A stretch of DNA of 52,612 bases, taken from Lachnospiraceae bacterium (GTDB lineage Bacteria > Bacillota > Clostridia > Lachnospirales > Lachnospiraceae). The stretch spans positions 1-52,612 of the forward strand of contig JAFUPV010000020.1 of NCBI GenBank assembly GCA_017472605.1, read 5' to 3'. Shown piece by piece: positions 1 to 52,612 of this stretch; the first letter of the stretch is position 1; each line of letters begins with the position of its first letter. The position numbers were made by a program, and so were the translations under genes. The notes beneath the pieces were generated by a model. The model did not search any database, was not told where the DNA came from, and saw only the letters and a list, made by a program, of their open reading frames with translations.

Positions 1-1722
1 CGTCAGCTTCACTGCTTTGATGATCACACTGGAATCCGCTTCATCCCAGGAAGCATTGACATACAGCGGTTCAACAAAAACCGTTTCCGCATCATAGGAC
101 ACCCCGCGCACATTCATGTGCTGCAGCTTCTCCGGCAGTTCGATTACCATTCCCCGGGCACCTGTGCACTCCACGTTCACGCTGTGCGTCCCGCAGTGAT
201 TCATCAGAAGCTTATGTACATAGTAGTTTGCCGTTCCGAAGGCATGAGATGCATCAAAATAAATCAGGTTTGCAATCCACTGTTTTTTATGCACATTGCA
301 GAGAAGCGGCGCATAGCAGACCATCTGTACCAGATCCGCATTCTTTTCCAGCTCCAGCAGATATGCAGCCTCCGCCAGCGCATTAAAGAAGGTATTTGCA
401 AGGGATGCCACTTCTCCCACCATTACTTTTGGTCCGGTTCTGTCATAGGAATCGTAGCGGTGAATGTTTGTAAGGAGCCACTCCGGATGCTGATAATAAT
501 GCTCATCAATCAGATCGGAACCATTTTTTCTGGCATTCTCCCATCCGCGCTTTGCATCCTCACTGTCCAGATAGACACCGGCCGTATTGATCAGCCGGAT
601 ATCCGGATATGCGTTTCGAACGGCACGATGGATCCGGTCATAGCGGTCCCAGAAGCCAGCACCTTCCTCCTCGTTGCCAATGGCAAGATCGTTCAGTCCA
701 AACGGCTCCGGATGGCCGAGGGCGATCCGTTTTGCACCCCATTCTGTGTCCGGACCACCGTTCGCAAATTCAATCAGATCCAGCGCATCGTCGATCCACG
801 GCTGCATTTCATCCAGCGGCACTCCCATCCCGGTATGCGGATCATAGCCTGCCGCAAGCACAGGAACCGGCTCCGCGCCCAGGTCTTCACAAAACTGAAA
901 GAACTCGTAATACCCCAGTCCAAAGGTCTGATGCCCTCTCCAGCGAATCGATTTTGCCGCACGTTCCTCCACCGGTCCAAGAGTATTTTTCCATCGGTAC
1001 ATGGCATTGCGGTCCTCTTCATTCAGCGAGCCGACATGCATGGCACAGCCGCCCGGAAAGCGCAGAAACCGCGGTTTCAGTTCCGCGATCATTTTTGCCA
1101 GATCATTTCGAAGCCCATTTTGATGGCCGCAGAACGTATCGCAGGGGAACAGGGAGACAAAATCAAGAGAAAGCTTTCCTGTCGTTTCAGATCCGATGAA
1201 AAGCCTTGCTGTTTCGTCGGTCTGTCCGGCGCAAATCTGGAATTCACAGGATTTCCACTCCCTGGAGTCAATCTGCACCGGTTTTCTGTAAAAAATCCGG
1301 CCCTCCTTCGATTCCAGCGCAATGTAACAGGACATGCTCCGGCTGCTTCTTGCCGTAAAACGAAGACGATACTTCTCCCCTGCAAAAATCGGAATCCCGG
1401 TGTAAAAGCCGGTATTGCGGATCCCTGCCTTTCCATCTACGGATTCAAAATCCATGACAAGATGATGGGGATTTTTCGCGTTTACAGGATCCTTCGTCTG
1501 AACGGAAACGCTGACCTTTGATTTTCCCTCGGCAACCATCTCCCATGCGGTCATCGCATCGCAGTCCGGCCCGTCCATCGGGCAGAATTCAAACGCGCGA
1601 TTCTGAACCATCTCCGCATACAGCCCGCCGTCTCCCGCATTGCTGATGTCTTCAAAAAATATCCCATACATCCGCTCCAGGCTGTGCTTCCTTTCCTGCG
1701 GATGTACAATAATCTGCTTCAT
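1..1722 (-). CDS. alpha-L-arabinofuranosidase, GH51 (3' end outside window)
   Basis: The reading frame opens at an ATG (1722) behind a GGGGGGAG ribosome site and stays open for 574 codons to the window edge, so the C-terminus is missing. The N-terminus (KQIIVHPQERKHSL..GIFFEDISNAGDGGLYAEM) is typical of GH51 enzymes that release terminal L-arabinose from arabinan or arabinoxylan. A carbohydrate-binding-like insert lies at about residues 60-190. The acid/base Glu is in the IGNEE motif (about E351) and the nucleophile in VMVGEVAS (about E437). No signal peptide is present, so the enzyme should be cytoplasmic and act on imported oligosaccharides. It is the last gene seen of the glycan cluster. 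Family assignment is firm; exact substrate is inferred. Confidence 0.92.
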   Translation of the reverse strand, partial: MKQIIVHPQERKHSLERMYGIFFEDISNAGDGGLYAEMVQNRAFEFCPMDGPDCDAMTAWEMVAEGKSKVSVSVQTKDPVNAKNPHHLVMDFESVDGKAGIRNTGFYTGIPIFAGEKYRLRFTARSSRSMSCYIALESKEGRIFYRKPVQIDSREWKSCEFQICAGQTDETARLFIGSETTGKLSLDFVSLFPCDTFCGHQNGLRNDLAKMIAELKPRFLRFPGGCAMHVGSLNEEDRNAMYRWKNTLGPVEERAAKSIRWRGHQTFGLGYYEFFQFCEDLGAEPVPVLAAGYDPHTGMGVPLDEMQPWIDDALDLIEFANGGPDTEWGAKRIALGHPEPFGLNDLAIGNEEEGAGFWDRYDRIHRAVRNAYPDIRLINTAGVYLDSEDAKRGWENARKNGSDLIDEHYYQHPEWLLTNIHRYDSYDRTGPKVMVGEVASLANTFFNALAEAAYLLELEKNADLVQMVCYAPLLCNVHKKQWIANLIYFDASHAFGTANYYVHKLLMNHCGTHSVNVECTGARGMVIELPEKLQHMNVRGVSYDAETVFVEPLYVNASWDEADSSVIIKAVKLT

Positions 1723-1746
1723 TCCTGTGCTCCCCCCTTTTTCCTG

Positions 1747-2162
1747 TCATTCTGCTTCTGACAAATTCCGCACGCAGACATCCAGTTCCGGATTCAGACT
1801 GTGCAGTTTTGGTACGAACCCGGCCGCACCATTTCCATTGACAGAAATCCCTTTCGTCTTTCCCGCATACAGATCAAAATCATTATCAGACAGTTCCTTA
1901 CCACACTGTAAATATAGCCGATCACAATCGCCTTGGAACAGGACCGCAGCACACAATTGGTGATCACGACATCCTCACAGGGCTTTTCCCAGTTGGTAAT
2001 CCCGGACAGCGCGATGCAGTCATCACCGCCGGAAATGTTACAGTCGGAAATGACCACGCCTTTGCAGCTGCACAGATGAATTCCATCGTCATTGGGAACG
2101 TAATCCGTTACTTTTATCATTCTGGCACTCCTTTCGCCAATGGCACTTCGCCCATCAGGCAA
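1747..2162 (-). pseudogene. GH28 polygalacturonase-like remnant, frameshifted
   Basis: The first frame (from about 2162, or the ATG at 2120 behind GGAG) carries GH28 beta-helix motifs: NDDGIHLCS, GGDDCIALSGITNW and RSCSKAIVIGY. Near 1890-1910 the coherent sequence appears to move to another minus-strand frame that runs LYAGKTKGISVNG to a stop at 1747. A full GH28 enzyme has about 400 or more residues; here the whole N-terminal part is missing and only about 140 codons remain. It sits between the GH92 terminator and the GH51 gene. I read it as a decayed pectin-degrading gene. The exact frameshift point is uncertain, and the second frame may simply be chance. Confidence 0.55.
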
Positions 2163-2170
2163 TTGTCTTT

Positions 2171-2214
2171 AAAAAGCATTAGAGGAAATGCTTCTGATCT
2201 GCATCCCTCTAATG
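2171..2214 (-). terminator. Rho-independent terminator of the GH92 gene
   Basis: A perfect 9-bp inverted repeat (CATTAGAGG at 2177-2185 with CCTCTAATG at 2206-2214), extended by an inner ATGC/GCAT pairing, is followed on the minus strand by CTTTTT. It lies 40 bases after the GH92 stop codon. Confidence 0.75.
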
Positions 2215-2253
2215 TTAAATTTCTGTCATGTTGTGCATTCTGCGTCCATCGGT

Positions 2254-4398
2254 TTATTTCTGATAGAACGTAATTACATTCGCTTTCAGCAATTCCTCAT
2301 GGGAAATCTTCTGAACGGCGTCCTTTGAACCGTCCACCGATACGGTAAGTCCCTGATAGTCATTTCCGCTGTTCAACCGGTTCTCAATCTCCAGCACATT
2401 TCCGTTCCAGAGGTGAACCTTCGCATGCTCTGCGCTGCACGCACCAAACACATATTCCGCGTCACCAGGGCAAACAGGATACATACCAAGCACACTGAAC
2501 ACATACCAGGCACCCATGGAACCGTTGTCCTCGTCGCCCGGGAATCCCTTGGCATCGCTGCTGAAGCCTTCGCTGATCATCCGGTTTACCCAGTGAGCCG
2601 TCTTTTCCGGATAGCCGATCATTGCATAGAGATAGGGCACATGGAAACTTGGCTGGTTGGAAATCGCACACTGGCCGAAGTCCGCTCTTGCCATCTCTGT
2701 CATCTCATGGATCTCCGTGTAATAGGTTCCAATCTCATAGATCGGCGGTGTAGCAAACAGCTCATCCAGCTTCGCCGCAAATCCTTCCTTTCCGCCATAA
2801 AGCGCTGCAAGCCCCTCTACATCATGGAACACAGAGAAGCCATTCTGCCATGCGCCGCCCTCACAGTATTCCGATCCCCAGGAGAACGGTGAGAAATTCT
2901 CTTTCCAGCTGCCGTCTTCTTTTCTTCCGTGGATGAATCCAACAGACTCGTCATAGAGAAGCCGGTAATTCTTCGAGCGGGCATCATATTTCTCAGCCAG
3001 TTCCGACAGTCCCATCTTCTCGGCCAGTCTCGCGATGCAGTAATCACAGTAGTAAGCATCCAGCGAATTGTTTACGCTCTCATGGTACTTATCACAGGGA
3101 ACGTAGCCTTTTTCCTTGTAATCCTGCACGCCAATGCGGCCATGGAGCGGTGTACCGCTGGATTCCTCCGCATTTTTCCTCATGCCCCCCAGCGCCAGCT
3201 TCATCTGCTCGTCCGTCAGGATTCCCTTTACTCCCGCGTCTGCCAGAACCGCGTCAATCAGCGTTCCCGGCATCATTCCTCTCTCGCCCGGTGACAGCCA
3301 CTTGGGCAGCCAGCCCTCGTCCTTATAGAAATTGAAGAAGCCTTCCAGCATTTCTTTCATTTTATCCGGGATCAGCAGGGTAAACAGCGGGAAGAGGCTG
3401 CGGTAGGTATCCCAGAATCCGTTATCCGTGTACATGATTCCCTCTTTCATGGAACCGTCTTTTGTGCAGTAATAAACCGGTTTTCCGTTTTTATCATACT
3501 CAAAGAAGGCACGGGGATAGAGGAAGCAGCGGTAGAAACAGGAATAGAAGGTCTTCATCCGTTCTTCCGTATCGGTAATCTCAATCTTCGAAAGCAGCTC
3601 ATTCCACTGTGCCCGCGTCGCCCCTTTGATCTCGTCAAAGGTCTTTTCGCCCACTTCACGGATCGTGCTTTCCTTCGCCAGCTCGACGGACAGATAGGAG
3701 GTTCCAAGAACCGCCTTCAGTTCCTCTCCAGCCGGCAGGTCAAAGGCGATGTTGATGCCGACACCTCTTCCGCTTCCGGTAAGACCGCTTTCTCTCTTTC
3801 CTTCCCGCTTTGTGATCCAGGTTTCCTCCACGTTGACCGGACGATCAAACTTTATGTAGAAATACATCTTGAAATCGTCTCTTGCTCCGTCTCCGTGGGC
3901 ACTGACATAGCCGCTCAGCTCACCGGTCTCCGGATTCAGCGCAACACTCGTCTCACAGTCAGACGGGAGAACAGCAAAGCGCGGTGTTTCACTGACATCC
4001 CAGGTCGTGGTGATCATGGCGCAGCGCTCGGTCGGTGCCACGCACATTTTTGCGCGGTAGCGTTTGAAATAGATTTCCAGGGATGCCGGATCCATTGCAA
4101 TTTCCTGAAAACTGGAGGTTCTGGAATCCTCATGAATGATCACTTTTCCTGTCTGCGGCATGAAAATCAGCTGACCATAGTCACCGATCCACGGACTTGG
4201 CTGATGGGTCAGACGGATTCCCTCTGCCTGCATGCTTGTCGGATGGTAAAACCATCCGCTGCCGCTTCCTCTTGTCTGAAGGGCAAAGGCATTCATGCCA
4301 AAGGGTCTTGTTACCAGAGGAAGGGTGTTTCCGTAGGAACATTTGTACTCGGAAAACGTACCCTGCTTAATATTTACATAAGATGTGTAGTCAATCAT
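2254..4398 (-). CDS. GH92 family alpha-mannosidase, intracellular
   Basis: A 714-residue protein with GH92 hallmarks: an N-terminal sandwich domain beginning YTSYVNIKQGT..GNTLP, the segment YTDNGFWDTYRSLFPL and the C-terminal GDEDNGSMGAWYVFS block. GH92 enzymes are calcium-dependent inverting exo-alpha-mannosidases acting on N-glycan or yeast-type mannans. A GTG at 4407 is possible, but the ATG at 4398 lies 8 bases after AGGAG and is preferred. There is no signal peptide, unlike the secreted GH92 enzymes of Bacteroidetes. It follows the GH2 gene in the same direction and ends at its own terminator. Linkage specificity cannot be told from sequence alone. Confidence 0.93.
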   Translation of the reverse strand: MIDYTSYVNIKQGTFSEYKCSYGNTLPLVTRPFGMNAFALQTRGSGSGWFYHPTSMQAEGIRLTHQPSPWIGDYGQLIFMPQTGKVIIHEDSRTSSFQEIAMDPASLEIYFKRYRAKMCVAPTERCAMITTTWDVSETPRFAVLPSDCETSVALNPETGELSGYVSAHGDGARDDFKMYFYIKFDRPVNVEETWITKREGKRESGLTGSGRGVGINIAFDLPAGEELKAVLGTSYLSVELAKESTIREVGEKTFDEIKGATRAQWNELLSKIEITDTEERMKTFYSCFYRCFLYPRAFFEYDKNGKPVYYCTKDGSMKEGIMYTDNGFWDTYRSLFPLFTLLIPDKMKEMLEGFFNFYKDEGWLPKWLSPGERGMMPGTLIDAVLADAGVKGILTDEQMKLALGGMRKNAEESSGTPLHGRIGVQDYKEKGYVPCDKYHESVNNSLDAYYCDYCIARLAEKMGLSELAEKYDARSKNYRLLYDESVGFIHGRKEDGSWKENFSPFSWGSEYCEGGAWQNGFSVFHDVEGLAALYGGKEGFAAKLDELFATPPIYEIGTYYTEIHEMTEMARADFGQCAISNQPSFHVPYLYAMIGYPEKTAHWVNRMISEGFSSDAKGFPGDEDNGSMGAWYVFSVLGMYPVCPGDAEYVFGACSAEHAKVHLWNGNVLEIENRLNSGNDYQGLTVSVDGSKDAVQKISHEELLKANVITFYQK

Positions 4399-4533
4399 AT
4401 CATTCACTCCTATCCTGATGTTTTCTTCTCACAGACCTTTCGGTCTGCCGCCCCGGACATTCGCCCAAAGGTCATCAAACCGGATCCGGTCACTCCACTT
4501 CCGGCAGCTGTTTCCTTTTTCCAGTCAGATCTA

Positions 4534-6273
4534 TTATACCTCAATAGCCGCTGTTTGTGTATTAATTTTCTTGAAAATTTCCGGATCAAATTTCGGTTTT
4601 CTGTCATAAGTGTACAAACCGTTCACTTCCTGCTCAATGTCATAGAGCTGGGTATAGCAGAAGCCCATGATGTAAGGATTAGAAAGCAGACATTCGGTCA
4701 GCCCTTTGTATCTGGCAAGAAACTCTTCTTCTGTTTTCGGTGCTTCGCCATATCCCCATGCCGACGCATTGGTCTGTGCCACATCCCACTTGATTCCGCC
4801 GTATTCACTGATAAACACCGGCATTCCCTTAATATAATGCTGTCTGTGAGCGTGATCGTCACGAAGCTCGCCTCCATGTTTGAATTCCTCATAGTAGGAA
4901 GCAAACTGATTCACATCCTGATTATAGTTGTGAACATCGTAGATATCCGTCTCCACATGGAAATTACCGCTGGTATCAATACACGGTCTTGTATGATCCA
5001 GACTCTTTGTCAGGCGATAAATCATCCGGAGCGTTTCATCATACTGTTTTCTTCCGTCATAGTCCCAGGTTTCATTAAACGGACACCATCCGATAATAGC
5101 CGGATGATTGTAATCTCTGTCTACCGCTTCCAGCCACTCTCTCATGAAAACATGGAGGGCTGCGGGACTGGACAGATCAAGTCCCCAGTTTGCGTGCTCT
5201 CCCCAGACAAGGTAACCAAGTCTGTCGCAGTGATACAGAAATCTCGGTTCAAAGATCTTCTCATGCAGTCTTGCTCCATTAAATCCCAGTCCCATGGAAA
5301 TCTGAATGTCGTTGATCAAATCCTCCTCCGTCGGTGCGGTATAAATGCCATCCATGTAGAAGCCCTGATCAAGAACCGTTCTCTGGAAGAGCGGCTTTCC
5401 ATTGAGAAGGAATTTATATCCGTCGAGACGCACTTCACGAAGACCGGCATAGCTCTTTATCAGGTCGCGTCCCTCCTCATTGCTCAGCTCCAGCTCCAGA
5501 TCATACAGCCGTCCGCAGCCTGCTTCCCACAGATGGATTTCATCCAGCTTCACCGCCAGTCTCACATTGCCGCAGCAGGCATTTGACACCTTTGTTTCCG
5601 CGCTTCCGCACAGTTTTCCCTCATAGAATGCACGGACAGAAAACGTTCCGTTTCCAATGATATCCGCTGCGACATAAAGCAGCCCATTGGTAATATCCGG
5701 CTCATATTTCACCTGCTTCACGTAGCTCTTCGGCATAAACTCCAGCCAGACCGTCTGCCAGATTCCAGTCGTTCTTGTATAGTCACAGCCAAAGGAGTAA
5801 TGTCTGGAACTCTGCTTTCCCTTAGGCTGGCAGCCGCTTCGGTTATCATCCTCCGCGTAAACAACAATTTCATTGGTTCCCTCTTTCAGGAATTTCGTTA
5901 CATCCAGCGCGAAGGACGAATAGCCGCCCTGATGACTTCCTGCCTCCTGGCCGTTCACATAGATCACCGACTGGTAATCAACCGCTCCGAAATGAAGCAG
6001 CGCGGTACCTCTTATCTGTTCCTTTGTCAGTTCCACAGAACGTCTGTACCATACCGCCGGAATGAAATCCTTATATTCAATTCCGCTCAATTTGCTTTCC
6101 GGGCAGAACGGAACAAGAATTTTCTTTGTGTATACTCCGTTCGTTTCGAAATTTCTGTCCCGTCCGCTTCTGCCAAAATCAAACTCAAACTCCCACTCGC
6201 CATTCAGATTCATCCACTCTGCACGCTCCATCTGCGGAGCCGGATGCTCCGGTCTTGGTATTCTATTCATCAT
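4534..6273 (-). CDS. GH2 family glycosidase (beta-galactosidase/glucuronidase-like)
   Basis: A 579-residue protein with the GH2 order: jelly-roll sugar-binding domain (WMNLNGEWEFEFDFG, VWYRRSVEL), Ig-like sandwich, then TIM barrel. The acid/base Glu is in WCPFNETW (E401 counted from 6273) and the nucleophile in FISEYGG (E490). It is short for a LacZ-type enzyme and lacks the C-terminal Bgal small-chain region. The frame is open upstream to 6384, but paired ATGs at 6273/6270 follow an AAAGGCGG ribosome site and precede the conserved start, so they are preferred. There is no signal peptide. Activity could be beta-galactosidase, beta-glucuronidase or beta-mannosidase; the mannan-type neighbours (GH26, GH92) favour the last, as inference. 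Confidence 0.88.
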   Translation of the reverse strand: MMNRIPRPEHPAPQMERAEWMNLNGEWEFEFDFGRSGRDRNFETNGVYTKKILVPFCPESKLSGIEYKDFIPAVWYRRSVELTKEQIRGTALLHFGAVDYQSVIYVNGQEAGSHQGGYSSFALDVTKFLKEGTNEIVVYAEDDNRSGCQPKGKQSSRHYSFGCDYTRTTGIWQTVWLEFMPKSYVKQVKYEPDITNGLLYVAADIIGNGTFSVRAFYEGKLCGSAETKVSNACCGNVRLAVKLDEIHLWEAGCGRLYDLELELSNEEGRDLIKSYAGLREVRLDGYKFLLNGKPLFQRTVLDQGFYMDGIYTAPTEEDLINDIQISMGLGFNGARLHEKIFEPRFLYHCDRLGYLVWGEHANWGLDLSSPAALHVFMREWLEAVDRDYNHPAIIGWCPFNETWDYDGRKQYDETLRMIYRLTKSLDHTRPCIDTSGNFHVETDIYDVHNYNQDVNQFASYYEEFKHGGELRDDHAHRQHYIKGMPVFISEYGGIKWDVAQTNASAWGYGEAPKTEEEFLARYKGLTECLLSNPYIMGFCYTQLYDIEQEVNGLYTYDRKPKFDPEIFKKINTQTAAIEV

Positions 6274-6374
6274 TCTTTCCGCCTTTCTGACTGTTTTCTT
6301 TTTATAAAGTTCCAGGGACACTGCAGATTCCGTACTGCTTGCCTGCCCCCTGTTTTCCATCCTTCGTACCGTCA

Positions 6375-6404
6375 ATTCTAACATATCTCTTCCTGTCTTT
6401 TCAA
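6375..6404 (-). promoter_or_regulatory. promoter of the GH2-GH92 unit
   Basis: On the minus strand TTGAAA (6399-6404) and TAGAAT (6375-6380) are 18 bases apart. The -10 is extended (TGTTAGAAT). Transcription would start near 6368, giving a leader of about 95 bases before the GH2 start. Confidence 0.6.
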
Positions 6405-6717
6405 GTAATCTTCCAGTGAAATCTCAGATTATTCGATGAAATTGAGAAGAAACACGCTGCACGCGTAGATGGAACAGATCAGGGACAGAAGCTTCCCTCT
6501 GTCCCTGATCAGACCGGATCTTCCCGGTTATCCGCTTTCTTTTTTACTCAAAACACCAACGAACCGGCTCATGGACCACATCCCAGGAAACCGACCGGGT
6601 ATGGCTGCAGACGCTCTTCTTTCCGCAGGAAACATCCAGACGAATGTGCCTGTGACACATTCGGTCGGATTCTATCACGAGGATCACCTGGTGGCAGAAC
6701 CAACACCCTGCCTCTTT
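6405..6717. other. intergenic stretch with a 13-bp palindrome
   Basis: No convincing gene is present. A perfect 13-bp inverted repeat (GATCAGGGACAGA at 6477-6489, TCTGTCCCTGATC at 6498-6510, 8-base loop) has no T-run on either side, so it is not a standard terminator. An 84-codon open frame on the plus strand (6469-6723) covers the region but has no ribosome site and overlaps the end of the UroD-family gene. It may be a mobile or multi-copy intergenic repeat; I cannot confirm that here. Confidence 0.5.
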
Positions 6718-7701
6718 TTATAACTCGCTATCATCCATACTTCTTGCAGCTTCAATGACCCACTTAATATGCTTTATATCGATATCGTTCGGCAGACTGC
6801 AGTCCGGTCCAAGAATTACGCCCTTCTTTCCGGACTGACGGATCAGACGTCTTGTCTCTTCCTTAATCTCCGCTTCCGTTCCCTTGTAGAGAATGCCGCA
6901 CTTGCGGTTGTCAAAACCGCCCCATGCGGAAGATCCCGGAAACAGCTCTTTGATTCCGTTTGCATCCAGGTTATCTACATAAGCAGCCCAGCTGATACCG
7001 GCAGCCTGATATCCCTTCCAGCTTTCCATGCGGTTTGTGGTTCCCATTTCGTCCGCATCCCATCCGCAGCAGTGGACGATGTTGCAGTCGCTGAGAGAAT
7101 TCATGTAGTCCAGCAGATCCTGATCGCCAGGACGTACCCACGCATTATACTCTTCCAGTGTGAAACGTGTCTTCTCCGCATTCTGTACGCTGTAGAAGAT
7201 ACCGTCAACGCCTGCCTCTGTGATCAGCGCCTTGATCAGTGCCTTTACATCCTCCGCGATTACGCCGTAGGCATACATAACAGCCTTCGGATCCTCACGG
7301 ATGCACTCCATCATCATATCCCAGCCAACCGTCAGACGGAAAATAGACAGCGGGCAGAACAGGGTGTAGAAGGTACAGCACTCGCCGTTAACAGCCTCTA
7401 CGATCTTACGCGCACGCTCAACCTGTTCTTTCATGTACGGGTGATCCATGGTGATGTGCCTGATGTTGTAAAGCTCGGAAACATCCTGCAGATTCTTCAC
7501 GGTTTCCTCCGGCCATCCACAATAGCCATCACTGGAAATCTTGATGAAATCCACATCCGTTTCACGGTAAAACTTCAGATGTGCAGCTACCACATCCTCA
7601 CCGCGGTCCAACTCCGGTGTGTAGTGACGCCAGAAACAACCCGGCACGCAGTCTGGCTCCTGATTATGGAGCGCAGCCAAAACCCGTTCTCTTTTTGTCA
7701 T
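6718..7701 (-). CDS. uroporphyrinogen decarboxylase (UroD/MtaA-CmuA) family protein
   Basis: A 327-residue protein opening MTKRERVLAALHNQEPD, the usual start of the UroD superfamily TIM barrel (the family is normally 330-350 residues). Members act either in haem synthesis or as corrinoid/cobamide-dependent methyltransferases. A haem role is unlikely: no hem genes lie nearby, and the gene sits in a glycan cluster next to an aldo/keto reductase. Possible ligand-binding residues appear in NIVHCCGWD and WGGFDNRKCGILYKG. The ATG follows AGGAGG by 8 bases. It probably shares a transcript with the reductase, whose stop is 23 bases away. Function beyond the fold is unknown. Confidence 0.8.
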   Translation of the reverse strand: MTKRERVLAALHNQEPDCVPGCFWRHYTPELDRGEDVVAAHLKFYRETDVDFIKISSDGYCGWPEETVKNLQDVSELYNIRHITMDHPYMKEQVERARKIVEAVNGECCTFYTLFCPLSIFRLTVGWDMMMECIREDPKAVMYAYGVIAEDVKALIKALITEAGVDGIFYSVQNAEKTRFTLEEYNAWVRPGDQDLLDYMNSLSDCNIVHCCGWDADEMGTTNRMESWKGYQAAGISWAAYVDNLDANGIKELFPGSSAWGGFDNRKCGILYKGTEAEIKEETRRLIRQSGKKGVILGPDCSLPNDIDIKHIKWVIEAARSMDDSEL

Positions 7702-7724
7702 TGCAGCTTCCTCCTGTCATTTCT

Positions 7725-8720
7725 TTATGCTTCTTTTGCAATCTCGTCAATCTTGTTCTTTTCTTCGTCGGTAAACGTGGTATTCTTTAATGCACCGATG
7801 TTGTCAAGAATCTGGGACGGCTTGGAAGCGCCTACCAATACACTTGTTACGATACCGTCGCGAAGAATCCATGCAAGAGCCATCTCAGCCAGTGTCTGAC
7901 CCCGCTCAGCAGCCAGTGTATTCAGCTTTCTTACCTGTTCCAGACGCGCATCGGTCAGGGCACGTGCCTGCAGGAAACGGCCATCGGTTTTAATCCGGCT
8001 GTCTTCCGGAATTCCGTTCAGATAGCGATCCGTCAGAACACCCTGATTCAGCGGACTGAATGCAATGATTCCTTTCTTCAGCTTTGCGGAAGTTTCTTTC
8101 AGCCCATTGTTCTCAATGGTACGGTTGATCATGGAATAGCTGTTCTGATTAATAATGAACGGACACTTTAATTCATCCAGAATTGCCGTTGCCTTTTCCA
8201 GTGTTTTTCCATCATAGTTAGACAGACCGACATAGAGAGCCTTTCCGCTGGCAACAATCTGCGCCAGAGCTCCCATCGTCTCTTCCAGAGGCGTTTCCGG
8301 ATCCATGCGGTGATGATAGAAAATATCCACATACTCCAGTCCCATGCGTTTCAGACTCTGATCCAGGCTGGCAATCAGATATTTTCTGCTTCCGCCGTTT
8401 CCGCAAGGACCTTCCCACATATCATATCCCGCTTTTGTGCTGATGATCATCTCATCACGATACGCACCCATGTGGTCTTTTAAAATACGGCCAAAGTTGG
8501 ACTCGGCAGCGCCCGGAGCCGGACCATAGTTGTTTGCCAGGTCGAAATGGGTAATTCCATTGTCAAAGGCGGTGAAGCAAAGCTCTTTCATGTTTTCCAT
8601 GGACGCTTTGTCTCCAAAATTGTGCCACAATCCAAGAGAAACTGCTGGCAGCTGCAAGCCGCTGTTTCCGCAAAAATGATACTTCATTGACTGATAACGT
8701 GTTTTTTCTGCCTGATACAT
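7725..8720 (-). CDS. aldo/keto reductase, YghZ (glyceraldehyde-3-P reductase)-like
   Basis: A 331-residue NADPH-dependent aldo/keto reductase. The catalytic tetrad is visible: Asp and Tyr in HFDLANNYGPAPG, Lys in STKAGYDMW and His in DIFYHHRMD. The closest group I recognise is YghZ/GprA, which reduces L-glyceraldehyde 3-phosphate; GPCGNGGSRKYL fits that clade. The ATG at 8720 lies 7 bases after AAGGAG and is preferred to the overlapping GTG. It sits between GH26 and the UroD-family gene in the same direction, suggesting a role in handling a reducing sugar or a reactive aldehyde from the pathway (inference). Confidence 0.88.
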   Translation of the reverse strand: MYQAEKTRYQSMKYHFCGNSGLQLPAVSLGLWHNFGDKASMENMKELCFTAFDNGITHFDLANNYGPAPGAAESNFGRILKDHMGAYRDEMIISTKAGYDMWEGPCGNGGSRKYLIASLDQSLKRMGLEYVDIFYHHRMDPETPLEETMGALAQIVASGKALYVGLSNYDGKTLEKATAILDELKCPFIINQNSYSMINRTIENNGLKETSAKLKKGIIAFSPLNQGVLTDRYLNGIPEDSRIKTDGRFLQARALTDARLEQVRKLNTLAAERGQTLAEMALAWILRDGIVTSVLVGASKPSQILDNIGALKNTTFTDEEKNKIDEIAKEA

Positions 8721-8848
8721 CACATATCTCCTTTTCGTTCTTGATTTTTCCTGTAATTACTTTTGGTTCTTTCTTTTTCGCCGCTTCCGTTTCCACTGTC
8801 TTTCACACTGACGCCCGCCTTCTGCGCGAGCGCTTTTTTGTAAATGGA

Positions 8849-9817
8849 TCAGTAGAGCCTGGGCAGCGTCTCTTTCGTCACTGCAAAGGGGCTCTGATAC
8901 ATCTCGATCAGCGCCTGATTCGTATTAAATTCCTCACCGATACAGAATCCGTGGGACCAGGTCATGTAACTTGCCCAGCCCACCTCTTCTTTTGCGATTG
9001 CTTTTGCCGAAGGAAGGGTTCCTGTTTCACCGATCAGAACCAGCTTTGGTGTCTTTGTAATCTGAATCAGCTCCTCATAAGCTTCCCGCTGACTGGTATG
9101 ACAGTGTTTCGGCGGATACATGTCTCTCGAGATCACGTCCACAACATCATCGCCCGGATAGAATTCCGGATTTGGCGCATTCCACACCCAGATCAGATTG
9201 TTCAGTTTATGAACGCTGGTAAAACGTTCATACATCATGCGGTACAGCTTCTTCACCGCTTCTGCACCTTTCGCTCCCCACCAGAACCAGTCTCCATCCC
9301 CCTCGTGGAACGGACGCCACAGAATTGGAATCTGCCTGTCGCAGAACGGACGAAGGATTCCCGCCATCACATCCATGTCCCGGATCAGAGCGACGTGCTC
9401 CTGTGTCCCTTCCATGACAGCTTTAGAAGCATCATAGTCGGTATTGCAGGCATAGAAAGACTTGGAGCGGCCGCCCAGTGGAGAAAACCAGTGCCAGGTA
9501 AACGTGATCAGACCCTTTTGATCCGCCCACTCCCATGCCCGCTTCAGCGTGCCGTAATTCTCAATCACTTCAGTCATGCACTCCTCGTCCGTATCCAGGT
9601 AATTGATATTCGGCGAATAGGAAAGCAGCTCAAATCCGAGCAGAGCCGGCTGTTTTCCGGTCACCTGTTCAATGTGATGGAGCTCTTCCTGTTCCATGGT
9701 CTGAGTATGCTGACCAGTGATAATCTGTTTACCAGTAATATCTGAAAGATATTTCATCACATTCCATACACATTTCTGCGCATTTTCGTTGCATGGTTTA
9801 GACATTTTGTTACTCAT
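8849..9817 (-). CDS. GH26 beta-mannanase-type glycosidase, intracellular
   Basis: A 322-residue single-domain GH26 enzyme (DITGKQIITGQH start). The acid/base Glu is in WRPFHEGDGDWFWWG (E172) and the nucleophile in LIGETG (E264). GH26 enzymes cleave beta-1,4-mannan, or release mannobiose when they act from the chain end. No signal peptide, carbohydrate-binding module or anchor is present, so it should trim imported manno-oligosaccharides in the cytoplasm. The ATG follows AGGAG by 8 bases. It is the first gene of the GH26-reductase-UroD series and stands directly behind the palindromic promoter at 9836-9891. Confidence 0.92.
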   Translation of the reverse strand: MSNKMSKPCNENAQKCVWNVMKYLSDITGKQIITGQHTQTMEQEELHHIEQVTGKQPALLGFELLSYSPNINYLDTDEECMTEVIENYGTLKRAWEWADQKGLITFTWHWFSPLGGRSKSFYACNTDYDASKAVMEGTQEHVALIRDMDVMAGILRPFCDRQIPILWRPFHEGDGDWFWWGAKGAEAVKKLYRMMYERFTSVHKLNNLIWVWNAPNPEFYPGDDVVDVISRDMYPPKHCHTSQREAYEELIQITKTPKLVLIGETGTLPSAKAIAKEEVGWASYMTWSHGFCIGEEFNTNQALIEMYQSPFAVTKETLPRLY

Positions 9818-9835
9818 TATTAAATCTCCTGATAG

Positions 9836-9891
9836 AAAAAGATAGAAACCTGATATGTCATATCATATCACAGGTTTCTATCTTTTTACAA
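9836..9891 (-). promoter_or_regulatory. promoter inside nested palindromes, upstream of GH26
   Basis: A perfect 17-bp inverted repeat (9836-9852 with 9871-9887) flanks an 18-base loop. An inner 15-base palindrome, TGATATGTCATATCA, occupies 9851-9865. On the minus strand a -35 TTGTAA (9886-9891) and a -10 TATGAT (9862-9867) are 18 bases apart, so the -10 lies in the loop and start would be near 9855. The A and T ends also make it look like a two-way terminator. It could stop read-through from tsf and serve as a repressor site for the GH26 unit. Confidence 0.55.
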
Positions 9892-10020
9892 TACTTTTTC
9901 CCGTATTTCCTATTCAATTTTATCTCCTTCTTTGATCAATTCATATTCTTTTACAGCCTTCGCCGCCGGTCACATTTACCCAAAAGGCAAAGTCAAGATT
10001 TTGCGTTGATTCTCATGAAA
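9892..10020 (-). other. short gap, possible gene fragment
   Basis: No complete gene. On the minus strand about 19 codons (AVKEYELIKEGDKIE, stop near 9914) read like a protein piece but have no start codon or ribosome site in a suitable place. It may be a remnant or chance. Confidence 0.25.
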
Positions 10021-10053
10021 TAAAAAAGATGCACCACAACCGCAGTGCATCTT
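10021..10053 (-). terminator. terminator of rpsB-tsf
   Basis: The stem AAGATGCAC (10027-10035) with GTGCATCTT (10045-10053) is followed on the minus strand by a T-rich tail, 24 bases after the tsf stop codon. Confidence 0.88.
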
Positions 10054-10076
10054 CTATCATTCGTAAAATCAATGGA

Positions 10077-11009
10077 TTACTGGCCCATCTGCTTTGCCAC
10101 CTCAGCAGCAAAATCCTCGCTCTTCTTCTCAAGACCCTCACCAGTCTCAAAACGTACGAAGGACTTGATGGCGATCTTCGCGCTGTTTGCCTTGGCAACC
10201 TCAGCAACGTAAGCCGCGACGCTCTGCTTTCCGTCCTCAGCCTTTACATAGGTCTGATCAACCAGGCAGATCTCCTTCAGCTCTTTGTTGATACGTCCCT
10301 TAACCATACCAGCGATGATCTTCTCGTTTGCATCCGGCTTCTCCTGCTTAGCAGCAGCGGTCAGGATCTCTTCCTCCTTAGCAAGGTAGTCAGCGTCAAC
10401 CTCAGCTCTGGTGGTGTAAAGCGGCTTCAGAGCTGCAGCCTGCATAGCTACGTTCTTAGCCATCTCCTTAACAGCATCGTTTACAACGTCAGTCTCAACA
10501 TCAACAAGAACACCGATCTTTCCGCCAGCGTGGATGTAGGAAGCGATGAAACCGTTCTCCTCCTTAACCTGCTTGAAACGACGGATGTTCATGTTCTCAC
10601 CGATGATGGAGATCATAGAGGACAGCTTTTCCTTAACGGTCATTGTCTCATCCAGGCTCCACTTCTCAGCAAAGAAAGCGTCCATGTCAGCAGCGTCAGT
10701 TGTCAGTGCCTGTGCAGCGATCTCAGCCACATAGTTCTGGAACTTCTCGTTCTTTGCAACGAAGTCGGTCTCAGCGTTAACCTCAACAACAACTGCAGAC
10801 TTCTCATCAGCGCTCACAGCGGTAGCAACAACACCCTCAGCAGCGATACGTCCAGCCTTCTTCTGTGCGCCAGCCAGACCTTTCTCACGCAGGAAATCTA
10901 CTGCCTTGTCCATATCACCATCAGTTGCAGCAAGAGCCTTCTTGCAGTCCATCATACCTGCTCCGGTCATCTCACGCAGTTCTTTTACCATACTTGCTGT
11001 AACAGCCAT
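10077..11009 (-). CDS. tsf: translation elongation factor Ts
   Basis: A 310-residue EF-Ts, the nucleotide exchange factor for EF-Tu. The N-terminal UBA-like domain (MAVTASMVKELREMTGAGMMDCKKAL) and the signature ETDFVAKNEKF that contacts EF-Tu are both present. The ATG at 11009 follows GGAGG by 8 bases; the frame is open further upstream without support. It lies 75 bases after rpsB in the usual rpsB-tsf operon and ends at a strong terminator. Length and gene order are ordinary for Firmicutes. Confidence 0.98.
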   Translation of the reverse strand: MAVTASMVKELREMTGAGMMDCKKALAATDGDMDKAVDFLREKGLAGAQKKAGRIAAEGVVATAVSADEKSAVVVEVNAETDFVAKNEKFQNYVAEIAAQALTTDAADMDAFFAEKWSLDETMTVKEKLSSMISIIGENMNIRRFKQVKEENGFIASYIHAGGKIGVLVDVETDVVNDAVKEMAKNVAMQAAALKPLYTTRAEVDADYLAKEEEILTAAAKQEKPDANEKIIAGMVKGRINKELKEICLVDQTYVKAEDGKQSVAAYVAEVAKANSAKIAIKSFVRFETGEGLEKKSEDFAAEVAKQMGQ

Positions 11010-11084
11010 TTTCGTTTCCTCCAAATCTTCTCTCAGAATACGGCAGAGTTCCGTGGAGCTCTGCCGCAAAAGCCAATCTCTGAA

Positions 11085-11867
11085 TTACTCAGCGTCTACC
11101 AGTGTCTCGATGTCTGCAGCAGCATCGGTAGTATCTGCAGCAAGCATCTCCTCGCCAGCCTCAGCGATAACGTCAACGTTCTCCTCGCCCTGCTTTGCCT
11201 CGATAACAGCATCTGCCATCTTGGAGACAATCAGCTTAACGGCTCTGATTGCATCATCGTTACCCGGGATTACATAGTCAAGCTCTTCCGGATCGCAGTT
11301 GGTATCAGCAATACCGATCAGCGGGATTCCCAGAGTGTGAGCTTCCTGTACACAGATTCTTTCCTTCTTCGGGTCTACTACGAAAATAGCATCCGGAATT
11401 CTCGGCATATCCTTGATACCGCCAAGGTTCTTCTCCAGCTTGTCCCATTCCTTCTTCAGCTCGATAACTTCCTTCTTCGGCAGAACATCAAAGGTTCCAT
11501 CCTCAGACATGGTCTCGATCTGACGCAGTCTTGCGATACGGCTCTGGATGGTCTTGAAGTTGGTCAGCATACCGCCAAGCCATCTCTGGTTTACGTAGTA
11601 CATACCACATCTCTGAGCCTCAGTAGCTACAGCGTCCTGAGCCTGCTTCTTGGTACCAACGAAAAGAATGTTTCCGCCCTCAGCAGCGATGTCGAAGATA
11701 GCCTTGTAAGCCTCATCAACCTTACCTACAGACTTCTGCAGGTCGATGATGTAGATACCGTTTCTCTCGGTGTAGATGTACGGAGCCATTTTCGGGTTCC
11801 ATCTTCTTGTCTGATGACCAAAGTGTACGCCAGCTTCCAGCAGCTGCTTCATAGAAATAACGCTCAT
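11085..11867 (-). CDS. rpsB: 30S ribosomal protein S2
   Basis: A 260-residue S2 protein. The characteristic segments [35 protein letters not shown] and [13 protein letters not shown] are all present, split here only for naming. The ATG at 11867 is preceded by AGGAGAGAAAATC. S2 binds the body of the 30S subunit and is needed for S1 docking where S1 exists. The C-terminal tail is acidic and Ala-rich. It is the first gene of rpsB-tsf, read from the promoter at 11970-11998. Confidence 0.98.
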
Positions 11868-11969
11868 GATTTTCTCTCCTTTTAGTTGAACTTCCGTATA
11901 GCGGTCCGTACAGGATAACCATTGCGGCACCGTCCTGCCATCCGTATACGTGTTTATTTTAACTCGTAA

Positions 11970-11998
11970 ATCATATCACGATATTTCATATATTTCAA
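11970..11998 (-). promoter_or_regulatory. promoter of rpsB-tsf
   Basis: On the minus strand TTGAAA (11993-11998) and TATGAT (11970-11975) are separated by exactly 17 bases. Start would be near 11963, leaving a 96-base leader. The leader contains a GGC/GCC hairpin and could carry an autoregulatory S2 site, which I cannot confirm. Confidence 0.8.
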
Positions 11999-12016
11999 GT
12001 GTTTTTTTGAAAATTT

Positions 12017-12050
12017 CAAAAAAAGAGGCGGTTTTTGACCGCCTCTTTTT
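12017..12050 (-). terminator. terminator of codY
   Basis: A GC-rich stem (GAGGCGGT/ACCGCCTC around a short loop) is flanked by A- and T-runs, with a seven-T tail on the minus strand, about 50 bases after the codY stop. Confidence 0.9.
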
Positions 12051-12097
12051 GAAGGAACGTGAGGAACACGTTTTTAAGACGCGTCCCCGAAGAAATT

Positions 12098-12877
12098 TTA
12101 CATTTTTTCCATGTTGATTTTGTTCAGTTCATCGAACACAACATCGTTGAGAACCTTGATGTAGGTACCCTTCATTCCGGACGAGCGGGATTCGATTACA
12201 CCGGCGCTTTCGAACTTGCGGAGCGCATTGACAATCACAGATCTGGTAATTCCGATCCGGTCAGCAATCTTGCTGGCTACAAGCACACCTTCGTTTCCGT
12301 CCAGTTCCTTGAAGATGTGGATGATTGCTTCCAGCTCGGAATAGCTGAGTGTGCTGATCGCAGATTTTACGATCTGCTGCTTTCTTGTCTCTTCCGCATT
12401 TTCCTCATTGACTGAACGCATCATTTCCAGACCGACAACCGTTGTGCCGTACTCACTGAGGATGATGTCATCGATGTCGTAGGAAGGACCGCATTTGTAG
12501 ATAAACAGGGTGCCGAGACGCTCCCCCGCAATATCGATTGGCGTTACAATTGCCTGATATTTCTTTCCGTTCTCCGCATTGAAACCAAGGGTTGCAAGGT
12601 TTACGTTCTCTTTTGTGGAAAGAACACTGAGGAGACGCTCATTCAGCATGGTATCAGCCAGGGATCCAATCCGATTTTCCATCAGCTCGTCAATCACATC
12701 AACCCCCTGCCACACACTGAAGCCGAGTACCTTTCCCTTGCGGCTTAACACAAGAATGTTGGATTCAAGAATTTCACTTAAAACCGAACAAATATCGCTG
12801 AACACAACTTTACTGGTATTGTTGTTATGCAATAGCTTATTAATTTTTCTGGTTTTATCTAACAACTGCACGCTCAT
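12098..12877 (-). CDS. codY: global nutrient-responsive repressor CodY
   Basis: A 259-residue CodY. The N-terminal GAF domain (MSVQLLDKTRKINKLL start) binds branched-chain amino acids. The C-terminal winged helix contains ASKIADRIGITRSVIVNALR, the highly conserved recognition helix. In Firmicutes CodY represses amino-acid, transport and sporulation genes while GTP and isoleucine are high. The ATG at 12877 follows GGAGG by 7 bases. It is downstream of topA, has its own promoter and ends at a strong terminator. The comM-dprA-topA-codY order is common in clostridia. Confidence 0.98.
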   Translation of the reverse strand: MSVQLLDKTRKINKLLHNNNTSKVVFSDICSVLSEILESNILVLSRKGKVLGFSVWQGVDVIDELMENRIGSLADTMLNERLLSVLSTKENVNLATLGFNAENGKKYQAIVTPIDIAGERLGTLFIYKCGPSYDIDDIILSEYGTTVVGLEMMRSVNEENAEETRKQQIVKSAISTLSYSELEAIIHIFKELDGNEGVLVASKIADRIGITRSVIVNALRKFESAGVIESRSSGMKGTYIKVLNDVVFDELNKINMEKM

Positions 12878-12914
12878 ATCAATTCCTCCAAATAAAAGCA
12901 TTTAATATAGATAC

Positions 12915-12943
12915 ATCATAACACAATTATCCGAGAGAAACAA
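12915..12943 (-). promoter_or_regulatory. promoter of codY
   Basis: On the minus strand an extended -10 (TGTTATGAT; hexamer 12915-12920) lies 17 bases from a poor -35, TTGTTT (12938-12943). An AT-rich sequence at 12945-12959 matches about 10 of 15 positions of the CodY box, a weak hint of autoregulation. Confidence 0.55.
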
Positions 12944-12977
12944 GTTATTTTTCAAAATTTGTCTGAATCTTTTTTTA

Positions 12978-15065
12978 TCAATCTTCTTTTGTTTCTTCAG
13001 AACTGGACTTTGCTTCCATGTAACCGCATGCTTCATTGGAACAACAGCTCTTATTTCCCTTTTCCACCAGATAGCTTCCGCAATTCGGACAATTCTTTCC
13101 GCTCGGCTTTGCCCAGGACATGAAATCGCACTCCGGATTGTTTTCGCATCCATAGTACTTTCTTCCCTTCTTTGTTTTGCGGATTACCATTTCTTTTCCG
13201 CATTTGGGACAGGGCATTCCTGCCTTTTCCAGATAGGGCTTGGTGTTGCGGCAGTCCGGGAAGCCCGGGCAGGCAAGAAACTTTCCGTGCGGTCCGTATT
13301 TGATCACCATCTGACGGCCGCAGAACTCACAGAATTCGTCTGAAAGTTCATCTTCCACTTTTACATGCTCCAGCTCCTCATTGGCTGTTTTGACCGCTTC
13401 CGCCAGATCCGGATAGAAATTGCGCACCACATCCTTCCACTGAAGACGTCCTTCACTGACCATGTCAAGGAGCGATTCCAGGTTGGCTGTAAATTCCGTA
13501 TCGACAAAGGTAGGGAAGGACTGAACCATGATGTGGTTGACAATCTCTCCCAGTTCTGTCACATAGAGGTTCTTCTTCTCTTTGATCACATAGTGCCTTG
13601 CAAGAATTGTCGTTATCGTCGGCGCATAGGTAGACGGACGGCCGATTCCTTTTTCTTCCATTGCCTTAACAAGGGACGCCTCCGTATAGTGGGCCGGCGG
13701 CTGAGTAAAGTGCTGCTGCGGCTTCCACTCGGCTGCAGTCAGCTCCATTCCCTTTTCCAGAGAAAGAACTGCCTGATCATTGGCTGTCTTTTCCTCTTCC
13801 TGTGTGTACACACTCATGAATCCTTCAAACGCAAGCCTGGAGCTGGTTGCCGTAAAGACATGTCCCGCCGCTTCCATTTTCGCCTGTGTGGACTGGTAAC
13901 GGGCGTCTGCCATCCGGCTGGCGGTAAAGCGCTTCCAGATCAGCTGGTAAAGACGGAACTGATCTCTGCTGAGAGAGTCCTTAACGCGTACCGGCTCGAG
14001 GCGGATGTTTGTCGGACGGATTGCCTCGTGGGCATCCTGGACATTGGCTCCGGCTGCCGCTTCCTTTGGCTTGTCCGTCACATACTGCGGACCATAGGCA
14101 GAATCAATATAGGAGCGTGCCGCCTCATCCGCTTCGTGAGCGATTCTGGTGGAATCAGTACGGAGATAGGTGATCAGACCAATGGTTCCCTCTCCCTCCA
14201 CGTCAACACCTTCATACAGCTGCTGTGCAAGACGCATCGTCTTCTGCGTAGAGAAATTCAGCACATTGGCCGCTTCCTGCTGAAGCGTGCTGGTAGTAAA
14301 CGGAAGCGGTGCTTTCTTGCTGCGCTCTCTTGTCTGAATCTCCGTTACCGTAAGAGGCTGTTCTGCAATGGAACGAATGATTTCCTGTACCTGTTCCTCG
14401 CTGCCGATTCCCTCCTTTTTGCCGTCGCTGCCGTGGTAATGGGCAGTCAGAGGCTTTTTCAGCCCTTTTGCTGCAAGAAGAACATCCAGACTCCAGTATT
14501 CCTCCGGAATAAAGGCATTGATTTCCTCTTCCCGCTCACAGATCAGACTCAGGGCAACCGACTGAACACGTCCTGCACTTAATCCGCGCTTTACTTTTGC
14601 CCAGAGAACAGGACTGATCTCATAACCTACCATGCGGTCGATGATTCGGCGTGTCTGCTGGGCATCCACCAGATCCTGATTGATTTTGCGTGCTTCCTTC
14701 AGTGAGTTTTTCACCGCAGTTTTTGTGATCTCATTGAATGTGATCCGGTGAATGTTCTTCTCATCCAGATTTAAAGCCTTGCTTAAATGCCAGGAAATTG
14801 CCTCTCCTTCCCGGTCAGGGTCCGTTGCAAGATAGACTTTATCTGCCTTTTTGACAGCCTTGCGCAGTCCTGCCAGAATATCGCCTTTTCCGCGGATCGT
14901 AATATATTTTGGTTCATAATCATTGTTTACGTCAATTCCCAGCTGACTTTTTGGCATGTCACGGACATGACCATTGGACGCCATAACTTCATAGCTGCTT
15001 CCCAGGAATTTCTTAATGGTCTTAACCTTAGCGGGAGACTCCACAATAACCAGATATTTTGCCAT
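12978..15065 (-). CDS. topA: DNA topoisomerase I
   Basis: A 695-residue type IA topoisomerase that relaxes negative supercoils. The TOPRIM domain begins KYLVIVESPAKVKTIKKFL and includes the DPDREGEAISWHL metal site. The active-site tyrosine lies in LITYLRTDSTRI. Three C-terminal zinc-ribbon units follow (CEFCGRQM, CPKCGKEM, CPNCGSYL), then a charged tail. The ATG at 15065 follows GGAGG by 6 bases. Its promoter lies at 15121-15149, between dprA and topA. No terminator is visible after the stop, so some transcripts may continue into codY. Confidence 0.98.
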   Translation of the reverse strand: MAKYLVIVESPAKVKTIKKFLGSSYEVMASNGHVRDMPKSQLGIDVNNDYEPKYITIRGKGDILAGLRKAVKKADKVYLATDPDREGEAISWHLSKALNLDEKNIHRITFNEITKTAVKNSLKEARKINQDLVDAQQTRRIIDRMVGYEISPVLWAKVKRGLSAGRVQSVALSLICEREEEINAFIPEEYWSLDVLLAAKGLKKPLTAHYHGSDGKKEGIGSEEQVQEIIRSIAEQPLTVTEIQTRERSKKAPLPFTTSTLQQEAANVLNFSTQKTMRLAQQLYEGVDVEGEGTIGLITYLRTDSTRIAHEADEAARSYIDSAYGPQYVTDKPKEAAAGANVQDAHEAIRPTNIRLEPVRVKDSLSRDQFRLYQLIWKRFTASRMADARYQSTQAKMEAAGHVFTATSSRLAFEGFMSVYTQEEEKTANDQAVLSLEKGMELTAAEWKPQQHFTQPPAHYTEASLVKAMEEKGIGRPSTYAPTITTILARHYVIKEKKNLYVTELGEIVNHIMVQSFPTFVDTEFTANLESLLDMVSEGRLQWKDVVRNFYPDLAEAVKTANEELEHVKVEDELSDEFCEFCGRQMVIKYGPHGKFLACPGFPDCRNTKPYLEKAGMPCPKCGKEMVIRKTKKGRKYYGCENNPECDFMSWAKPSGKNCPNCGSYLVEKGNKSCCSNEACGYMEAKSSSEETKED

Positions 15066-15120
15066 ATTTCCCTCCAAATAGTGATAACCGACTGATATTT
15101 TCGGAACAATATCGCCACCC

Positions 15121-15149
15121 ACTATACCCTATTCCTTCCCACTTTGCAA
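15121..15149 (-). promoter_or_regulatory. promoter of topA
   Basis: On the minus strand TTGCAA (15144-15149) and TATAGT (15121-15126) are spaced by 17 bases, about 56 bases before the topA start. Confidence 0.78.
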
Positions 15150-15192
15150 GCACTTTTTTTGGAAATCACATTTTTTTCAGTAATCTTAACTG

Positions 15193-16329
15193 TTATTTTA
15201 CACAAATATCCGGTGGTACCAGCCTTGTTTTTCTGTAATAATTCTGAGGATTCTGGCAGGCATACCCCTTGATTTCCAGCTGGAGAAGAAGGTTCATCAG
15301 CATTCCTGCCGGATAGGCCGTCCATGCAAGAAGCTGTTCCAGATGAACCGGTTCCCTGCCCAGATGCATGTACACGTCCCGTTCTTCCTCACTCAGTTTC
15401 ACATGTCCCGCTGAAAACGCGGATTCCAGGTTTGCTTCCAGCGTCATCTTCAGATCATCCAGAATCTCCTGCGGCTTCTGTAGCAGAATTGCTCCGTTCT
15501 GAATCAGCTCATGGCATCCGCTGCTTAACGCCGAATCGATCTGGCCCGGAACTGCATAGACAAGCCGTCCCTGCTCCGCCGCGTCATTGGCAGTAATCAG
15601 GGAGCCGCTGCGCTCCCTCGCTTCGACTACAATCACCGCTTCCGACATTCCGCTGATGATCCGGTTTCGTCTTGTAAACATCCACGGTCTTCCCTGTGTA
15701 CCCGGCAGCATCTCCGAGATCACGCCGCCGTGTGCTGCCAGTTCCTGATACAGTTCAAAACATTCCTTCGGATAGCAGATATCCGCGCCGCCGCCAAGAA
15801 CTGCGTAGGAGCTTCCTTTCTCTTTCACTGCCGCCTTCTGCGCGGTACTGTCGATCCCGTAAGCCATTCCGCTGATGACCGGTACGCCTGCCCTGGATAA
15901 AGCCTGTCCGAAATATGACGCACAGTCTCTTCCATAGGAACTGCATGCCCGCGCTCCCACGATTGCAACACAGGGCACGCCGTTATCAGGCAGTCTTCCC
16001 TTTACAAACAGACCGACCGGACGATCCGGCAGTTCACGAAGCCGTTTTGGATATTCCCCGTCCTCAAAGCTGATATACCGAAGCCCCAGCCTGCTCAGCT
16101 GTTCATAGCTTTCCAGAATCATGGACCGGTTGTCCCGATGGATCCGGATGATTCTCTTCTCACTTTCGCTTAACTGCTCCAGCGAGTTCAGTTCCCTGTC
16201 GGTAAGCATCATGATCTGCTCTGGATCTTCCATCTGATCAATCAGACAGTTCAGCCGATCCATCCGGATCATCTGCAGATGACTGACCCAGTACCATTCT
16301 CTGTTTCGTCTCTGATCTTCCATCCTCAT
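15193..16329 (-). CDS. dprA: DNA processing protein DprA/Smf
   Basis: A 378-residue DprA, which loads RecA onto incoming single-stranded DNA during transformation. The order is an N-terminal SAM-like region, a Rossmann-type core (VAIVGARACSSYG, ISGMAYGIDSTAQKAA, SGSLITANDAAEQGR) and a C-terminal winged helix (about 315-375). The start overlaps the comM stop by 4 bases (ATGA), indicating translational coupling. The pairing with comM is usual in Firmicutes; other competence genes are not in the window. Confidence 0.96.
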   Translation of the reverse strand: MRMEDQRRNREWYWVSHLQMIRMDRLNCLIDQMEDPEQIMMLTDRELNSLEQLSESEKRIIRIHRDNRSMILESYEQLSRLGLRYISFEDGEYPKRLRELPDRPVGLFVKGRLPDNGVPCVAIVGARACSSYGRDCASYFGQALSRAGVPVISGMAYGIDSTAQKAAVKEKGSSYAVLGGGADICYPKECFELYQELAAHGGVISEMLPGTQGRPWMFTRRNRIISGMSEAVIVVEARERSGSLITANDAAEQGRLVYAVPGQIDSALSSGCHELIQNGAILLQKPQEILDDLKMTLEANLESAFSAGHVKLSEEERDVYMHLGREPVHLEQLLAWTAYPAGMLMNLLLQLEIKGYACQNPQNYYRKTRLVPPDICVK

Positions 16330-17855
16330 GTCCCCCAGTATTTCTTGTCAATATTCCGGTAGCCGACTGCTTCTGACAGATGTTTCACCCGGATCCGCTC
16401 GGACTGATCCAGATCCGCAATCGTTCTTGCCACCCGCACAATCCGGTCATGGGCACGCACACTCAGTCCAAGCCGTTCAAACACATCGTTCAGTAACCTC
16501 TGCTCCTCCCTTCCCAGCACGCAGTATTTCTTCATCAGACTGCGGTTCAGCTGAGAGTTGAAATGAATTCCTTCCTTCTTATACCGTTCCTTCTGGATTT
16601 CGGATGCGCGCTCCACACGGCACCGGATGGACTGCGAGCTTTCATTGACGCCATTCTGCAGCAGCTCTTTATATTCAACCCGTCTTGCCTCCACGCTGAT
16701 ATCGATTCGATCCAGCAGCGGCTGGGAGATCCTGCTTAAATACCGGTCTACCTCCCCTTTGCTGCAGCGGCACCGGTTCCGGTCCGGATAGTAGCCGCAG
16801 GGACATGGGTTCATTGCCGCAGCCAGCATCATCCGTGACGGATAGGTGTAGACACCGTGAAGTCTGCTGATTACAACACGCCCGTCCTCCAGCGGCTGAC
16901 GCAGCGTTTCCAGAACATGCTTGGGGAACTCGGGAAGCTCATCCAGAAACAGTACTCCGCCATTTGCCAGACTGATCTCTCCCGGTTTCGGGACGACACC
17001 GCCTCCAATCAGCGCCTGCGCGGATATGGTGTGATGCGGATTGCGGAACGGGCGTTTCTTTACCAGCCCGCCTCCGGCAGGGAGCAGCCCGCAGACGCTG
17101 TATATTTTCGATATCTCAACCTGCTCCTCTCTTGTCATCCGCGGCATGATGGAAGCGATCCGTTTTGCGGTCATGGTTTTGCCGGAACCGGGCGGGCCGA
17201 TGAAAAGAATGTTGTGCATGCCGGCTGCCGCCACCTCTGACGCACGTTTTACCAGATACTGTCCGTTGATGTCGGAAAAATCCTCACACGCTTCCCCGGT
17301 GTCTGTCTCCGTCTCTTCCATCGCTTCCTGATAAATGGCCGATCCCGGATCCGTCAGAAAACCCACGACTTCTTTCAGGCTGCCGGCACCCATCACACGA
17401 ACACCGTCGTGGCAGGCGCCTTCTCTCGCGTTTTCCCGGGGCATGATCACGCTTCGGATTTCCCGCTCCAAACCGCAGCCGGCCAGCGTCAGCGCTCCTG
17501 CAACCGGCCGCAGGCTTCCGTCCAGCCCAAGCTCCCCGATCAGCAGGACCTGTTCCAGGCAGGAAGCCGGTATGTAGCCGCATGCGGCAAGAATTGCCGC
17601 TGCAATGGAAAGGTCAAAATAGTTCCCCTGTTTTCTCAGATCAGCCGGGGAAAGGCTGACCGTCAGTCTGCAGGGCGGTACCGGATACCCGGAGTTTTTC
17701 ATTGCTGTCCGTACACGCTCTCTTGCTTCTCTCACCTCAGAACCAAGATAGCCTACCATCTCAAACATGGGCAGCCCGTCACCCGCATCCGCCTCCACAG
17801 TAACCGGAATCCCTTCGATTCCGAATACAGTTCCTGTATATGCTCTTGCAAACAT
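16326..17855 (-). CDS. comM: ComM/YifB family Mg-chelatase-like AAA+ ATPase
   Basis: A 509-residue YifB/ComM protein. The N-terminal Lon-protease-like fold opens MFARAYTGTVFGIEG. The AAA+ core has Walker A GPPGSGKTM and Walker B LFLDELPEF. The C-terminal Mg-chelatase domain contains RVARTIADLDQSERI. A Cys cluster (CPCGYYPDRNRCRC) is typical. In Gram-negative bacteria ComM is a helicase that promotes branch migration in transformation; coupling to dprA here supports the same role. The ATG follows GGAGG by 6 bases. Confidence 0.95.
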   Translation of the reverse strand: MFARAYTGTVFGIEGIPVTVEADAGDGLPMFEMVGYLGSEVREARERVRTAMKNSGYPVPPCRLTVSLSPADLRKQGNYFDLSIAAAILAACGYIPASCLEQVLLIGELGLDGSLRPVAGALTLAGCGLEREIRSVIMPRENAREGACHDGVRVMGAGSLKEVVGFLTDPGSAIYQEAMEETETDTGEACEDFSDINGQYLVKRASEVAAAGMHNILFIGPPGSGKTMTAKRIASIMPRMTREEQVEISKIYSVCGLLPAGGGLVKKRPFRNPHHTISAQALIGGGVVPKPGEISLANGGVLFLDELPEFPKHVLETLRQPLEDGRVVISRLHGVYTYPSRMMLAAAMNPCPCGYYPDRNRCRCSKGEVDRYLSRISQPLLDRIDISVEARRVEYKELLQNGVNESSQSIRCRVERASEIQKERYKKEGIHFNSQLNRSLMKKYCVLGREEQRLLNDVFERLGLSVRAHDRIVRVARTIADLDQSERIRVKHLSEAVGYRNIDKKYWGT

Positions 17856-17915
17856 AAGTATCCTCCAAATCCATTGAGCATGTCGCCGACACGTTCCACG
17901 GATGTATCAACAAAC

Positions 17916-17960
17916 AAAAAGAGAACTGCCTGATCCTTTTTTCATCAGACAATTCTCTTT
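17916..17960 (-). terminator. terminator after the HAD hydrolase gene
   Basis: An imperfect stem (AAGAGAAnTG..CTGAT against ATCAG..CAnTTCTCTT) ends on the minus strand in TTTTTG. It separates the sigK-side genes from comM-dprA. Confidence 0.8.
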
Positions 17961-18011
17961 CGTAAACAGTTTCTTACTGGAATCTTTTCAATAACCGATT
18001 TCCAGACAATT

Positions 18012-18632
18012 TTAATTGCAGTCAATTTCAATCTCGATCTGATATTTTTTCAGTGCATCGCGGATTGTTTCATAGGAATCTGCCAGTTCTGCATGAATTC
18101 CCACTGCCCTTGCTCCTTCTACATTAACCATCCGGTCATCCAGAAACAGGGATTCCTCCGCTTTCAGCGAATAGCGCTCCAGAAGACACTGATAGATTGC
18201 GGCATCCGGCTTCATGATTTTTTCCCGATAGGAAAAAACGGCTCCATCCACCTCGGGAAGGAATGCAAACCGCGATGCATTCGCCTGGTACATGGTTTCC
18301 CCATAGTTTGACAAAATGTAAACATGAAGTCCCATCTCCTTCAGCTTCCGGATCAACGGTGCCGAATAGGTCCGTTCCTTTACCAGTTCCTGAAAACGGG
18401 AATAGAGCAGATCGAATTCTTTTTCATACCCCGCGCAGTTTTTTCTGACAGCAGCAGTAACTGCATCATCTCCCATTACACCGCGGTCATACTCATCCCA
18501 GAGCGGATGGCAGAAAATCCCATTCGCAAGAATTTCCTGAACCTCTTTTGAAAACCCGCAGTCTTCCAACACCCATGCCCACTGAAAATCACTCAGCACA
18601 TTTCCAATATCAAAAATCACCTGTTTCAGCAT
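18012..18632 (-). CDS. HAD-superfamily hydrolase (subfamily IA)
   Basis: A 206-residue HAD phosphatase. Motif I is VIFDIGNVL, so the usual DxD is DIG and the second Asp is absent, as in YihX-type haloacid dehalogenase-like proteins. Motif II is YILSNYG; motif III/IV is KIMKPD..LFLDDRMVNVEGA. The substrate is probably a small phosphorylated sugar or cofactor but cannot be told. The ATG at 18632 begins directly before the conserved domain; its ribosome site is poor (AGGAG 14 bases away). A longer form from 18683 would overlap the upstream hydrolase gene. Confidence 0.85.
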   Translation of the reverse strand: MLKQVIFDIGNVLSDFQWAWVLEDCGFSKEVQEILANGIFCHPLWDEYDRGVMGDDAVTAAVRKNCAGYEKEFDLLYSRFQELVKERTYSAPLIRKLKEMGLHVYILSNYGETMYQANASRFAFLPEVDGAVFSYREKIMKPDAAIYQCLLERYSLKAEESLFLDDRMVNVEGARAVGIHAELADSYETIRDALKKYQIEIEIDCN

Positions 18633-18661
18633 ATCCGCTTCTTTTTCTCCTGTTTCTTTCT

Positions 18662-19585
18662 TTATACCCGGTCCAGAATCCATGTCAGAATCTCCTCATA
18701 CACTTCGTCCCTGTTTGTTTCGTTGAGAAGCTCATGACGGGCCTGAGGATACAGCTTCATCCGCACATCCTTCATTCCCAGGCGCACATATTCCTCATAG
18801 CACATTCTGACGCCTTTTCCAAAATCGCCAACCGGGTCGTTCTCACCGGAAATCAGCAGCAGCGGCAGATCCTTTGGTATTTTTCTGTAATCCTTTTTCC
18901 TTGCCAGCTCGTTCAGCAGAGCAAAAAACTGATGGTACGCGGAGGCAGTAAAAACAAACTGGCACATGGGATCCTTTTCATAGCGATCCGCCTGTTCCTG
19001 ATCCCTGGTCAGCCAGCTCTTACATTCCTCTTCCTCAAAATAGCGTCCATAATCGCCGGTGCTCAGCCTGTGCAGCAGACTGCTGCGGTAAAAATCCCCT
19101 TTCGTTACAGCGATAAATCCTGCCGCGAATTTCCCGGCGCCTGTCAGGATTCTTCCAAAATGTCCGGTTCCGGAAAGAATCACGCCTGCAAGCCGTTTTC
19201 CGTAGAGAGTCATGTAACGTCTGCAAAACAGAGATCCCATGCTGTGGCCAAAGAGGAACAGCCGGCAATCCGGATACAGCTTTCTGATGTATCTGTTTAC
19301 GATGCGCATGTCGCCAAGAACGGCTTTCTGCCCGTGGTGTTTTGCAAAGTACCCATACTGAGAGGAACCGGCAACCGTTTTTCCATGACCAAGATGATCG
19401 TGACCGATCACGCCAATTCCCTGGGAACACAGAAATCGGGCAAACGCATCATAGCGCCCGATGTGCTCCACCATTCCATGAACAAGCTGCACGACCACAT
19501 CCGGTTCCTGATCCGGAAGCCACACAGACACATGGATCCGGTCAACTTTTGTAGAAGATGTCAGATAAAGTTCTCTTGTTCGCAT
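18662..19585 (-). CDS. alpha/beta hydrolase, monoacylglycerol lipase-like
   Basis: A 307-residue serine hydrolase of the lysophospholipase/monoacylglycerol lipase type (PldB family). The nucleophile elbow is FGHSMGS, the acid residue lies in SGENDPVGDFG and the histidine in YPQARHELLNE; the HGMVEHIGRY segment forms the oxyanion region. No signal peptide or membrane segment is seen. It lies 13 bases after sigK and 29 before the HAD gene, so all three probably share a transcript. The natural ester substrate is unknown. Confidence 0.9.
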   Translation of the reverse strand: MRTRELYLTSSTKVDRIHVSVWLPDQEPDVVVQLVHGMVEHIGRYDAFARFLCSQGIGVIGHDHLGHGKTVAGSSQYGYFAKHHGQKAVLGDMRIVNRYIRKLYPDCRLFLFGHSMGSLFCRRYMTLYGKRLAGVILSGTGHFGRILTGAGKFAAGFIAVTKGDFYRSSLLHRLSTGDYGRYFEEEECKSWLTRDQEQADRYEKDPMCQFVFTASAYHQFFALLNELARKKDYRKIPKDLPLLLISGENDPVGDFGKGVRMCYEEYVRLGMKDVRMKLYPQARHELLNETNRDEVYEEILTWILDRV

Positions 19586-19598
19586 TTCTCACATTCCT

Positions 19599-20219
19599 TT
19601 ATGAAAGATAGTTTTTCAGCTTTGTCAGTCCGCTTTTTTCAATTCTGCTGACATAGGATCTGGAAATCCCCAGAATGCTGCCGATTTCCTTCTGTGTATG
19701 CTCGGTTTCTCCAAACAGTCCGTAGCGAAGCCGCAGCACCGTCTGTTCGTTTTCCTTCAGACAGGTGCGGAATCCGCAAAAAAGCCGCAGAATATCTTCC
19801 CGAATACAGACAGAATCGGCAATTTCCCGTTCTCCGTTCTCAAGAATATCCAGCAGATTGATTTCATTTCCTTCCTTATCCACTCCAATTGGCTCGTAAA
19901 GACTCACCTCACGGTTCTGCTTCTTCTCCGCACGCAGCAGCATCAGGATTTCGTTGTCAATGCATTTTGCCGCATAGCTGGAAAGCCGGTTTCCACGGCT
20001 CACATCGAAGGTATTTACCGCTTTGATCAGACCGATGGTTCCGATGGAAAGCAGATCATCCGGTTCCTTTTCCGTAAACGCATATTTTTTGATCACATGA
20101 GCAACAAGGCGCATGTTATGTTCAATCAGTATCCGGCGCGCATCCTCGCACCCGTCTTTCATTGCCTGCAGATACTCTTTTTCCTGTGCAGCTGAGAGCG
20201 GTTTCTTAAAGATTTCCAA
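19599..20219 (-). CDS. sigK: sporulation sigma factor SigK (no pro-sequence)
   Basis: A 206-residue sigma-70 factor closely matching SigK: ARRILIEHNMRLVAHVIKKY, DLLSIGTIGLIKAVNTFD, SLYEPIGVDKEGNEI and the region 4 helix QKEIGSILGISRSYVSRIEK. SigK directs late mother-cell genes for spore coat and cortex. The only possible start before the conserved PLSAAQEKEYL is a TTG at 20219, with an in-frame stop 30 bases upstream. So the protein lacks the 20-residue inhibitory pro-peptide of Bacillus and the gene is not split by a skin-type element. A CATATACT sequence (20251-20258) resembles a mother-cell -10 box. Confidence 0.9.
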   Translation of the reverse strand: MEIFKKPLSAAQEKEYLQAMKDGCEDARRILIEHNMRLVAHVIKKYAFTEKEPDDLLSIGTIGLIKAVNTFDVSRGNRLSSYAAKCIDNEILMLLRAEKKQNREVSLYEPIGVDKEGNEINLLDILENGEREIADSVCIREDILRLFCGFRTCLKENEQTVLRLRYGLFGETEHTQKEIGSILGISRSYVSRIEKSGLTKLKNYLS

Positions 20220-20283
20220 TCCATTGCTGCCCTTCTTCGCACTTTCTTACAGTATATGCGCAAAGAGACGGTTTTGTGCCTGT

Positions 20284-20847
20284 TTATACCGTTACCGGAA
20301 TCTCTCCCTCAGCCTCTTCCTTGAATGCCTCCAGTCTTCCCGGCTCGGCTACCGGCAGATCGCCAAGAGAGGAAACACCGAAGCAGCGCAGAAACTCTTC
20401 CGTTGTCGCAAACAGGATCGGCCGGCCAGGCGCATCCAGACGTCCCGCTTCCTCGATCAGGTCATATTCCAGCAGACGGTTGATCGCATGATCTGACTTC
20501 ACACCGCGGATCCGTTCAATCTCAGACCGGGTGACCGGCTGCTTGTAGGCAACGATCGACAGCGTCTCCAGTACCGATTCTGTCAGAACATGTTTCCTTG
20601 GCTGCGCCGCGATGCGGATCAGGTACTCATAGTACTCCGGTTTGGTGCAAAGCTGAACCCGGTCTTCCAGAAACAGAAGCTGGAGTCCCCGGTTCTGTTT
20701 CCGGTACATGGTTCCAAGCTCCTTCAGAAGATCGGCAGTGACTCCTTCACTCAGTTCAAGAGCCTGCGCCAGTCTGGATATCTCCACGCTTTTTCCCATC
20801 GTAAACAAGATGCCTTCCAGCACCGGCAGGTAATCTTTTTCGTCCAT
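20284..20847 (-). CDS. scpB: chromosome segregation and condensation protein ScpB
   Basis: A 187-residue ScpB, the winged-helix dimer that joins the kleisin ScpA in the SMC condensin. Two winged helices are visible; the segment ETLSIVAYKQPVTRSEIERI is diagnostic. The ATG at 20847 follows AGAGG by 5 bases, 9 bases after the scpA stop. A GTG at 20853 is the alternative. It is cotranscribed with scpA. Confidence 0.97.
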   Translation of the reverse strand: MDEKDYLPVLEGILFTMGKSVEISRLAQALELSEGVTADLLKELGTMYRKQNRGLQLLFLEDRVQLCTKPEYYEYLIRIAAQPRKHVLTESVLETLSIVAYKQPVTRSEIERIRGVKSDHAINRLLEYDLIEEAGRLDAPGRPILFATTEEFLRCFGVSSLGDLPVAEPGRLEAFKEEAEGEIPVTV

Positions 20848-20856
20848 AGTCACCTC

Positions 20857-21642
20857 TTAGTCATATTGTTCCATATCTTCTTTCGTAATCTGTGTTTCAC
20901 AGTTTTCATTCCAGACAAAGTCGATGTCCGCAAAGGTTCCCTCCTGCTTTACATCCAGCCTTCCGATTTTGATCAGCTCCAGGCAGGCGAGAAACGTTAC
21001 AATTACATCCGCCTTACTCTTCTGTTCCAAAAGCAGCTGGGCAAAGGAAAATCGGCTGTGCATTTGTGCATAATCAAACACATAGGCAAGCTTTTCTGAC
21101 AGACGAACCGGCTCTTTCTGGATGTTGCCGAACCGGCTTCGGATCGGATCCAGCTTATCAACCTGTCGTTTCATAACCATCCGGTAGATGTCCTGCAGTT
21201 TCTGAAGGGTAATTCCGCTTAACAGCTTCGCCACGTCCACCGGTTCCTCATAGCAGGAAACCTCCTTTGGTATGGTTGGTGCTTTATAGAGCTGGCGTTC
21301 TGCACCGTCCTGATACTCTGCCAGCTCATGAGCAAGACTTTTGTACAGCTTATATTCCGTCAGTCTTGCGACCAGTTCCTCACGGGGATCCACTTCTTCC
21401 CCTTCTTCATCCACTTCTGCCGGAAGCAGCATCCGGCTCTTGATATCGAGCAGCGTCGCAGCCATTACCAGAAAGTCACTGACAAGATCCAGATCTTTTT
21501 TATCCATTGCATTTACATATTCCATATACTGCGCGGTGATTTCTATGATCGGGATATCGTAAATGCTCACTTTGTTTCGATCAATCAGATGGAGCAGCAG
21601 ATCAAGGGGACCTTCGAAGGTTTCCAGTTTTACAGACAGCAT
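20857..21642 (-). CDS. scpA: segregation and condensation protein ScpA
   Basis: A 261-residue kleisin. The N-terminal LETFEGPLDLLLHLIDRNKV binds the Smc neck, and the C-terminal winged helix (FLACLELIKIGRLDVKQ) binds the Smc head. It bridges the two heads of the Smc dimer together with ScpB. The ATG at 21642 follows AGGAAAACGC. The gene is read from the promoter at 21731-21759. Length is ordinary. Confidence 0.97.
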   Translation of the reverse strand: MLSVKLETFEGPLDLLLHLIDRNKVSIYDIPIIEITAQYMEYVNAMDKKDLDLVSDFLVMAATLLDIKSRMLLPAEVDEEGEEVDPREELVARLTEYKLYKSLAHELAEYQDGAERQLYKAPTIPKEVSCYEEPVDVAKLLSGITLQKLQDIYRMVMKRQVDKLDPIRSRFGNIQKEPVRLSEKLAYVFDYAQMHSRFSFAQLLLEQKSKADVIVTFLACLELIKIGRLDVKQEGTFADIDFVWNENCETQITKEDMEQYD

Positions 21643-21730
21643 GCGTTTTCCTGCTTTCTTTTGATTTCCGTTTGTCAGCGGCAGGATCGGTCCTGCATCT
21701 TCCAGATTTCGGACGTGACCCTGTCTGCCT

Positions 21731-21759
21731 ATTCTATCATAACTTTTCTTTTCTGTAAA
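21731..21759 (-). promoter_or_regulatory. promoter of scpA-scpB
   Basis: On the minus strand TTTACA (21754-21759) and TAGAAT (21731-21736) are 17 bases apart. The leader contains a small hairpin, GCAGGA/TCCTGC (21680-21695). Confidence 0.7.
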
Positions 21760-21765
21760 CCGAAA

Positions 21766-22644
21766 TCAGGTTTTCAGCTCCAACACTACAATTTGTGGCG
21801 GATTGTTGAGGCGAATGTTGACAGAATGGGTGCCAAGACCTGCACTGATTACCATTGGAACTCCATTTTCATAAACAACATCACGGTTGAACGGACTGAA
21901 AAACTGAAACTGGGGGCTCATGACTCCTCCAAGCCCGGGAAGGCGGATGGTTCCTCCGTGAAAATGGCCGGACAGAATCAGATCCGCTCCCCATGCCGCA
22001 TAGTCCTTCAGGTAAACCGGTGTATGGGCCAGAAGCAGGCAGTACCCATCCTCACAGCAGCTGCCAAGGTGCTCTTTCACATAATCGGCTGTCAGAGGAC
22101 GGATTTTTCCTTTGTTATAGTATTCTTTTTCGATGTTGAGTCCATAGAGATGGAGGCTGCTTTCTCCCTTTTTGATCTCGGCATGGGAATCGGACAGCCA
22201 GGTAATTCCTGTTCGTTTCAGCATCTCCTGAAACACAGAATACCAGCCGGGATAAACCTCCGGCTCAGATCCCATCCGGCTTTCATGATTTCCGTTCGCA
22301 TAGTAAACCGGATACCGGCCGCAGAGCCACTGGAGCAGATCCTCAAGTCCGGAAAAATCCATCTCTTTCCATGGCTTCACGATCATCATATCACCACCGA
22401 TCAGAACTGCTTCCGGACGGATCTCTTCCATCGCTTCTTTCAGACGGATGTTGTTCTCCCCGAACGAATTTCCATGGAGATCTGACAGAAAAACCAGCCG
22501 GCTTCCATTCCATTCTTCCCCCAGCTTATCCGTGTGGACACGGTAACGTCTGATTTCAAAATGCTTTTTTTCATATTCTGATTCCGCAAGCAATGCCGCA
22601 GCTGCAGCTGCAGCAGTCAGACCTGCTATTGTACCTTTTTTCAT
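21766..22644 (-). CDS. membrane-anchored metallophosphoesterase (YkuE-like)
   Basis: A 292-residue calcineurin-like phosphoesterase with all metal motifs: FLSDLHGN, GGDMMI, YANGNHESR and ILSGHFHGG. An N-terminal hydrophobic helix (about residues 4-18, Ala-rich) should anchor it with the catalytic domain outside. The ATG at 22644 follows AAGGAG by 6 bases; an ATG two codons earlier overlaps the ribosome site. Related YkuE proteins bind the cell wall and hydrolyse phosphoesters. It lies 29 bases after the carboxypeptidase gene, which supports an envelope role. Confidence 0.9.
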   Translation of the reverse strand: MKKGTIAGLTAAAAAAALLAESEYEKKHFEIRRYRVHTDKLGEEWNGSRLVFLSDLHGNSFGENNIRLKEAMEEIRPEAVLIGGDMMIVKPWKEMDFSGLEDLLQWLCGRYPVYYANGNHESRMGSEPEVYPGWYSVFQEMLKRTGITWLSDSHAEIKKGESSLHLYGLNIEKEYYNKGKIRPLTADYVKEHLGSCCEDGYCLLLAHTPVYLKDYAAWGADLILSGHFHGGTIRLPGLGGVMSPQFQFFSPFNRDVVYENGVPMVISAGLGTHSVNIRLNNPPQIVVLELKT

Positions 22645-22673
22645 TCCCATCTCCTTGTATCCAATGCAGAAAC

Positions 22674-23870
22674 TCACTGCATCTTTTTTTCTGTCATGAG
22701 CCAATCATACCACAACCGAAGCCAATAATCAAAGTATTTTGCTTCTTTCACCGATTCTGCCACAAGAATTTCAACGCTGCCAAGTTCCGTTCCGTCCAGG
22801 AAATAGGTCAGCTTCCCAGCCGGATCTCCCTGTTCCACAGGTGCTTTCAGTTCCTGAAGCTCGATCCTTTTTTCGATTCCCTCCAGATTTTCCCGGTTTA
22901 ATGCCAGATATGTAAATGTGCTTCCATAGGTAAGGGCAGCCTGATTTTTGACGCCGTTGGCTATTGCAATCGGATTTAATTCCGGCGGTGTCTCATCCCG
23001 GTAAAGACGGCACCCTGCATATCCGTAATTGAGCATTGCAGCCGCCTCCGGAAAACGATTCCGATAATCCGGACAGCCCATGACAACAGCAATCAGTTCA
23101 ATGCCGTCTTTCCATGCAGTAGCCGACAGACAATATTTCGCCTTTGCTGTCGAACCGGTTTTCAGGCCTGTCGTCCACTCATACTGTTTCAGCAGTTTAT
23201 TGGTGTTTGCCAGTCCGAACTCACTGCTCCCCTGATTTGTCACATGCGTGATGGATTCCATCCAGATGGTTGTGTACTTCTTTACCTGCGGATACCGGGT
23301 AATCAGTTCTCTGCTCATGATGGCAACATCTCTTGCGCTTGTGTAATGTCCGTCTGAATCCGTCAGACCGCAGCAGTCTTCAAAATGCGTATTGCTCATT
23401 CCAAGCGCCGCTGCCCGTTCATTCATTGCCGCAACAAACGCCTCCTCACTTCCGCTGATATGCTCAGCCATTGCGACGCTGGCATCGTTTCCGCTGGCAA
23501 CAAGAATACATTTGATCAGCGTTTCCACAGTCTGTTTTTCGCCCTCTTCCAGAAATACCTGCGAACCGCCCATGGATTTTGCATAGGCACTCGTTGTCAC
23601 CTCATCGTTCAGTCCGATCCTTCCTTCCTCAATTGCGTCAAAAATCAGAATTGCAGTCATGATTTTTGTAATGCTAGCCGGACTGACCTGTTCATCTGCG
23701 TTTTTTTCATAGATTACCGTTCCTGTTGACGCTTCCATCAGCATTGCAGAAGGGCTGCTCAAAGTCAGCCCTGTGCTTTCTTCCGCGCGGATACTTCCTA
23801 TTCCTCCAAGGACAACTGTCAGTATCAGAATCAGAAGTCTGATCTGGATTTTCTTCCCTCTCTGTTTCAT
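22674..23870 (-). CDS. D-alanyl-D-alanine carboxypeptidase (DacF/PBP5 type)
   Basis: A 398-residue low-molecular-weight penicillin-binding protein that removes the last D-Ala of peptidoglycan stem peptides. A signal sequence (KIQIRLLILILTVVLGGIG) is followed by the S11 peptidase motifs SPASITK (SxxK), ASGND (SxN) and LKTGST (KTG). A C-terminal beta domain follows, then a short amphipathic tail for membrane attachment. The ATG at 23870 follows AGAGG by 6 bases and gives a proper signal peptide; longer starts to 23912 lack a ribosome site. Which Dac paralogue it is remains open; proximity to sigK hints at a spore role. Confidence 0.93.
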   Translation of the reverse strand: MKQRGKKIQIRLLILILTVVLGGIGSIRAEESTGLTLSSPSAMLMEASTGTVIYEKNADEQVSPASITKIMTAILIFDAIEEGRIGLNDEVTTSAYAKSMGGSQVFLEEGEKQTVETLIKCILVASGNDASVAMAEHISGSEEAFVAAMNERAAALGMSNTHFEDCCGLTDSDGHYTSARDVAIMSRELITRYPQVKKYTTIWMESITHVTNQGSSEFGLANTNKLLKQYEWTTGLKTGSTAKAKYCLSATAWKDGIELIAVVMGCPDYRNRFPEAAAMLNYGYAGCRLYRDETPPELNPIAIANGVKNQAALTYGSTFTYLALNRENLEGIEKRIELQELKAPVEQGDPAGKLTYFLDGTELGSVEILVAESVKEAKYFDYWLRLWYDWLMTEKKMQ

Positions 23871-23924
23871 ATCCATCCTCTCAGATGACTCGGTTATCTT
23901 ATTGTATTCCATTGAGGGACAAAT

Positions 23925-24083
23925 TTATGACTTCTTCTGAATCCTTCTTTCTGTCTTCCCTTCCTTTTCTTTCTGGACAAACAGCTCCCCCAGCTCCTCC
24001 GCACGGCTGGCTGCCTTTGTCATCGCATAGCACATGATAACAGCTGCAGCTGCTATGAGAATTCCAGTTACAATCCAGTTCAT
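23925..24083 (-). CDS. small single-pass membrane protein, 52 residues
   Basis: This short gene starts at an ATG behind a perfect AAGGAGG site (spacing 5-6) and encodes 52 residues. Residues 3-20 form one hydrophobic Ala/Ile-rich helix (NWIVTGILIAAAAVIMCYA). The rest is a highly charged, probably cytoplasmic tail rich in Glu, Lys and Arg. The stop is about 55 bases before the carboxypeptidase start, so the two are probably cotranscribed. I do not recognise a family. Its ribosome site and amino-acid pattern make it a credible gene. Confidence 0.72.
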   Translation of the reverse strand: MNWIVTGILIAAAAVIMCYAMTKAASRAEELGELFVQKEKEGKTERRIQKKS

Positions 24084-24174
24084 AGAGACCTCCTTGCTAA
24101 AAAAATCGATTTCTTCCTATATAATATGTCCGGATTGAGCCGTTTCATACAGAAGGGAACCGGAGAATCTTTAC

Positions 24175-24203
24175 TTGACAGCAATCCAATCCTTCTCTAT
24201 AAT
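24175..24203 (+). promoter_or_regulatory. consensus promoter of the DAHP synthase gene
   Basis: TTGACA (24175-24180) and TATAAT (24198-24203) are both perfect and 17 bases apart. Start would be near 24210. A 16-base perfect palindrome, GGCAGGATATCCTGCC (24246-24261), lies just before the ribosome site and may affect translation or bind a regulator. Confidence 0.9.
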
Positions 24204-24275
24204 TGACTGTACGCAGCAGAAATCTGTGAAACCGATTTAGCATTCGGCAGGATATCCTGCCTTGAGGAGGACATT

Positions 24276-25304
24276 ATGAGTTTTACTTTTGTTAAACAGC
24301 TGCCAAGCCCGGCAGAGATCAAAGAAACCTATCCCGTATCCGAGAAACTGACCCGGATTAAAGCAGAACGCGATTCGATGATCCGTGACGTGTTTACCGG
24401 TGTGAGCGATAAATTTCTTGTTATCATCGGTCCCTGCTCCGCAGACAACGAAGACGCTGTATGCGACTATATCAGCCGCCTTGCCAGGGTTCAGGATGAG
24501 GTAAAAGACCGCTTGATCCTGATTCCGAGAATCTATACAAACAAGCCGCGCACAACAGGCGAAGGCTACAAAGGAATGGTTCATCAGCCGGATCCGGAAA
24601 AGAAACCGGACATGCTTGCCGGTATTCTCGCAATCCGTAAGCTCCACATGCGCGCCATTGAAGAAAGCGGACTTACCGCTGCCGATGAGATGCTGTATCC
24701 GGAAAACTGGAGCTACTTATCCGACATCCTTTCTTACGTTGCCATCGGCGCCCGTTCTGTGGAAAATCAGCAGCACCGCCTGACTGTCAGCGGAATGGAT
24801 ATTCCGGCAGGAATGAAAAACCCCACCAGCGGAGACATTTCTGTCATGCTCAATTCGGTAGTTGCCGCACAGCACGGCCACGATTTCATCTACCGCGGAT
24901 GGGAGGTTCAGACCCAGGGAAATCCGCTTGCGCACACCATCCTTCGCGGCGCAGTCAATAAGCATGGGCAGACCATCCCCAACTATCACTACGAGGATCT
25001 GATCCGTCTCGTTGACATGTACGGAGAACGCAATCTTCAGAATCCGGCATGTATCGTTGATGCCAACCACTCCAATTCCGGAAAAAAACACATGGAACAG
25101 ATTCGAATTGTGAAGGAAGTCCTTCATAGCCGCATTCATTCCGAGGCTGTTGCAAAAATGGTGAAAGGCGTCATGATTGAAAGCTATATCGAAGGCGGAA
25201 GCCAGAAAGTGGGCGAACATGTCTACGGCAAATCCATCACTGATCCCTGCCTTGACTGGGAGAATTCCAGACAGCTGATCTATACCATTGCTGATCGTGT
25301 CTGA
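24276..25304 (+). CDS. aroF: 3-deoxy-7-phosphoheptulonate synthase, class I
   Basis: A 342-residue DAHP synthase of the AroF/G/H type, first enzyme of the shikimate pathway (phosphoenolpyruvate plus erythrose 4-phosphate). Key blocks: IGPCSADNEDAV, PRIYTNKPRTTGEGYKG, RGWEVQTQGNP, IVDANHSNSGKKH and IESYIEGGSQ. The N-terminal extension is of the kind used for allosteric control by aromatic amino acids; which amino acid is not clear. The ATG follows GAGGAGG. It stands alone on the plus strand with a near-perfect promoter and a shared terminator. The symbol aroF is a conventional label, not proof of Phe/Tyr/Trp type. Confidence 0.96.
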   Translation: MSFTFVKQLPSPAEIKETYPVSEKLTRIKAERDSMIRDVFTGVSDKFLVIIGPCSADNEDAVCDYISRLARVQDEVKDRLILIPRIYTNKPRTTGEGYKGMVHQPDPEKKPDMLAGILAIRKLHMRAIEESGLTAADEMLYPENWSYLSDILSYVAIGARSVENQQHRLTVSGMDIPAGMKNPTSGDISVMLNSVVAAQHGHDFIYRGWEVQTQGNPLAHTILRGAVNKHGQTIPNYHYEDLIRLVDMYGERNLQNPACIVDANHSNSGKKHMEQIRIVKEVLHSRIHSEAVAKMVKGVMIESYIEGGSQKVGEHVYGKSITDPCLDWENSRQLIYTIADRV

Positions 25305-25305
25305 C

Positions 25306-25351
25306 AAAAAAACTGTGGGAAAATGAATCATTCGTTTTCCCACAGTTTTTT
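25306..25351. terminator. two-way terminator between the DAHP synthase and SEDS genes
   Basis: A perfect inverted repeat, AAAAAACTGTGGGAAAA with TTTTCCCACAGTTTTTT, separates the convergent genes. On the minus strand its outer end overlaps the stop codon of the FtsW-type gene (25350-25352). Confidence 0.92.
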
Positions 25352-26561
25352 AATAATGTTTTCTTCGCTCTTCTTCCTTATTGATCTGTTTGACCGCTTC
25401 GTAGTGATATTTCCTGTTTCTCGCCACTTTGTCAATGTTAAACACAACGCCAAACTCGATCAGCAGGAAAATCGCGGACGCGCCTCCATAGCTGATGAAC
25501 GGCAGCGAAACTCCGGTTGTCGGGAACCAGTTTACTACAACCATAACGTTCAGAATGGTCTGGATCGCAACCTGTGCAAACACACCGGTGCAGAAAATTT
25601 TTCCTTCCACGTCACACGCAATGCGTTCCACCTTAACAATCTGTGTAAACAGATATCCATAGAGAAACAGAAGCAGGCAGGCGCCAAAGACTCCCATTTC
25701 TTCGCAGATGATTGCGAGAATGTAATCGTTATATGGCTCTGACAGCTTGAATTTAACAAGGCTCTGTCCAAGTCCCTGTCCCCAGAAACCGCCTGCTCCG
25801 ATCGCATAGAGTGCCTGCTGCGCCTGAAGACCGGTACTCGCCGTGTACTCTTCCGGATGAAGAAATGCACGGATTCTGGTGATACGGAAATTCTCACCGG
25901 GAGTGATCGGCAAAACAAACTCAATTGCCAGCAGCACAACAGCGACGAGAACTACAATCGCGGCAATCACTTTCCAGTAGATGCCAATCCGCTTCTGACT
26001 TACCATGAAGATGATGTAACAGATTCCCACGATGATAATTGCCGTACTCATGTTGTCCGATACGACGCCCAGCAACAGTCCCATCACGCCTGCCAGCACC
26101 CATGCTACCAGCCGCTTTCCGGGACTGGTCAGTCCATATTCTGCCATGTACATGGCATAGAATACCATCATAAACAGTTTGATCGGTTCTGCCGCCTGAA
26201 ATCGGATCGGACCAAATTCCAGCCAGCGGATTGCACCAAGCGCACCAACACCAAACTTTGTTTTCAGCAGCACGACCAGAATGATGGCAACCCCATATCC
26301 GATCCAGCCCATTTTCATCCAGATATGATAATCAATTTTTGATACCACATACATGGCAACAAGTCCGATCAGCAGATATTCCGCCTGATGTGTGACAAAA
26401 TGGCTGGATGGCAGATTCAGGCTTGTCGCGGAATAGTAGCTGGAACTGTAGATCATGATCAGTCCATATATATTTAAAAACAGGATTGCAAATAAAAGAT
26501 TGTAATTCATCGGGCCCCGGGTCAGCCAGGATGAAACTGTTTTCTTGATTCTGGATTTCAT
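25350..26561 (-). CDS. SEDS peptidoglycan polymerase (FtsW/RodA/SpoVE)
   Basis: A 403-residue polytopic membrane protein with about ten helices. SEDS motifs: AAEPIKLFMM, GAGGFWGQGLGQS, YNDYILAIICEEMG and PTTGVSLPFISYGG. These enzymes polymerise glycan strands from lipid II with a partner class B PBP. The ATG at 26561 is 11 bases from GGAGG; a GTG two codons earlier (26567) is 5 bases away and is a real alternative. Its promoter lies at 26596-26624. The name FtsW, RodA or SpoVE cannot be decided without a tree; no mur or fts gene adjoins it. Confidence 0.92.
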   Translation of the reverse strand: MKSRIKKTVSSWLTRGPMNYNLLFAILFLNIYGLIMIYSSSYYSATSLNLPSSHFVTHQAEYLLIGLVAMYVVSKIDYHIWMKMGWIGYGVAIILVVLLKTKFGVGALGAIRWLEFGPIRFQAAEPIKLFMMVFYAMYMAEYGLTSPGKRLVAWVLAGVMGLLLGVVSDNMSTAIIIVGICYIIFMVSQKRIGIYWKVIAAIVVLVAVVLLAIEFVLPITPGENFRITRIRAFLHPEEYTASTGLQAQQALYAIGAGGFWGQGLGQSLVKFKLSEPYNDYILAIICEEMGVFGACLLLFLYGYLFTQIVKVERIACDVEGKIFCTGVFAQVAIQTILNVMVVVNWFPTTGVSLPFISYGGASAIFLLIEFGVVFNIDKVARNRKYHYEAVKQINKEEERRKHY

Positions 26562-26595
26562 TGACACCGTCCCCTCCTTTTTGCAGATGCTGATT

Positions 26596-26624
26596 ATTGT
26601 ACTATGTTTCCCCGCTGTTTGCAA
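26596..26624 (-). promoter_or_regulatory. promoter of the SEDS gene
   Basis: On the minus strand TTGCAA (26619-26624) and TACAAT (26596-26601) are separated by 17 bases, just after the histidine kinase stop. Confidence 0.75.
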
Positions 26625-26653
26625 TGGGTTTATCAAATTTTAAGACAGTTTCT

Positions 26654-28081
26654 CTATTCCTGCGGATGAATCAGCGGAAGCGTTACGGTAAAGCAGCTTC
26701 CTTCTCCCGGCTTGCTTCGAAGGGTGATGGAACCTCCATAATATCCGACCGTATGCTTTACAATGGAAAGACCAAGGCCGGTTCCGCCAATCCGCTTGCT
26801 CCGTCCCTTGTCCACACGGAAAAACCGTTCAAAAACGCGGCTCTGATCTTCCGGGGAAATACCGATTCCGGTATCCTCGACTTCAATGACCAGACGGTCC
26901 TTCTGGCGTCGGACATCCAGGTTTACCCGGCCATCCGACTGATTGTACTTGATCGCATTGCTGATCAGGTTTGAGACGATTTCCTCAAAATGGGTTCTGT
27001 TCATATAGAATTCCGCAGATTCGCATTTCATCTGAATGGATACACCGGCCGCAGCAGCCGCAGGCTGAAGCTTGCTGACAATCTCTTCTGCCAGCACAGT
27101 TACCTGAAGTGTCTCCATACAGGGAGTGGTTTCTTTTGTTTCCAGCCGCGATATTTTCAGAATATCATTTACCAGCTCTGTCATGCCCTCCACTTCGCGG
27201 TGAATCCGGTTTAAAAACATGTTTTTTGTGTCCTCGTCCTGTGCCATTCCGCTCTGCAGCAGCTCGGCATATCCGCGGATCGCAGTCAGTGGTGTTTTCA
27301 GTTCATGGGACGCATTGCTGAAAAATTCCTGCCGGACCTGTTTCTCCTTTTCTCGCTTCTGAAACGCTTCACGGACGTGGTTCGACATGCTTGTTGTCGT
27401 ATCCGCGATGATATTCAGCTCTTTGTAAGGATATTTCCGAAAATGGAACACATGGTAACCATCCTCAAATTCCGACATCTCTTTTGCGATTTCCATCAGA
27501 GGACTCGTTATGGAACGGGTCAGCCGTGCTGTCAGAACTGCAGCCAGCGCCAGTGAAATCAGAAAGCTGGAAAGAAACACTTCGACAGTCATCAGAAGAA
27601 TCTGGCTCATCGCTGCCGTCTCCTGCGAAAGACGAAGAATATCCTGATTCTTTTTGGAATAGATAGCCGCATAGATCATGGAGGTGGCAAAGGTATCAGA
27701 AAAACGGCTCTCGTAACCGATTCCATCGTTCATTGCATCCTGCACTTCCGGTCTCTCGCGGTGGTTCTCCATCTGGCTGACATCCCTCACACCGGTATCC
27801 GCCACAACGGTTCCGTTCTGATCAATCAGCGTAAACCGGTAGCGTTCTTCCAGCGTCTCCTGATATTGTTCCAGCTGCTTTGCCACATCACCGGACCGGT
27901 CCAGTGTGCTGTCAACGATCAGAAGGATGTCTGTCATGTCACCTTTGATCTCATGCTGAAACAGCCAGTAGGAGGCAATGCTGGAGATCGTTCCGCTGAT
28001 CAGCAGCGCCAGTATCAGTGTGATTCCAATCCGTGTGATGATCGCAGTCTTCATTGACCCTTTTTCCATCCGATCATTCAT
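26654..28081 (-). CDS. sensor histidine kinase (PhoR-like), no adjacent regulator
   Basis: About 475 residues: transmembrane helix (residues 12-36), extracytoplasmic sensor region, second helix (about 155-180), HAMP, HisKA with FFSNASHELKTPLTAIRGYA, and an HATPase domain with VSNLISNAIKYN, VEDTGIGIS and GGTGLGLSIVKH. The phospho-accepting His lies in SHELKTP. The start is uncertain: the ATG at 28081 overlaps the preceding gene's stop, which suggests coupling, and ATGs at 28069 and 28054 are alternatives. No response regulator lies next to it in the window, which is unusual; the preceding gene is sigma-factor-like. Confidence 0.92.
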   Translation of the reverse strand: MNDRMEKGSMKTAIITRIGITLILALLISGTISSIASYWLFQHEIKGDMTDILLIVDSTLDRSGDVAKQLEQYQETLEERYRFTLIDQNGTVVADTGVRDVSQMENHRERPEVQDAMNDGIGYESRFSDTFATSMIYAAIYSKKNQDILRLSQETAAMSQILLMTVEVFLSSFLISLALAAVLTARLTRSITSPLMEIAKEMSEFEDGYHVFHFRKYPYKELNIIADTTTSMSNHVREAFQKREKEKQVRQEFFSNASHELKTPLTAIRGYAELLQSGMAQDEDTKNMFLNRIHREVEGMTELVNDILKISRLETKETTPCMETLQVTVLAEEIVSKLQPAAAAAGVSIQMKCESAEFYMNRTHFEEIVSNLISNAIKYNQSDGRVNLDVRRQKDRLVIEVEDTGIGISPEDQSRVFERFFRVDKGRSKRIGGTGLGLSIVKHTVGYYGGSITLRSKPGEGSCFTVTLPLIHPQE

Positions 28082-28601
28082 CCTCACTCGTCTTATATTT
28101 TTCTGTATCTGTAGAAACCGCATTGACTGCTTCCTTCATCAGCAAACGGATTCTGTCTTCCGGCATTTTCATTTTTTCCGCGATTTCTTCCAGTGTCGCT
28201 TCTCTTCCCAGTTCCTCTGCCATCATCGTTGTCACTTTGTTCAGGACATTGACAGAAGCTGTTACTTCTTCCTCGAGCCGTTCATTCTGCGCCTGACTGT
28301 CCCGAAAAGCCTCCATTGCCGTTGTTACAGCAATTGTCCGCATCCGGAGAAAGTCCCCTTCTTTGTAATTGCGCACAAGAAGCATCAGTGCCATGTTTCC
28401 TTCCTGGATCAGATCGGAAACATCCACATGCTCACTGCTGTACTGATCTGCCATTTCCGCTACATAGGAAAGACTGCCGTTTATCAGTCGTTCCGCTGCG
28501 TCCTTCGCAGGCAGCGCAGCCAGCAGTGTTTTCATCTCCTCTTCCTCAAGAGCCGGGATCTGTTTCAGCTCTTCCAAATACATCTGACTATATGCTCCCA
28601 T
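28074..28601 (-). CDS. sigma-70-like protein lacking region 4
   Basis: A 175-residue protein. Residues 1-20 (AYSQMYLEELKQIPALEEEE) resemble sigma region 1.2, and VDVSDLIQEGNMALMLLVRNY matches region 2. The segment MAEELGREATLEEIAEKMKMP matches the region 3 helix-turn-helix-like fold. The sequence then ends, so the -35-binding region 4 is absent. It could act as an anti-sigma or modulator, or bind core polymerase without promoter choice. The ATG at 28601 follows GGAG by 7 bases. Its stop overlaps the histidine kinase start, suggesting a functional pair. The family is known to me only as sigma-like. Confidence 0.75.
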   Translation of the reverse strand: MGAYSQMYLEELKQIPALEEEEMKTLLAALPAKDAAERLINGSLSYVAEMADQYSSEHVDVSDLIQEGNMALMLLVRNYKEGDFLRMRTIAVTTAMEAFRDSQAQNERLEEEVTASVNVLNKVTTMMAEELGREATLEEIAEKMKMPEDRIRLLMKEAVNAVSTDTEKYKTSEDE

Positions 28602-28645
28602 TTCTTTTCTCCATTCCAATGTTTTTCTTTCGCTTTTATTTAAAA

Positions 28646-31069
28646 TCAAATCTGCCCGTCTGTCAAGCGCCGGTTCAGATTTTCCCAGAATTCTTCGATC
28701 TGGCGGCCGGCTTCGGAAGCTTTCAGCCGCCGGCAGTCACTCCACTCGACCGGAAACTGTTCTCTGCAATCTCTGCGGAGAAACCGCTCATCCAGCAGCA
28801 GAATGATGCCATAATCCTCCGCTGTACGGATCAGTCTCCCCGCTGCCTGCAAAACACGGTTCATTCCGGGATAGAGGTACGCGAACGTATATCCGTCTTT
28901 TCCCTGCTCGGAATAGAACCGCTGAAGAATTTCCTGCCGCGGACTTACCTGCGCAAGTCCGAGCCCGGCGATCATGACTCCGATCAGTGCCTCTTTCTGA
29001 AGATCGATTCCCTCGGAAAAGATTCCGCCAATCACACAGAAACCGACTGTCGGCTTTGCTTTCTGCCGGAACGTTTCCAGGAATTGTTCTCTGTCCTCTT
29101 CTGTCATCCCTGTTTCCTGTACTGCGATCTGATAGGAATCCGGTATCCGAACCACAGCCATTATTTCCTGCAGATAACGGTAGGACGGAAAAAACACCAT
29201 GTAATTTCCTTCTTTCGCCCGGAGCATGGCTTCCACATAAACAGCATAACGCAGGTATTCGTCTTTGTTTCTTCTTGAATAGCGTGTACTGACGTCTGCT
29301 CCGATTCCAATCATCCGGCGGCTGCTGTCGAAGGGGGAACGGACATAGACTGCAGGAACCTCTTCCTCGCCCCAGATCAGTTCTTTGTAATACTGGATTG
29401 GCAGAAAGGTGGCAGAAAAGAAAATGGACGCGGTACCCTGACTGCAGCATTCACGAATCCGCTTTGCCGGATTGACACACAATTCGTGGATCCAGAATTT
29501 TCCATCTTCTCCATGTTCCGTATAAATCCGGTAATTCTCATCCAGCTGCTCATAAACGTTCATGAAGTCACGGACATGGAAAAAAAATTCGCTCGCTTCT
29601 TTGGACGAGATCCAGCCCGGATATTTGTCACTGATTGTCATCAGCTCACCATAGAGCTGCTCCAGCGCCATCACAAACGCCCCCATCCCTTCTCCTTCCG
29701 GCAGCAGACGCCAGGTATCGCATTCCCGTTTCAGTTCCAGGAGTTTTCGGTTACAGCTCTCAATCCGCTTGACGATGGCAGGCAGCTCCCGATAGTGCTT
29801 TTTTGCTTCCAGAAACTCTTCTTTGTTCAAATGCGCACTGTACATTTCTCTCGCCCGCTCTACCAGATTATGGGCTTCATCGTTAAGAAAGATGTATGCT
29901 CCTTTTTCACCGTCGGAGAAGAACCTCTGCAGACGGACGTTTGGATCATAGAGATAATTATAGTCACAGACGATTACGTCTACCCAATATGTGACATCAA
30001 GGCTCATCTCAAAGGGGCAGACCTGATATTTCTGCGCGTATGAAAGAAGAATCTCCCTGCTTACTTCCTCTTCCTGACAGATCAGATCATAGACTGCTGC
30101 ATTTACACGGTCAAAATGTCCTTTTGCAAAGGGACAGGCCAGTGGGTTGCAGTCCATCGTTTCCATAAGACACAGCTTTTCTTTTGCTGTGATTGCCGCA
30201 AAGGACAGTTTCGCCCCCGTTTCCCTGAGAATATGAAGTCCTTCCATTGCAACGGAACGGGTTATTGTCTTTGCCGTCAGATAGAAAATCTTATCTGCTG
30301 TTCCCTGACCAAGCGCCACAACGGAAGGAAACAGAACGGACAGTGTTTTTCCGATTCCTGTCGGTGCCTGAAGAAACAGCGTTTCCCCGTTTTGGATTGT
30401 CCGATAGGAAGCAATTACAAGATTCCTCTGACCGGGACGATAGGAATAGGGAAACTGGATGCCGTCCAATGACTGATTTCTCTCTTTTCTGTGATGAAAG
30501 ATGAACTGCGCCCACTTTCCATACTCCCTTATGTAGGAATTAAATTCATCTTCCAGACGGGCAAAGGAATAGAGCTGGGAAAACCGCCGGATTTCTTCTG
30601 TGTCCGGCTGACAATACGTGATCTGTATCACAGCAGAAGACAGATGGTTCTGCAGCGCATAGATGTAGCCATAGCAGACTGCCTGAGCCAGATGAACGGC
30701 TAACGGTTCTTCCAGCTTGCTGATGTCCATGAAAACAACCATGATCTCATCAATCGTTACGGATATCCTGTCCGATGGCTGTTCTTCTGAATTCTCCGTC
30801 GCCAGAACCGGTTCCGTCAGAATCCCGTCTGCACGTCCTTCCAGGATCAGTTCCAACTCTCCAAGAGGAACCACATGACGCAGCGTTACTTCAGCCTGAT
30901 AACCGCTTCCCATCTGTTTTTGTATTTTTCTGTGAAGTCTGCTTCCTGTCAGCATCGCATCCCGCTGGACTTTTGTGCTTCTGCGGTTGTCAATGCTGCC
31001 GCTTCGCAGAACAAATTCCACAAGATTTCTCACGGAAATCCGGATCTGATTTTCCACGATTCGGTACAC
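28646..31069 (-). CDS. XPD/DinG-type ATP-dependent DNA helicase with N-terminal nuclease-like domain
   Basis: An 807-residue superfamily 2 helicase. The N-terminal domain (residues 1-140) resembles a PD-(D/E)XK nuclease fold: GRADG, VTIDEIM and QAVCYGY. Walker A is APTGIGKTLS and Walker B is LNDEAHNL. Cysteines in LCLMETMDCNPLACPFAKG and VCPFE are placed like the Fe-S cluster of XPD/DinG. Helicase motif VI includes LQAAGRLIRT. The frame is open to a GTG at 31129, but the GTG at 31069 follows AAAGGAGG by 6 bases and is preferred. The nuclease-like site has Met where Lys is usual (M110), so cleavage may be lost. Confidence 0.9.
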   Translation of the reverse strand: MYRIVENQIRISVRNLVEFVLRSGSIDNRRSTKVQRDAMLTGSRLHRKIQKQMGSGYQAEVTLRHVVPLGELELILEGRADGILTEPVLATENSEEQPSDRISVTIDEIMVVFMDISKLEEPLAVHLAQAVCYGYIYALQNHLSSAVIQITYCQPDTEEIRRFSQLYSFARLEDEFNSYIREYGKWAQFIFHHRKERNQSLDGIQFPYSYRPGQRNLVIASYRTIQNGETLFLQAPTGIGKTLSVLFPSVVALGQGTADKIFYLTAKTITRSVAMEGLHILRETGAKLSFAAITAKEKLCLMETMDCNPLACPFAKGHFDRVNAAVYDLICQEEEVSREILLSYAQKYQVCPFEMSLDVTYWVDVIVCDYNYLYDPNVRLQRFFSDGEKGAYIFLNDEAHNLVERAREMYSAHLNKEEFLEAKKHYRELPAIVKRIESCNRKLLELKRECDTWRLLPEGEGMGAFVMALEQLYGELMTISDKYPGWISSKEASEFFFHVRDFMNVYEQLDENYRIYTEHGEDGKFWIHELCVNPAKRIRECCSQGTASIFFSATFLPIQYYKELIWGEEEVPAVYVRSPFDSSRRMIGIGADVSTRYSRRNKDEYLRYAVYVEAMLRAKEGNYMVFFPSYRYLQEIMAVVRIPDSYQIAVQETGMTEEDREQFLETFRQKAKPTVGFCVIGGIFSEGIDLQKEALIGVMIAGLGLAQVSPRQEILQRFYSEQGKDGYTFAYLYPGMNRVLQAAGRLIRTAEDYGIILLLDERFLRRDCREQFPVEWSDCRRLKASEAGRQIEEFWENLNRRLTDGQI

Positions 31070-31112
31070 CGGATGCCTCCTTTCTGTTCTCCTGGATGTA
31101 TTAGCAACGAAA

Positions 31113-31139
31113 GGCAGCACCGTTTTCACGGTTACTGCC
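31113..31139 (-). terminator. weak terminator-like hairpin between the Sel1 protein and helicase genes
   Basis: GGCAG..ACCGT pairs with ACGGT..CTGCC around a GAAA loop, followed on the minus strand by TTTCGTT. The stem is strong but the T-run is short, so termination may be partial. Confidence 0.45.
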
Positions 31140-31198
31140 CCTCCATTTCACGTTCAGCATCTCTCTCGCCAAAAAGTATCGGCCAGATCTGCCATCCG

Positions 31199-34100
31199 TT
31201 ATTCAGCCTCGCGGCTGATCAGTGAAACCTGTTTCGACGCAAGGTCAACCAGATATTCACCAGCCTGTTTTCCATTCATGGTCACAACGACATAGTTTTC
31301 CATGGTATGAACAACAGAACTCCAGGTTCCTGTCTTCTGACGCGCGAGAACGGTTTCCATACCACTTCCGTTGGGTCTGACACGAACCAGCTTTCCGCGG
31401 TAAATGCCATATACCCAGTTTCCGTTCGCCGCCAGGCCTTCACATTCTGCAATTCCGTCCAAAGGCAAAGAAACCAGCTCCTTTGACTCCATATCGTAGC
31501 TGTAAAGCATGTCGTATCCCTGATGATACAGGAGCAGATAGCGGTCAATTACCTGAGCCCATGCAATGTCGCTGCCTGCAAATGGCAGTTCCAGAATTTC
31601 TTTTCCGCTTCTGTCGTACCGTTCACGGCCAATCTGTCCGTCAGAGGTTACATAGTAAGCGTATTCTGTTGAAAAGCTCAGGAAACGCTCTGCTTCCATC
31701 CACTGCGTTCCTGCCGGATTTTCTCCGATGATATATTCTTTGTTTCCGGCAAAAATGCTGTTGTTCATGATGAAGACATCCGATCCTGCCTCAATTCCGC
31801 CAGCCAGTGTCTGCAAATTCACACCGGATTCATGGACACTGTATACCGTACCGTTTGCTCCATCCTCTACATAGTAATATACCGTTTCACCGATCAGATT
31901 CATGCCGTTCGCAAATTCCGCCACATGAGCCATTTCTGCTTCTGTCTGTTTTCCGGCATAAACCATATGATTCTTCTCGTCAAACGGACCAAGTTTCGCA
32001 AAGACACAGCCGGAAGCCGGTACAGGAATCTCGGCATATGGACGATCCGAAAAAACAGGAACAGAAGGTGCCGGTTCCGTTGGTGTTACAGGATTTTCAC
32101 CGACAGCAGTTGTCTCTTCCTGACTTTCCTCTGCATCTGTCTGATCTTCTGTGCCCGCTTCCCCTGATGTTTCTTCTGTCACTTCCACACTGACAGTCGC
32201 ATCTTCCTCTGATGTTTCTTCCGGGCTCACTTCTTCGCTGGAAGATTCCTCCGGACTTTCTTCTTCACTGGAAGATTCCTCCGGGTTTTCTTCTTCACTG
32301 GAAGATTCCTTCAGGCTCTCTTCTTCACTGGAAGATTCCTCCGGGCTTTCTTCTTCACTGGAAGATTCCTTCAGGCTCTCTTCTTCATCGAAAGATTCCT
32401 CCGGGCTTTCTTCCTCACTGGAAGATTCCTCCGGGTCCTCTTCGTTCGCGGTCGGATCTTCCGGCGATTCTTCCGTTTCCATCATCGGAACGGCTGCATC
32501 AACTGTTTCTTCTTCCAGGCTTTCGTCCTCGGTCATCTCCTGATCCGAGCTCCATTCCGCTGATGTCGTTTCTTCTGGTGTCTGTTCTTCTGATGTCTGC
32601 TCCTCCGAGGTCTGCTCTTCTAATGTCTGCTCTTCTGAGGTCTGCTCCTCCGAGGTCTGCTCTTCTAATGTCTGCTCTTCTGAGGTCTGCTCCTCCGAGG
32701 TCTGCTCTTCTGATGTCTGCTCTTCTAATATCTGCTCTTCTGAGCTTCTCTCTTCTGAAGACTCTTCATTGGTAACATCTTCTTCTGTCGTTCCATCGAC
32801 AGAAGAAGATTCCTCCTCCAGATGGAAAACCTCTTTCAGCTGTTCCGGAACGTTTCCCGTTGCAAACATGACTGCCGCAGCAACTGCAAGAACAGCAGCC
32901 GTGGAAGCAACACCGATGAAAAACCAGGAGAGAAATCCGCTTCTTTCGGATTCTTTTTCCGGCTCATCCAATTCTGATTCCATTCTTTCCGCAACCATCT
33001 GATGAAACGCGGAATTGGCATCATCAAGTCTGTCTGCATCCAGCGCTTCCTCTGTATTTTCCGGTTCCGAAGAATCCGTTGCTTCTTCACTCGCTTCCAA
33101 TTCGTCGGACTCCGGTGTTTGAATGGAGTTCTCCGGTTTCGCGGATTCTTCTGACTCAAACATCGCTTTCAACTCAGCCGCATCCGAAAAACCAATCGAC
33201 TGATCCCGGTTTTGGACATCATCCGATTTCTCCGGCTCTTTCGGAAGAGTCGATGTCTCCGATTCTCCCAGGATAACTGAATTTACCGGTTCTTCCGCGG
33301 TAATCATTGCCTCTGATTTTTCCAGTTTCTCCGCAGTGACCGTTTCTTCTGGTTTTCCTACGTCCTCCGCAGTGACTGTTTCTTCTGGTTTTTCCGCGTC
33401 CTCCGCAGAGACCGTTTCCTCTGTTTTTTCCGCGTCTTCCGCAGTGACCGTTTCCTCTGGTTTTTCTACGTCCTCCGCAGTGACCGTTTCTTCTGGTTTT
33501 TCCGCGTCTTCCGCGGCAGCAGACGCCTCCTGCCCGTTGGAAGCAGCCGATGTTTCTGTCTTCTCAGAACCGTCTTCCGGCGGCATTGGCTCTGCTGATT
33601 TACTGGACATTTCCATGCTTTCAGGCAGCGACTCCGAATCCACATTTACTTCGTTAATCGGAATCTGTGCACCCAGTCTTTTGCTGATTGGCTCCATGCT
33701 CTTGGCACTGACCTCATCATAACTGTCATCGGGATTCTCGTCTGCCAGAATTTCTTCAATTACTTCATCCGGAAGATCATCCAGCACATCTTCATCGATG
33801 ATCATTTCCAGTTTGCGAACCGGCGGCTTCTTTTCCGCTTCCTGTATCACGTCAGCTTCCTCCGGTTTTGTCGTTTCCACTCCTGCTTCTTCCTGATCAT
33901 CCGCATCTGATTTCTCAATCTCCGATTCCATCACCTCTTTGCGGGCAGAATCCTCATAGCCAATACCATCCGAATGATCTTCCCGGACTGCATAATCATC
34001 AATCAATCCCAGATTATTTTTTGAAGACGCTTTCCGCTCCTCTTTCCATTCCTCATCAAAGGATTCCTGTGCCGGTTCCTCTTCCACAGGTGTTGTCCGT

Positions 34101-36118
34101 TTTCTTTTTGGCGTCGCCATCGTGGTCTTTGTCACCTTCGCACCAGTGGCAAGCAGCGATGCAATGAAGTTATCATCCGACGCCTCCCACTCTTCATTTT
34201 CATCCTCCAGCTCCGGATCCAGTTCATCCCCTTCATAGTCAACGAGTTCATCTTCCATGTCGGAAATCTCATTCACTTCAACCGGAGGACGTTTTGATTT
34301 CTTTCTCCGTTCCGGAACGGATTCGGTTCTGGCTGCATGTTCATCAATCTTCTGTGAAACAGCAGCGGCATCAACCGGTTTCAGACGTGCGTTGAACGTT
34401 GACGGAAATTCCCAGTCTCCATCCTCATCCGGCTCACCATCTTCCGGATACTCGTCATCTTCCAGTTCATCCGATTCCAGCTCCGACTCGTCGCAGGCAT
34501 CCTCGTCTTCCAATTCCGGCAAAGCATCCTCATCCTCGTCTTCCAGTTCCGACAAAGCATCCTCATCTTCCTCTTCCAGTTCCGCCTCATCGGAGTCATC
34601 TTCCTCATTCCGCGTATCTGTATCACGAAAATCCTCTGCGTCCGAATGGTACGCTTCATAACCGTCCTCATCCGGCAGATTTTCCTCACCGACATTCTCC
34701 TCTGCTTTTGACTCACTCATCTGATCAAAAGAGTCTGCTGCGTTTGAATCATCTGCGGAGAAATCCTCATTCTGTTCGGTGCTGTCTTCGTCGGACGTTT
34801 CCCGCTTTGCCGCTTCTTTAATGCTCGCTTCATAGGCTTTGATCAGCATCTGATCATCGTCATCAAACACTGCATTTTCAGCCGGTATTTCTGATTCGTC
34901 CTCCTGGTCATCAGCCATTTCCTGTTCTTCATGACCGCCGATTTCTTCTGCTACCATTGTTTTATCAAGCGGACTTTCTTCTTCCGCTGCAGAAGCGGAC
35001 ACCCCGGTCTGACTTTCCAGCTCAAGGCGGAGAGATTCCAGTCCCTCATCAGCAAGGCGCCATCCCTTTTTCTGAGACAGTTCATAGAACATAGATGCCT
35101 TTTCATAGCTCTTGACCACATACTGTCCCTGCTGGTACAGACGGCCCAGATAGTATGCCGCCTCACCTGTCAGAAAATCCGTATCCTCTTCTACCTGACT
35201 TAACCAGTCATATGCCAGCTTTTCATCCTTATCAAACAGCTTGCCATTCGCATAGCAGGTACCAATGATCATGGCAATCGTCGGATCCTGCACCTGATTT
35301 GCCGCTTTCGATGCCCAGACATAAGCCTTTCGCAAATCATATTTTCCGGACTTCCGCTCAAAGTAGTAATGAGCCAGATAAATCTGCGCATCCAGAATGC
35401 CATCCTCTGCCGCCTCTGTCATCAAACGCTCTGCAACAGAAACATCCTTAATCGCTTCCGGATCCCGGAAATAGATCAGCGCCAGTTCCATCTTGGACGC
35501 AGAATACCCCTGTCTTGCCGACTTAAAAAACCACTCAGCCGCTTTTCCATAGTTTTTCTGAACGCTTCCATATCCATTTTTATAAATCAATCCCAGATTA
35601 TGCTGCATCTGCGGATCTCCATGAGATGCGGCGCTCTGATACCATTTGAGAGCAACCAGATCATTGGGTTCCACACCGATACCAACCAGATAGCAGTATC
35701 CGAGATTGTACTGCGCATCCGGATAGTCCTGCTGAGCAGCTGCCTGATACCAATAGACTGCTGCTTCCGGGTTCTGTTCCACTCCATTTCCTTCCGCATA
35801 GCAGTTTGCCAGTCCATACTGTGCCTGCGGGTTGCCGAGTCTTGCTGCCTCATAAAACTGTTTTGCCGCTTCCTGATACCAGTACTGTGCCGCATCCCGT
35901 TTCTTTTCGATTCCAATACCGTCCTCGTAGCACTTTGCCAGCTGGTACTGTCCGGCGGCATTCCCCGCATTCGCAGCGGAAAAGAAACACTGCGCCGCTG
36001 CGCTGAAATCAACAGCCACACCATTTCCTTCTTTATAGCAGATTCCCAGTTTCACAAGGGCTTCTGTATTTCCATTCTGTGCAAGACGGTATAGTTCTTC
36101 TACCGTATATGAATTCAT
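31199..36118 (-). CDS. giant Sel1-repeat membrane protein with acidic repeats and extracellular beta-propeller-like domain
   Basis: A 1639-residue protein. Residues 1-350 hold about nine Sel1 (TPR-like) repeats with motifs such as AQYGLANCYAEGNGVEQNPEA; these normally bind proteins. A long acidic, disordered region follows (350-1070), including six or so 12-residue repeats. One transmembrane helix (FLSWFFIGVASTAAVLAVAA, about 1090-1110) crosses the membrane. Outside, Glu/Ser/Thr-rich pentapeptide and decapeptide repeats form a stalk, and the C-terminal about 280 residues look like a DUF5050-type propeller (VYYYVEDGANGTVYSVHESG). The topology (N-terminus inside) follows from the lack of a signal peptide. 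The ATG at 36118 follows GGGAG. I know no function for this architecture. Confidence 0.85.
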   Translation of the reverse strand: MNSYTVEELYRLAQNGNTEALVKLGICYKEGNGVAVDFSAAAQCFFSAANAGNAAGQYQLAKCYEDGIGIEKKRDAAQYWYQEAAKQFYEAARLGNPQAQYGLANCYAEGNGVEQNPEAAVYWYQAAAQQDYPDAQYNLGYCYLVGIGVEPNDLVALKWYQSAASHGDPQMQHNLGLIYKNGYGSVQKNYGKAAEWFFKSARQGYSASKMELALIYFRDPEAIKDVSVAERLMTEAAEDGILDAQIYLAHYYFERKSGKYDLRKAYVWASKAANQVQDPTIAMIIGTCYANGKLFDKDEKLAYDWLSQVEEDTDFLTGEAAYYLGRLYQQGQYVVKSYEKASMFYELSQKKGWRLADEGLESLRLELESQTGVSASAAEEESPLDKTMVAEEIGGHEEQEMADDQEDESEIPAENAVFDDDDQMLIKAYEASIKEAAKRETSDEDSTEQNEDFSADDSNAADSFDQMSESKAEENVGEENLPDEDGYEAYHSDAEDFRDTDTRNEEDDSDEAELEEEDEDALSELEDEDEDALPELEDEDACDESELESDELEDDEYPEDGEPDEDGDWEFPSTFNARLKPVDAAAVSQKIDEHAARTESVPERRKKSKRPPVEVNEISDMEDELVDYEGDELDPELEDENEEWEASDDNFIASLLATGAKVTKTTMATPKRKRTTPVEEEPAQESFDEEWKEERKASSKNNLGLIDDYAVREDHSDGIGYEDSARKEVMESEIEKSDADDQEEAGVETTKPEEADVIQEAEKKPPVRKLEMIIDEDVLDDLPDEVIEEILADENPDDSYDEVSAKSMEPISKRLGAQIPINEVNVDSESLPESMEMSSKSAEPMPPEDGSEKTETSAASNGQEASAAAEDAEKPEETVTAEDVEKPEETVTAEDAEKTEETVSAEDAEKPEETVTAEDVGKPEETVTAEKLEKSEAMITAEEPVNSVILGESETSTLPKEPEKSDDVQNRDQSIGFSDAAELKAMFESEESAKPENSIQTPESDELEASEEATDSSEPENTEEALDADRLDDANSAFHQMVAERMESELDEPEKESERSGFLSWFFIGVASTAAVLAVAAAVMFATGNVPEQLKEVFHLEEESSSVDGTTEEDVTNEESSEERSSEEQILEEQTSEEQTSEEQTSEEQTLEEQTSEEQTSEEQTLEEQTSEEQTSEEQTPEETTSAEWSSDQEMTEDESLEEETVDAAVPMMETEESPEDPTANEEDPEESSSEEESPEESFDEEESLKESSSEEESPEESSSEEESLKESSSEEENPEESSSEEESPEESSSEEVSPEETSEEDATVSVEVTEETSGEAGTEDQTDAEESQEETTAVGENPVTPTEPAPSVPVFSDRPYAEIPVPASGCVFAKLGPFDEKNHMVYAGKQTEAEMAHVAEFANGMNLIGETVYYYVEDGANGTVYSVHESGVNLQTLAGGIEAGSDVFIMNNSIFAGNKEYIIGENPAGTQWMEAERFLSFSTEYAYYVTSDGQIGRERYDRSGKEILELPFAGSDIAWAQVIDRYLLLYHQGYDMLYSYDMESKELVSLPLDGIAECEGLAANGNWVYGIYRGKLVRVRPNGSGMETVLARQKTGTWSSVVHTMENYVVVTMNGKQAGEYLVDLASKQVSLISREAE
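32208..32452 (-). repeat. tandem 30-base repeats (EESSSEEESP) in the Sel1 protein stalk
   Basis: About eight near-identical 30-base units on the minus strand encode the decapeptide EESSSEEESP with small changes (LKESS, FDEEES). Variation is mainly at two codons. Confidence 0.9.
32568..32755 (-). repeat. tandem 15-base repeats (SEEQT) in the Sel1 protein stalk
   Basis: About a dozen 15-base units encode SEEQT/LEEQT. They form a higher 45-base order because LEEQT recurs every third unit. Confidence 0.9.
33298..33516 (-). repeat. tandem 36-base repeats (AEDxEKPEETVT) in the Sel1 protein
   Basis: Six units of 36 bases encode the 12-residue motif AEDAEKPEETVT with conservative changes. They lie on the predicted cytoplasmic side of the membrane helix. 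Confidence 0.9.
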
Positions 36119-36190
36119 AAAAACTCCCCCGTTACTTGTTTCGAATCGACAATGCACATCGATTCGTGAGTTTTTTCGATAGTCTATACT

Positions 36191-36219
36191 ATTTTATCAC
36201 AAATACGTTTTCAGTGCAA
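36191..36219 (-). promoter_or_regulatory. promoter of the Sel1-repeat gene
   Basis: On the minus strand TTGCAC (36214-36219) and TAAAAT (36191-36196) are 17 bases apart. The leader contains an 8-bp stem, CGAATCGA/TCGATTCG (36142-36166). Confidence 0.7.
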
Positions 36220-36275
36220 GTATTAACCCTGATGCATTTCCATTTCGACATTTTTATTTTTTTTCAAAAAAACTG

Positions 36276-36304
36276 TTGACAATAAACTTCCTTTGTGCTA
36301 TTAT
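36276..36304 (+). promoter_or_regulatory. promoter of tRNA-Trp
   Basis: TTGACA (36276-36281) and TATTAT (36299-36304) are 17 bases apart, about 30 bases before the tRNA. Confidence 0.85.
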
Positions 36305-36333
36305 TAACGAGTCGGTGCGAGACACCAACACAA

Positions 36334-36404
36334 AGGGGTATAGTTCAATGGTAGAGCAACGGTCTCCAAAACCGTAAATACGGGTTCGAATCCTGTTACC
36401 CCTG
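36334..36404 (+). tRNA. tRNA-Trp (anticodon CCA)
   Basis: A 71-base cloverleaf. The acceptor arm is AGGGGTA/TACCCCT with discriminator G; the anticodon arm is ACGGT-CTCCAAA-ACCGT with anticodon CCA; the T arm contains GGTTCGAATCC. The 3' CCA is not encoded. It has its own promoter and terminator and is not in a tRNA cluster. Confidence 0.97.
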
Positions 36405-36410
36405 TTACAC

Positions 36411-36441
36411 AACAGTCGAACAATTTGTTCGGCTGTTTTTT
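36411..36441 (+). terminator. terminator after tRNA-Trp
   Basis: AACAGTCGAAC (36411-36421) pairs with GTTCGGCTGTT, followed by a T-run. The kinase gene begins 18 bases later, so it may depend on read-through. Confidence 0.85.
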
Positions 36442-36458
36442 ACTTTCCAGGAGGACTT

Positions 36459-37382
36459 ATGAAAAAGATTTTGCTCATTGGCAATACCTGCGTTGATGTG
36501 ATTATCAACATTGACCACCTGCCTAAAACGGCAGAAGATATTCAGCCAACCAGTCAGACACTGGCGTTAGGCGGCTGTCCGTTCAACGTTTCCAACATTG
36601 TCCGTCAGTCCGGTGTTCCATTTCTCTTCATCACACCGGTTGGTACCGGCATCTATGGAGATTTTGTCCGCAGGGAATTAACCCGACTCGGTTTTCCCAT
36701 TCCCGTCCGGTCAGAGGCGGAAAACGGCTGCTGCTACTGTCTTGTTGAAGCAGGCGGGGAACGAACCTTTCTCTCCTACCACGGTGTCGAATATACCTTC
36801 AGTCAGGAGTGGATGAAAGACATCGACATCAACGAGATCAGCATGATCTATATCTGCGGCTTTGAAATTGAAGAACCAACCGGTGTCGAGATCATTTCCT
36901 GGCTGGAGAACCATCCCGGCCCTGAGATTTTCTTTGCTCCAGGTCCCCGTCTCCTGATGATTGATTCTGAAAAGAAAGACCGCCTCTTCCGACTCCATCC
37001 CATCCTTCACATCAACGAACAGGAAGCCTATGATCTCAGCGGCTCCTCTGATCTGAACGAAGCAGCAGAAATCCTCCGTTCGCAAACCGGGAACACGGTT
37101 CTGATCACGCTTGGCGAACGCGGCTCCTGCTGTCTGGAAAAAGATGCAGCTCATCTTCTTTTTGCCGAGGGAATCCCAACCCCTGTGACAGACACCATCG
37201 GCGCAGGTGACAGCCACATCGGTCAGATTCTGGCCAGCCGCGCAAAAGGACGCAGCTGGATCGATGCGCTGAGGGATGCCAACTGCGTTTCCTCCCGCGT
37301 CGTTTCCGTTCAGGGGGCATCTCTGACCGATGAACAATATCGGCAATGTCTGAGCGTTGCTTCGGACCTTTCAAACGTATAA
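36459..37382 (+). CDS. PfkB-family carbohydrate kinase
   Basis: A 307-residue ribokinase-like sugar kinase. The N-terminal substrate motif GGCPFNVSNIVRQSG and the C-terminal DTIGAGDSHIGQIL (catalytic Asp plus anion hole) are both present. It phosphorylates a sugar or nucleoside with ATP; the exact substrate is not evident, and the second motif has SH where most members have TF. The ATG follows AGGAGG by 6 bases. It stands alone on the plus strand after tRNA-Trp, with no promoter of its own that I can see. Confidence 0.92.
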   Translation: MKKILLIGNTCVDVIINIDHLPKTAEDIQPTSQTLALGGCPFNVSNIVRQSGVPFLFITPVGTGIYGDFVRRELTRLGFPIPVRSEAENGCCYCLVEAGGERTFLSYHGVEYTFSQEWMKDIDINEISMIYICGFEIEEPTGVEIISWLENHPGPEIFFAPGPRLLMIDSEKKDRLFRLHPILHINEQEAYDLSGSSDLNEAAEILRSQTGNTVLITLGERGSCCLEKDAAHLLFAEGIPTPVTDTIGAGDSHIGQILASRAKGRSWIDALRDANCVSSRVVSVQGASLTDEQYRQCLSVASDLSNV

Positions 37383-37431
37383 CAAAAATACCGGATTGTC
37401 TGCCTGCTGCAGATTAATCCGGTATTTTTGT
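37382..37431. terminator. two-way terminator between the PfkB kinase gene and radA
   Basis: A perfect 16-bp inverted repeat, ACAAAAATACCGGATT with AATCCGGTATTTTTGT, around an 18-base loop, placed between two convergent genes. Confidence 0.92.
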
Positions 37432-37435
37432 TATG

Positions 37436-38848
37436 TCATCTTTCTTCTTTTTTCTGTCTGTCCTGTGAATCATTCCCGTTCAGAATCTCCCGCACAGCTT
37501 CCTTCACATTTTCAACCGGAACACAGACAATTCCTTCCGGAACCTGCAGATCACGCATGGAAGCTTTCGGAAGAATGCAGCGATTAAATCCCAGTCTGGC
37601 AGCCTCGTTGACACGTTTCTGTGCCATGCTGACACCGCGGACCTCACCGGCCAGACCCACCTCACCGAACAGAATTGTCCCTGCATTGATCACGCGGTCT
37701 TTCAAGCTGCTGACAATCGCCGCAACCACTGCCAGATCAATCGCCGGTTCGTTCACCCGCATGCCTCCCGTCACATTCACATAGGCATCATAGTCGGAAA
37801 GTCCAAAACCCAGTCTCTTTTCCAGCACAGCCATCAGAAGATTGACCCGATTATAGTCAATTCCATTGCTGGTTCTTCTTGGCATTCCGAAATTAGTCCG
37901 ACAGACAAGAGCCTGAATTTCCATCAACAGCGGACTGTTTCCCTCCATCAGGCAGGACGTAACTGTACCACTGGCATCCTGCGGTCTTCCATCCAGCAAA
38001 AAAGCGGACGGATTATCCACCTCGCGCAGTCCTTCCTGCACCATCTCAAACACGCCCATCTCATTTGTCGCGCCAAAACGGTTTTTCACTGCACGCAGCA
38101 TCCGGTACATGGCATTCTTGTCCCCTTCAAAATACAGCACCGTGTCTACCATATGTTCCAGAACACGCGGTCCCGCTACCATTCCTTCTTTTGTTACATG
38201 GCCAACCAGAAAAATCGTAATATTCTTCTCTTTGGCGATTTTGAGAAGGGCATTTGTGGACTCTCTTACCTGGCTGACACTTCCAGGAGCAGAAGAAACA
38301 TCTTCTCTGTACATCGTCTGAATGGAATCAATAACAGCCACATCCGGCTTTTCGCTCTCCATAACCGCTTCGATCTGATCCAGATTTGTCTCAGCCAGAA
38401 GCTTCAGACTGCCGCAAAACGTACCAATCCGGTCTGCTCTCATCTTAATCTGTCTTGCCGATTCCTCTCCGGATACATAGAGAACGTTTTTCCCGCTTTC
38501 CGAGATCATCTTGCACGCCTGCAGCAGGAGGGTGGATTTTCCGATTCCAGGATCTCCTCCGACCAGCACCAGGGAGCCTCTGACCACTCCGCCGCCGAGA
38601 ACACGGTCCATTTCCGCAAACCCGGTGGTAAAACGGGGTTCCTCTTCCGCTGATACCTCCTGGATAGGGCTTGGCTTCGCCACCTTCTGCGTCCCTTTTC
38701 CTGAACCGGATTTTGCCTGCACCTGTTTCACAACCGGCTCTTCCGAAAACGTGCCCCAGCTTCCGCAGCCGGGGCACTGTCCCATCCATTTGGCAGATTC
38801 ATGTCCGCATTCCTTGCAGAAAAACACAGACTGTTTCTGTTTTGCCAT
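37436..38848 (-). CDS. radA: DNA repair protein RadA (Sms)
   Basis: A 470-residue RadA, a hexameric RecA-like helicase that extends heteroduplex in recombination. In order: a C4 zinc finger (CKECG..CPGCG), Walker A GGDPGIGKST, the diagnostic KNRFG motif (VKNRFGATNE) and a C-terminal Lon-like domain. The ATG follows AAGGAG by 6 bases. It lies 9 bases after the small upstream gene (38858-39271), so the two probably share a transcript. It is not beside clpC-disA as in Bacillus, though clpC is the next gene but one. Confidence 0.97.
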   Translation of the reverse strand: MAKQKQSVFFCKECGHESAKWMGQCPGCGSWGTFSEEPVVKQVQAKSGSGKGTQKVAKPSPIQEVSAEEEPRFTTGFAEMDRVLGGGVVRGSLVLVGGDPGIGKSTLLLQACKMISESGKNVLYVSGEESARQIKMRADRIGTFCGSLKLLAETNLDQIEAVMESEKPDVAVIDSIQTMYREDVSSAPGSVSQVRESTNALLKIAKEKNITIFLVGHVTKEGMVAGPRVLEHMVDTVLYFEGDKNAMYRMLRAVKNRFGATNEMGVFEMVQEGLREVDNPSAFLLDGRPQDASGTVTSCLMEGNSPLLMEIQALVCRTNFGMPRRTSNGIDYNRVNLLMAVLEKRLGFGLSDYDAYVNVTGGMRVNEPAIDLAVVAAIVSSLKDRVINAGTILFGEVGLAGEVRGVSMAQKRVNEAARLGFNRCILPKASMRDLQVPEGIVCVPVENVKEAVREILNGNDSQDRQKKEER

Positions 38849-38857
38849 TTTGTCTCC

Positions 38858-39271
38858 TTACTTTTTAAGAATGGACACGCTCTTTCTGATTCCAGGCTCA
38901 AGCTCCAGAGAAAGAACCAGCTTGCCAGCCAGTCTCATGCTTCCTGCCTCCATCACCGTTCCGTCAACTGCAACCTGGTATTCGGCATCATCATCAACTG
39001 CAACGATCACCTGCGTATCTTTGCAGCCTTCCACACAGAACGTAAGGCCGGATTCCTTCTGATCATATCCGGTTACAACAGTTCCCGGTGTTGACTCGTA
39101 AGCGAACATTTCATTTTTTTCCAGTTTGGTTATGTCGCTGTACGTTTTTACCTTATAGAGATCGCCGGCATGCTCAAAACCGGATACCTTACCCTTTGCA
39201 GCCAGCTCATAGTTGCCAAAGCTTAAGGAACCATCCTCTTCAGTACGGATCAGTTCATTAATTCCACTCAT
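38858..39271 (-). CDS. conserved small protein, function unknown
   Basis: A 137-residue acidic protein (MSGINELIRTEEDGSLSFGNYEL start) made mostly of predicted beta strands, without signal peptide, membrane segment or recognisable catalytic motif. I recall close relatives in Lachnospiraceae genomes, sometimes labelled endosialidase, but the sequence gives no support for that activity. The ATG at 39271 follows AAGGAGG by 8 bases. It lies directly before radA. Its leader contains two hairpins. Confidence 0.75.
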   Translation of the reverse strand: MSGINELIRTEEDGSLSFGNYELAAKGKVSGFEHAGDLYKVKTYSDITKLEKNEMFAYESTPGTVVTGYDQKESGLTFCVEGCKDTQVIVAVDDDAEYQVAVDGTVMEAGSMRLAGKLVLSLELEPGIRKSVSILKK

Positions 39272-39444
39272 TGCTATCCTCCTTATATGTAACGCGCCTG
39301 CCAACATTCAGGCACAGATCGTCGAAAGGCTTCCATGACGGCCTTTCTCCAGGACGCGGCGCTGCCCCTCTGCAGGCAGCACCACGAATTGTGAATTCAG
39401 TATACCTCAGTTTTTTCAAAAAAGCCACCGTTTTTTTGACTTTC
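39272..39444 (-). promoter_or_regulatory. leader region with two hairpins between clpC and the radA pair
   Basis: On the minus strand a GAAAGGC/GCCTTTC stem (39324-39347) and a GGTGCTGCC/GGGCAGCGCC stem (39358-39383) lie before the gene at 39271. A TATACT sequence is a possible -10, but no good -35 is present. No strong terminator for clpC is visible. Confidence 0.4.
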
Positions 39445-41913
39445 TCATACCGTTGCCGTTTTTCTGCGATGACGTGTCTTATACACCAGCTTTCCGTCTG
39501 CCGTTGTCACAGTAACGGTATCGCCCTTTTGTATCGTTCCTTCCAGAATCGCTTCGGCCATCGTATCCTCCAGTTTACTCTGAAGCGCTCTTCGCATCGG
39601 TCTGGCACCATATTTACTGTCGTATCCGGCATCAATCAGGAAATCCCTTGCCTCCTCACTGATCTTAAGCGTAATTTCCATCTGTTCCTTTACACGTCTG
39701 ACGATTCCGGCAGCCATGATCTCAAAAATCTCTTTCATATGATCCTTGTTCAGCGGATGGAAAACGATGATCTCATCAATCCGGTTCAAAAATTCCGGTT
39801 TAAAATTCTGCTTCACCTCATCCATTACCCGGTTCTTCATGAAATCATAATCTGCTTTTGCATCCTCTGATACGCCGAAACCAAGCCGTTTCGGTGTCAT
39901 TATGTTCTGTGCGCCGCAGTTTGAAGTCATGATGATCACCGTATTTTTGAAGCTGACTCTTCTTCCCTGGGAATCGGTGATCTGTCCGTCATCAAGAACC
40001 TGAAGAAGTATGTTGAAAACATCCGGATGCGCTTTTTCAATCTCATCAAACAGAAGAACTGAATATGGGTTCCTTCTGATCTTTTCCGACAGCTGTCCGC
40101 CTTCTTCATATCCCACATATCCTGGCGGTGATCCGATCAGTTTGCTGACACTGTGCTTTTCCATGTATTCCGACATGTCAACACGGATGATCGCCTGTTC
40201 CGTTCCAAACATCGCCTGAGCCAGAGCTTTTGACAGCTCCGTCTTTCCGACGCCCGTCGGACCAAGGAAAAGAAACGAACCGATTGGACGCTTTGGATCT
40301 TTCAAACCGACACGACCGCGCCGAATCGCCTTCGACACGGCACTGACCGCTTCTTCCTGACCGATCACACGTTCATGCAGAATCTTTTCCAGATCACGCA
40401 GACGCTGCGCCTCGCTCTCTTCCAGTGCGCGCACCGGTATTTTGGTCCACATGGCAACCACATCGGCAATCTCCGCCGAAGTCACCTGCGGACGCGTCTC
40501 TTCTTTTTCCTTCTTCCACTTTTCTGTCAGTTTCCGGATTTTTTCCTGTTTCCGTTCCTGCTTCTTCTTGATTTCACCAGCCTGTTCAAACGCTTCCTGC
40601 TTAATCGCTTCTTCCTTTTGAACAGACAGCGCTTCCACTTCCTTCTCCAGCCTGGTAATCTCTTCCGGAGCAACAAACGCGCCAAGGCGCACTTTGGATG
40701 CCGCCTCATCAATCAGATCAATCGCCTTATCCGGAAGGAAACGATCGTTAATGTAACGAGCAGAAAGCTTTACTGCACTCATCACAGCATCATCTGTAAT
40801 TTCTACCTTGTGATGCTCCTCGTAAGCATGTCTCAGGCCCTTCAGGATGGCCGCCGTTTCTTCTTCTGACGGCTCGTCAATCATCACCGGCTGGAACCGG
40901 CGCTCCAGTGCCGCATCCTTTTCTACATGCTTCCTGTACTCATCGATTGTCGTCGCACCGATGATCTGAATTTCTCCTCTGGCAAGACACGGTTTCAGAA
41001 TGTTTGAGGCGTTCATGGCGCCTTCCGCACCGCCTGCATCAATGATTGTGTGCAGTTCGTCGATGAACAGAAGGATTTCACCGTCACTTCTCACTTCCTG
41101 AATGATGTTTTTCATCCGTTCCTCAAATTCACCGCGGTACTTTGATCCCGCGATCATTCCGGCCAGATCAAGCGTTACCACACGTTTGCCGCGGACACTG
41201 TCCGGAACATTTCCGCTGATGATTTCGCTGGCAAGTCCTTCTGCCACCGCAGTTTTTCCGACACCCGGTTCACCAATCAGACAGGGATTGTTTTTTGTCC
41301 TTCGGCTCAGAATCTGAATCACACGGGCAATCTCCCGTTCTCTGCCAATGACAGGATCCAGTTTTCCTTCCCGCGCCAGAACCGTCAGATCGGTACTGTA
41401 CTGATCCAGCTGCGGTGTTTTTGTTGAATGCCCGCGGGAACCAAACGATTCCGCCTCTTCTCTTGACAGCGACGGTTCTCCGCCCTTTACCGAGATCAGT
41501 TCCAGATAAAGCTGACGGATGTTTACTTTCATTGTTGTAAGAAGTCTTGTTCCCGCGCAGTCCATGATTTTCAGGATCGCAATCAGGATGTGCTCCGAAC
41601 CAACCAGATTACATTTTAACCGTTTTGCCTCGATGCAGCTGTTTTCAATCGCACGATACGCACTGGGCGAGTAGCCGTCCGGCTCCTTTAATGAGACAGA
41701 ATTTGCGGGAGCAACCAGTCTTGAAATCATGTCAACCAGCTTCTTCTCCGTCACTCCGTGCGCGTTCAGAAGCTGAGCTGCCGCACAGGATTCCACTCTC
41801 AGCATGCCTAACAGAAGATGCTCTGTTCCCACATAGTTCTGATCGAGATCTTCCGCAGCTTCTCTTGCCTCTTCCAGAACCTCTTTCGCCCTTCTGGTAA
41901 ATCGATCAAACAT
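39445..41913 (-). CDS. clpC: ClpC, AAA+ unfoldase of the ClpCP protease
   Basis: An 822-residue class I Clp ATPase. Two N-terminal Clp repeats retain the glutamates that bind phospho-arginine in Bacillus ClpC (GTEHLLLG, E31; GSEHILIA, E107). Two AAA+ modules have Walker A GEPGVGKTAVAEG and GPTGVGKTELSKA, separated by a coiled-coil M domain (about 400-480). It unfolds proteins for ClpP. The ATG follows GGAGG by 7 bases, 24 bases after mcsB. It is the last gene of the stress operon. No clpP is in the window. Confidence 0.97.
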   Translation of the reverse strand: MFDRFTRRAKEVLEEAREAAEDLDQNYVGTEHLLLGMLRVESCAAAQLLNAHGVTEKKLVDMISRLVAPANSVSLKEPDGYSPSAYRAIENSCIEAKRLKCNLVGSEHILIAILKIMDCAGTRLLTTMKVNIRQLYLELISVKGGEPSLSREEAESFGSRGHSTKTPQLDQYSTDLTVLAREGKLDPVIGREREIARVIQILSRRTKNNPCLIGEPGVGKTAVAEGLASEIISGNVPDSVRGKRVVTLDLAGMIAGSKYRGEFEERMKNIIQEVRSDGEILLFIDELHTIIDAGGAEGAMNASNILKPCLARGEIQIIGATTIDEYRKHVEKDAALERRFQPVMIDEPSEEETAAILKGLRHAYEEHHKVEITDDAVMSAVKLSARYINDRFLPDKAIDLIDEAASKVRLGAFVAPEEITRLEKEVEALSVQKEEAIKQEAFEQAGEIKKKQERKQEKIRKLTEKWKKEKEETRPQVTSAEIADVVAMWTKIPVRALEESEAQRLRDLEKILHERVIGQEEAVSAVSKAIRRGRVGLKDPKRPIGSFLFLGPTGVGKTELSKALAQAMFGTEQAIIRVDMSEYMEKHSVSKLIGSPPGYVGYEEGGQLSEKIRRNPYSVLLFDEIEKAHPDVFNILLQVLDDGQITDSQGRRVSFKNTVIIMTSNCGAQNIMTPKRLGFGVSEDAKADYDFMKNRVMDEVKQNFKPEFLNRIDEIIVFHPLNKDHMKEIFEIMAAGIVRRVKEQMEITLKISEEARDFLIDAGYDSKYGARPMRRALQSKLEDTMAEAILEGTIQKGDTVTVTTADGKLVYKTRHRRKTATV

Positions 41914-41937
41914 TTATTTTCCTCCAATTCCAGCCTT

Positions 41938-42978
41938 TTATTGTTTCAGCAGCGGCAGAAAACGCTGTAAATAATCTGCTCTTGCCTGATCCATCGCCTC
42001 ACCTTCCAGGTTTTTCTCATAGAAAACCCGAAGACTTGCCGGCTGGATTCCTATCATTAATTCATAGATATTGCAATATTTTTCAAAGGTAATCACCTGT
42101 TCTTCCTGTCCCCAGCGGAGAGAGGAAAGCAGACGCATTCCGGATGAAAGAGACATCAGTCTGGAATACCGGAGATTTCCATAGGCTTTCAGGCAGATGT
42201 CCTCTGCATGGATCCGGTGCCGCTCTACCGAATGTCTGCGCAGACTCTTTTCCTGGGATATGAGCTGACTGCCAACCTTCTCGATCACCTGAATGATTTC
42301 CTGTTCGCTGATGCCAAGCGTTTTCTGATTGGACAGGACATACATGCTGCCGCTGATTTCCTTATCCTTTCCAAAGGCGGGGCGCAGCTTCACGCCATAG
42401 CGGCTGATTTCTTCAACGATATCCGAAAATTTATCCACCGAATCAAGCAGTGCCAGGTGAAGGACAAGATAAGCTTTCATACCGGTTCCCAGATTGGTCG
42501 GATACGTTGTCATATAGCCCAGTGTCTCATCATAGGCATATGGATACATTTCGTTGATACAGTCGTCCAGTTTGTCGATCTGAGCCCAGATCTGCTGCAG
42601 CTCCATTCCGCTCTGACTCAGCTGCAAGCGGATGTGGTCCACACTGTTGACGGTAATGCTGACCGCTTCATCACCGGACACCAGAAGACCGGCGCCTTTT
42701 GGATCCTTTACCGATGCTCCGTTTATGATCTGTTTTTCTTCCAGTGCTTCCCGTTTCATCGAGTCCATCTGGTCCAGCCTGCAGTCCTCATAGCTTCTTC
42801 CGTCGATCCGGGAGATTCGCTTCAGCTTCCTGCACAGGTCATCTGTCATTTCTTTTGTCTGTTGTTCCGACATTTTTCCGGGAAAACAGCAGGCATTCAG
42901 GTTTCGCGACAGACGAATTCTGCTGGCAGCCACAACGGACGATTCCGTTCCGGCTTCATCATACCATTTCATGCTCAT
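41938..42978 (-). CDS. mcsB: McsB-type protein arginine kinase homologue, probably inactive
   Basis: A 346-residue guanidino-kinase-fold protein with SRIRLSRNL, DHIRLQ, PTNLGTG and SNQKTLG, as in McsB. By eye against Bacillus McsB, catalytic positions differ: the NEEDH glutamate (E121) is Val113 in NSVDH; E212 (GEGSE) is Lys204 in GKDKE; the Cys167 position is Tyr159; Arg176 is Lys168. Loss of two catalytic glutamates suggests the protein cannot phosphorylate arginine. It could still act as an adaptor for ClpC. The start overlaps the mcsA end by 20 bases and follows AAGG. The alignment is from memory and needs checking. Confidence 0.85.
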   Translation of the reverse strand: MSMKWYDEAGTESSVVAASRIRLSRNLNACCFPGKMSEQQTKEMTDDLCRKLKRISRIDGRSYEDCRLDQMDSMKREALEEKQIINGASVKDPKGAGLLVSGDEAVSITVNSVDHIRLQLSQSGMELQQIWAQIDKLDDCINEMYPYAYDETLGYMTTYPTNLGTGMKAYLVLHLALLDSVDKFSDIVEEISRYGVKLRPAFGKDKEISGSMYVLSNQKTLGISEQEIIQVIEKVGSQLISQEKSLRRHSVERHRIHAEDICLKAYGNLRYSRLMSLSSGMRLLSSLRWGQEEQVITFEKYCNIYELMIGIQPASLRVFYEKNLEGEAMDQARADYLQRFLPLLKQ

Positions 42979-43525
42979 TTTTCATCCTTTCCTTCAGGCT
43001 CCTGATCTCATCCCGATAGCGGGCTGCCGCCTCAAAGTCTTCCTCTCTGACTGCCTCCTGCTGCTTTGCCTGCAGGATCTCCAGCTGATCCCTCAATGAT
43101 TCTTTTTCCTTCTCCTGTGTTACCAGCTTTTCGTGCTCTGCGGTACAGCCGGTATACCTTGGTCTTTTTCCGACATGTTTATCGCTTCCCTGCAGTTTTT
43201 TGATGTTGTCATGGATCAGAAGTCCAAACGTTTCATAGCACTCGGAACAGCCAAACCGGCTGTTTTTTACAAAATCGCCATAGGTTGTGCTGCAGGAAGG
43301 GCAGGTCAGCTTCATGGCTGCATCCTCTTCCTGTTCTTCTTCCGGCGTACCAAATCCAAGAATACCGGAAAGAAGACGGGCAAAGGGAGATCCCGTATCC
43401 AGAAAGGCTCCCAGACCGCTCTGCGATGCACACTGACTGCAAAGATGACGCTCCTTCGCAACACCTCCCGCCACTTCACGGATCACAACCGTAGCCTCTC
43501 TCTCATTGCATTGTTCACATAACAT
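42959..43525 (-). CDS. mcsA: McsA, zinc-finger activator of McsB
   Basis: A 188-residue protein with two CxxC pairs in each half: CEQCNERE..CSQC near the start and CPSC..CSEC in the middle, then a C-terminal UVR motif (EEDFEAAARYRDEIRSLKE). McsA binds zinc and activates McsB, and the UVR motif contacts ClpC. The ATG follows GGAGG by 9 bases. Its end overlaps mcsB. The four Cys pairs are all intact, so McsA appears functional even though McsB does not. Confidence 0.93.
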   Translation of the reverse strand: MLCEQCNEREATVVIREVAGGVAKERHLCSQCASQSGLGAFLDTGSPFARLLSGILGFGTPEEEQEEDAAMKLTCPSCSTTYGDFVKNSRFGCSECYETFGLLIHDNIKKLQGSDKHVGKRPRYTGCTAEHEKLVTQEKEKESLRDQLEILQAKQQEAVREEDFEAAARYRDEIRSLKERMKNEHEMV

Positions 43526-43542
43526 GAATCACTACCTCCGGG

Positions 43543-43920
43543 TTATTTCTGTTCAAACGTCTCATCATAGATCTGGTCTACCAGATTATGGATTTCTTCT
43601 CTTGAAATCCGTTTACAGTACGCTTTTGCAAGAATCACTGACAGATTCTGCTTCACTTCTTTCATCGCTTCCAGCTTATCAATATCGATGCTGATGCAGG
43701 CGCCTCTTCTCCGGTCAACTTTGACAAATCCTTCCTGACGAAGAACGGAATAGGCCTTATTTACTGTATGCATGTTGATTCCGATGTTGTCTGCCAGAGT
43801 CCGGACGGAAGGAAGGGAATCTCCCTCGCGAAACTGGTTCATCGCAATTCCAAGTATGATCTGATTTCGAAGCTGCATATAGATCGCTTCATCGCTGTTA
43901 AAATCAATTTTTATAATCAT
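43543..43920 (-). CDS. GntR-family (YtrA-type) transcriptional regulator
   Basis: A 125-residue protein. Residues 10-75 form the GntR winged helix (YMQLRNQIILGIAM, LPSVRTLADNIGINMHTVNK). The short C-terminal tail is helical, as in the YtrA subfamily, and holds no large ligand domain. It lies directly before mcsA, where Bacillus and many Firmicutes have ctsR. It is likely to control this operon, its own synthesis, or both (inference). YtrA-type proteins usually respond to cell-wall stress or antibiotics. The ATG follows AGG with 7 bases spacing. Confidence 0.88.
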   Translation of the reverse strand: MIIKIDFNSDEAIYMQLRNQIILGIAMNQFREGDSLPSVRTLADNIGINMHTVNKAYSVLRQEGFVKVDRRRGACISIDIDKLEAMKEVKQNLSVILAKAYCKRISREEIHNLVDQIYDETFEQK

Positions 43921-43938
43921 TCTCTTACCTGCCTCTTC

Positions 43939-44718
43939 TTAGTTTTCCTCATCGTCGTACTCATAATCATCGTCATAGTCATCATACTCATCATAATCGT
44001 CGTACCACTCGTCCTGCTGACTGCTCTCATCGTTTTCATGATCGCTTTCGTCCAGCTGAATGATCCGCAGACCATCCTGATCCGTTGTCTTCATCGTGCG
44101 GCTTTTCTGTGTCAGCCGCTCAATCTGAAGAAGCAGTTCCTCTTCCTGCTTTCTCGCCATCTCCACACGCTCTTTTGTCTGTCTCCTCTTCTCCTCGCGT
44201 GCCGCCTTCAGCCGTTCCCGCTGCCGCTTGACCAGCATCCGCTTAATCAGGAACGAGATCCACAGCACAACAGAAAGAGCAGCGCAGACACCAATTCCAA
44301 TTGTTATATAGCGGTTCGTTCCTGTTGTTATGTGATGCAGGAAGCTTTCCGTGGACGCTGCCGATTCTGTAACAGCGGCAGTCTCCTGCGGCTGTCCGTC
44401 GGTCTGATTTTCAGTCAGCGTTACCGTCTCCGTTTCCTTTCCTTCACCAACCAGAACGCGGATCCGGTACACAGTCTGCTCATAATCTTCACCAGTCACC
44501 GTTACCGTTACCTCGTTTACTCCGGGACTCAGGTTGGAATTGCCGTTTATGGTATAGGTATGGCCCGCCTTTGCTTTTCCCTTGACAAGAATTTTTGTCA
44601 CATCTTCGGCAACCTGTACTGTGTATTCATATACATCCGGCTGAAACGAAATTCCACCCGGATTGATTTCCAGCATTTCAAGCTGCGGATTCTCTTTTGT
44701 ATTTGCCCCCTGACTCAT
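43939..44718 (-). CDS. membrane protein with cadherin-like beta-sandwich domain
   Basis: A 259-residue protein. Residues 10-95 form a cadherin-like sandwich (LEINPGGISFQPDVYEYTV..TYTINGNSN). A transmembrane helix lies at about 140-160 (YITIGIGVCAALSVVLWISF). It is followed by a long basic coiled coil (RQRERLKAAREEKRRQ) and an Asp/Tyr-rich acidic tail. No cleavable signal peptide is seen, so the sandwich would be exported by the internal helix. The ATG at 44718 is behind GGGGG. It starts the operon that continues with the GntR gene, mcsA, mcsB and clpC. Confidence 0.8.
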   Translation of the reverse strand: MSQGANTKENPQLEMLEINPGGISFQPDVYEYTVQVAEDVTKILVKGKAKAGHTYTINGNSNLSPGVNEVTVTVTGEDYEQTVYRIRVLVGEGKETETVTLTENQTDGQPQETAAVTESAASTESFLHHITTGTNRYITIGIGVCAALSVVLWISFLIKRMLVKRQRERLKAAREEKRRQTKERVEMARKQEEELLLQIERLTQKSRTMKTTDQDGLRIIQLDESDHENDESSQQDEWYDDYDEYDDYDDDYEYDDEEN

Positions 44719-44824
44719 TGTATTTCCCCCAGTTCCTTTCCATTGTTGATACATCCGATCGGATTTTATCCATCATGCAGACCGCTTTTTCTCAGCAATC
44801 TGCTGTCATGCGTATGTTATACAT

Positions 44825-44830
44825 AATATA
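44825..44830 (-). promoter_or_regulatory. possible extended -10 of the cadherin-clpC operon
   Basis: On the minus strand TGCTATATT (hexamer 44825-44830) resembles an extended -10; no -35 is clear. I see no CtsR operator (paired GGTCAAA) or CIRCE element between 44719 and 44940. Confidence 0.35.
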
Positions 44831-44942
44831 GCACACCTTGCTTCAGAAATCCATCACTTTTTTTACTTTTTTTGCACGACGCCCGCTGTCCTGCCAGAAA
44901 GCGCTTTTTGAGAAATCCAGCTGCAGTTCACGAAAGGAAGAA

Positions 44943-44979
44943 CAGACCGTGAAACGGCATTTGGCCATTTCACGGTCTG
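44943..44979 (-). terminator. terminator of the cohesin-like gene
   Basis: A 15-bp stem, CAGACCGTGAAAcGG with CCaTTTCACGGTCTG, is followed on the minus strand by TTCTTCCTTT, 25 bases after the stop codon. The tail is only moderately T-rich. Confidence 0.75.
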
Positions 44980-45004
44980 CAATCATCATTCATACATCTT
45001 GTTA

Positions 45005-47266
45005 TCAGATATTTTTGAAATCGGTGATATCAAAATCTGCGCTTACTTCTTCGGTTTCGCCAAAGATATCTTCTGTCAGCTTTGCCGGTTTCTGCTTCGC
45101 AGCAACCTTTACCGATTCTGTCATGTTGTTGTCGGCAGTCAGATCTACCGTCAGATTTTCACTGCCGTTTTCCCACATTTCTTCCTCTGTCGGTCTCGGA
45201 CGCTTCTTCTTCGGTGCAGCCTTCTGTGCGCCTTCCGCAGTCGGACGCTTTTTTGCCGACGCATCGCCAACCGGTTTTCTTCTTACTACCGTATCTCCTG
45301 TAACAGCACTTTCCGAACCCTCAGAAACAGGACGTCTTCTCTGTGCAGCTTCACCGGTCGGGCGTCTTCTTTCCGGGTTCTCAGATGCCGGACGCTTTCT
45401 TACCGGCGCGTCAGCAGAGGTTCTTCTTACTTCATCTGTGCGGCGCTCACCCTGACGTGCTCTGCTTGCCGGTCTTGCCTCAGATACGGAACCTCTCTGA
45501 GCAAACATATCCTCATCTCTGCGCGGTCTTGCCGGGCGGGCATCAGAGGTACCCTCCTCGCGGGCAACTGCTCGCACTCCCTGGTAGGACTGTCTCTCAG
45601 AATACTCTCTTGCTTCTCTTGCACGGGCTGCATTTGCGCTCTGCTGATATTTCTCAGCCTTTGCCTCTGCCTCTCTGAGCAGCTTCTTTCTCTTTCTGAG
45701 GGAAGATCCCATTACTGCGATGATCAGAAGAAGAAGCAGGCTGACAGCGCCAAGTCCGATGATAATCAGCGCGCGGTAAAGCATGTTCTTCTCGTGGTCA
45801 CTGTTCAGCTGATTGATCTGTGAAGATGCGGACGCATACTGGCTCTGGTATTTTGCAATACTCTCCAGCAGTTCGGGATCATCCGTCGGCGGCTCTGTTG
45901 TTGTCGGAGCAGTTGTAACAACGTCCTCGACAAAACGGATCAGTACACCTTCGGATCCGTCAAAACGGTAGATGTCTTTCTGTCCCTTGGAATTGATTGC
46001 ATAGACAAAGAACATTCCGTCCGCTTCCACTAACGGATTTCTCCATGCAGGAAGCTCAACCATGACACCGTTATTGTTCATGGAAATCTTTACTTCTTCA
46101 AACTCTTCCGGAATCTCAACATCCTCATCCGGGCTGATGATGATATAGCTGTCATCGACATTGCTGAAACGGCAGTAACGAACCACTTCGTCTGTGCTTT
46201 CATTATAGGTGTACCAGACGATTCCTCCGTCCTCTCCTACAACCGGGAGAAGAATCACGCCTTCTGCGGTTCTTGCAACATAATACCCCTCACCGTGATA
46301 TGTATAGCTGATCTGCTCACAGCTGCTGTCCGGAAGAGCAATTCCATCCAGATTGGGAGCAATCACAAGCGCTGGTTCTTCCTCACTTGGTGCAGATTCC
46401 TCTGCAGAAGAAGATTCCTCTGCGGAACCATCCTCCAGAGCTGCCATGCGAAGCTCTTCACTCTGTGATACAATATCCGCGCTCTCATCGGTCTCTGCCT
46501 CCGTAGTAACCGGTGCCGGAGTCGTTGATACCGGAGTCGGTGCCGGAGTAGTCACAGGCGCTGCCGTAGTCGGTGCCGTAGTCGGTGCCGGAGTCGTCAC
46601 AGGCGCTGCCGTAGTCGGTGCCGGGGTCGGCACAGGTGCCGCTGTAGTCGGCGCCGGAGTGGTCACAGGTGCTGCTGTGGTCGGTGCCGGGGTGGTTGCC
46701 GGTGCCGCTGTAGTCGGTGCCGGGGTGGTCGCCGGTGCTGCTGTAGTCGGTGCCGGAGTGGTTGCCGGTGCTGCTGTAGTCGGCGCCGGAGTGGTTGCCG
46801 GTGCCTCAGTCGTAGTCGGTGCCGGGGTCGTTTCCGGTGCCGGAGCTGTTGCAGCAGCCGCACAGCTGACGGAAGCGCTGCCTGAAATGTTGGATGATTC
46901 TCCGGAAGTACCGCTTGCCGCCTGACCGCTGATCGATACAGACGCATTTCCTGCACCGATTACGTCAAAGGTAACCGAGAAGCTTCCTGTTGATCCCATT
47001 ACTACTTTGTTATTTGCCAGATTCACGTCTCCCGTTGACGCGGAAACTGCTCTCAAACAGGAAGCATCGTAGGAAATCACTCCCTGAAATACCGATCCTG
47101 CATCCGCGCTGGAAAAAACATAGGTTACGTCAACTGTACTTCCTACCGTCGCGCTGCCGCTGCCCGGTACAACAGAAACTGATTCTCCTGCTGCAAAGCT
47201 GGCCGAACCGCCCATGCTTCCCAGAACAAGAAACAGCGTTAAAAACAAGGTTAATACCTTCTTCAT
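45005..47266 (-). CDS. surface protein with cohesin-like domain, Pro/Thr stalk, membrane helix and basic cytoplasmic tail
   Basis: A 753-residue protein. A signal peptide (KKVLTLFLTLFLVLGSMG) leads to a cohesin-like sandwich (SVVPGSGSATVGSTVDVTYV, about 28-145). A TTPAPTTAAPA repeat stalk follows (about 145-265), then a globular domain (295-455) without a family I know. One transmembrane helix (ALIIIGLGAVSLLLLLIIAV, about 500) precedes a coiled coil and a basic Arg/Pro-rich tail with RRRPTGEAAQ-type repeats, ending acidic. So it is anchored by a helix, not by sortase. The ATG follows GGAGG by 9 bases, 56 bases after purD with no promoter seen. Confidence 0.85.
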   Translation of the reverse strand: MKKVLTLFLTLFLVLGSMGGSASFAAGESVSVVPGSGSATVGSTVDVTYVFSSADAGSVFQGVISYDASCLRAVSASTGDVNLANNKVVMGSTGSFSVTFDVIGAGNASVSISGQAASGTSGESSNISGSASVSCAAAATAPAPETTPAPTTTEAPATTPAPTTAAPATTPAPTTAAPATTPAPTTAAPATTPAPTTAAPVTTPAPTTAAPVPTPAPTTAAPVTTPAPTTAPTTAAPVTTPAPTPVSTTPAPVTTEAETDESADIVSQSEELRMAALEDGSAEESSSAEESAPSEEEPALVIAPNLDGIALPDSSCEQISYTYHGEGYYVARTAEGVILLPVVGEDGGIVWYTYNESTDEVVRYCRFSNVDDSYIIISPDEDVEIPEEFEEVKISMNNNGVMVELPAWRNPLVEADGMFFVYAINSKGQKDIYRFDGSEGVLIRFVEDVVTTAPTTTEPPTDDPELLESIAKYQSQYASASSQINQLNSDHEKNMLYRALIIIGLGAVSLLLLLIIAVMGSSLRKRKKLLREAEAKAEKYQQSANAARAREAREYSERQSYQGVRAVAREEGTSDARPARPRRDEDMFAQRGSVSEARPASRARQGERRTDEVRRTSADAPVRKRPASENPERRRPTGEAAQRRRPVSEGSESAVTGDTVVRRKPVGDASAKKRPTAEGAQKAAPKKKRPRPTEEEMWENGSENLTVDLTADNNMTESVKVAAKQKPAKLTEDIFGETEEVSADFDITDFKNI
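46510..46830 (-). repeat. tandem 33-base repeats (Pro/Thr stalk) in the cohesin-like gene
   Basis: About eight to ten units on the minus strand encode TTAAPATTPAP. Most changes are synonymous or swap Ala and Val; two units are shortened near 46560. Confidence 0.9.
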
Positions 47267-47322
47267 TCCGAAATTTCCTCCTTCATCGAACCGCAGAAAG
47301 CTGCCTGCGATCCGGTCTTACA

Positions 47323-48594
47323 TCAGGCTTCATCAATCGCCTTACCTATATCATGTCTCATATACTTGTTTGCAAAAGATACCCACTCCGTTGCGGCATA
47401 GGCATTTGCTCTTGCCTGCTTTAAGTCTGCTCCCTTTGCGGTAACACCAAGGACTCTTCCTCCGTTTGTCACAATCTGTCCGTCACTGAAACGGCTTCCG
47501 GCATGGAACACATAGTAGCCGTCCCTGTCCGCAAAGTTCTCCAGACCGTTGATCGGAAGTCCCTTTTCATATTTCAGCGGATATCCGTCTGACGCAAGCA
47601 CAACACAGACAGCCGCATTCTCTTCAAACTGCAGATCGATCTGATCCAGTGTCTGATCCACACAGGCTTCAAACACATCCACAATGTCGTTCTTCATGCG
47701 CACAAGAACAACCTGTGTCTCCGGATCACCGAATCTGGCGTTATATTCCAACACCTTCGGACCATCTTCGGTCAGCATCAGGCCAAAGAAGATGACACCC
47801 TGGAAGGTTCTTCCTTCTGCGCGCATCGCATCCACCGTAGGCTGATAGATGTACTGACGGCAGAACGCATCCACCTCCGGTGTGTAGAACGGGCTTGGCG
47901 AAAAGGTTCCCATTCCTCCTGTGTTGAGTCCCTGATCACCGTCCTGTGCCCGCTTGTGATCCTGAGCACTTGCCATGATGCGGTAAGTATTTCCGTCAAC
48001 AAACGTAAGGACGGAAACCTCACGGCCAGTCATAAACTCTTCCACAACAATGGTATCTCCCGCGGAACCGAAGGAACGATCCATCATCAGGCTTTTTACG
48101 CCATCCATTGCCTCTTCTCTCGTCTGACAGATGAGTACGCCCTTGCCAAGAGCCAGTCCGTCTGCCTTCAGTACGATCGGCAGCTTTGCCGTCTGAAGAT
48201 ATTCCATTGCCGTCTCAGGGGAATGGAACACCTCATATGCCGCTGTCGGAATGCCGTACTTCTTCATCAGATCCTTGGAAAACGCTTTGGAGCCCTCCAG
48301 GATCGCTGCATTTTTTCTCGGACCGAACACACGCAGACCTGCCGCTTCAAAGGCATCCACAACACCGCCTACAAGCGGATCATCCATGCCGATTACAGTC
48401 AGATCAATTTCCTTTTCTTTTGCAAAGGCAACCAGCCTGTCAAACTCCATTGCCCCAATCGGAACGCATTCCGCATACTCTGCAATACCTGCATTTCCCG
48501 GTGCACAGTAAATCTTGTCTACCCGTTCGCTTTGGGCAACTTTCCACGCAATTGCATGTTCTCTGCCGCCGCTGCCAACAATCAGTACCTTCAT
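47323..48594 (-). CDS. purD: phosphoribosylamine-glycine ligase
   Basis: A 423-residue ATP-grasp enzyme that joins glycine to 5-phosphoribosylamine, step two of purine synthesis. The start KVLIVGSGGREHAIAWKV, the ATP-binding LKADGLALGKGV and the substrate region FNARFGDPETQ-type EYNARFGDPETQ are all present. The ATG follows AGAGG with a short 4-base spacing. It lies 31 bases after purN and ends the pur series. No terminator is visible before the cohesin-like gene. Confidence 0.98.
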   Translation of the reverse strand: MKVLIVGSGGREHAIAWKVAQSERVDKIYCAPGNAGIAEYAECVPIGAMEFDRLVAFAKEKEIDLTVIGMDDPLVGGVVDAFEAAGLRVFGPRKNAAILEGSKAFSKDLMKKYGIPTAAYEVFHSPETAMEYLQTAKLPIVLKADGLALGKGVLICQTREEAMDGVKSLMMDRSFGSAGDTIVVEEFMTGREVSVLTFVDGNTYRIMASAQDHKRAQDGDQGLNTGGMGTFSPSPFYTPEVDAFCRQYIYQPTVDAMRAEGRTFQGVIFFGLMLTEDGPKVLEYNARFGDPETQVVLVRMKNDIVDVFEACVDQTLDQIDLQFEENAAVCVVLASDGYPLKYEKGLPINGLENFADRDGYYVFHAGSRFSDGQIVTNGGRVLGVTAKGADLKQARANAYAATEWVSFANKYMRHDIGKAIDEA

Positions 48595-48624
48595 GTTACC
48601 TCTTTCTGCCGAACAAACGGCTTC

Positions 48625-49245
48625 TTAAATTATTCTGGCTTTGTTTCCTTCAATAACAACTTTTCCCTGGGCAAGCAGATTGATTGCCTGGGGAAGAATG
48701 ATCCATTCTGCCTGCTGCATGACACGAAGCTGCAGAGCCTCCGGTGTATCGCCGTCCTCGATCAGAACCGGCTTCTGGAGAAGGATCGGTCCGTTATCCA
48801 GAATCTCATCCACAAAGTGAACGGTCGCTCCCGTCACTTTAACGCCGCGCTCCAGAACTTTTTCATGGACAGCAAGGCCATAGTAGCCTTTGCCGCAGAA
48901 CGACGGAATCAGAGACGGGTGAATGTTAATGATCCGGTTGTGGTATTTCTGGATCAGCTTCGGCGGAATATACATCAGACATCCTGCCAGTACGATCAGA
49001 TCAACCTGGTAGGAATCAATGGTTTCAATCACAGCGTCATAGAAGGCTTCTCTGTCCGGATACTGCTTTACCGACAGACCCACTGCGGGGATGTTGGCAG
49101 CTTTTGCACGTTCCAGTGCATATGCCTTCCTGTTATTGCTGACTACAACGGAAATCTCTGTATTCTGAATCTCCCCGGAAGCGATTTTATCAATGATTGC
49201 CTGGAGGTTGGTACCTCCGCCGCTGACTAGCACCGCTATTTTCAT
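48625..49245 (-). CDS. purN: phosphoribosylglycinamide formyltransferase
   Basis: A 206-residue folate-dependent GAR transformylase, step three of purine synthesis. VLVSGGGTNLQAIID binds the phosphate, NIHPSLIPSFCGKGYYG includes the catalytic Asn/His, and ATVHFVDEILDNGPIL holds the catalytic Asp. The ATG follows AGGAG by 6 bases. It lies 29 bases after purM and 31 before purD, in one operon. Confidence 0.97.
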   Translation of the reverse strand: MKIAVLVSGGGTNLQAIIDKIASGEIQNTEISVVVSNNRKAYALERAKAANIPAVGLSVKQYPDREAFYDAVIETIDSYQVDLIVLAGCLMYIPPKLIQKYHNRIINIHPSLIPSFCGKGYYGLAVHEKVLERGVKVTGATVHFVDEILDNGPILLQKPVLIEDGDTPEALQLRVMQQAEWIILPQAINLLAQGKVVIEGNKARII

Positions 49246-49274
49246 ATAAACTCCTGTTCCAGCGCACTTCCGCT

Positions 49275-50300
49275 TTACTTCAGAATGATGCCCTTCTCGC
49301 CTTCTTCAATAGATCCGACAATGTAAGCGGTTTCTCCGGCAGCCTTCACTGCAGCAACAGCTGCCTCTGCCTTGTCTGCGTCAACTGCGAAGACAAGTCC
49401 GAGACCCATGTTATAGGTATTGTACATCATCTGATCCTCCACATTTCCGGTCTTCTGCATCAGCTTAAAGATCGGCGGTACCGGATAGCTGTCTTTCTTA
49501 ACAACAGCTACTGTATTTTCTTTCAGCATACGCGGAATGTTCTCATAGAAACCGCCGCCGGTGATGTGGCTGCAGGCTTTTACACGAATTCCGGCTTCCT
49601 TTACACTGCGAAGTGTTTTTACATAGATCTTGGTCGGTGCCAGAAGCGCTTCCCCAAGCGTTGTGCCAAGCTCATCATAGTAAGTTTCCAGGCTTTCCTT
49701 TGTCATTTCAAAGATCTTGCGGACAAGGGAGAAACCGTTGGAGTGAACACCACTGGAGGCCACACCGATCAGAACATCGCCGGCCTTCAGATCTTTGCCG
49801 GTGATCATATCCTTCTCGTCAACGATACCAACTGCAAAACCAGCCAGATCATACTCATCTTCCGGATAGAATCCAGGCATCTCAGCAGTCTCACCGCCGA
49901 TCAGAGCCGCATCTGACTGAACACAGCCGTCGGTAACACCTTTCACAATAGTAGCAATCTTTTCCGGATAGTTTTTGCCGCATGCAATATAATCCAGGAA
50001 GAACAGCGGTTCACCGCCTGCACAGGCAATATCGTTTACACACATTGCAACACAGTCGATACCAATGGTATCATGCTTATCCATGATAAATGCCAGTTTC
50101 AGCTTGGTTCCAACACCATCGGTACCGGATACCAGAGTTGGCTTCTCCATGTTCTTAAAACGTTCCATAGAAAATGCACCGGAAAAACCTCCGATATTGG
50201 TCAGCACCTCAGGACGCATTGTCTTTTTAATGTGTTCCTTCATCAGTTCCACGGACTTATATCCGGCTTCAATGTCTACTCCAGCGTTCTTGTAATCCAT
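49275..50300 (-). CDS. purM: phosphoribosylformylglycinamidine cyclo-ligase
   Basis: A 341-residue AIR synthetase, step five of purine synthesis. The segments [32 protein letters not shown] and [18 protein letters not shown] are typical. The ATG at 50300 follows GAGGAGG by 7 bases; the frame is open upstream without support. It is the first gene of purM-purN-purD. The other pur genes are not in the window. Confidence 0.97.
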
Positions 50301-50427
50301 TATGTCCTCCTCTTGTTGCAGATCATGACTGTTATTATTCTTCTGACTGCTTGTCTTTTCCGGATCCACGCCCCTTTTTTTTGCAAATCACTCCGATTTA
50401 CGGGAAGCTGTCGATCCGGCACAGTAT

Positions 50428-50456
50428 ATTTTCAATCCTTAACGCTTTTTTGTCAA
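50428..50456 (-). promoter_or_regulatory. possible promoter of purM-purN-purD
   Basis: A perfect -35 TTGACA (50451-50456) on the minus strand has only a poor -10, GAAAAT (50428-50433), at 17 bases. A better TATACT (50423-50428) is 22 bases away. The leader would be about 120 bases. I see no purine riboswitch or PurR box. Confidence 0.45.
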
Positions 50457-50508
50457 CTGTTTCTTTCTAATATTTCCAATTTTTTCGGTATTCGTCCCAT
50501 GCTGGCTG

Positions 50509-51234
50509 TCATGGACTGACAATCCACGCTTCCAGCCGGCTGCACAGGCGCTCCATTGCCTGCTTCTGAGCGTCGGTTACTGAAACCGCGCAGGCATTCT
50601 CGCCAGTATCGTCTGACCACTGTTTCAGCACAGCGACCCATCTTCGCACCGCGTCCGCTGCGATTTTTCTGTCCGCCGTTACCGCATGATAGCATCGCTC
50701 CTGAAACCGGTTCCCCATGTACAGTCCAAAATCATTCCGGTGAGCATGCTCCTGCTCCCGGCTCATTCCGTTTCTGTTCCAGAGCATCATCGGACCGCCG
50801 AAGCAAAATTCCCCGCCCTGCATGATCTGTTCCATCTGCCAGCGGATGAACTGTTCACAGTAGTCACTGTAAAACCAGTACATCGTGTCGCGCACGGCAC
50901 TGGCATTCTCCTCTTCCCGGCACATCAGGAAGAGTTCCACTGTCAGCTCCGCACAGATGCAGCAAAGCTCGGTCTGCCCTTCCCCCTTCCAGCGGGGGAC
51001 CATCAGCAGCTGCGTAAAAAGAATGCAGCAGTACATTCCGGTCAAAGAACCAAACATCCTGCGGCATCTGCCAAAATCCGCAAACTGCAGATCGTTTACC
51101 GGTTCTCCCAGTGCCAGTGATGCGCACTGACACCAGAACAAACCGTCAGCATGTGCGGTACTGCTCTGCTCGCTTCGTATCTCAGCCAGCCGTTCCCGCA
51201 CCAGGTCATACCGTTCCATTATCCTCTCATCCAT
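50509..51234 (-). CDS. hypothetical protein, 241 residues
   Basis: I do not recognise this protein. It is soluble, with no signal peptide or clear membrane segment, rich in Cys (13 or so), Trp and Met, and mostly helical. Notable stretches are FWCQCASLALG, CRRMFGSLTGMYCC and HRNDFGLYMGNRFQERCY. The Cys are spread out rather than in CxxC zinc pairs, so no metal site is evident. It follows the 112-residue membrane protein by 21 bases in the pyrE series and stops about 50 bases before the purM promoter region. Confidence 0.72.
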   Translation of the reverse strand: MDERIMERYDLVRERLAEIRSEQSSTAHADGLFWCQCASLALGEPVNDLQFADFGRCRRMFGSLTGMYCCILFTQLLMVPRWKGEGQTELCCICAELTVELFLMCREEENASAVRDTMYWFYSDYCEQFIRWQMEQIMQGGEFCFGGPMMLWNRNGMSREQEHAHRNDFGLYMGNRFQERCYHAVTADRKIAADAVRRWVAVLKQWSDDTGENACAVSVTDAQKQAMERLCSRLEAWIVSP

Positions 51235-51255
51235 CCTGCTTCCTCGCCGCCTCTG

Positions 51256-51594
51256 TCAAATTCCCTGCATCGTACCGATGACAAAGAGTACGCAGATGCC
51301 GATCAGGATGATTCCGTTTCCGATCAGTCCGAACAGATCTGCTCCATGGTGATATCCTTCCCGTGACAATCCATATCCGCCCGATACCGTTCCCACGACA
51401 GAAAGAACAAATACCAGAAAACCAATGGCTCCGATCTTCATTCCGGCCTGTCCCTGCTTCAGATAGGAATAGTAAACAGCTGCAAGAAACAGCAGACATT
51501 CCGCGGCTACCAGACAGCTGGAAAACACGCCGATTCCCGAGGACGACCGGATACCAAAGTCAATTCCTCCGAAATTTTTTCTCTTTCTCTTCAT
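51256..51594 (-). CDS. small four-helix membrane protein (DUF6142-like)
   Basis: A 112-residue protein with three or four hydrophobic helices (about 22-42, 54-72, 88-108) after a basic N-terminus (MKRKRKNFGG). The pattern resembles DUF6142-type Lachnospiraceae membrane proteins, an assignment from memory. It starts 6 bases after the preceding stop and lacks a good ribosome site, so translation is probably coupled. Function is unknown. Confidence 0.7.
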   Translation of the reverse strand: MKRKRKNFGGIDFGIRSSSGIGVFSSCLVAAECLLFLAAVYYSYLKQGQAGMKIGAIGFLVFVLSVVGTVSGGYGLSREGYHHGADLFGLIGNGIILIGICVLFVIGTMQGI

Positions 51595-51600
51595 CTGAAA

Positions 51601-51753
51601 TCAAAATGTGATATGTTTTCTGTTGGCAAGCATCTGGGCACCGCTCACAATGGCAACGACTCCGGCTGCTACTCCGATCACTGCCATCACAATTCCGGCT
51701 GCCAAAGCCGCCGCTCCTGCAGCACCCATTTTGTTATACAGTCTTTCTTCCAT
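51601..51753 (-). CDS. small Ala/Gly-rich membrane peptide, 50 residues
   Basis: A 50-residue protein starting MEERLYNKMGAAGAAALAAG behind AGGAGG (6-base spacing). Residues 9-38 form one long hydrophobic, Ala/Gly/Val-rich helix or tight hairpin, followed by a short basic end. It lies 66 bases after pyrE and is coupled to the next membrane protein gene. Function is unknown. Confidence 0.7.
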   Translation of the reverse strand: MEERLYNKMGAAGAAALAAGIVMAVIGVAAGVVAIVSGAQMLANRKHITF

Positions 51754-51819
51754 AGAATACCTCCTGATCGATGCCGCTGCCCGTTCCCGAACCCGGCATG
51801 CCAATCCGCCGGCCGCGGA

Positions 51820-52497
51820 TTACTCTACTGCGCCATATTTTGCATAGTAATCATCAATAGCTGCCTTGATGGTATCGTCAATGATCACTTTTCCCTTATA
51901 TGGTTTGTTGTACAGGTGCTCAATTACCTCGCTCATGGTTACAATGGCACGGATCTTCATTCCATACTTCTCTTCCAGCTCGCGGATCGCACTCTTTTCT
52001 CCGGTTCCTTTTTCCATACGGTCAACGGAAACGCAGAGACCGGTGATGGTCACATCGCCCTGTGCCTTGATAATCGGCATGGTCTCATTGATGGACTTGC
52101 CGGAAGTTGTAACATCTTCGATCATCATAACGCGGTCGCCGTCATTGATCGGGCCGCCAAGAAGAATGCCCACATCGCCATGGTCTTTCTCTTCCTTACG
52201 GTTTGAGCAATATCTGACATCGGTTCCGAACTTGTCGCTTAACGCGATGGATGTGGTGACAGACAGCGGGATTCCCTTGTATGCCGGTCCAAACAGAACA
52301 TCAAACTCGTCACCGAAGGACTCGTGGATTGCCTGCGCATAGTACTCGCCCAGCTTCTTTAACTGGGAGCCGGTGCGATAGTAACCGGTGTTTACAAAAA
52401 ATGGGGTCTTTCTGCCGCTCTTGGTCACGAAGTCGCCAAACTTCAGAACCTGACAGTCAATCATAAATTCGATAAATTCCTGCTTGTATTGTTCCAT
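51820..52497 (-). CDS. pyrE: orotate phosphoribosyltransferase
   Basis: A 225-residue OPRTase that makes orotidine 5'-phosphate from orotate and PRPP. The PRPP loop is VMMIEDVTTSGKS. FGPAYKGIPLSVTTSIAL and the start YKQEFIEFMIDCQVLKFGDF mark the longer clostridial form. The ATG lies 11 bases after AGGAGG. The upstream leader contains two hairpins that overlap by two bases. The rest of a pyr operon, if any, lies outside the window. Confidence 0.97.
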   Translation of the reverse strand: MEQYKQEFIEFMIDCQVLKFGDFVTKSGRKTPFFVNTGYYRTGSQLKKLGEYYAQAIHESFGDEFDVLFGPAYKGIPLSVTTSIALSDKFGTDVRYCSNRKEEKDHGDVGILLGGPINDGDRVMMIEDVTTSGKSINETMPIIKAQGDVTITGLCVSVDRMEKGTGEKSAIRELEEKYGMKIRAIVTMSEVIEHLYNKPYKGKVIIDDTIKAAIDDYYAKYGAVE

Positions 52498-52612
52498 TTT
52501 TCTTAAAACCTCCTGTATTTACAGGGGTTCCGGGGAACCCCCTTAGTCTCAAAATAGCCTTACTACACACTTACTACACACTTTGCGAGAAAGCTTCGCT
52601 TTCGAGGTTGCA
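52498..52612 (-). promoter_or_regulatory. pyrE leader with overlapping hairpins and a short direct repeat
   Basis: On the minus strand a GGGGTTC/GAACCCC hairpin (52524-52541) precedes a CCTGT/ACAGG hairpin (52512-52525) that includes part of the AGGAGG ribosome site; the two share two bases. An 11-base sequence is repeated directly at about 52559-52581, and a GAAAGC/GCTTTC hairpin follows near the window end. Confidence 0.45.

Follow-up and report, generated by a model that had tools for sequence, protein, structure and literature searches.

A McsB homologue without its catalytic residues, probably kept as a partner of McsA beside ClpC in a Lachnospiraceae lineage

The window, by which we mean the whole stretch of 52,612 nucleotides of a Lachnospiraceae contig that was analysed, carries on its minus strand a homologue of the protein-arginine kinase gene mcsB, with mcsA upstream (the two overlap by 20 bases) and clpC downstream. 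A GntR-type regulator gene heads this group, preceded by a gene for a cadherin-like-domain protein and by a putative operator (Table 1). Further along the same strand, the gene at 45005-47266 codes for a protein that looks secreted and contains a long tandem array of PTTTAAP-like repeats.

Table 1. Features of the mcsB locus in the window.
Feature	Position	Strand	Basis
clpC, 822 aa, N-domain E31 and E107 kept	39445..41913	minus	residue alignment
mcsB homologue, phosphagen-kinase fold without catalytic residues, 346 aa	41938..42978	minus	structure alignment, profile match
M329 codon (R337 position, pArg-receptor site)	41992..41994	minus	alignment segment 333-344
K204 codon (E212 position)	42367..42369	minus	alignment with solved McsB chains
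K168 codon (R176 position)	42475..42477	minus	alignment with solved McsB chains
Y159 codon (C167 position)	42502..42504	minus	alignment with solved McsB chains
V113 codon (E121 position)	42640..42642	minus	alignment with solved McsB chains
mcsA, 188 aa, four CxxC pairs and UVR motif	42959..43525	minus	profile match, CxxC count
GntR-type regulator, 125 aa, at the place of ctsR in Bacillus	43543..43920	minus	profile match
Cadherin-like-domain protein, 271 aa, between box and gntR	43939..44754	minus	profile match
GntR box TGTGCTA-N7-TATAACA, putative operator	44815..44835	minus	pattern match

Among solved structures, the best matches of the mcsB product (phmmer, E of about 1e-47 to 1e-48) were 8wtb, 6tv6, 6fh1, which we take to be Geobacillus McsB, and 8gqd; the matches to McsB chains span its residues 4-338 or 8-338. 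The catalytic domain of phosphagen kinases (PF00217) is matched with 151.2 bits at a cut-off of 22.4, and the protein has a full-length McsB-like fold including the C-terminal domain. Its best score against the NCBIfam equivalog NF002194 is 286.7 bits, below the cut-off of 385. Near-invariant McsB columns are kept in 36 of 51 cases, where columns 121, 167, 176 and 212 are invariant through the choice of rows. The motifs SRIRLSRN and DHIRLQ are present, as a first, sequence-only reading of the locus had claimed, and so are most of the arginines that we take to bind phosphate.

The same reading had noted that the catalytic residues appear to be missing, and the alignment with solved McsB chains bore out all four substitutions (E121 to V113, C167 to Y159, R176 to K168, E212 to K204), with no glutamate at either catalytic position. 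In the structure alignments NEEDH has become NSVDH, TSCPTN has become TTYPTN, GTGLRAS has become GTGMKAY and YGEGSE has become FGKDKE. The alignment is gapless, and V113, Y159 and K204 are spaced by 46 and 45 residues, the same as E121, C167 and E212. Going beyond that reading, we found that the phospho-arginine (pArg) receptor motif RDxxRA reads MDQARA, that is, one of its two residues, D338, is kept while R337 is replaced by Met. A sequencing error does not explain the lost residues, since the congener L073 shares all four substitutions. Nor does the genome contain a further McsB that is intact, PF00217 having a single match in it.

R337 and D338 form the pArg receptor site, and their double mutation destabilises McsB multimers, as described in an excerpt of PMC8370763. 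In arginine kinase, Glu225, Glu314 and Cys271 are hydrogen-bond partners of the substrate guanidinium and are called essential (excerpt of PMC11075012). Judging by motif, these three should correspond to E121, E212 and C167 in McsB. We infer that the window McsB likely does not phosphorylate arginine: with all three guanidinium-holding residues lost and a Lys in the lid loop, such an activity appears very unlikely. A point against this is that arginine kinase single mutants at either Glu reportedly keep some activity (Pruett, 2003).

Next, we asked how widespread these changes are. PF00217 is present in 70 of 299 Lachnospiraceae genomes (61 of the 246 more complete ones) and in all three genomes of the window genus; McsB has no match in the other 229 family genomes (185 among the more complete). 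McsA, with the McsA of the window as query, was found in exactly the same 70. With the genus and order searches included, 72 same-family genomes could be scored for McsB residues: 14 have Glu/Glu/Cys and 5 have both Glu without the Cys. In the other 53 a Glu is changed, most commonly by E121D; L018 is counted among them because its alignment has a gap at 212. A non-acidic residue stands at 121 or 212 in 20 of the 72 and at both positions in 6. As to whether the change is shared by Lachnospiraceae, a check proposed by the sequence-only reading, 58 of the 72 depart from Glu/Glu/Cys, many of them only by Glu to Asp.

A tree of 141 McsB rows was built without the columns at issue. This is a quick tree with long branches (L152, L153), which leaves out L137, L151, L172 and all but two Glu/Glu rows per outside family; the copies L001, L154, L072, L084 and L155 were omitted from the alignment. 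The window McsB forms a clade of three rows (SH-aLRT 99) with its congeners L073, which has V, K, Y and K at positions 121, 212, 167 and 176 like the window, and L066, which has E, T, Y and K. This clade is nested in one of nine rows (SH-aLRT 96) and then in one of 45 rows (99). Cys167 occurs in no row of the 45-row clade, where position 167 is nearly always Phe or Tyr, position 121 is mostly Asp, E212 is found in 67% and R176 in 71%. The letters at 121/212 in the nine-row subclade are V/K twice, E/T, N/E, Y/F, D/Y, D/E, D/P and T/S. A non-acidic 121 or 212 needs 16 changes on the tree, and both positions together 8, the counts being approximate. The active site is also lost in rows of other families (f33, f55, f66, f87, f3 and others); loci outside the family were picked at the top and at the bottom of the score lists and therefore give no frequencies. 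In one genome (G063) two contigs carry near-identical McsB copies, L021 and L032, perhaps a strain mixture.

These patterns bear on the suggestion, made by the sequence-only reading, of a different chemistry, for which we were not able to find any support in the sequence comparisons. According to such an explanation phosphate transfer would persist, either slowly or onto another residue, in line with the mostly kept phosphate-binding Arg, with Lys in place of R176, and with the 45-row clade, which looks constrained rather than random. However, Val121 and Lys212 remove both carboxylates and place a positive charge beside the substrate, the scattered letters of the nine-row subclade are unlike a new fixed active site, and YwlE, the phospho-arginine phosphatase, was not found in the window genome (see below). 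We consider an altered or residual kinase improbable.

Plain decay is another explanation, by which the gene would no longer serve any function and would be in the course of being lost. The frequent absence of McsB in the family and the many losses of the active site on the tree would suit this explanation, as would dN/dS, which ranges from 0.07 to 0.15 in degenerate McsB pairs and from 0.02 to 0.10 in the closest intact pairs, the latter being much nearer kin. The lower constraint suggested by these values also speaks against a kept function, and constraint on degenerate McsB probably persists but may be weaker than on intact McsB. On the other hand, the window McsB has a full-length frame with 55% identity to the congener, dN/dS between it and L073 is about 0.11 (dN 0.37; dS 3.4, saturated), and the retained near-invariant columns, the co-occurrence of McsA and McsB genome by genome throughout the 299, and the persistence and diversification of a 45-row clade without Cys167 all argue against decay. 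The co-occurrence is itself open to the objection that mcsA and mcsB are adjacent and a single deletion could remove both. Overall, we consider plain decay improbable, and a gene kept for a function remains our preferred reading.

As for other members of the pathway, we were not able to find CtsR in the window genome (0 matches to PF05848 in an assembly that is 95% complete) or YwlE (none at E<=1e-22), two further results that the sequence-only reading did not contain. The best match to the YwlE profile has 38 bits, and matches below 70 bits were read as ordinary LMW phosphatases. None of the 72 same-family genomes has CtsR, but 5 of 7 genomes of the same class in which McsB is degenerate do. 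With the guanidinium-holding Glu/Glu/Cys gone and no phosphatase for phospho-arginine found, the first part of the earlier proposal of a "pseudokinase adaptor for ClpC" is well supported; the adaptor part is plausible only.

To compare YwlE with McsB, YwlE was sought in same-family genomes with a profile built on eight copies whose genomes have an intact McsB, and each protein was scored at three residues, namely the nucleophile Cys, the Arg of the P-loop and the Asp. Where McsB has Glu/Glu/Cys (n = 14), YwlE is catalytic in 12, dead in one and absent in one; where the Glu are kept and the Cys is lost (n = 5), none is catalytic, 4 are dead and one is absent; where a Glu is changed (n = 53), 3 are catalytic, one has Cys and Arg without Asp, 8 are dead and 41 absent. 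By residue 167 of McsB, catalytic YwlE is found in 15 of 25 genomes with Cys or Ser and in 0 of 47 with Phe, Tyr, Trp or Ala (Fisher p 2.8e-9, kinship ignored); with kinship allowed for, the supported branches leave no more than 2 to 3 independent pairs, too few for significance. The three changed-Glu genomes with catalytic YwlE differ only by Glu to Asp and have Cys or Ser at 167, so that an altered residue at these positions does not on its own amount to a loss. These three genomes, the two with intact McsB and a dead or missing YwlE, and the lack of significance all weaken the case for a lineage that gave up the modification. These counts rest on the profile, since a nucleotide pattern written for the P-loop of YwlE, which matched 8 of 80 genomes, all with E/E/C/R McsB, missed 7 of the 15 McsB-bearing genomes with a profile-detected catalytic YwlE.

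Of the 229 family genomes without McsB, 109 likewise have a YwlE-like protein. Among 40 of these, chosen as the 20 best-scoring and 20 others and not a random draw, 32 are dead, 7 catalytic and one intermediate; dead YwlE is thus common in the family, with McsB changed or missing, which again counts against the main reading given below. Altogether, the catalytic Cys or Arg is missing in 45 of 69 scored YwlE-like proteins, 40 of the 69 having been chosen, not drawn at random. A stretch SRGLVVLFPEPxNPKA (L181-L250) is kept in many dead copies whose catalytic loop is lost, which hints at a retained non-catalytic role. In three cases the YwlE-like domain is the C-terminal part of a longer open reading frame (L201:1489-3102, L219:40-1569, L246:70-1587), where L201 lacks the Arg of the P-loop and L246 lacks the Cys; the start of these frames resembles TsaC/Sua5.

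Around mcsB, the four Cys pairs that the sequence-only reading had ascribed to McsA were confirmed by counting CxxC, and among same-family McsAs 37 of 40 loci have four pairs, one has five and two have two, one of these two (L032) ending close by. In 40 of 41 same-family loci clpC lies downstream, and the remaining one ends 119 bases past mcsB. Upstream of mcsA, 63 of the 69 same-family loci that have room for it carry the GntR-type gene vs 0 of 76 such loci outside the family, in a search with one query protein that could miss a diverged GntR. Before gntR, a palindrome TGTTATA-N7-TATAACA was found with at most 2 mismatches in 59 of 77 loci, which include apparent repeat records (e.g. L251 and L073) and are not 77 species, vs 0 of 77 regions shuffled once each. 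In the window the pattern has four matches with at most 3 mismatches, where 0.63 are expected. The GntR box of the window, TGTGCTATATTATGTATAACA, lies about 900 bases before gntR because the cadherin-like gene stands between, and boxes at a similar distance occur in L251, L066, L056 and L253; going by its pattern, it is likely the operator of the operon. The stretch 49409-49429 also matches the box with 2 mismatches.

Another possible role of McsB is that of an anti-repressor without kinase activity: McsA would hold McsB and, once oxidised, free it, and McsB would then take the GntR regulator off the operator. Apart from the preserved cysteines of McsA and the GntR gene with its common box, such a role has a precedent in B. 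subtilis, where McsB, once released by oxidised McsA, takes CtsR off the DNA with its kinase activity prevented (excerpt of PMC5506225). However, GntR is also found beside intact McsB, in 11 of 12 loci with room, and is independent of the loss of catalysis. The usual signals of GntR proteins are small ligands, and McsB is not known to contact a GntR protein. We regard this role as unlikely, though not negligible.

As the sequence-only reading had noticed, the neighbouring ClpC keeps both phospho-arginine-binding glutamates, E31 and E107 of the N-domain. Both are found in all 69 same-family loci scored, of which 13 have an intact McsB and 56 another one. We rejected them as a sign of phospho-arginine reading: the glutamate pockets also anchor the resting state (excerpt of PMC12583610) and the glutamates are kept in the family whatever the type of McsB, so that their presence says little. 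Outside the family, another residue stands at one or both of these positions in 7 of 24 loci with non-intact McsB vs 0 of 65 with intact McsB, 5 of the 7 belonging to genus g432 of f66; this would fit the loss of the phospho-arginine reader, too. In this same-class genus of f66 (L145, L147-L150) the McsB active site is lost, and all 5 sequences aligned have another residue at the first ClpC N-domain glutamate; the two genomes of the genus that were tested both have CtsR.

Taken together, we think it probable that a catalytically dead McsB, without its guanidinium-holding residues and the pArg-receptor Arg and with the fold and most phosphate-binding Arg in place, has been retained as McsA's partner, with ClpC encoded in the same operon, and that the lineage has abandoned protein-arginine phosphorylation. 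A role of the complex without catalysis is suggested by the co-occurrence of McsA and McsB, by the retained fold and by the position next to clpC. With less weight, we propose that the complex binds the ClpC N-domain directly, switching it or delivering clients without phospho-arginine, and that the thiols of McsA may set when it acts. The McsA/McsB complex does bind the ClpC N-domain, and disturbed N-domain anchors activate ClpC, so that binding alone could act; MecA, too, activates ClpC via the N-domain without phospho-arginine (excerpts of PMC12583610). On the other hand, the adaptor role of B. subtilis McsB, the stimulation of ClpC, requires kinase activity (excerpt of PMC5506225), and an adaptor role here therefore needs a changed mechanism. 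We rank the effect on ClpC first, the anti-repressor second, and residual chemistry and decay last.

More broadly, and tentatively, Lachnospiraceae may have dismantled the phospho-arginine pathway and kept its proteins, with McsB as a pseudokinase, YwlE as a pseudophosphatase or lost, CtsR replaced by GntR and its box, and ClpC controlled through binding of the McsA-McsB complex alone; we would put this at somewhat less than an even chance. The analysis suggests that the quality-control module McsA-McsB-ClpC can work without its chemistry. If so, McsB would be a protein whose regulatory complex survived the loss of its catalysis. A McsB or YwlE annotation is no guarantee of arginine phosphorylation in a genome. 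In B. subtilis the kinase and adaptor roles of McsB are hard to separate (excerpt of PMC5506225). Lineages that keep McsA, McsB and ClpC without the active site provide a natural separation and allow a direct question, namely whether McsA-McsB binding alone can switch ClpC. Among the literature matches listed, whose coverage is partial, with most subscription journals outside, we found no account of a dead McsB or a dead YwlE, and in one set of these matches Lachnospiraceae are not mentioned; in the excerpted parts of PMC12599244, McsB appears solely in the reference list.

With McsB of Bacillus, Geobacillus and Staphylococcus the window protein shares its fold, its length, a McsA with four CxxC pairs, the gene order mcsA-mcsB-clpC and most phosphate-binding Arg. 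It differs from them in the lack of E121, E212, C167 and R337, and its genome differs in that no YwlE or CtsR was found and a GntR-type regulator heads the operon. Hanks-type (Ser/Thr) pseudokinases have a kinase fold that differs from that of McsB. They are comparable in that a non-catalytic kinase is kept in evolution, for example Chlamydia Pkn5 (excerpt of PMC5177608). Finally, the proposed activation of ClpC through its N-domain without phospho-arginine would resemble that by MecA and other ClpC adaptors (excerpt of PMC12583610), a likeness of mode.
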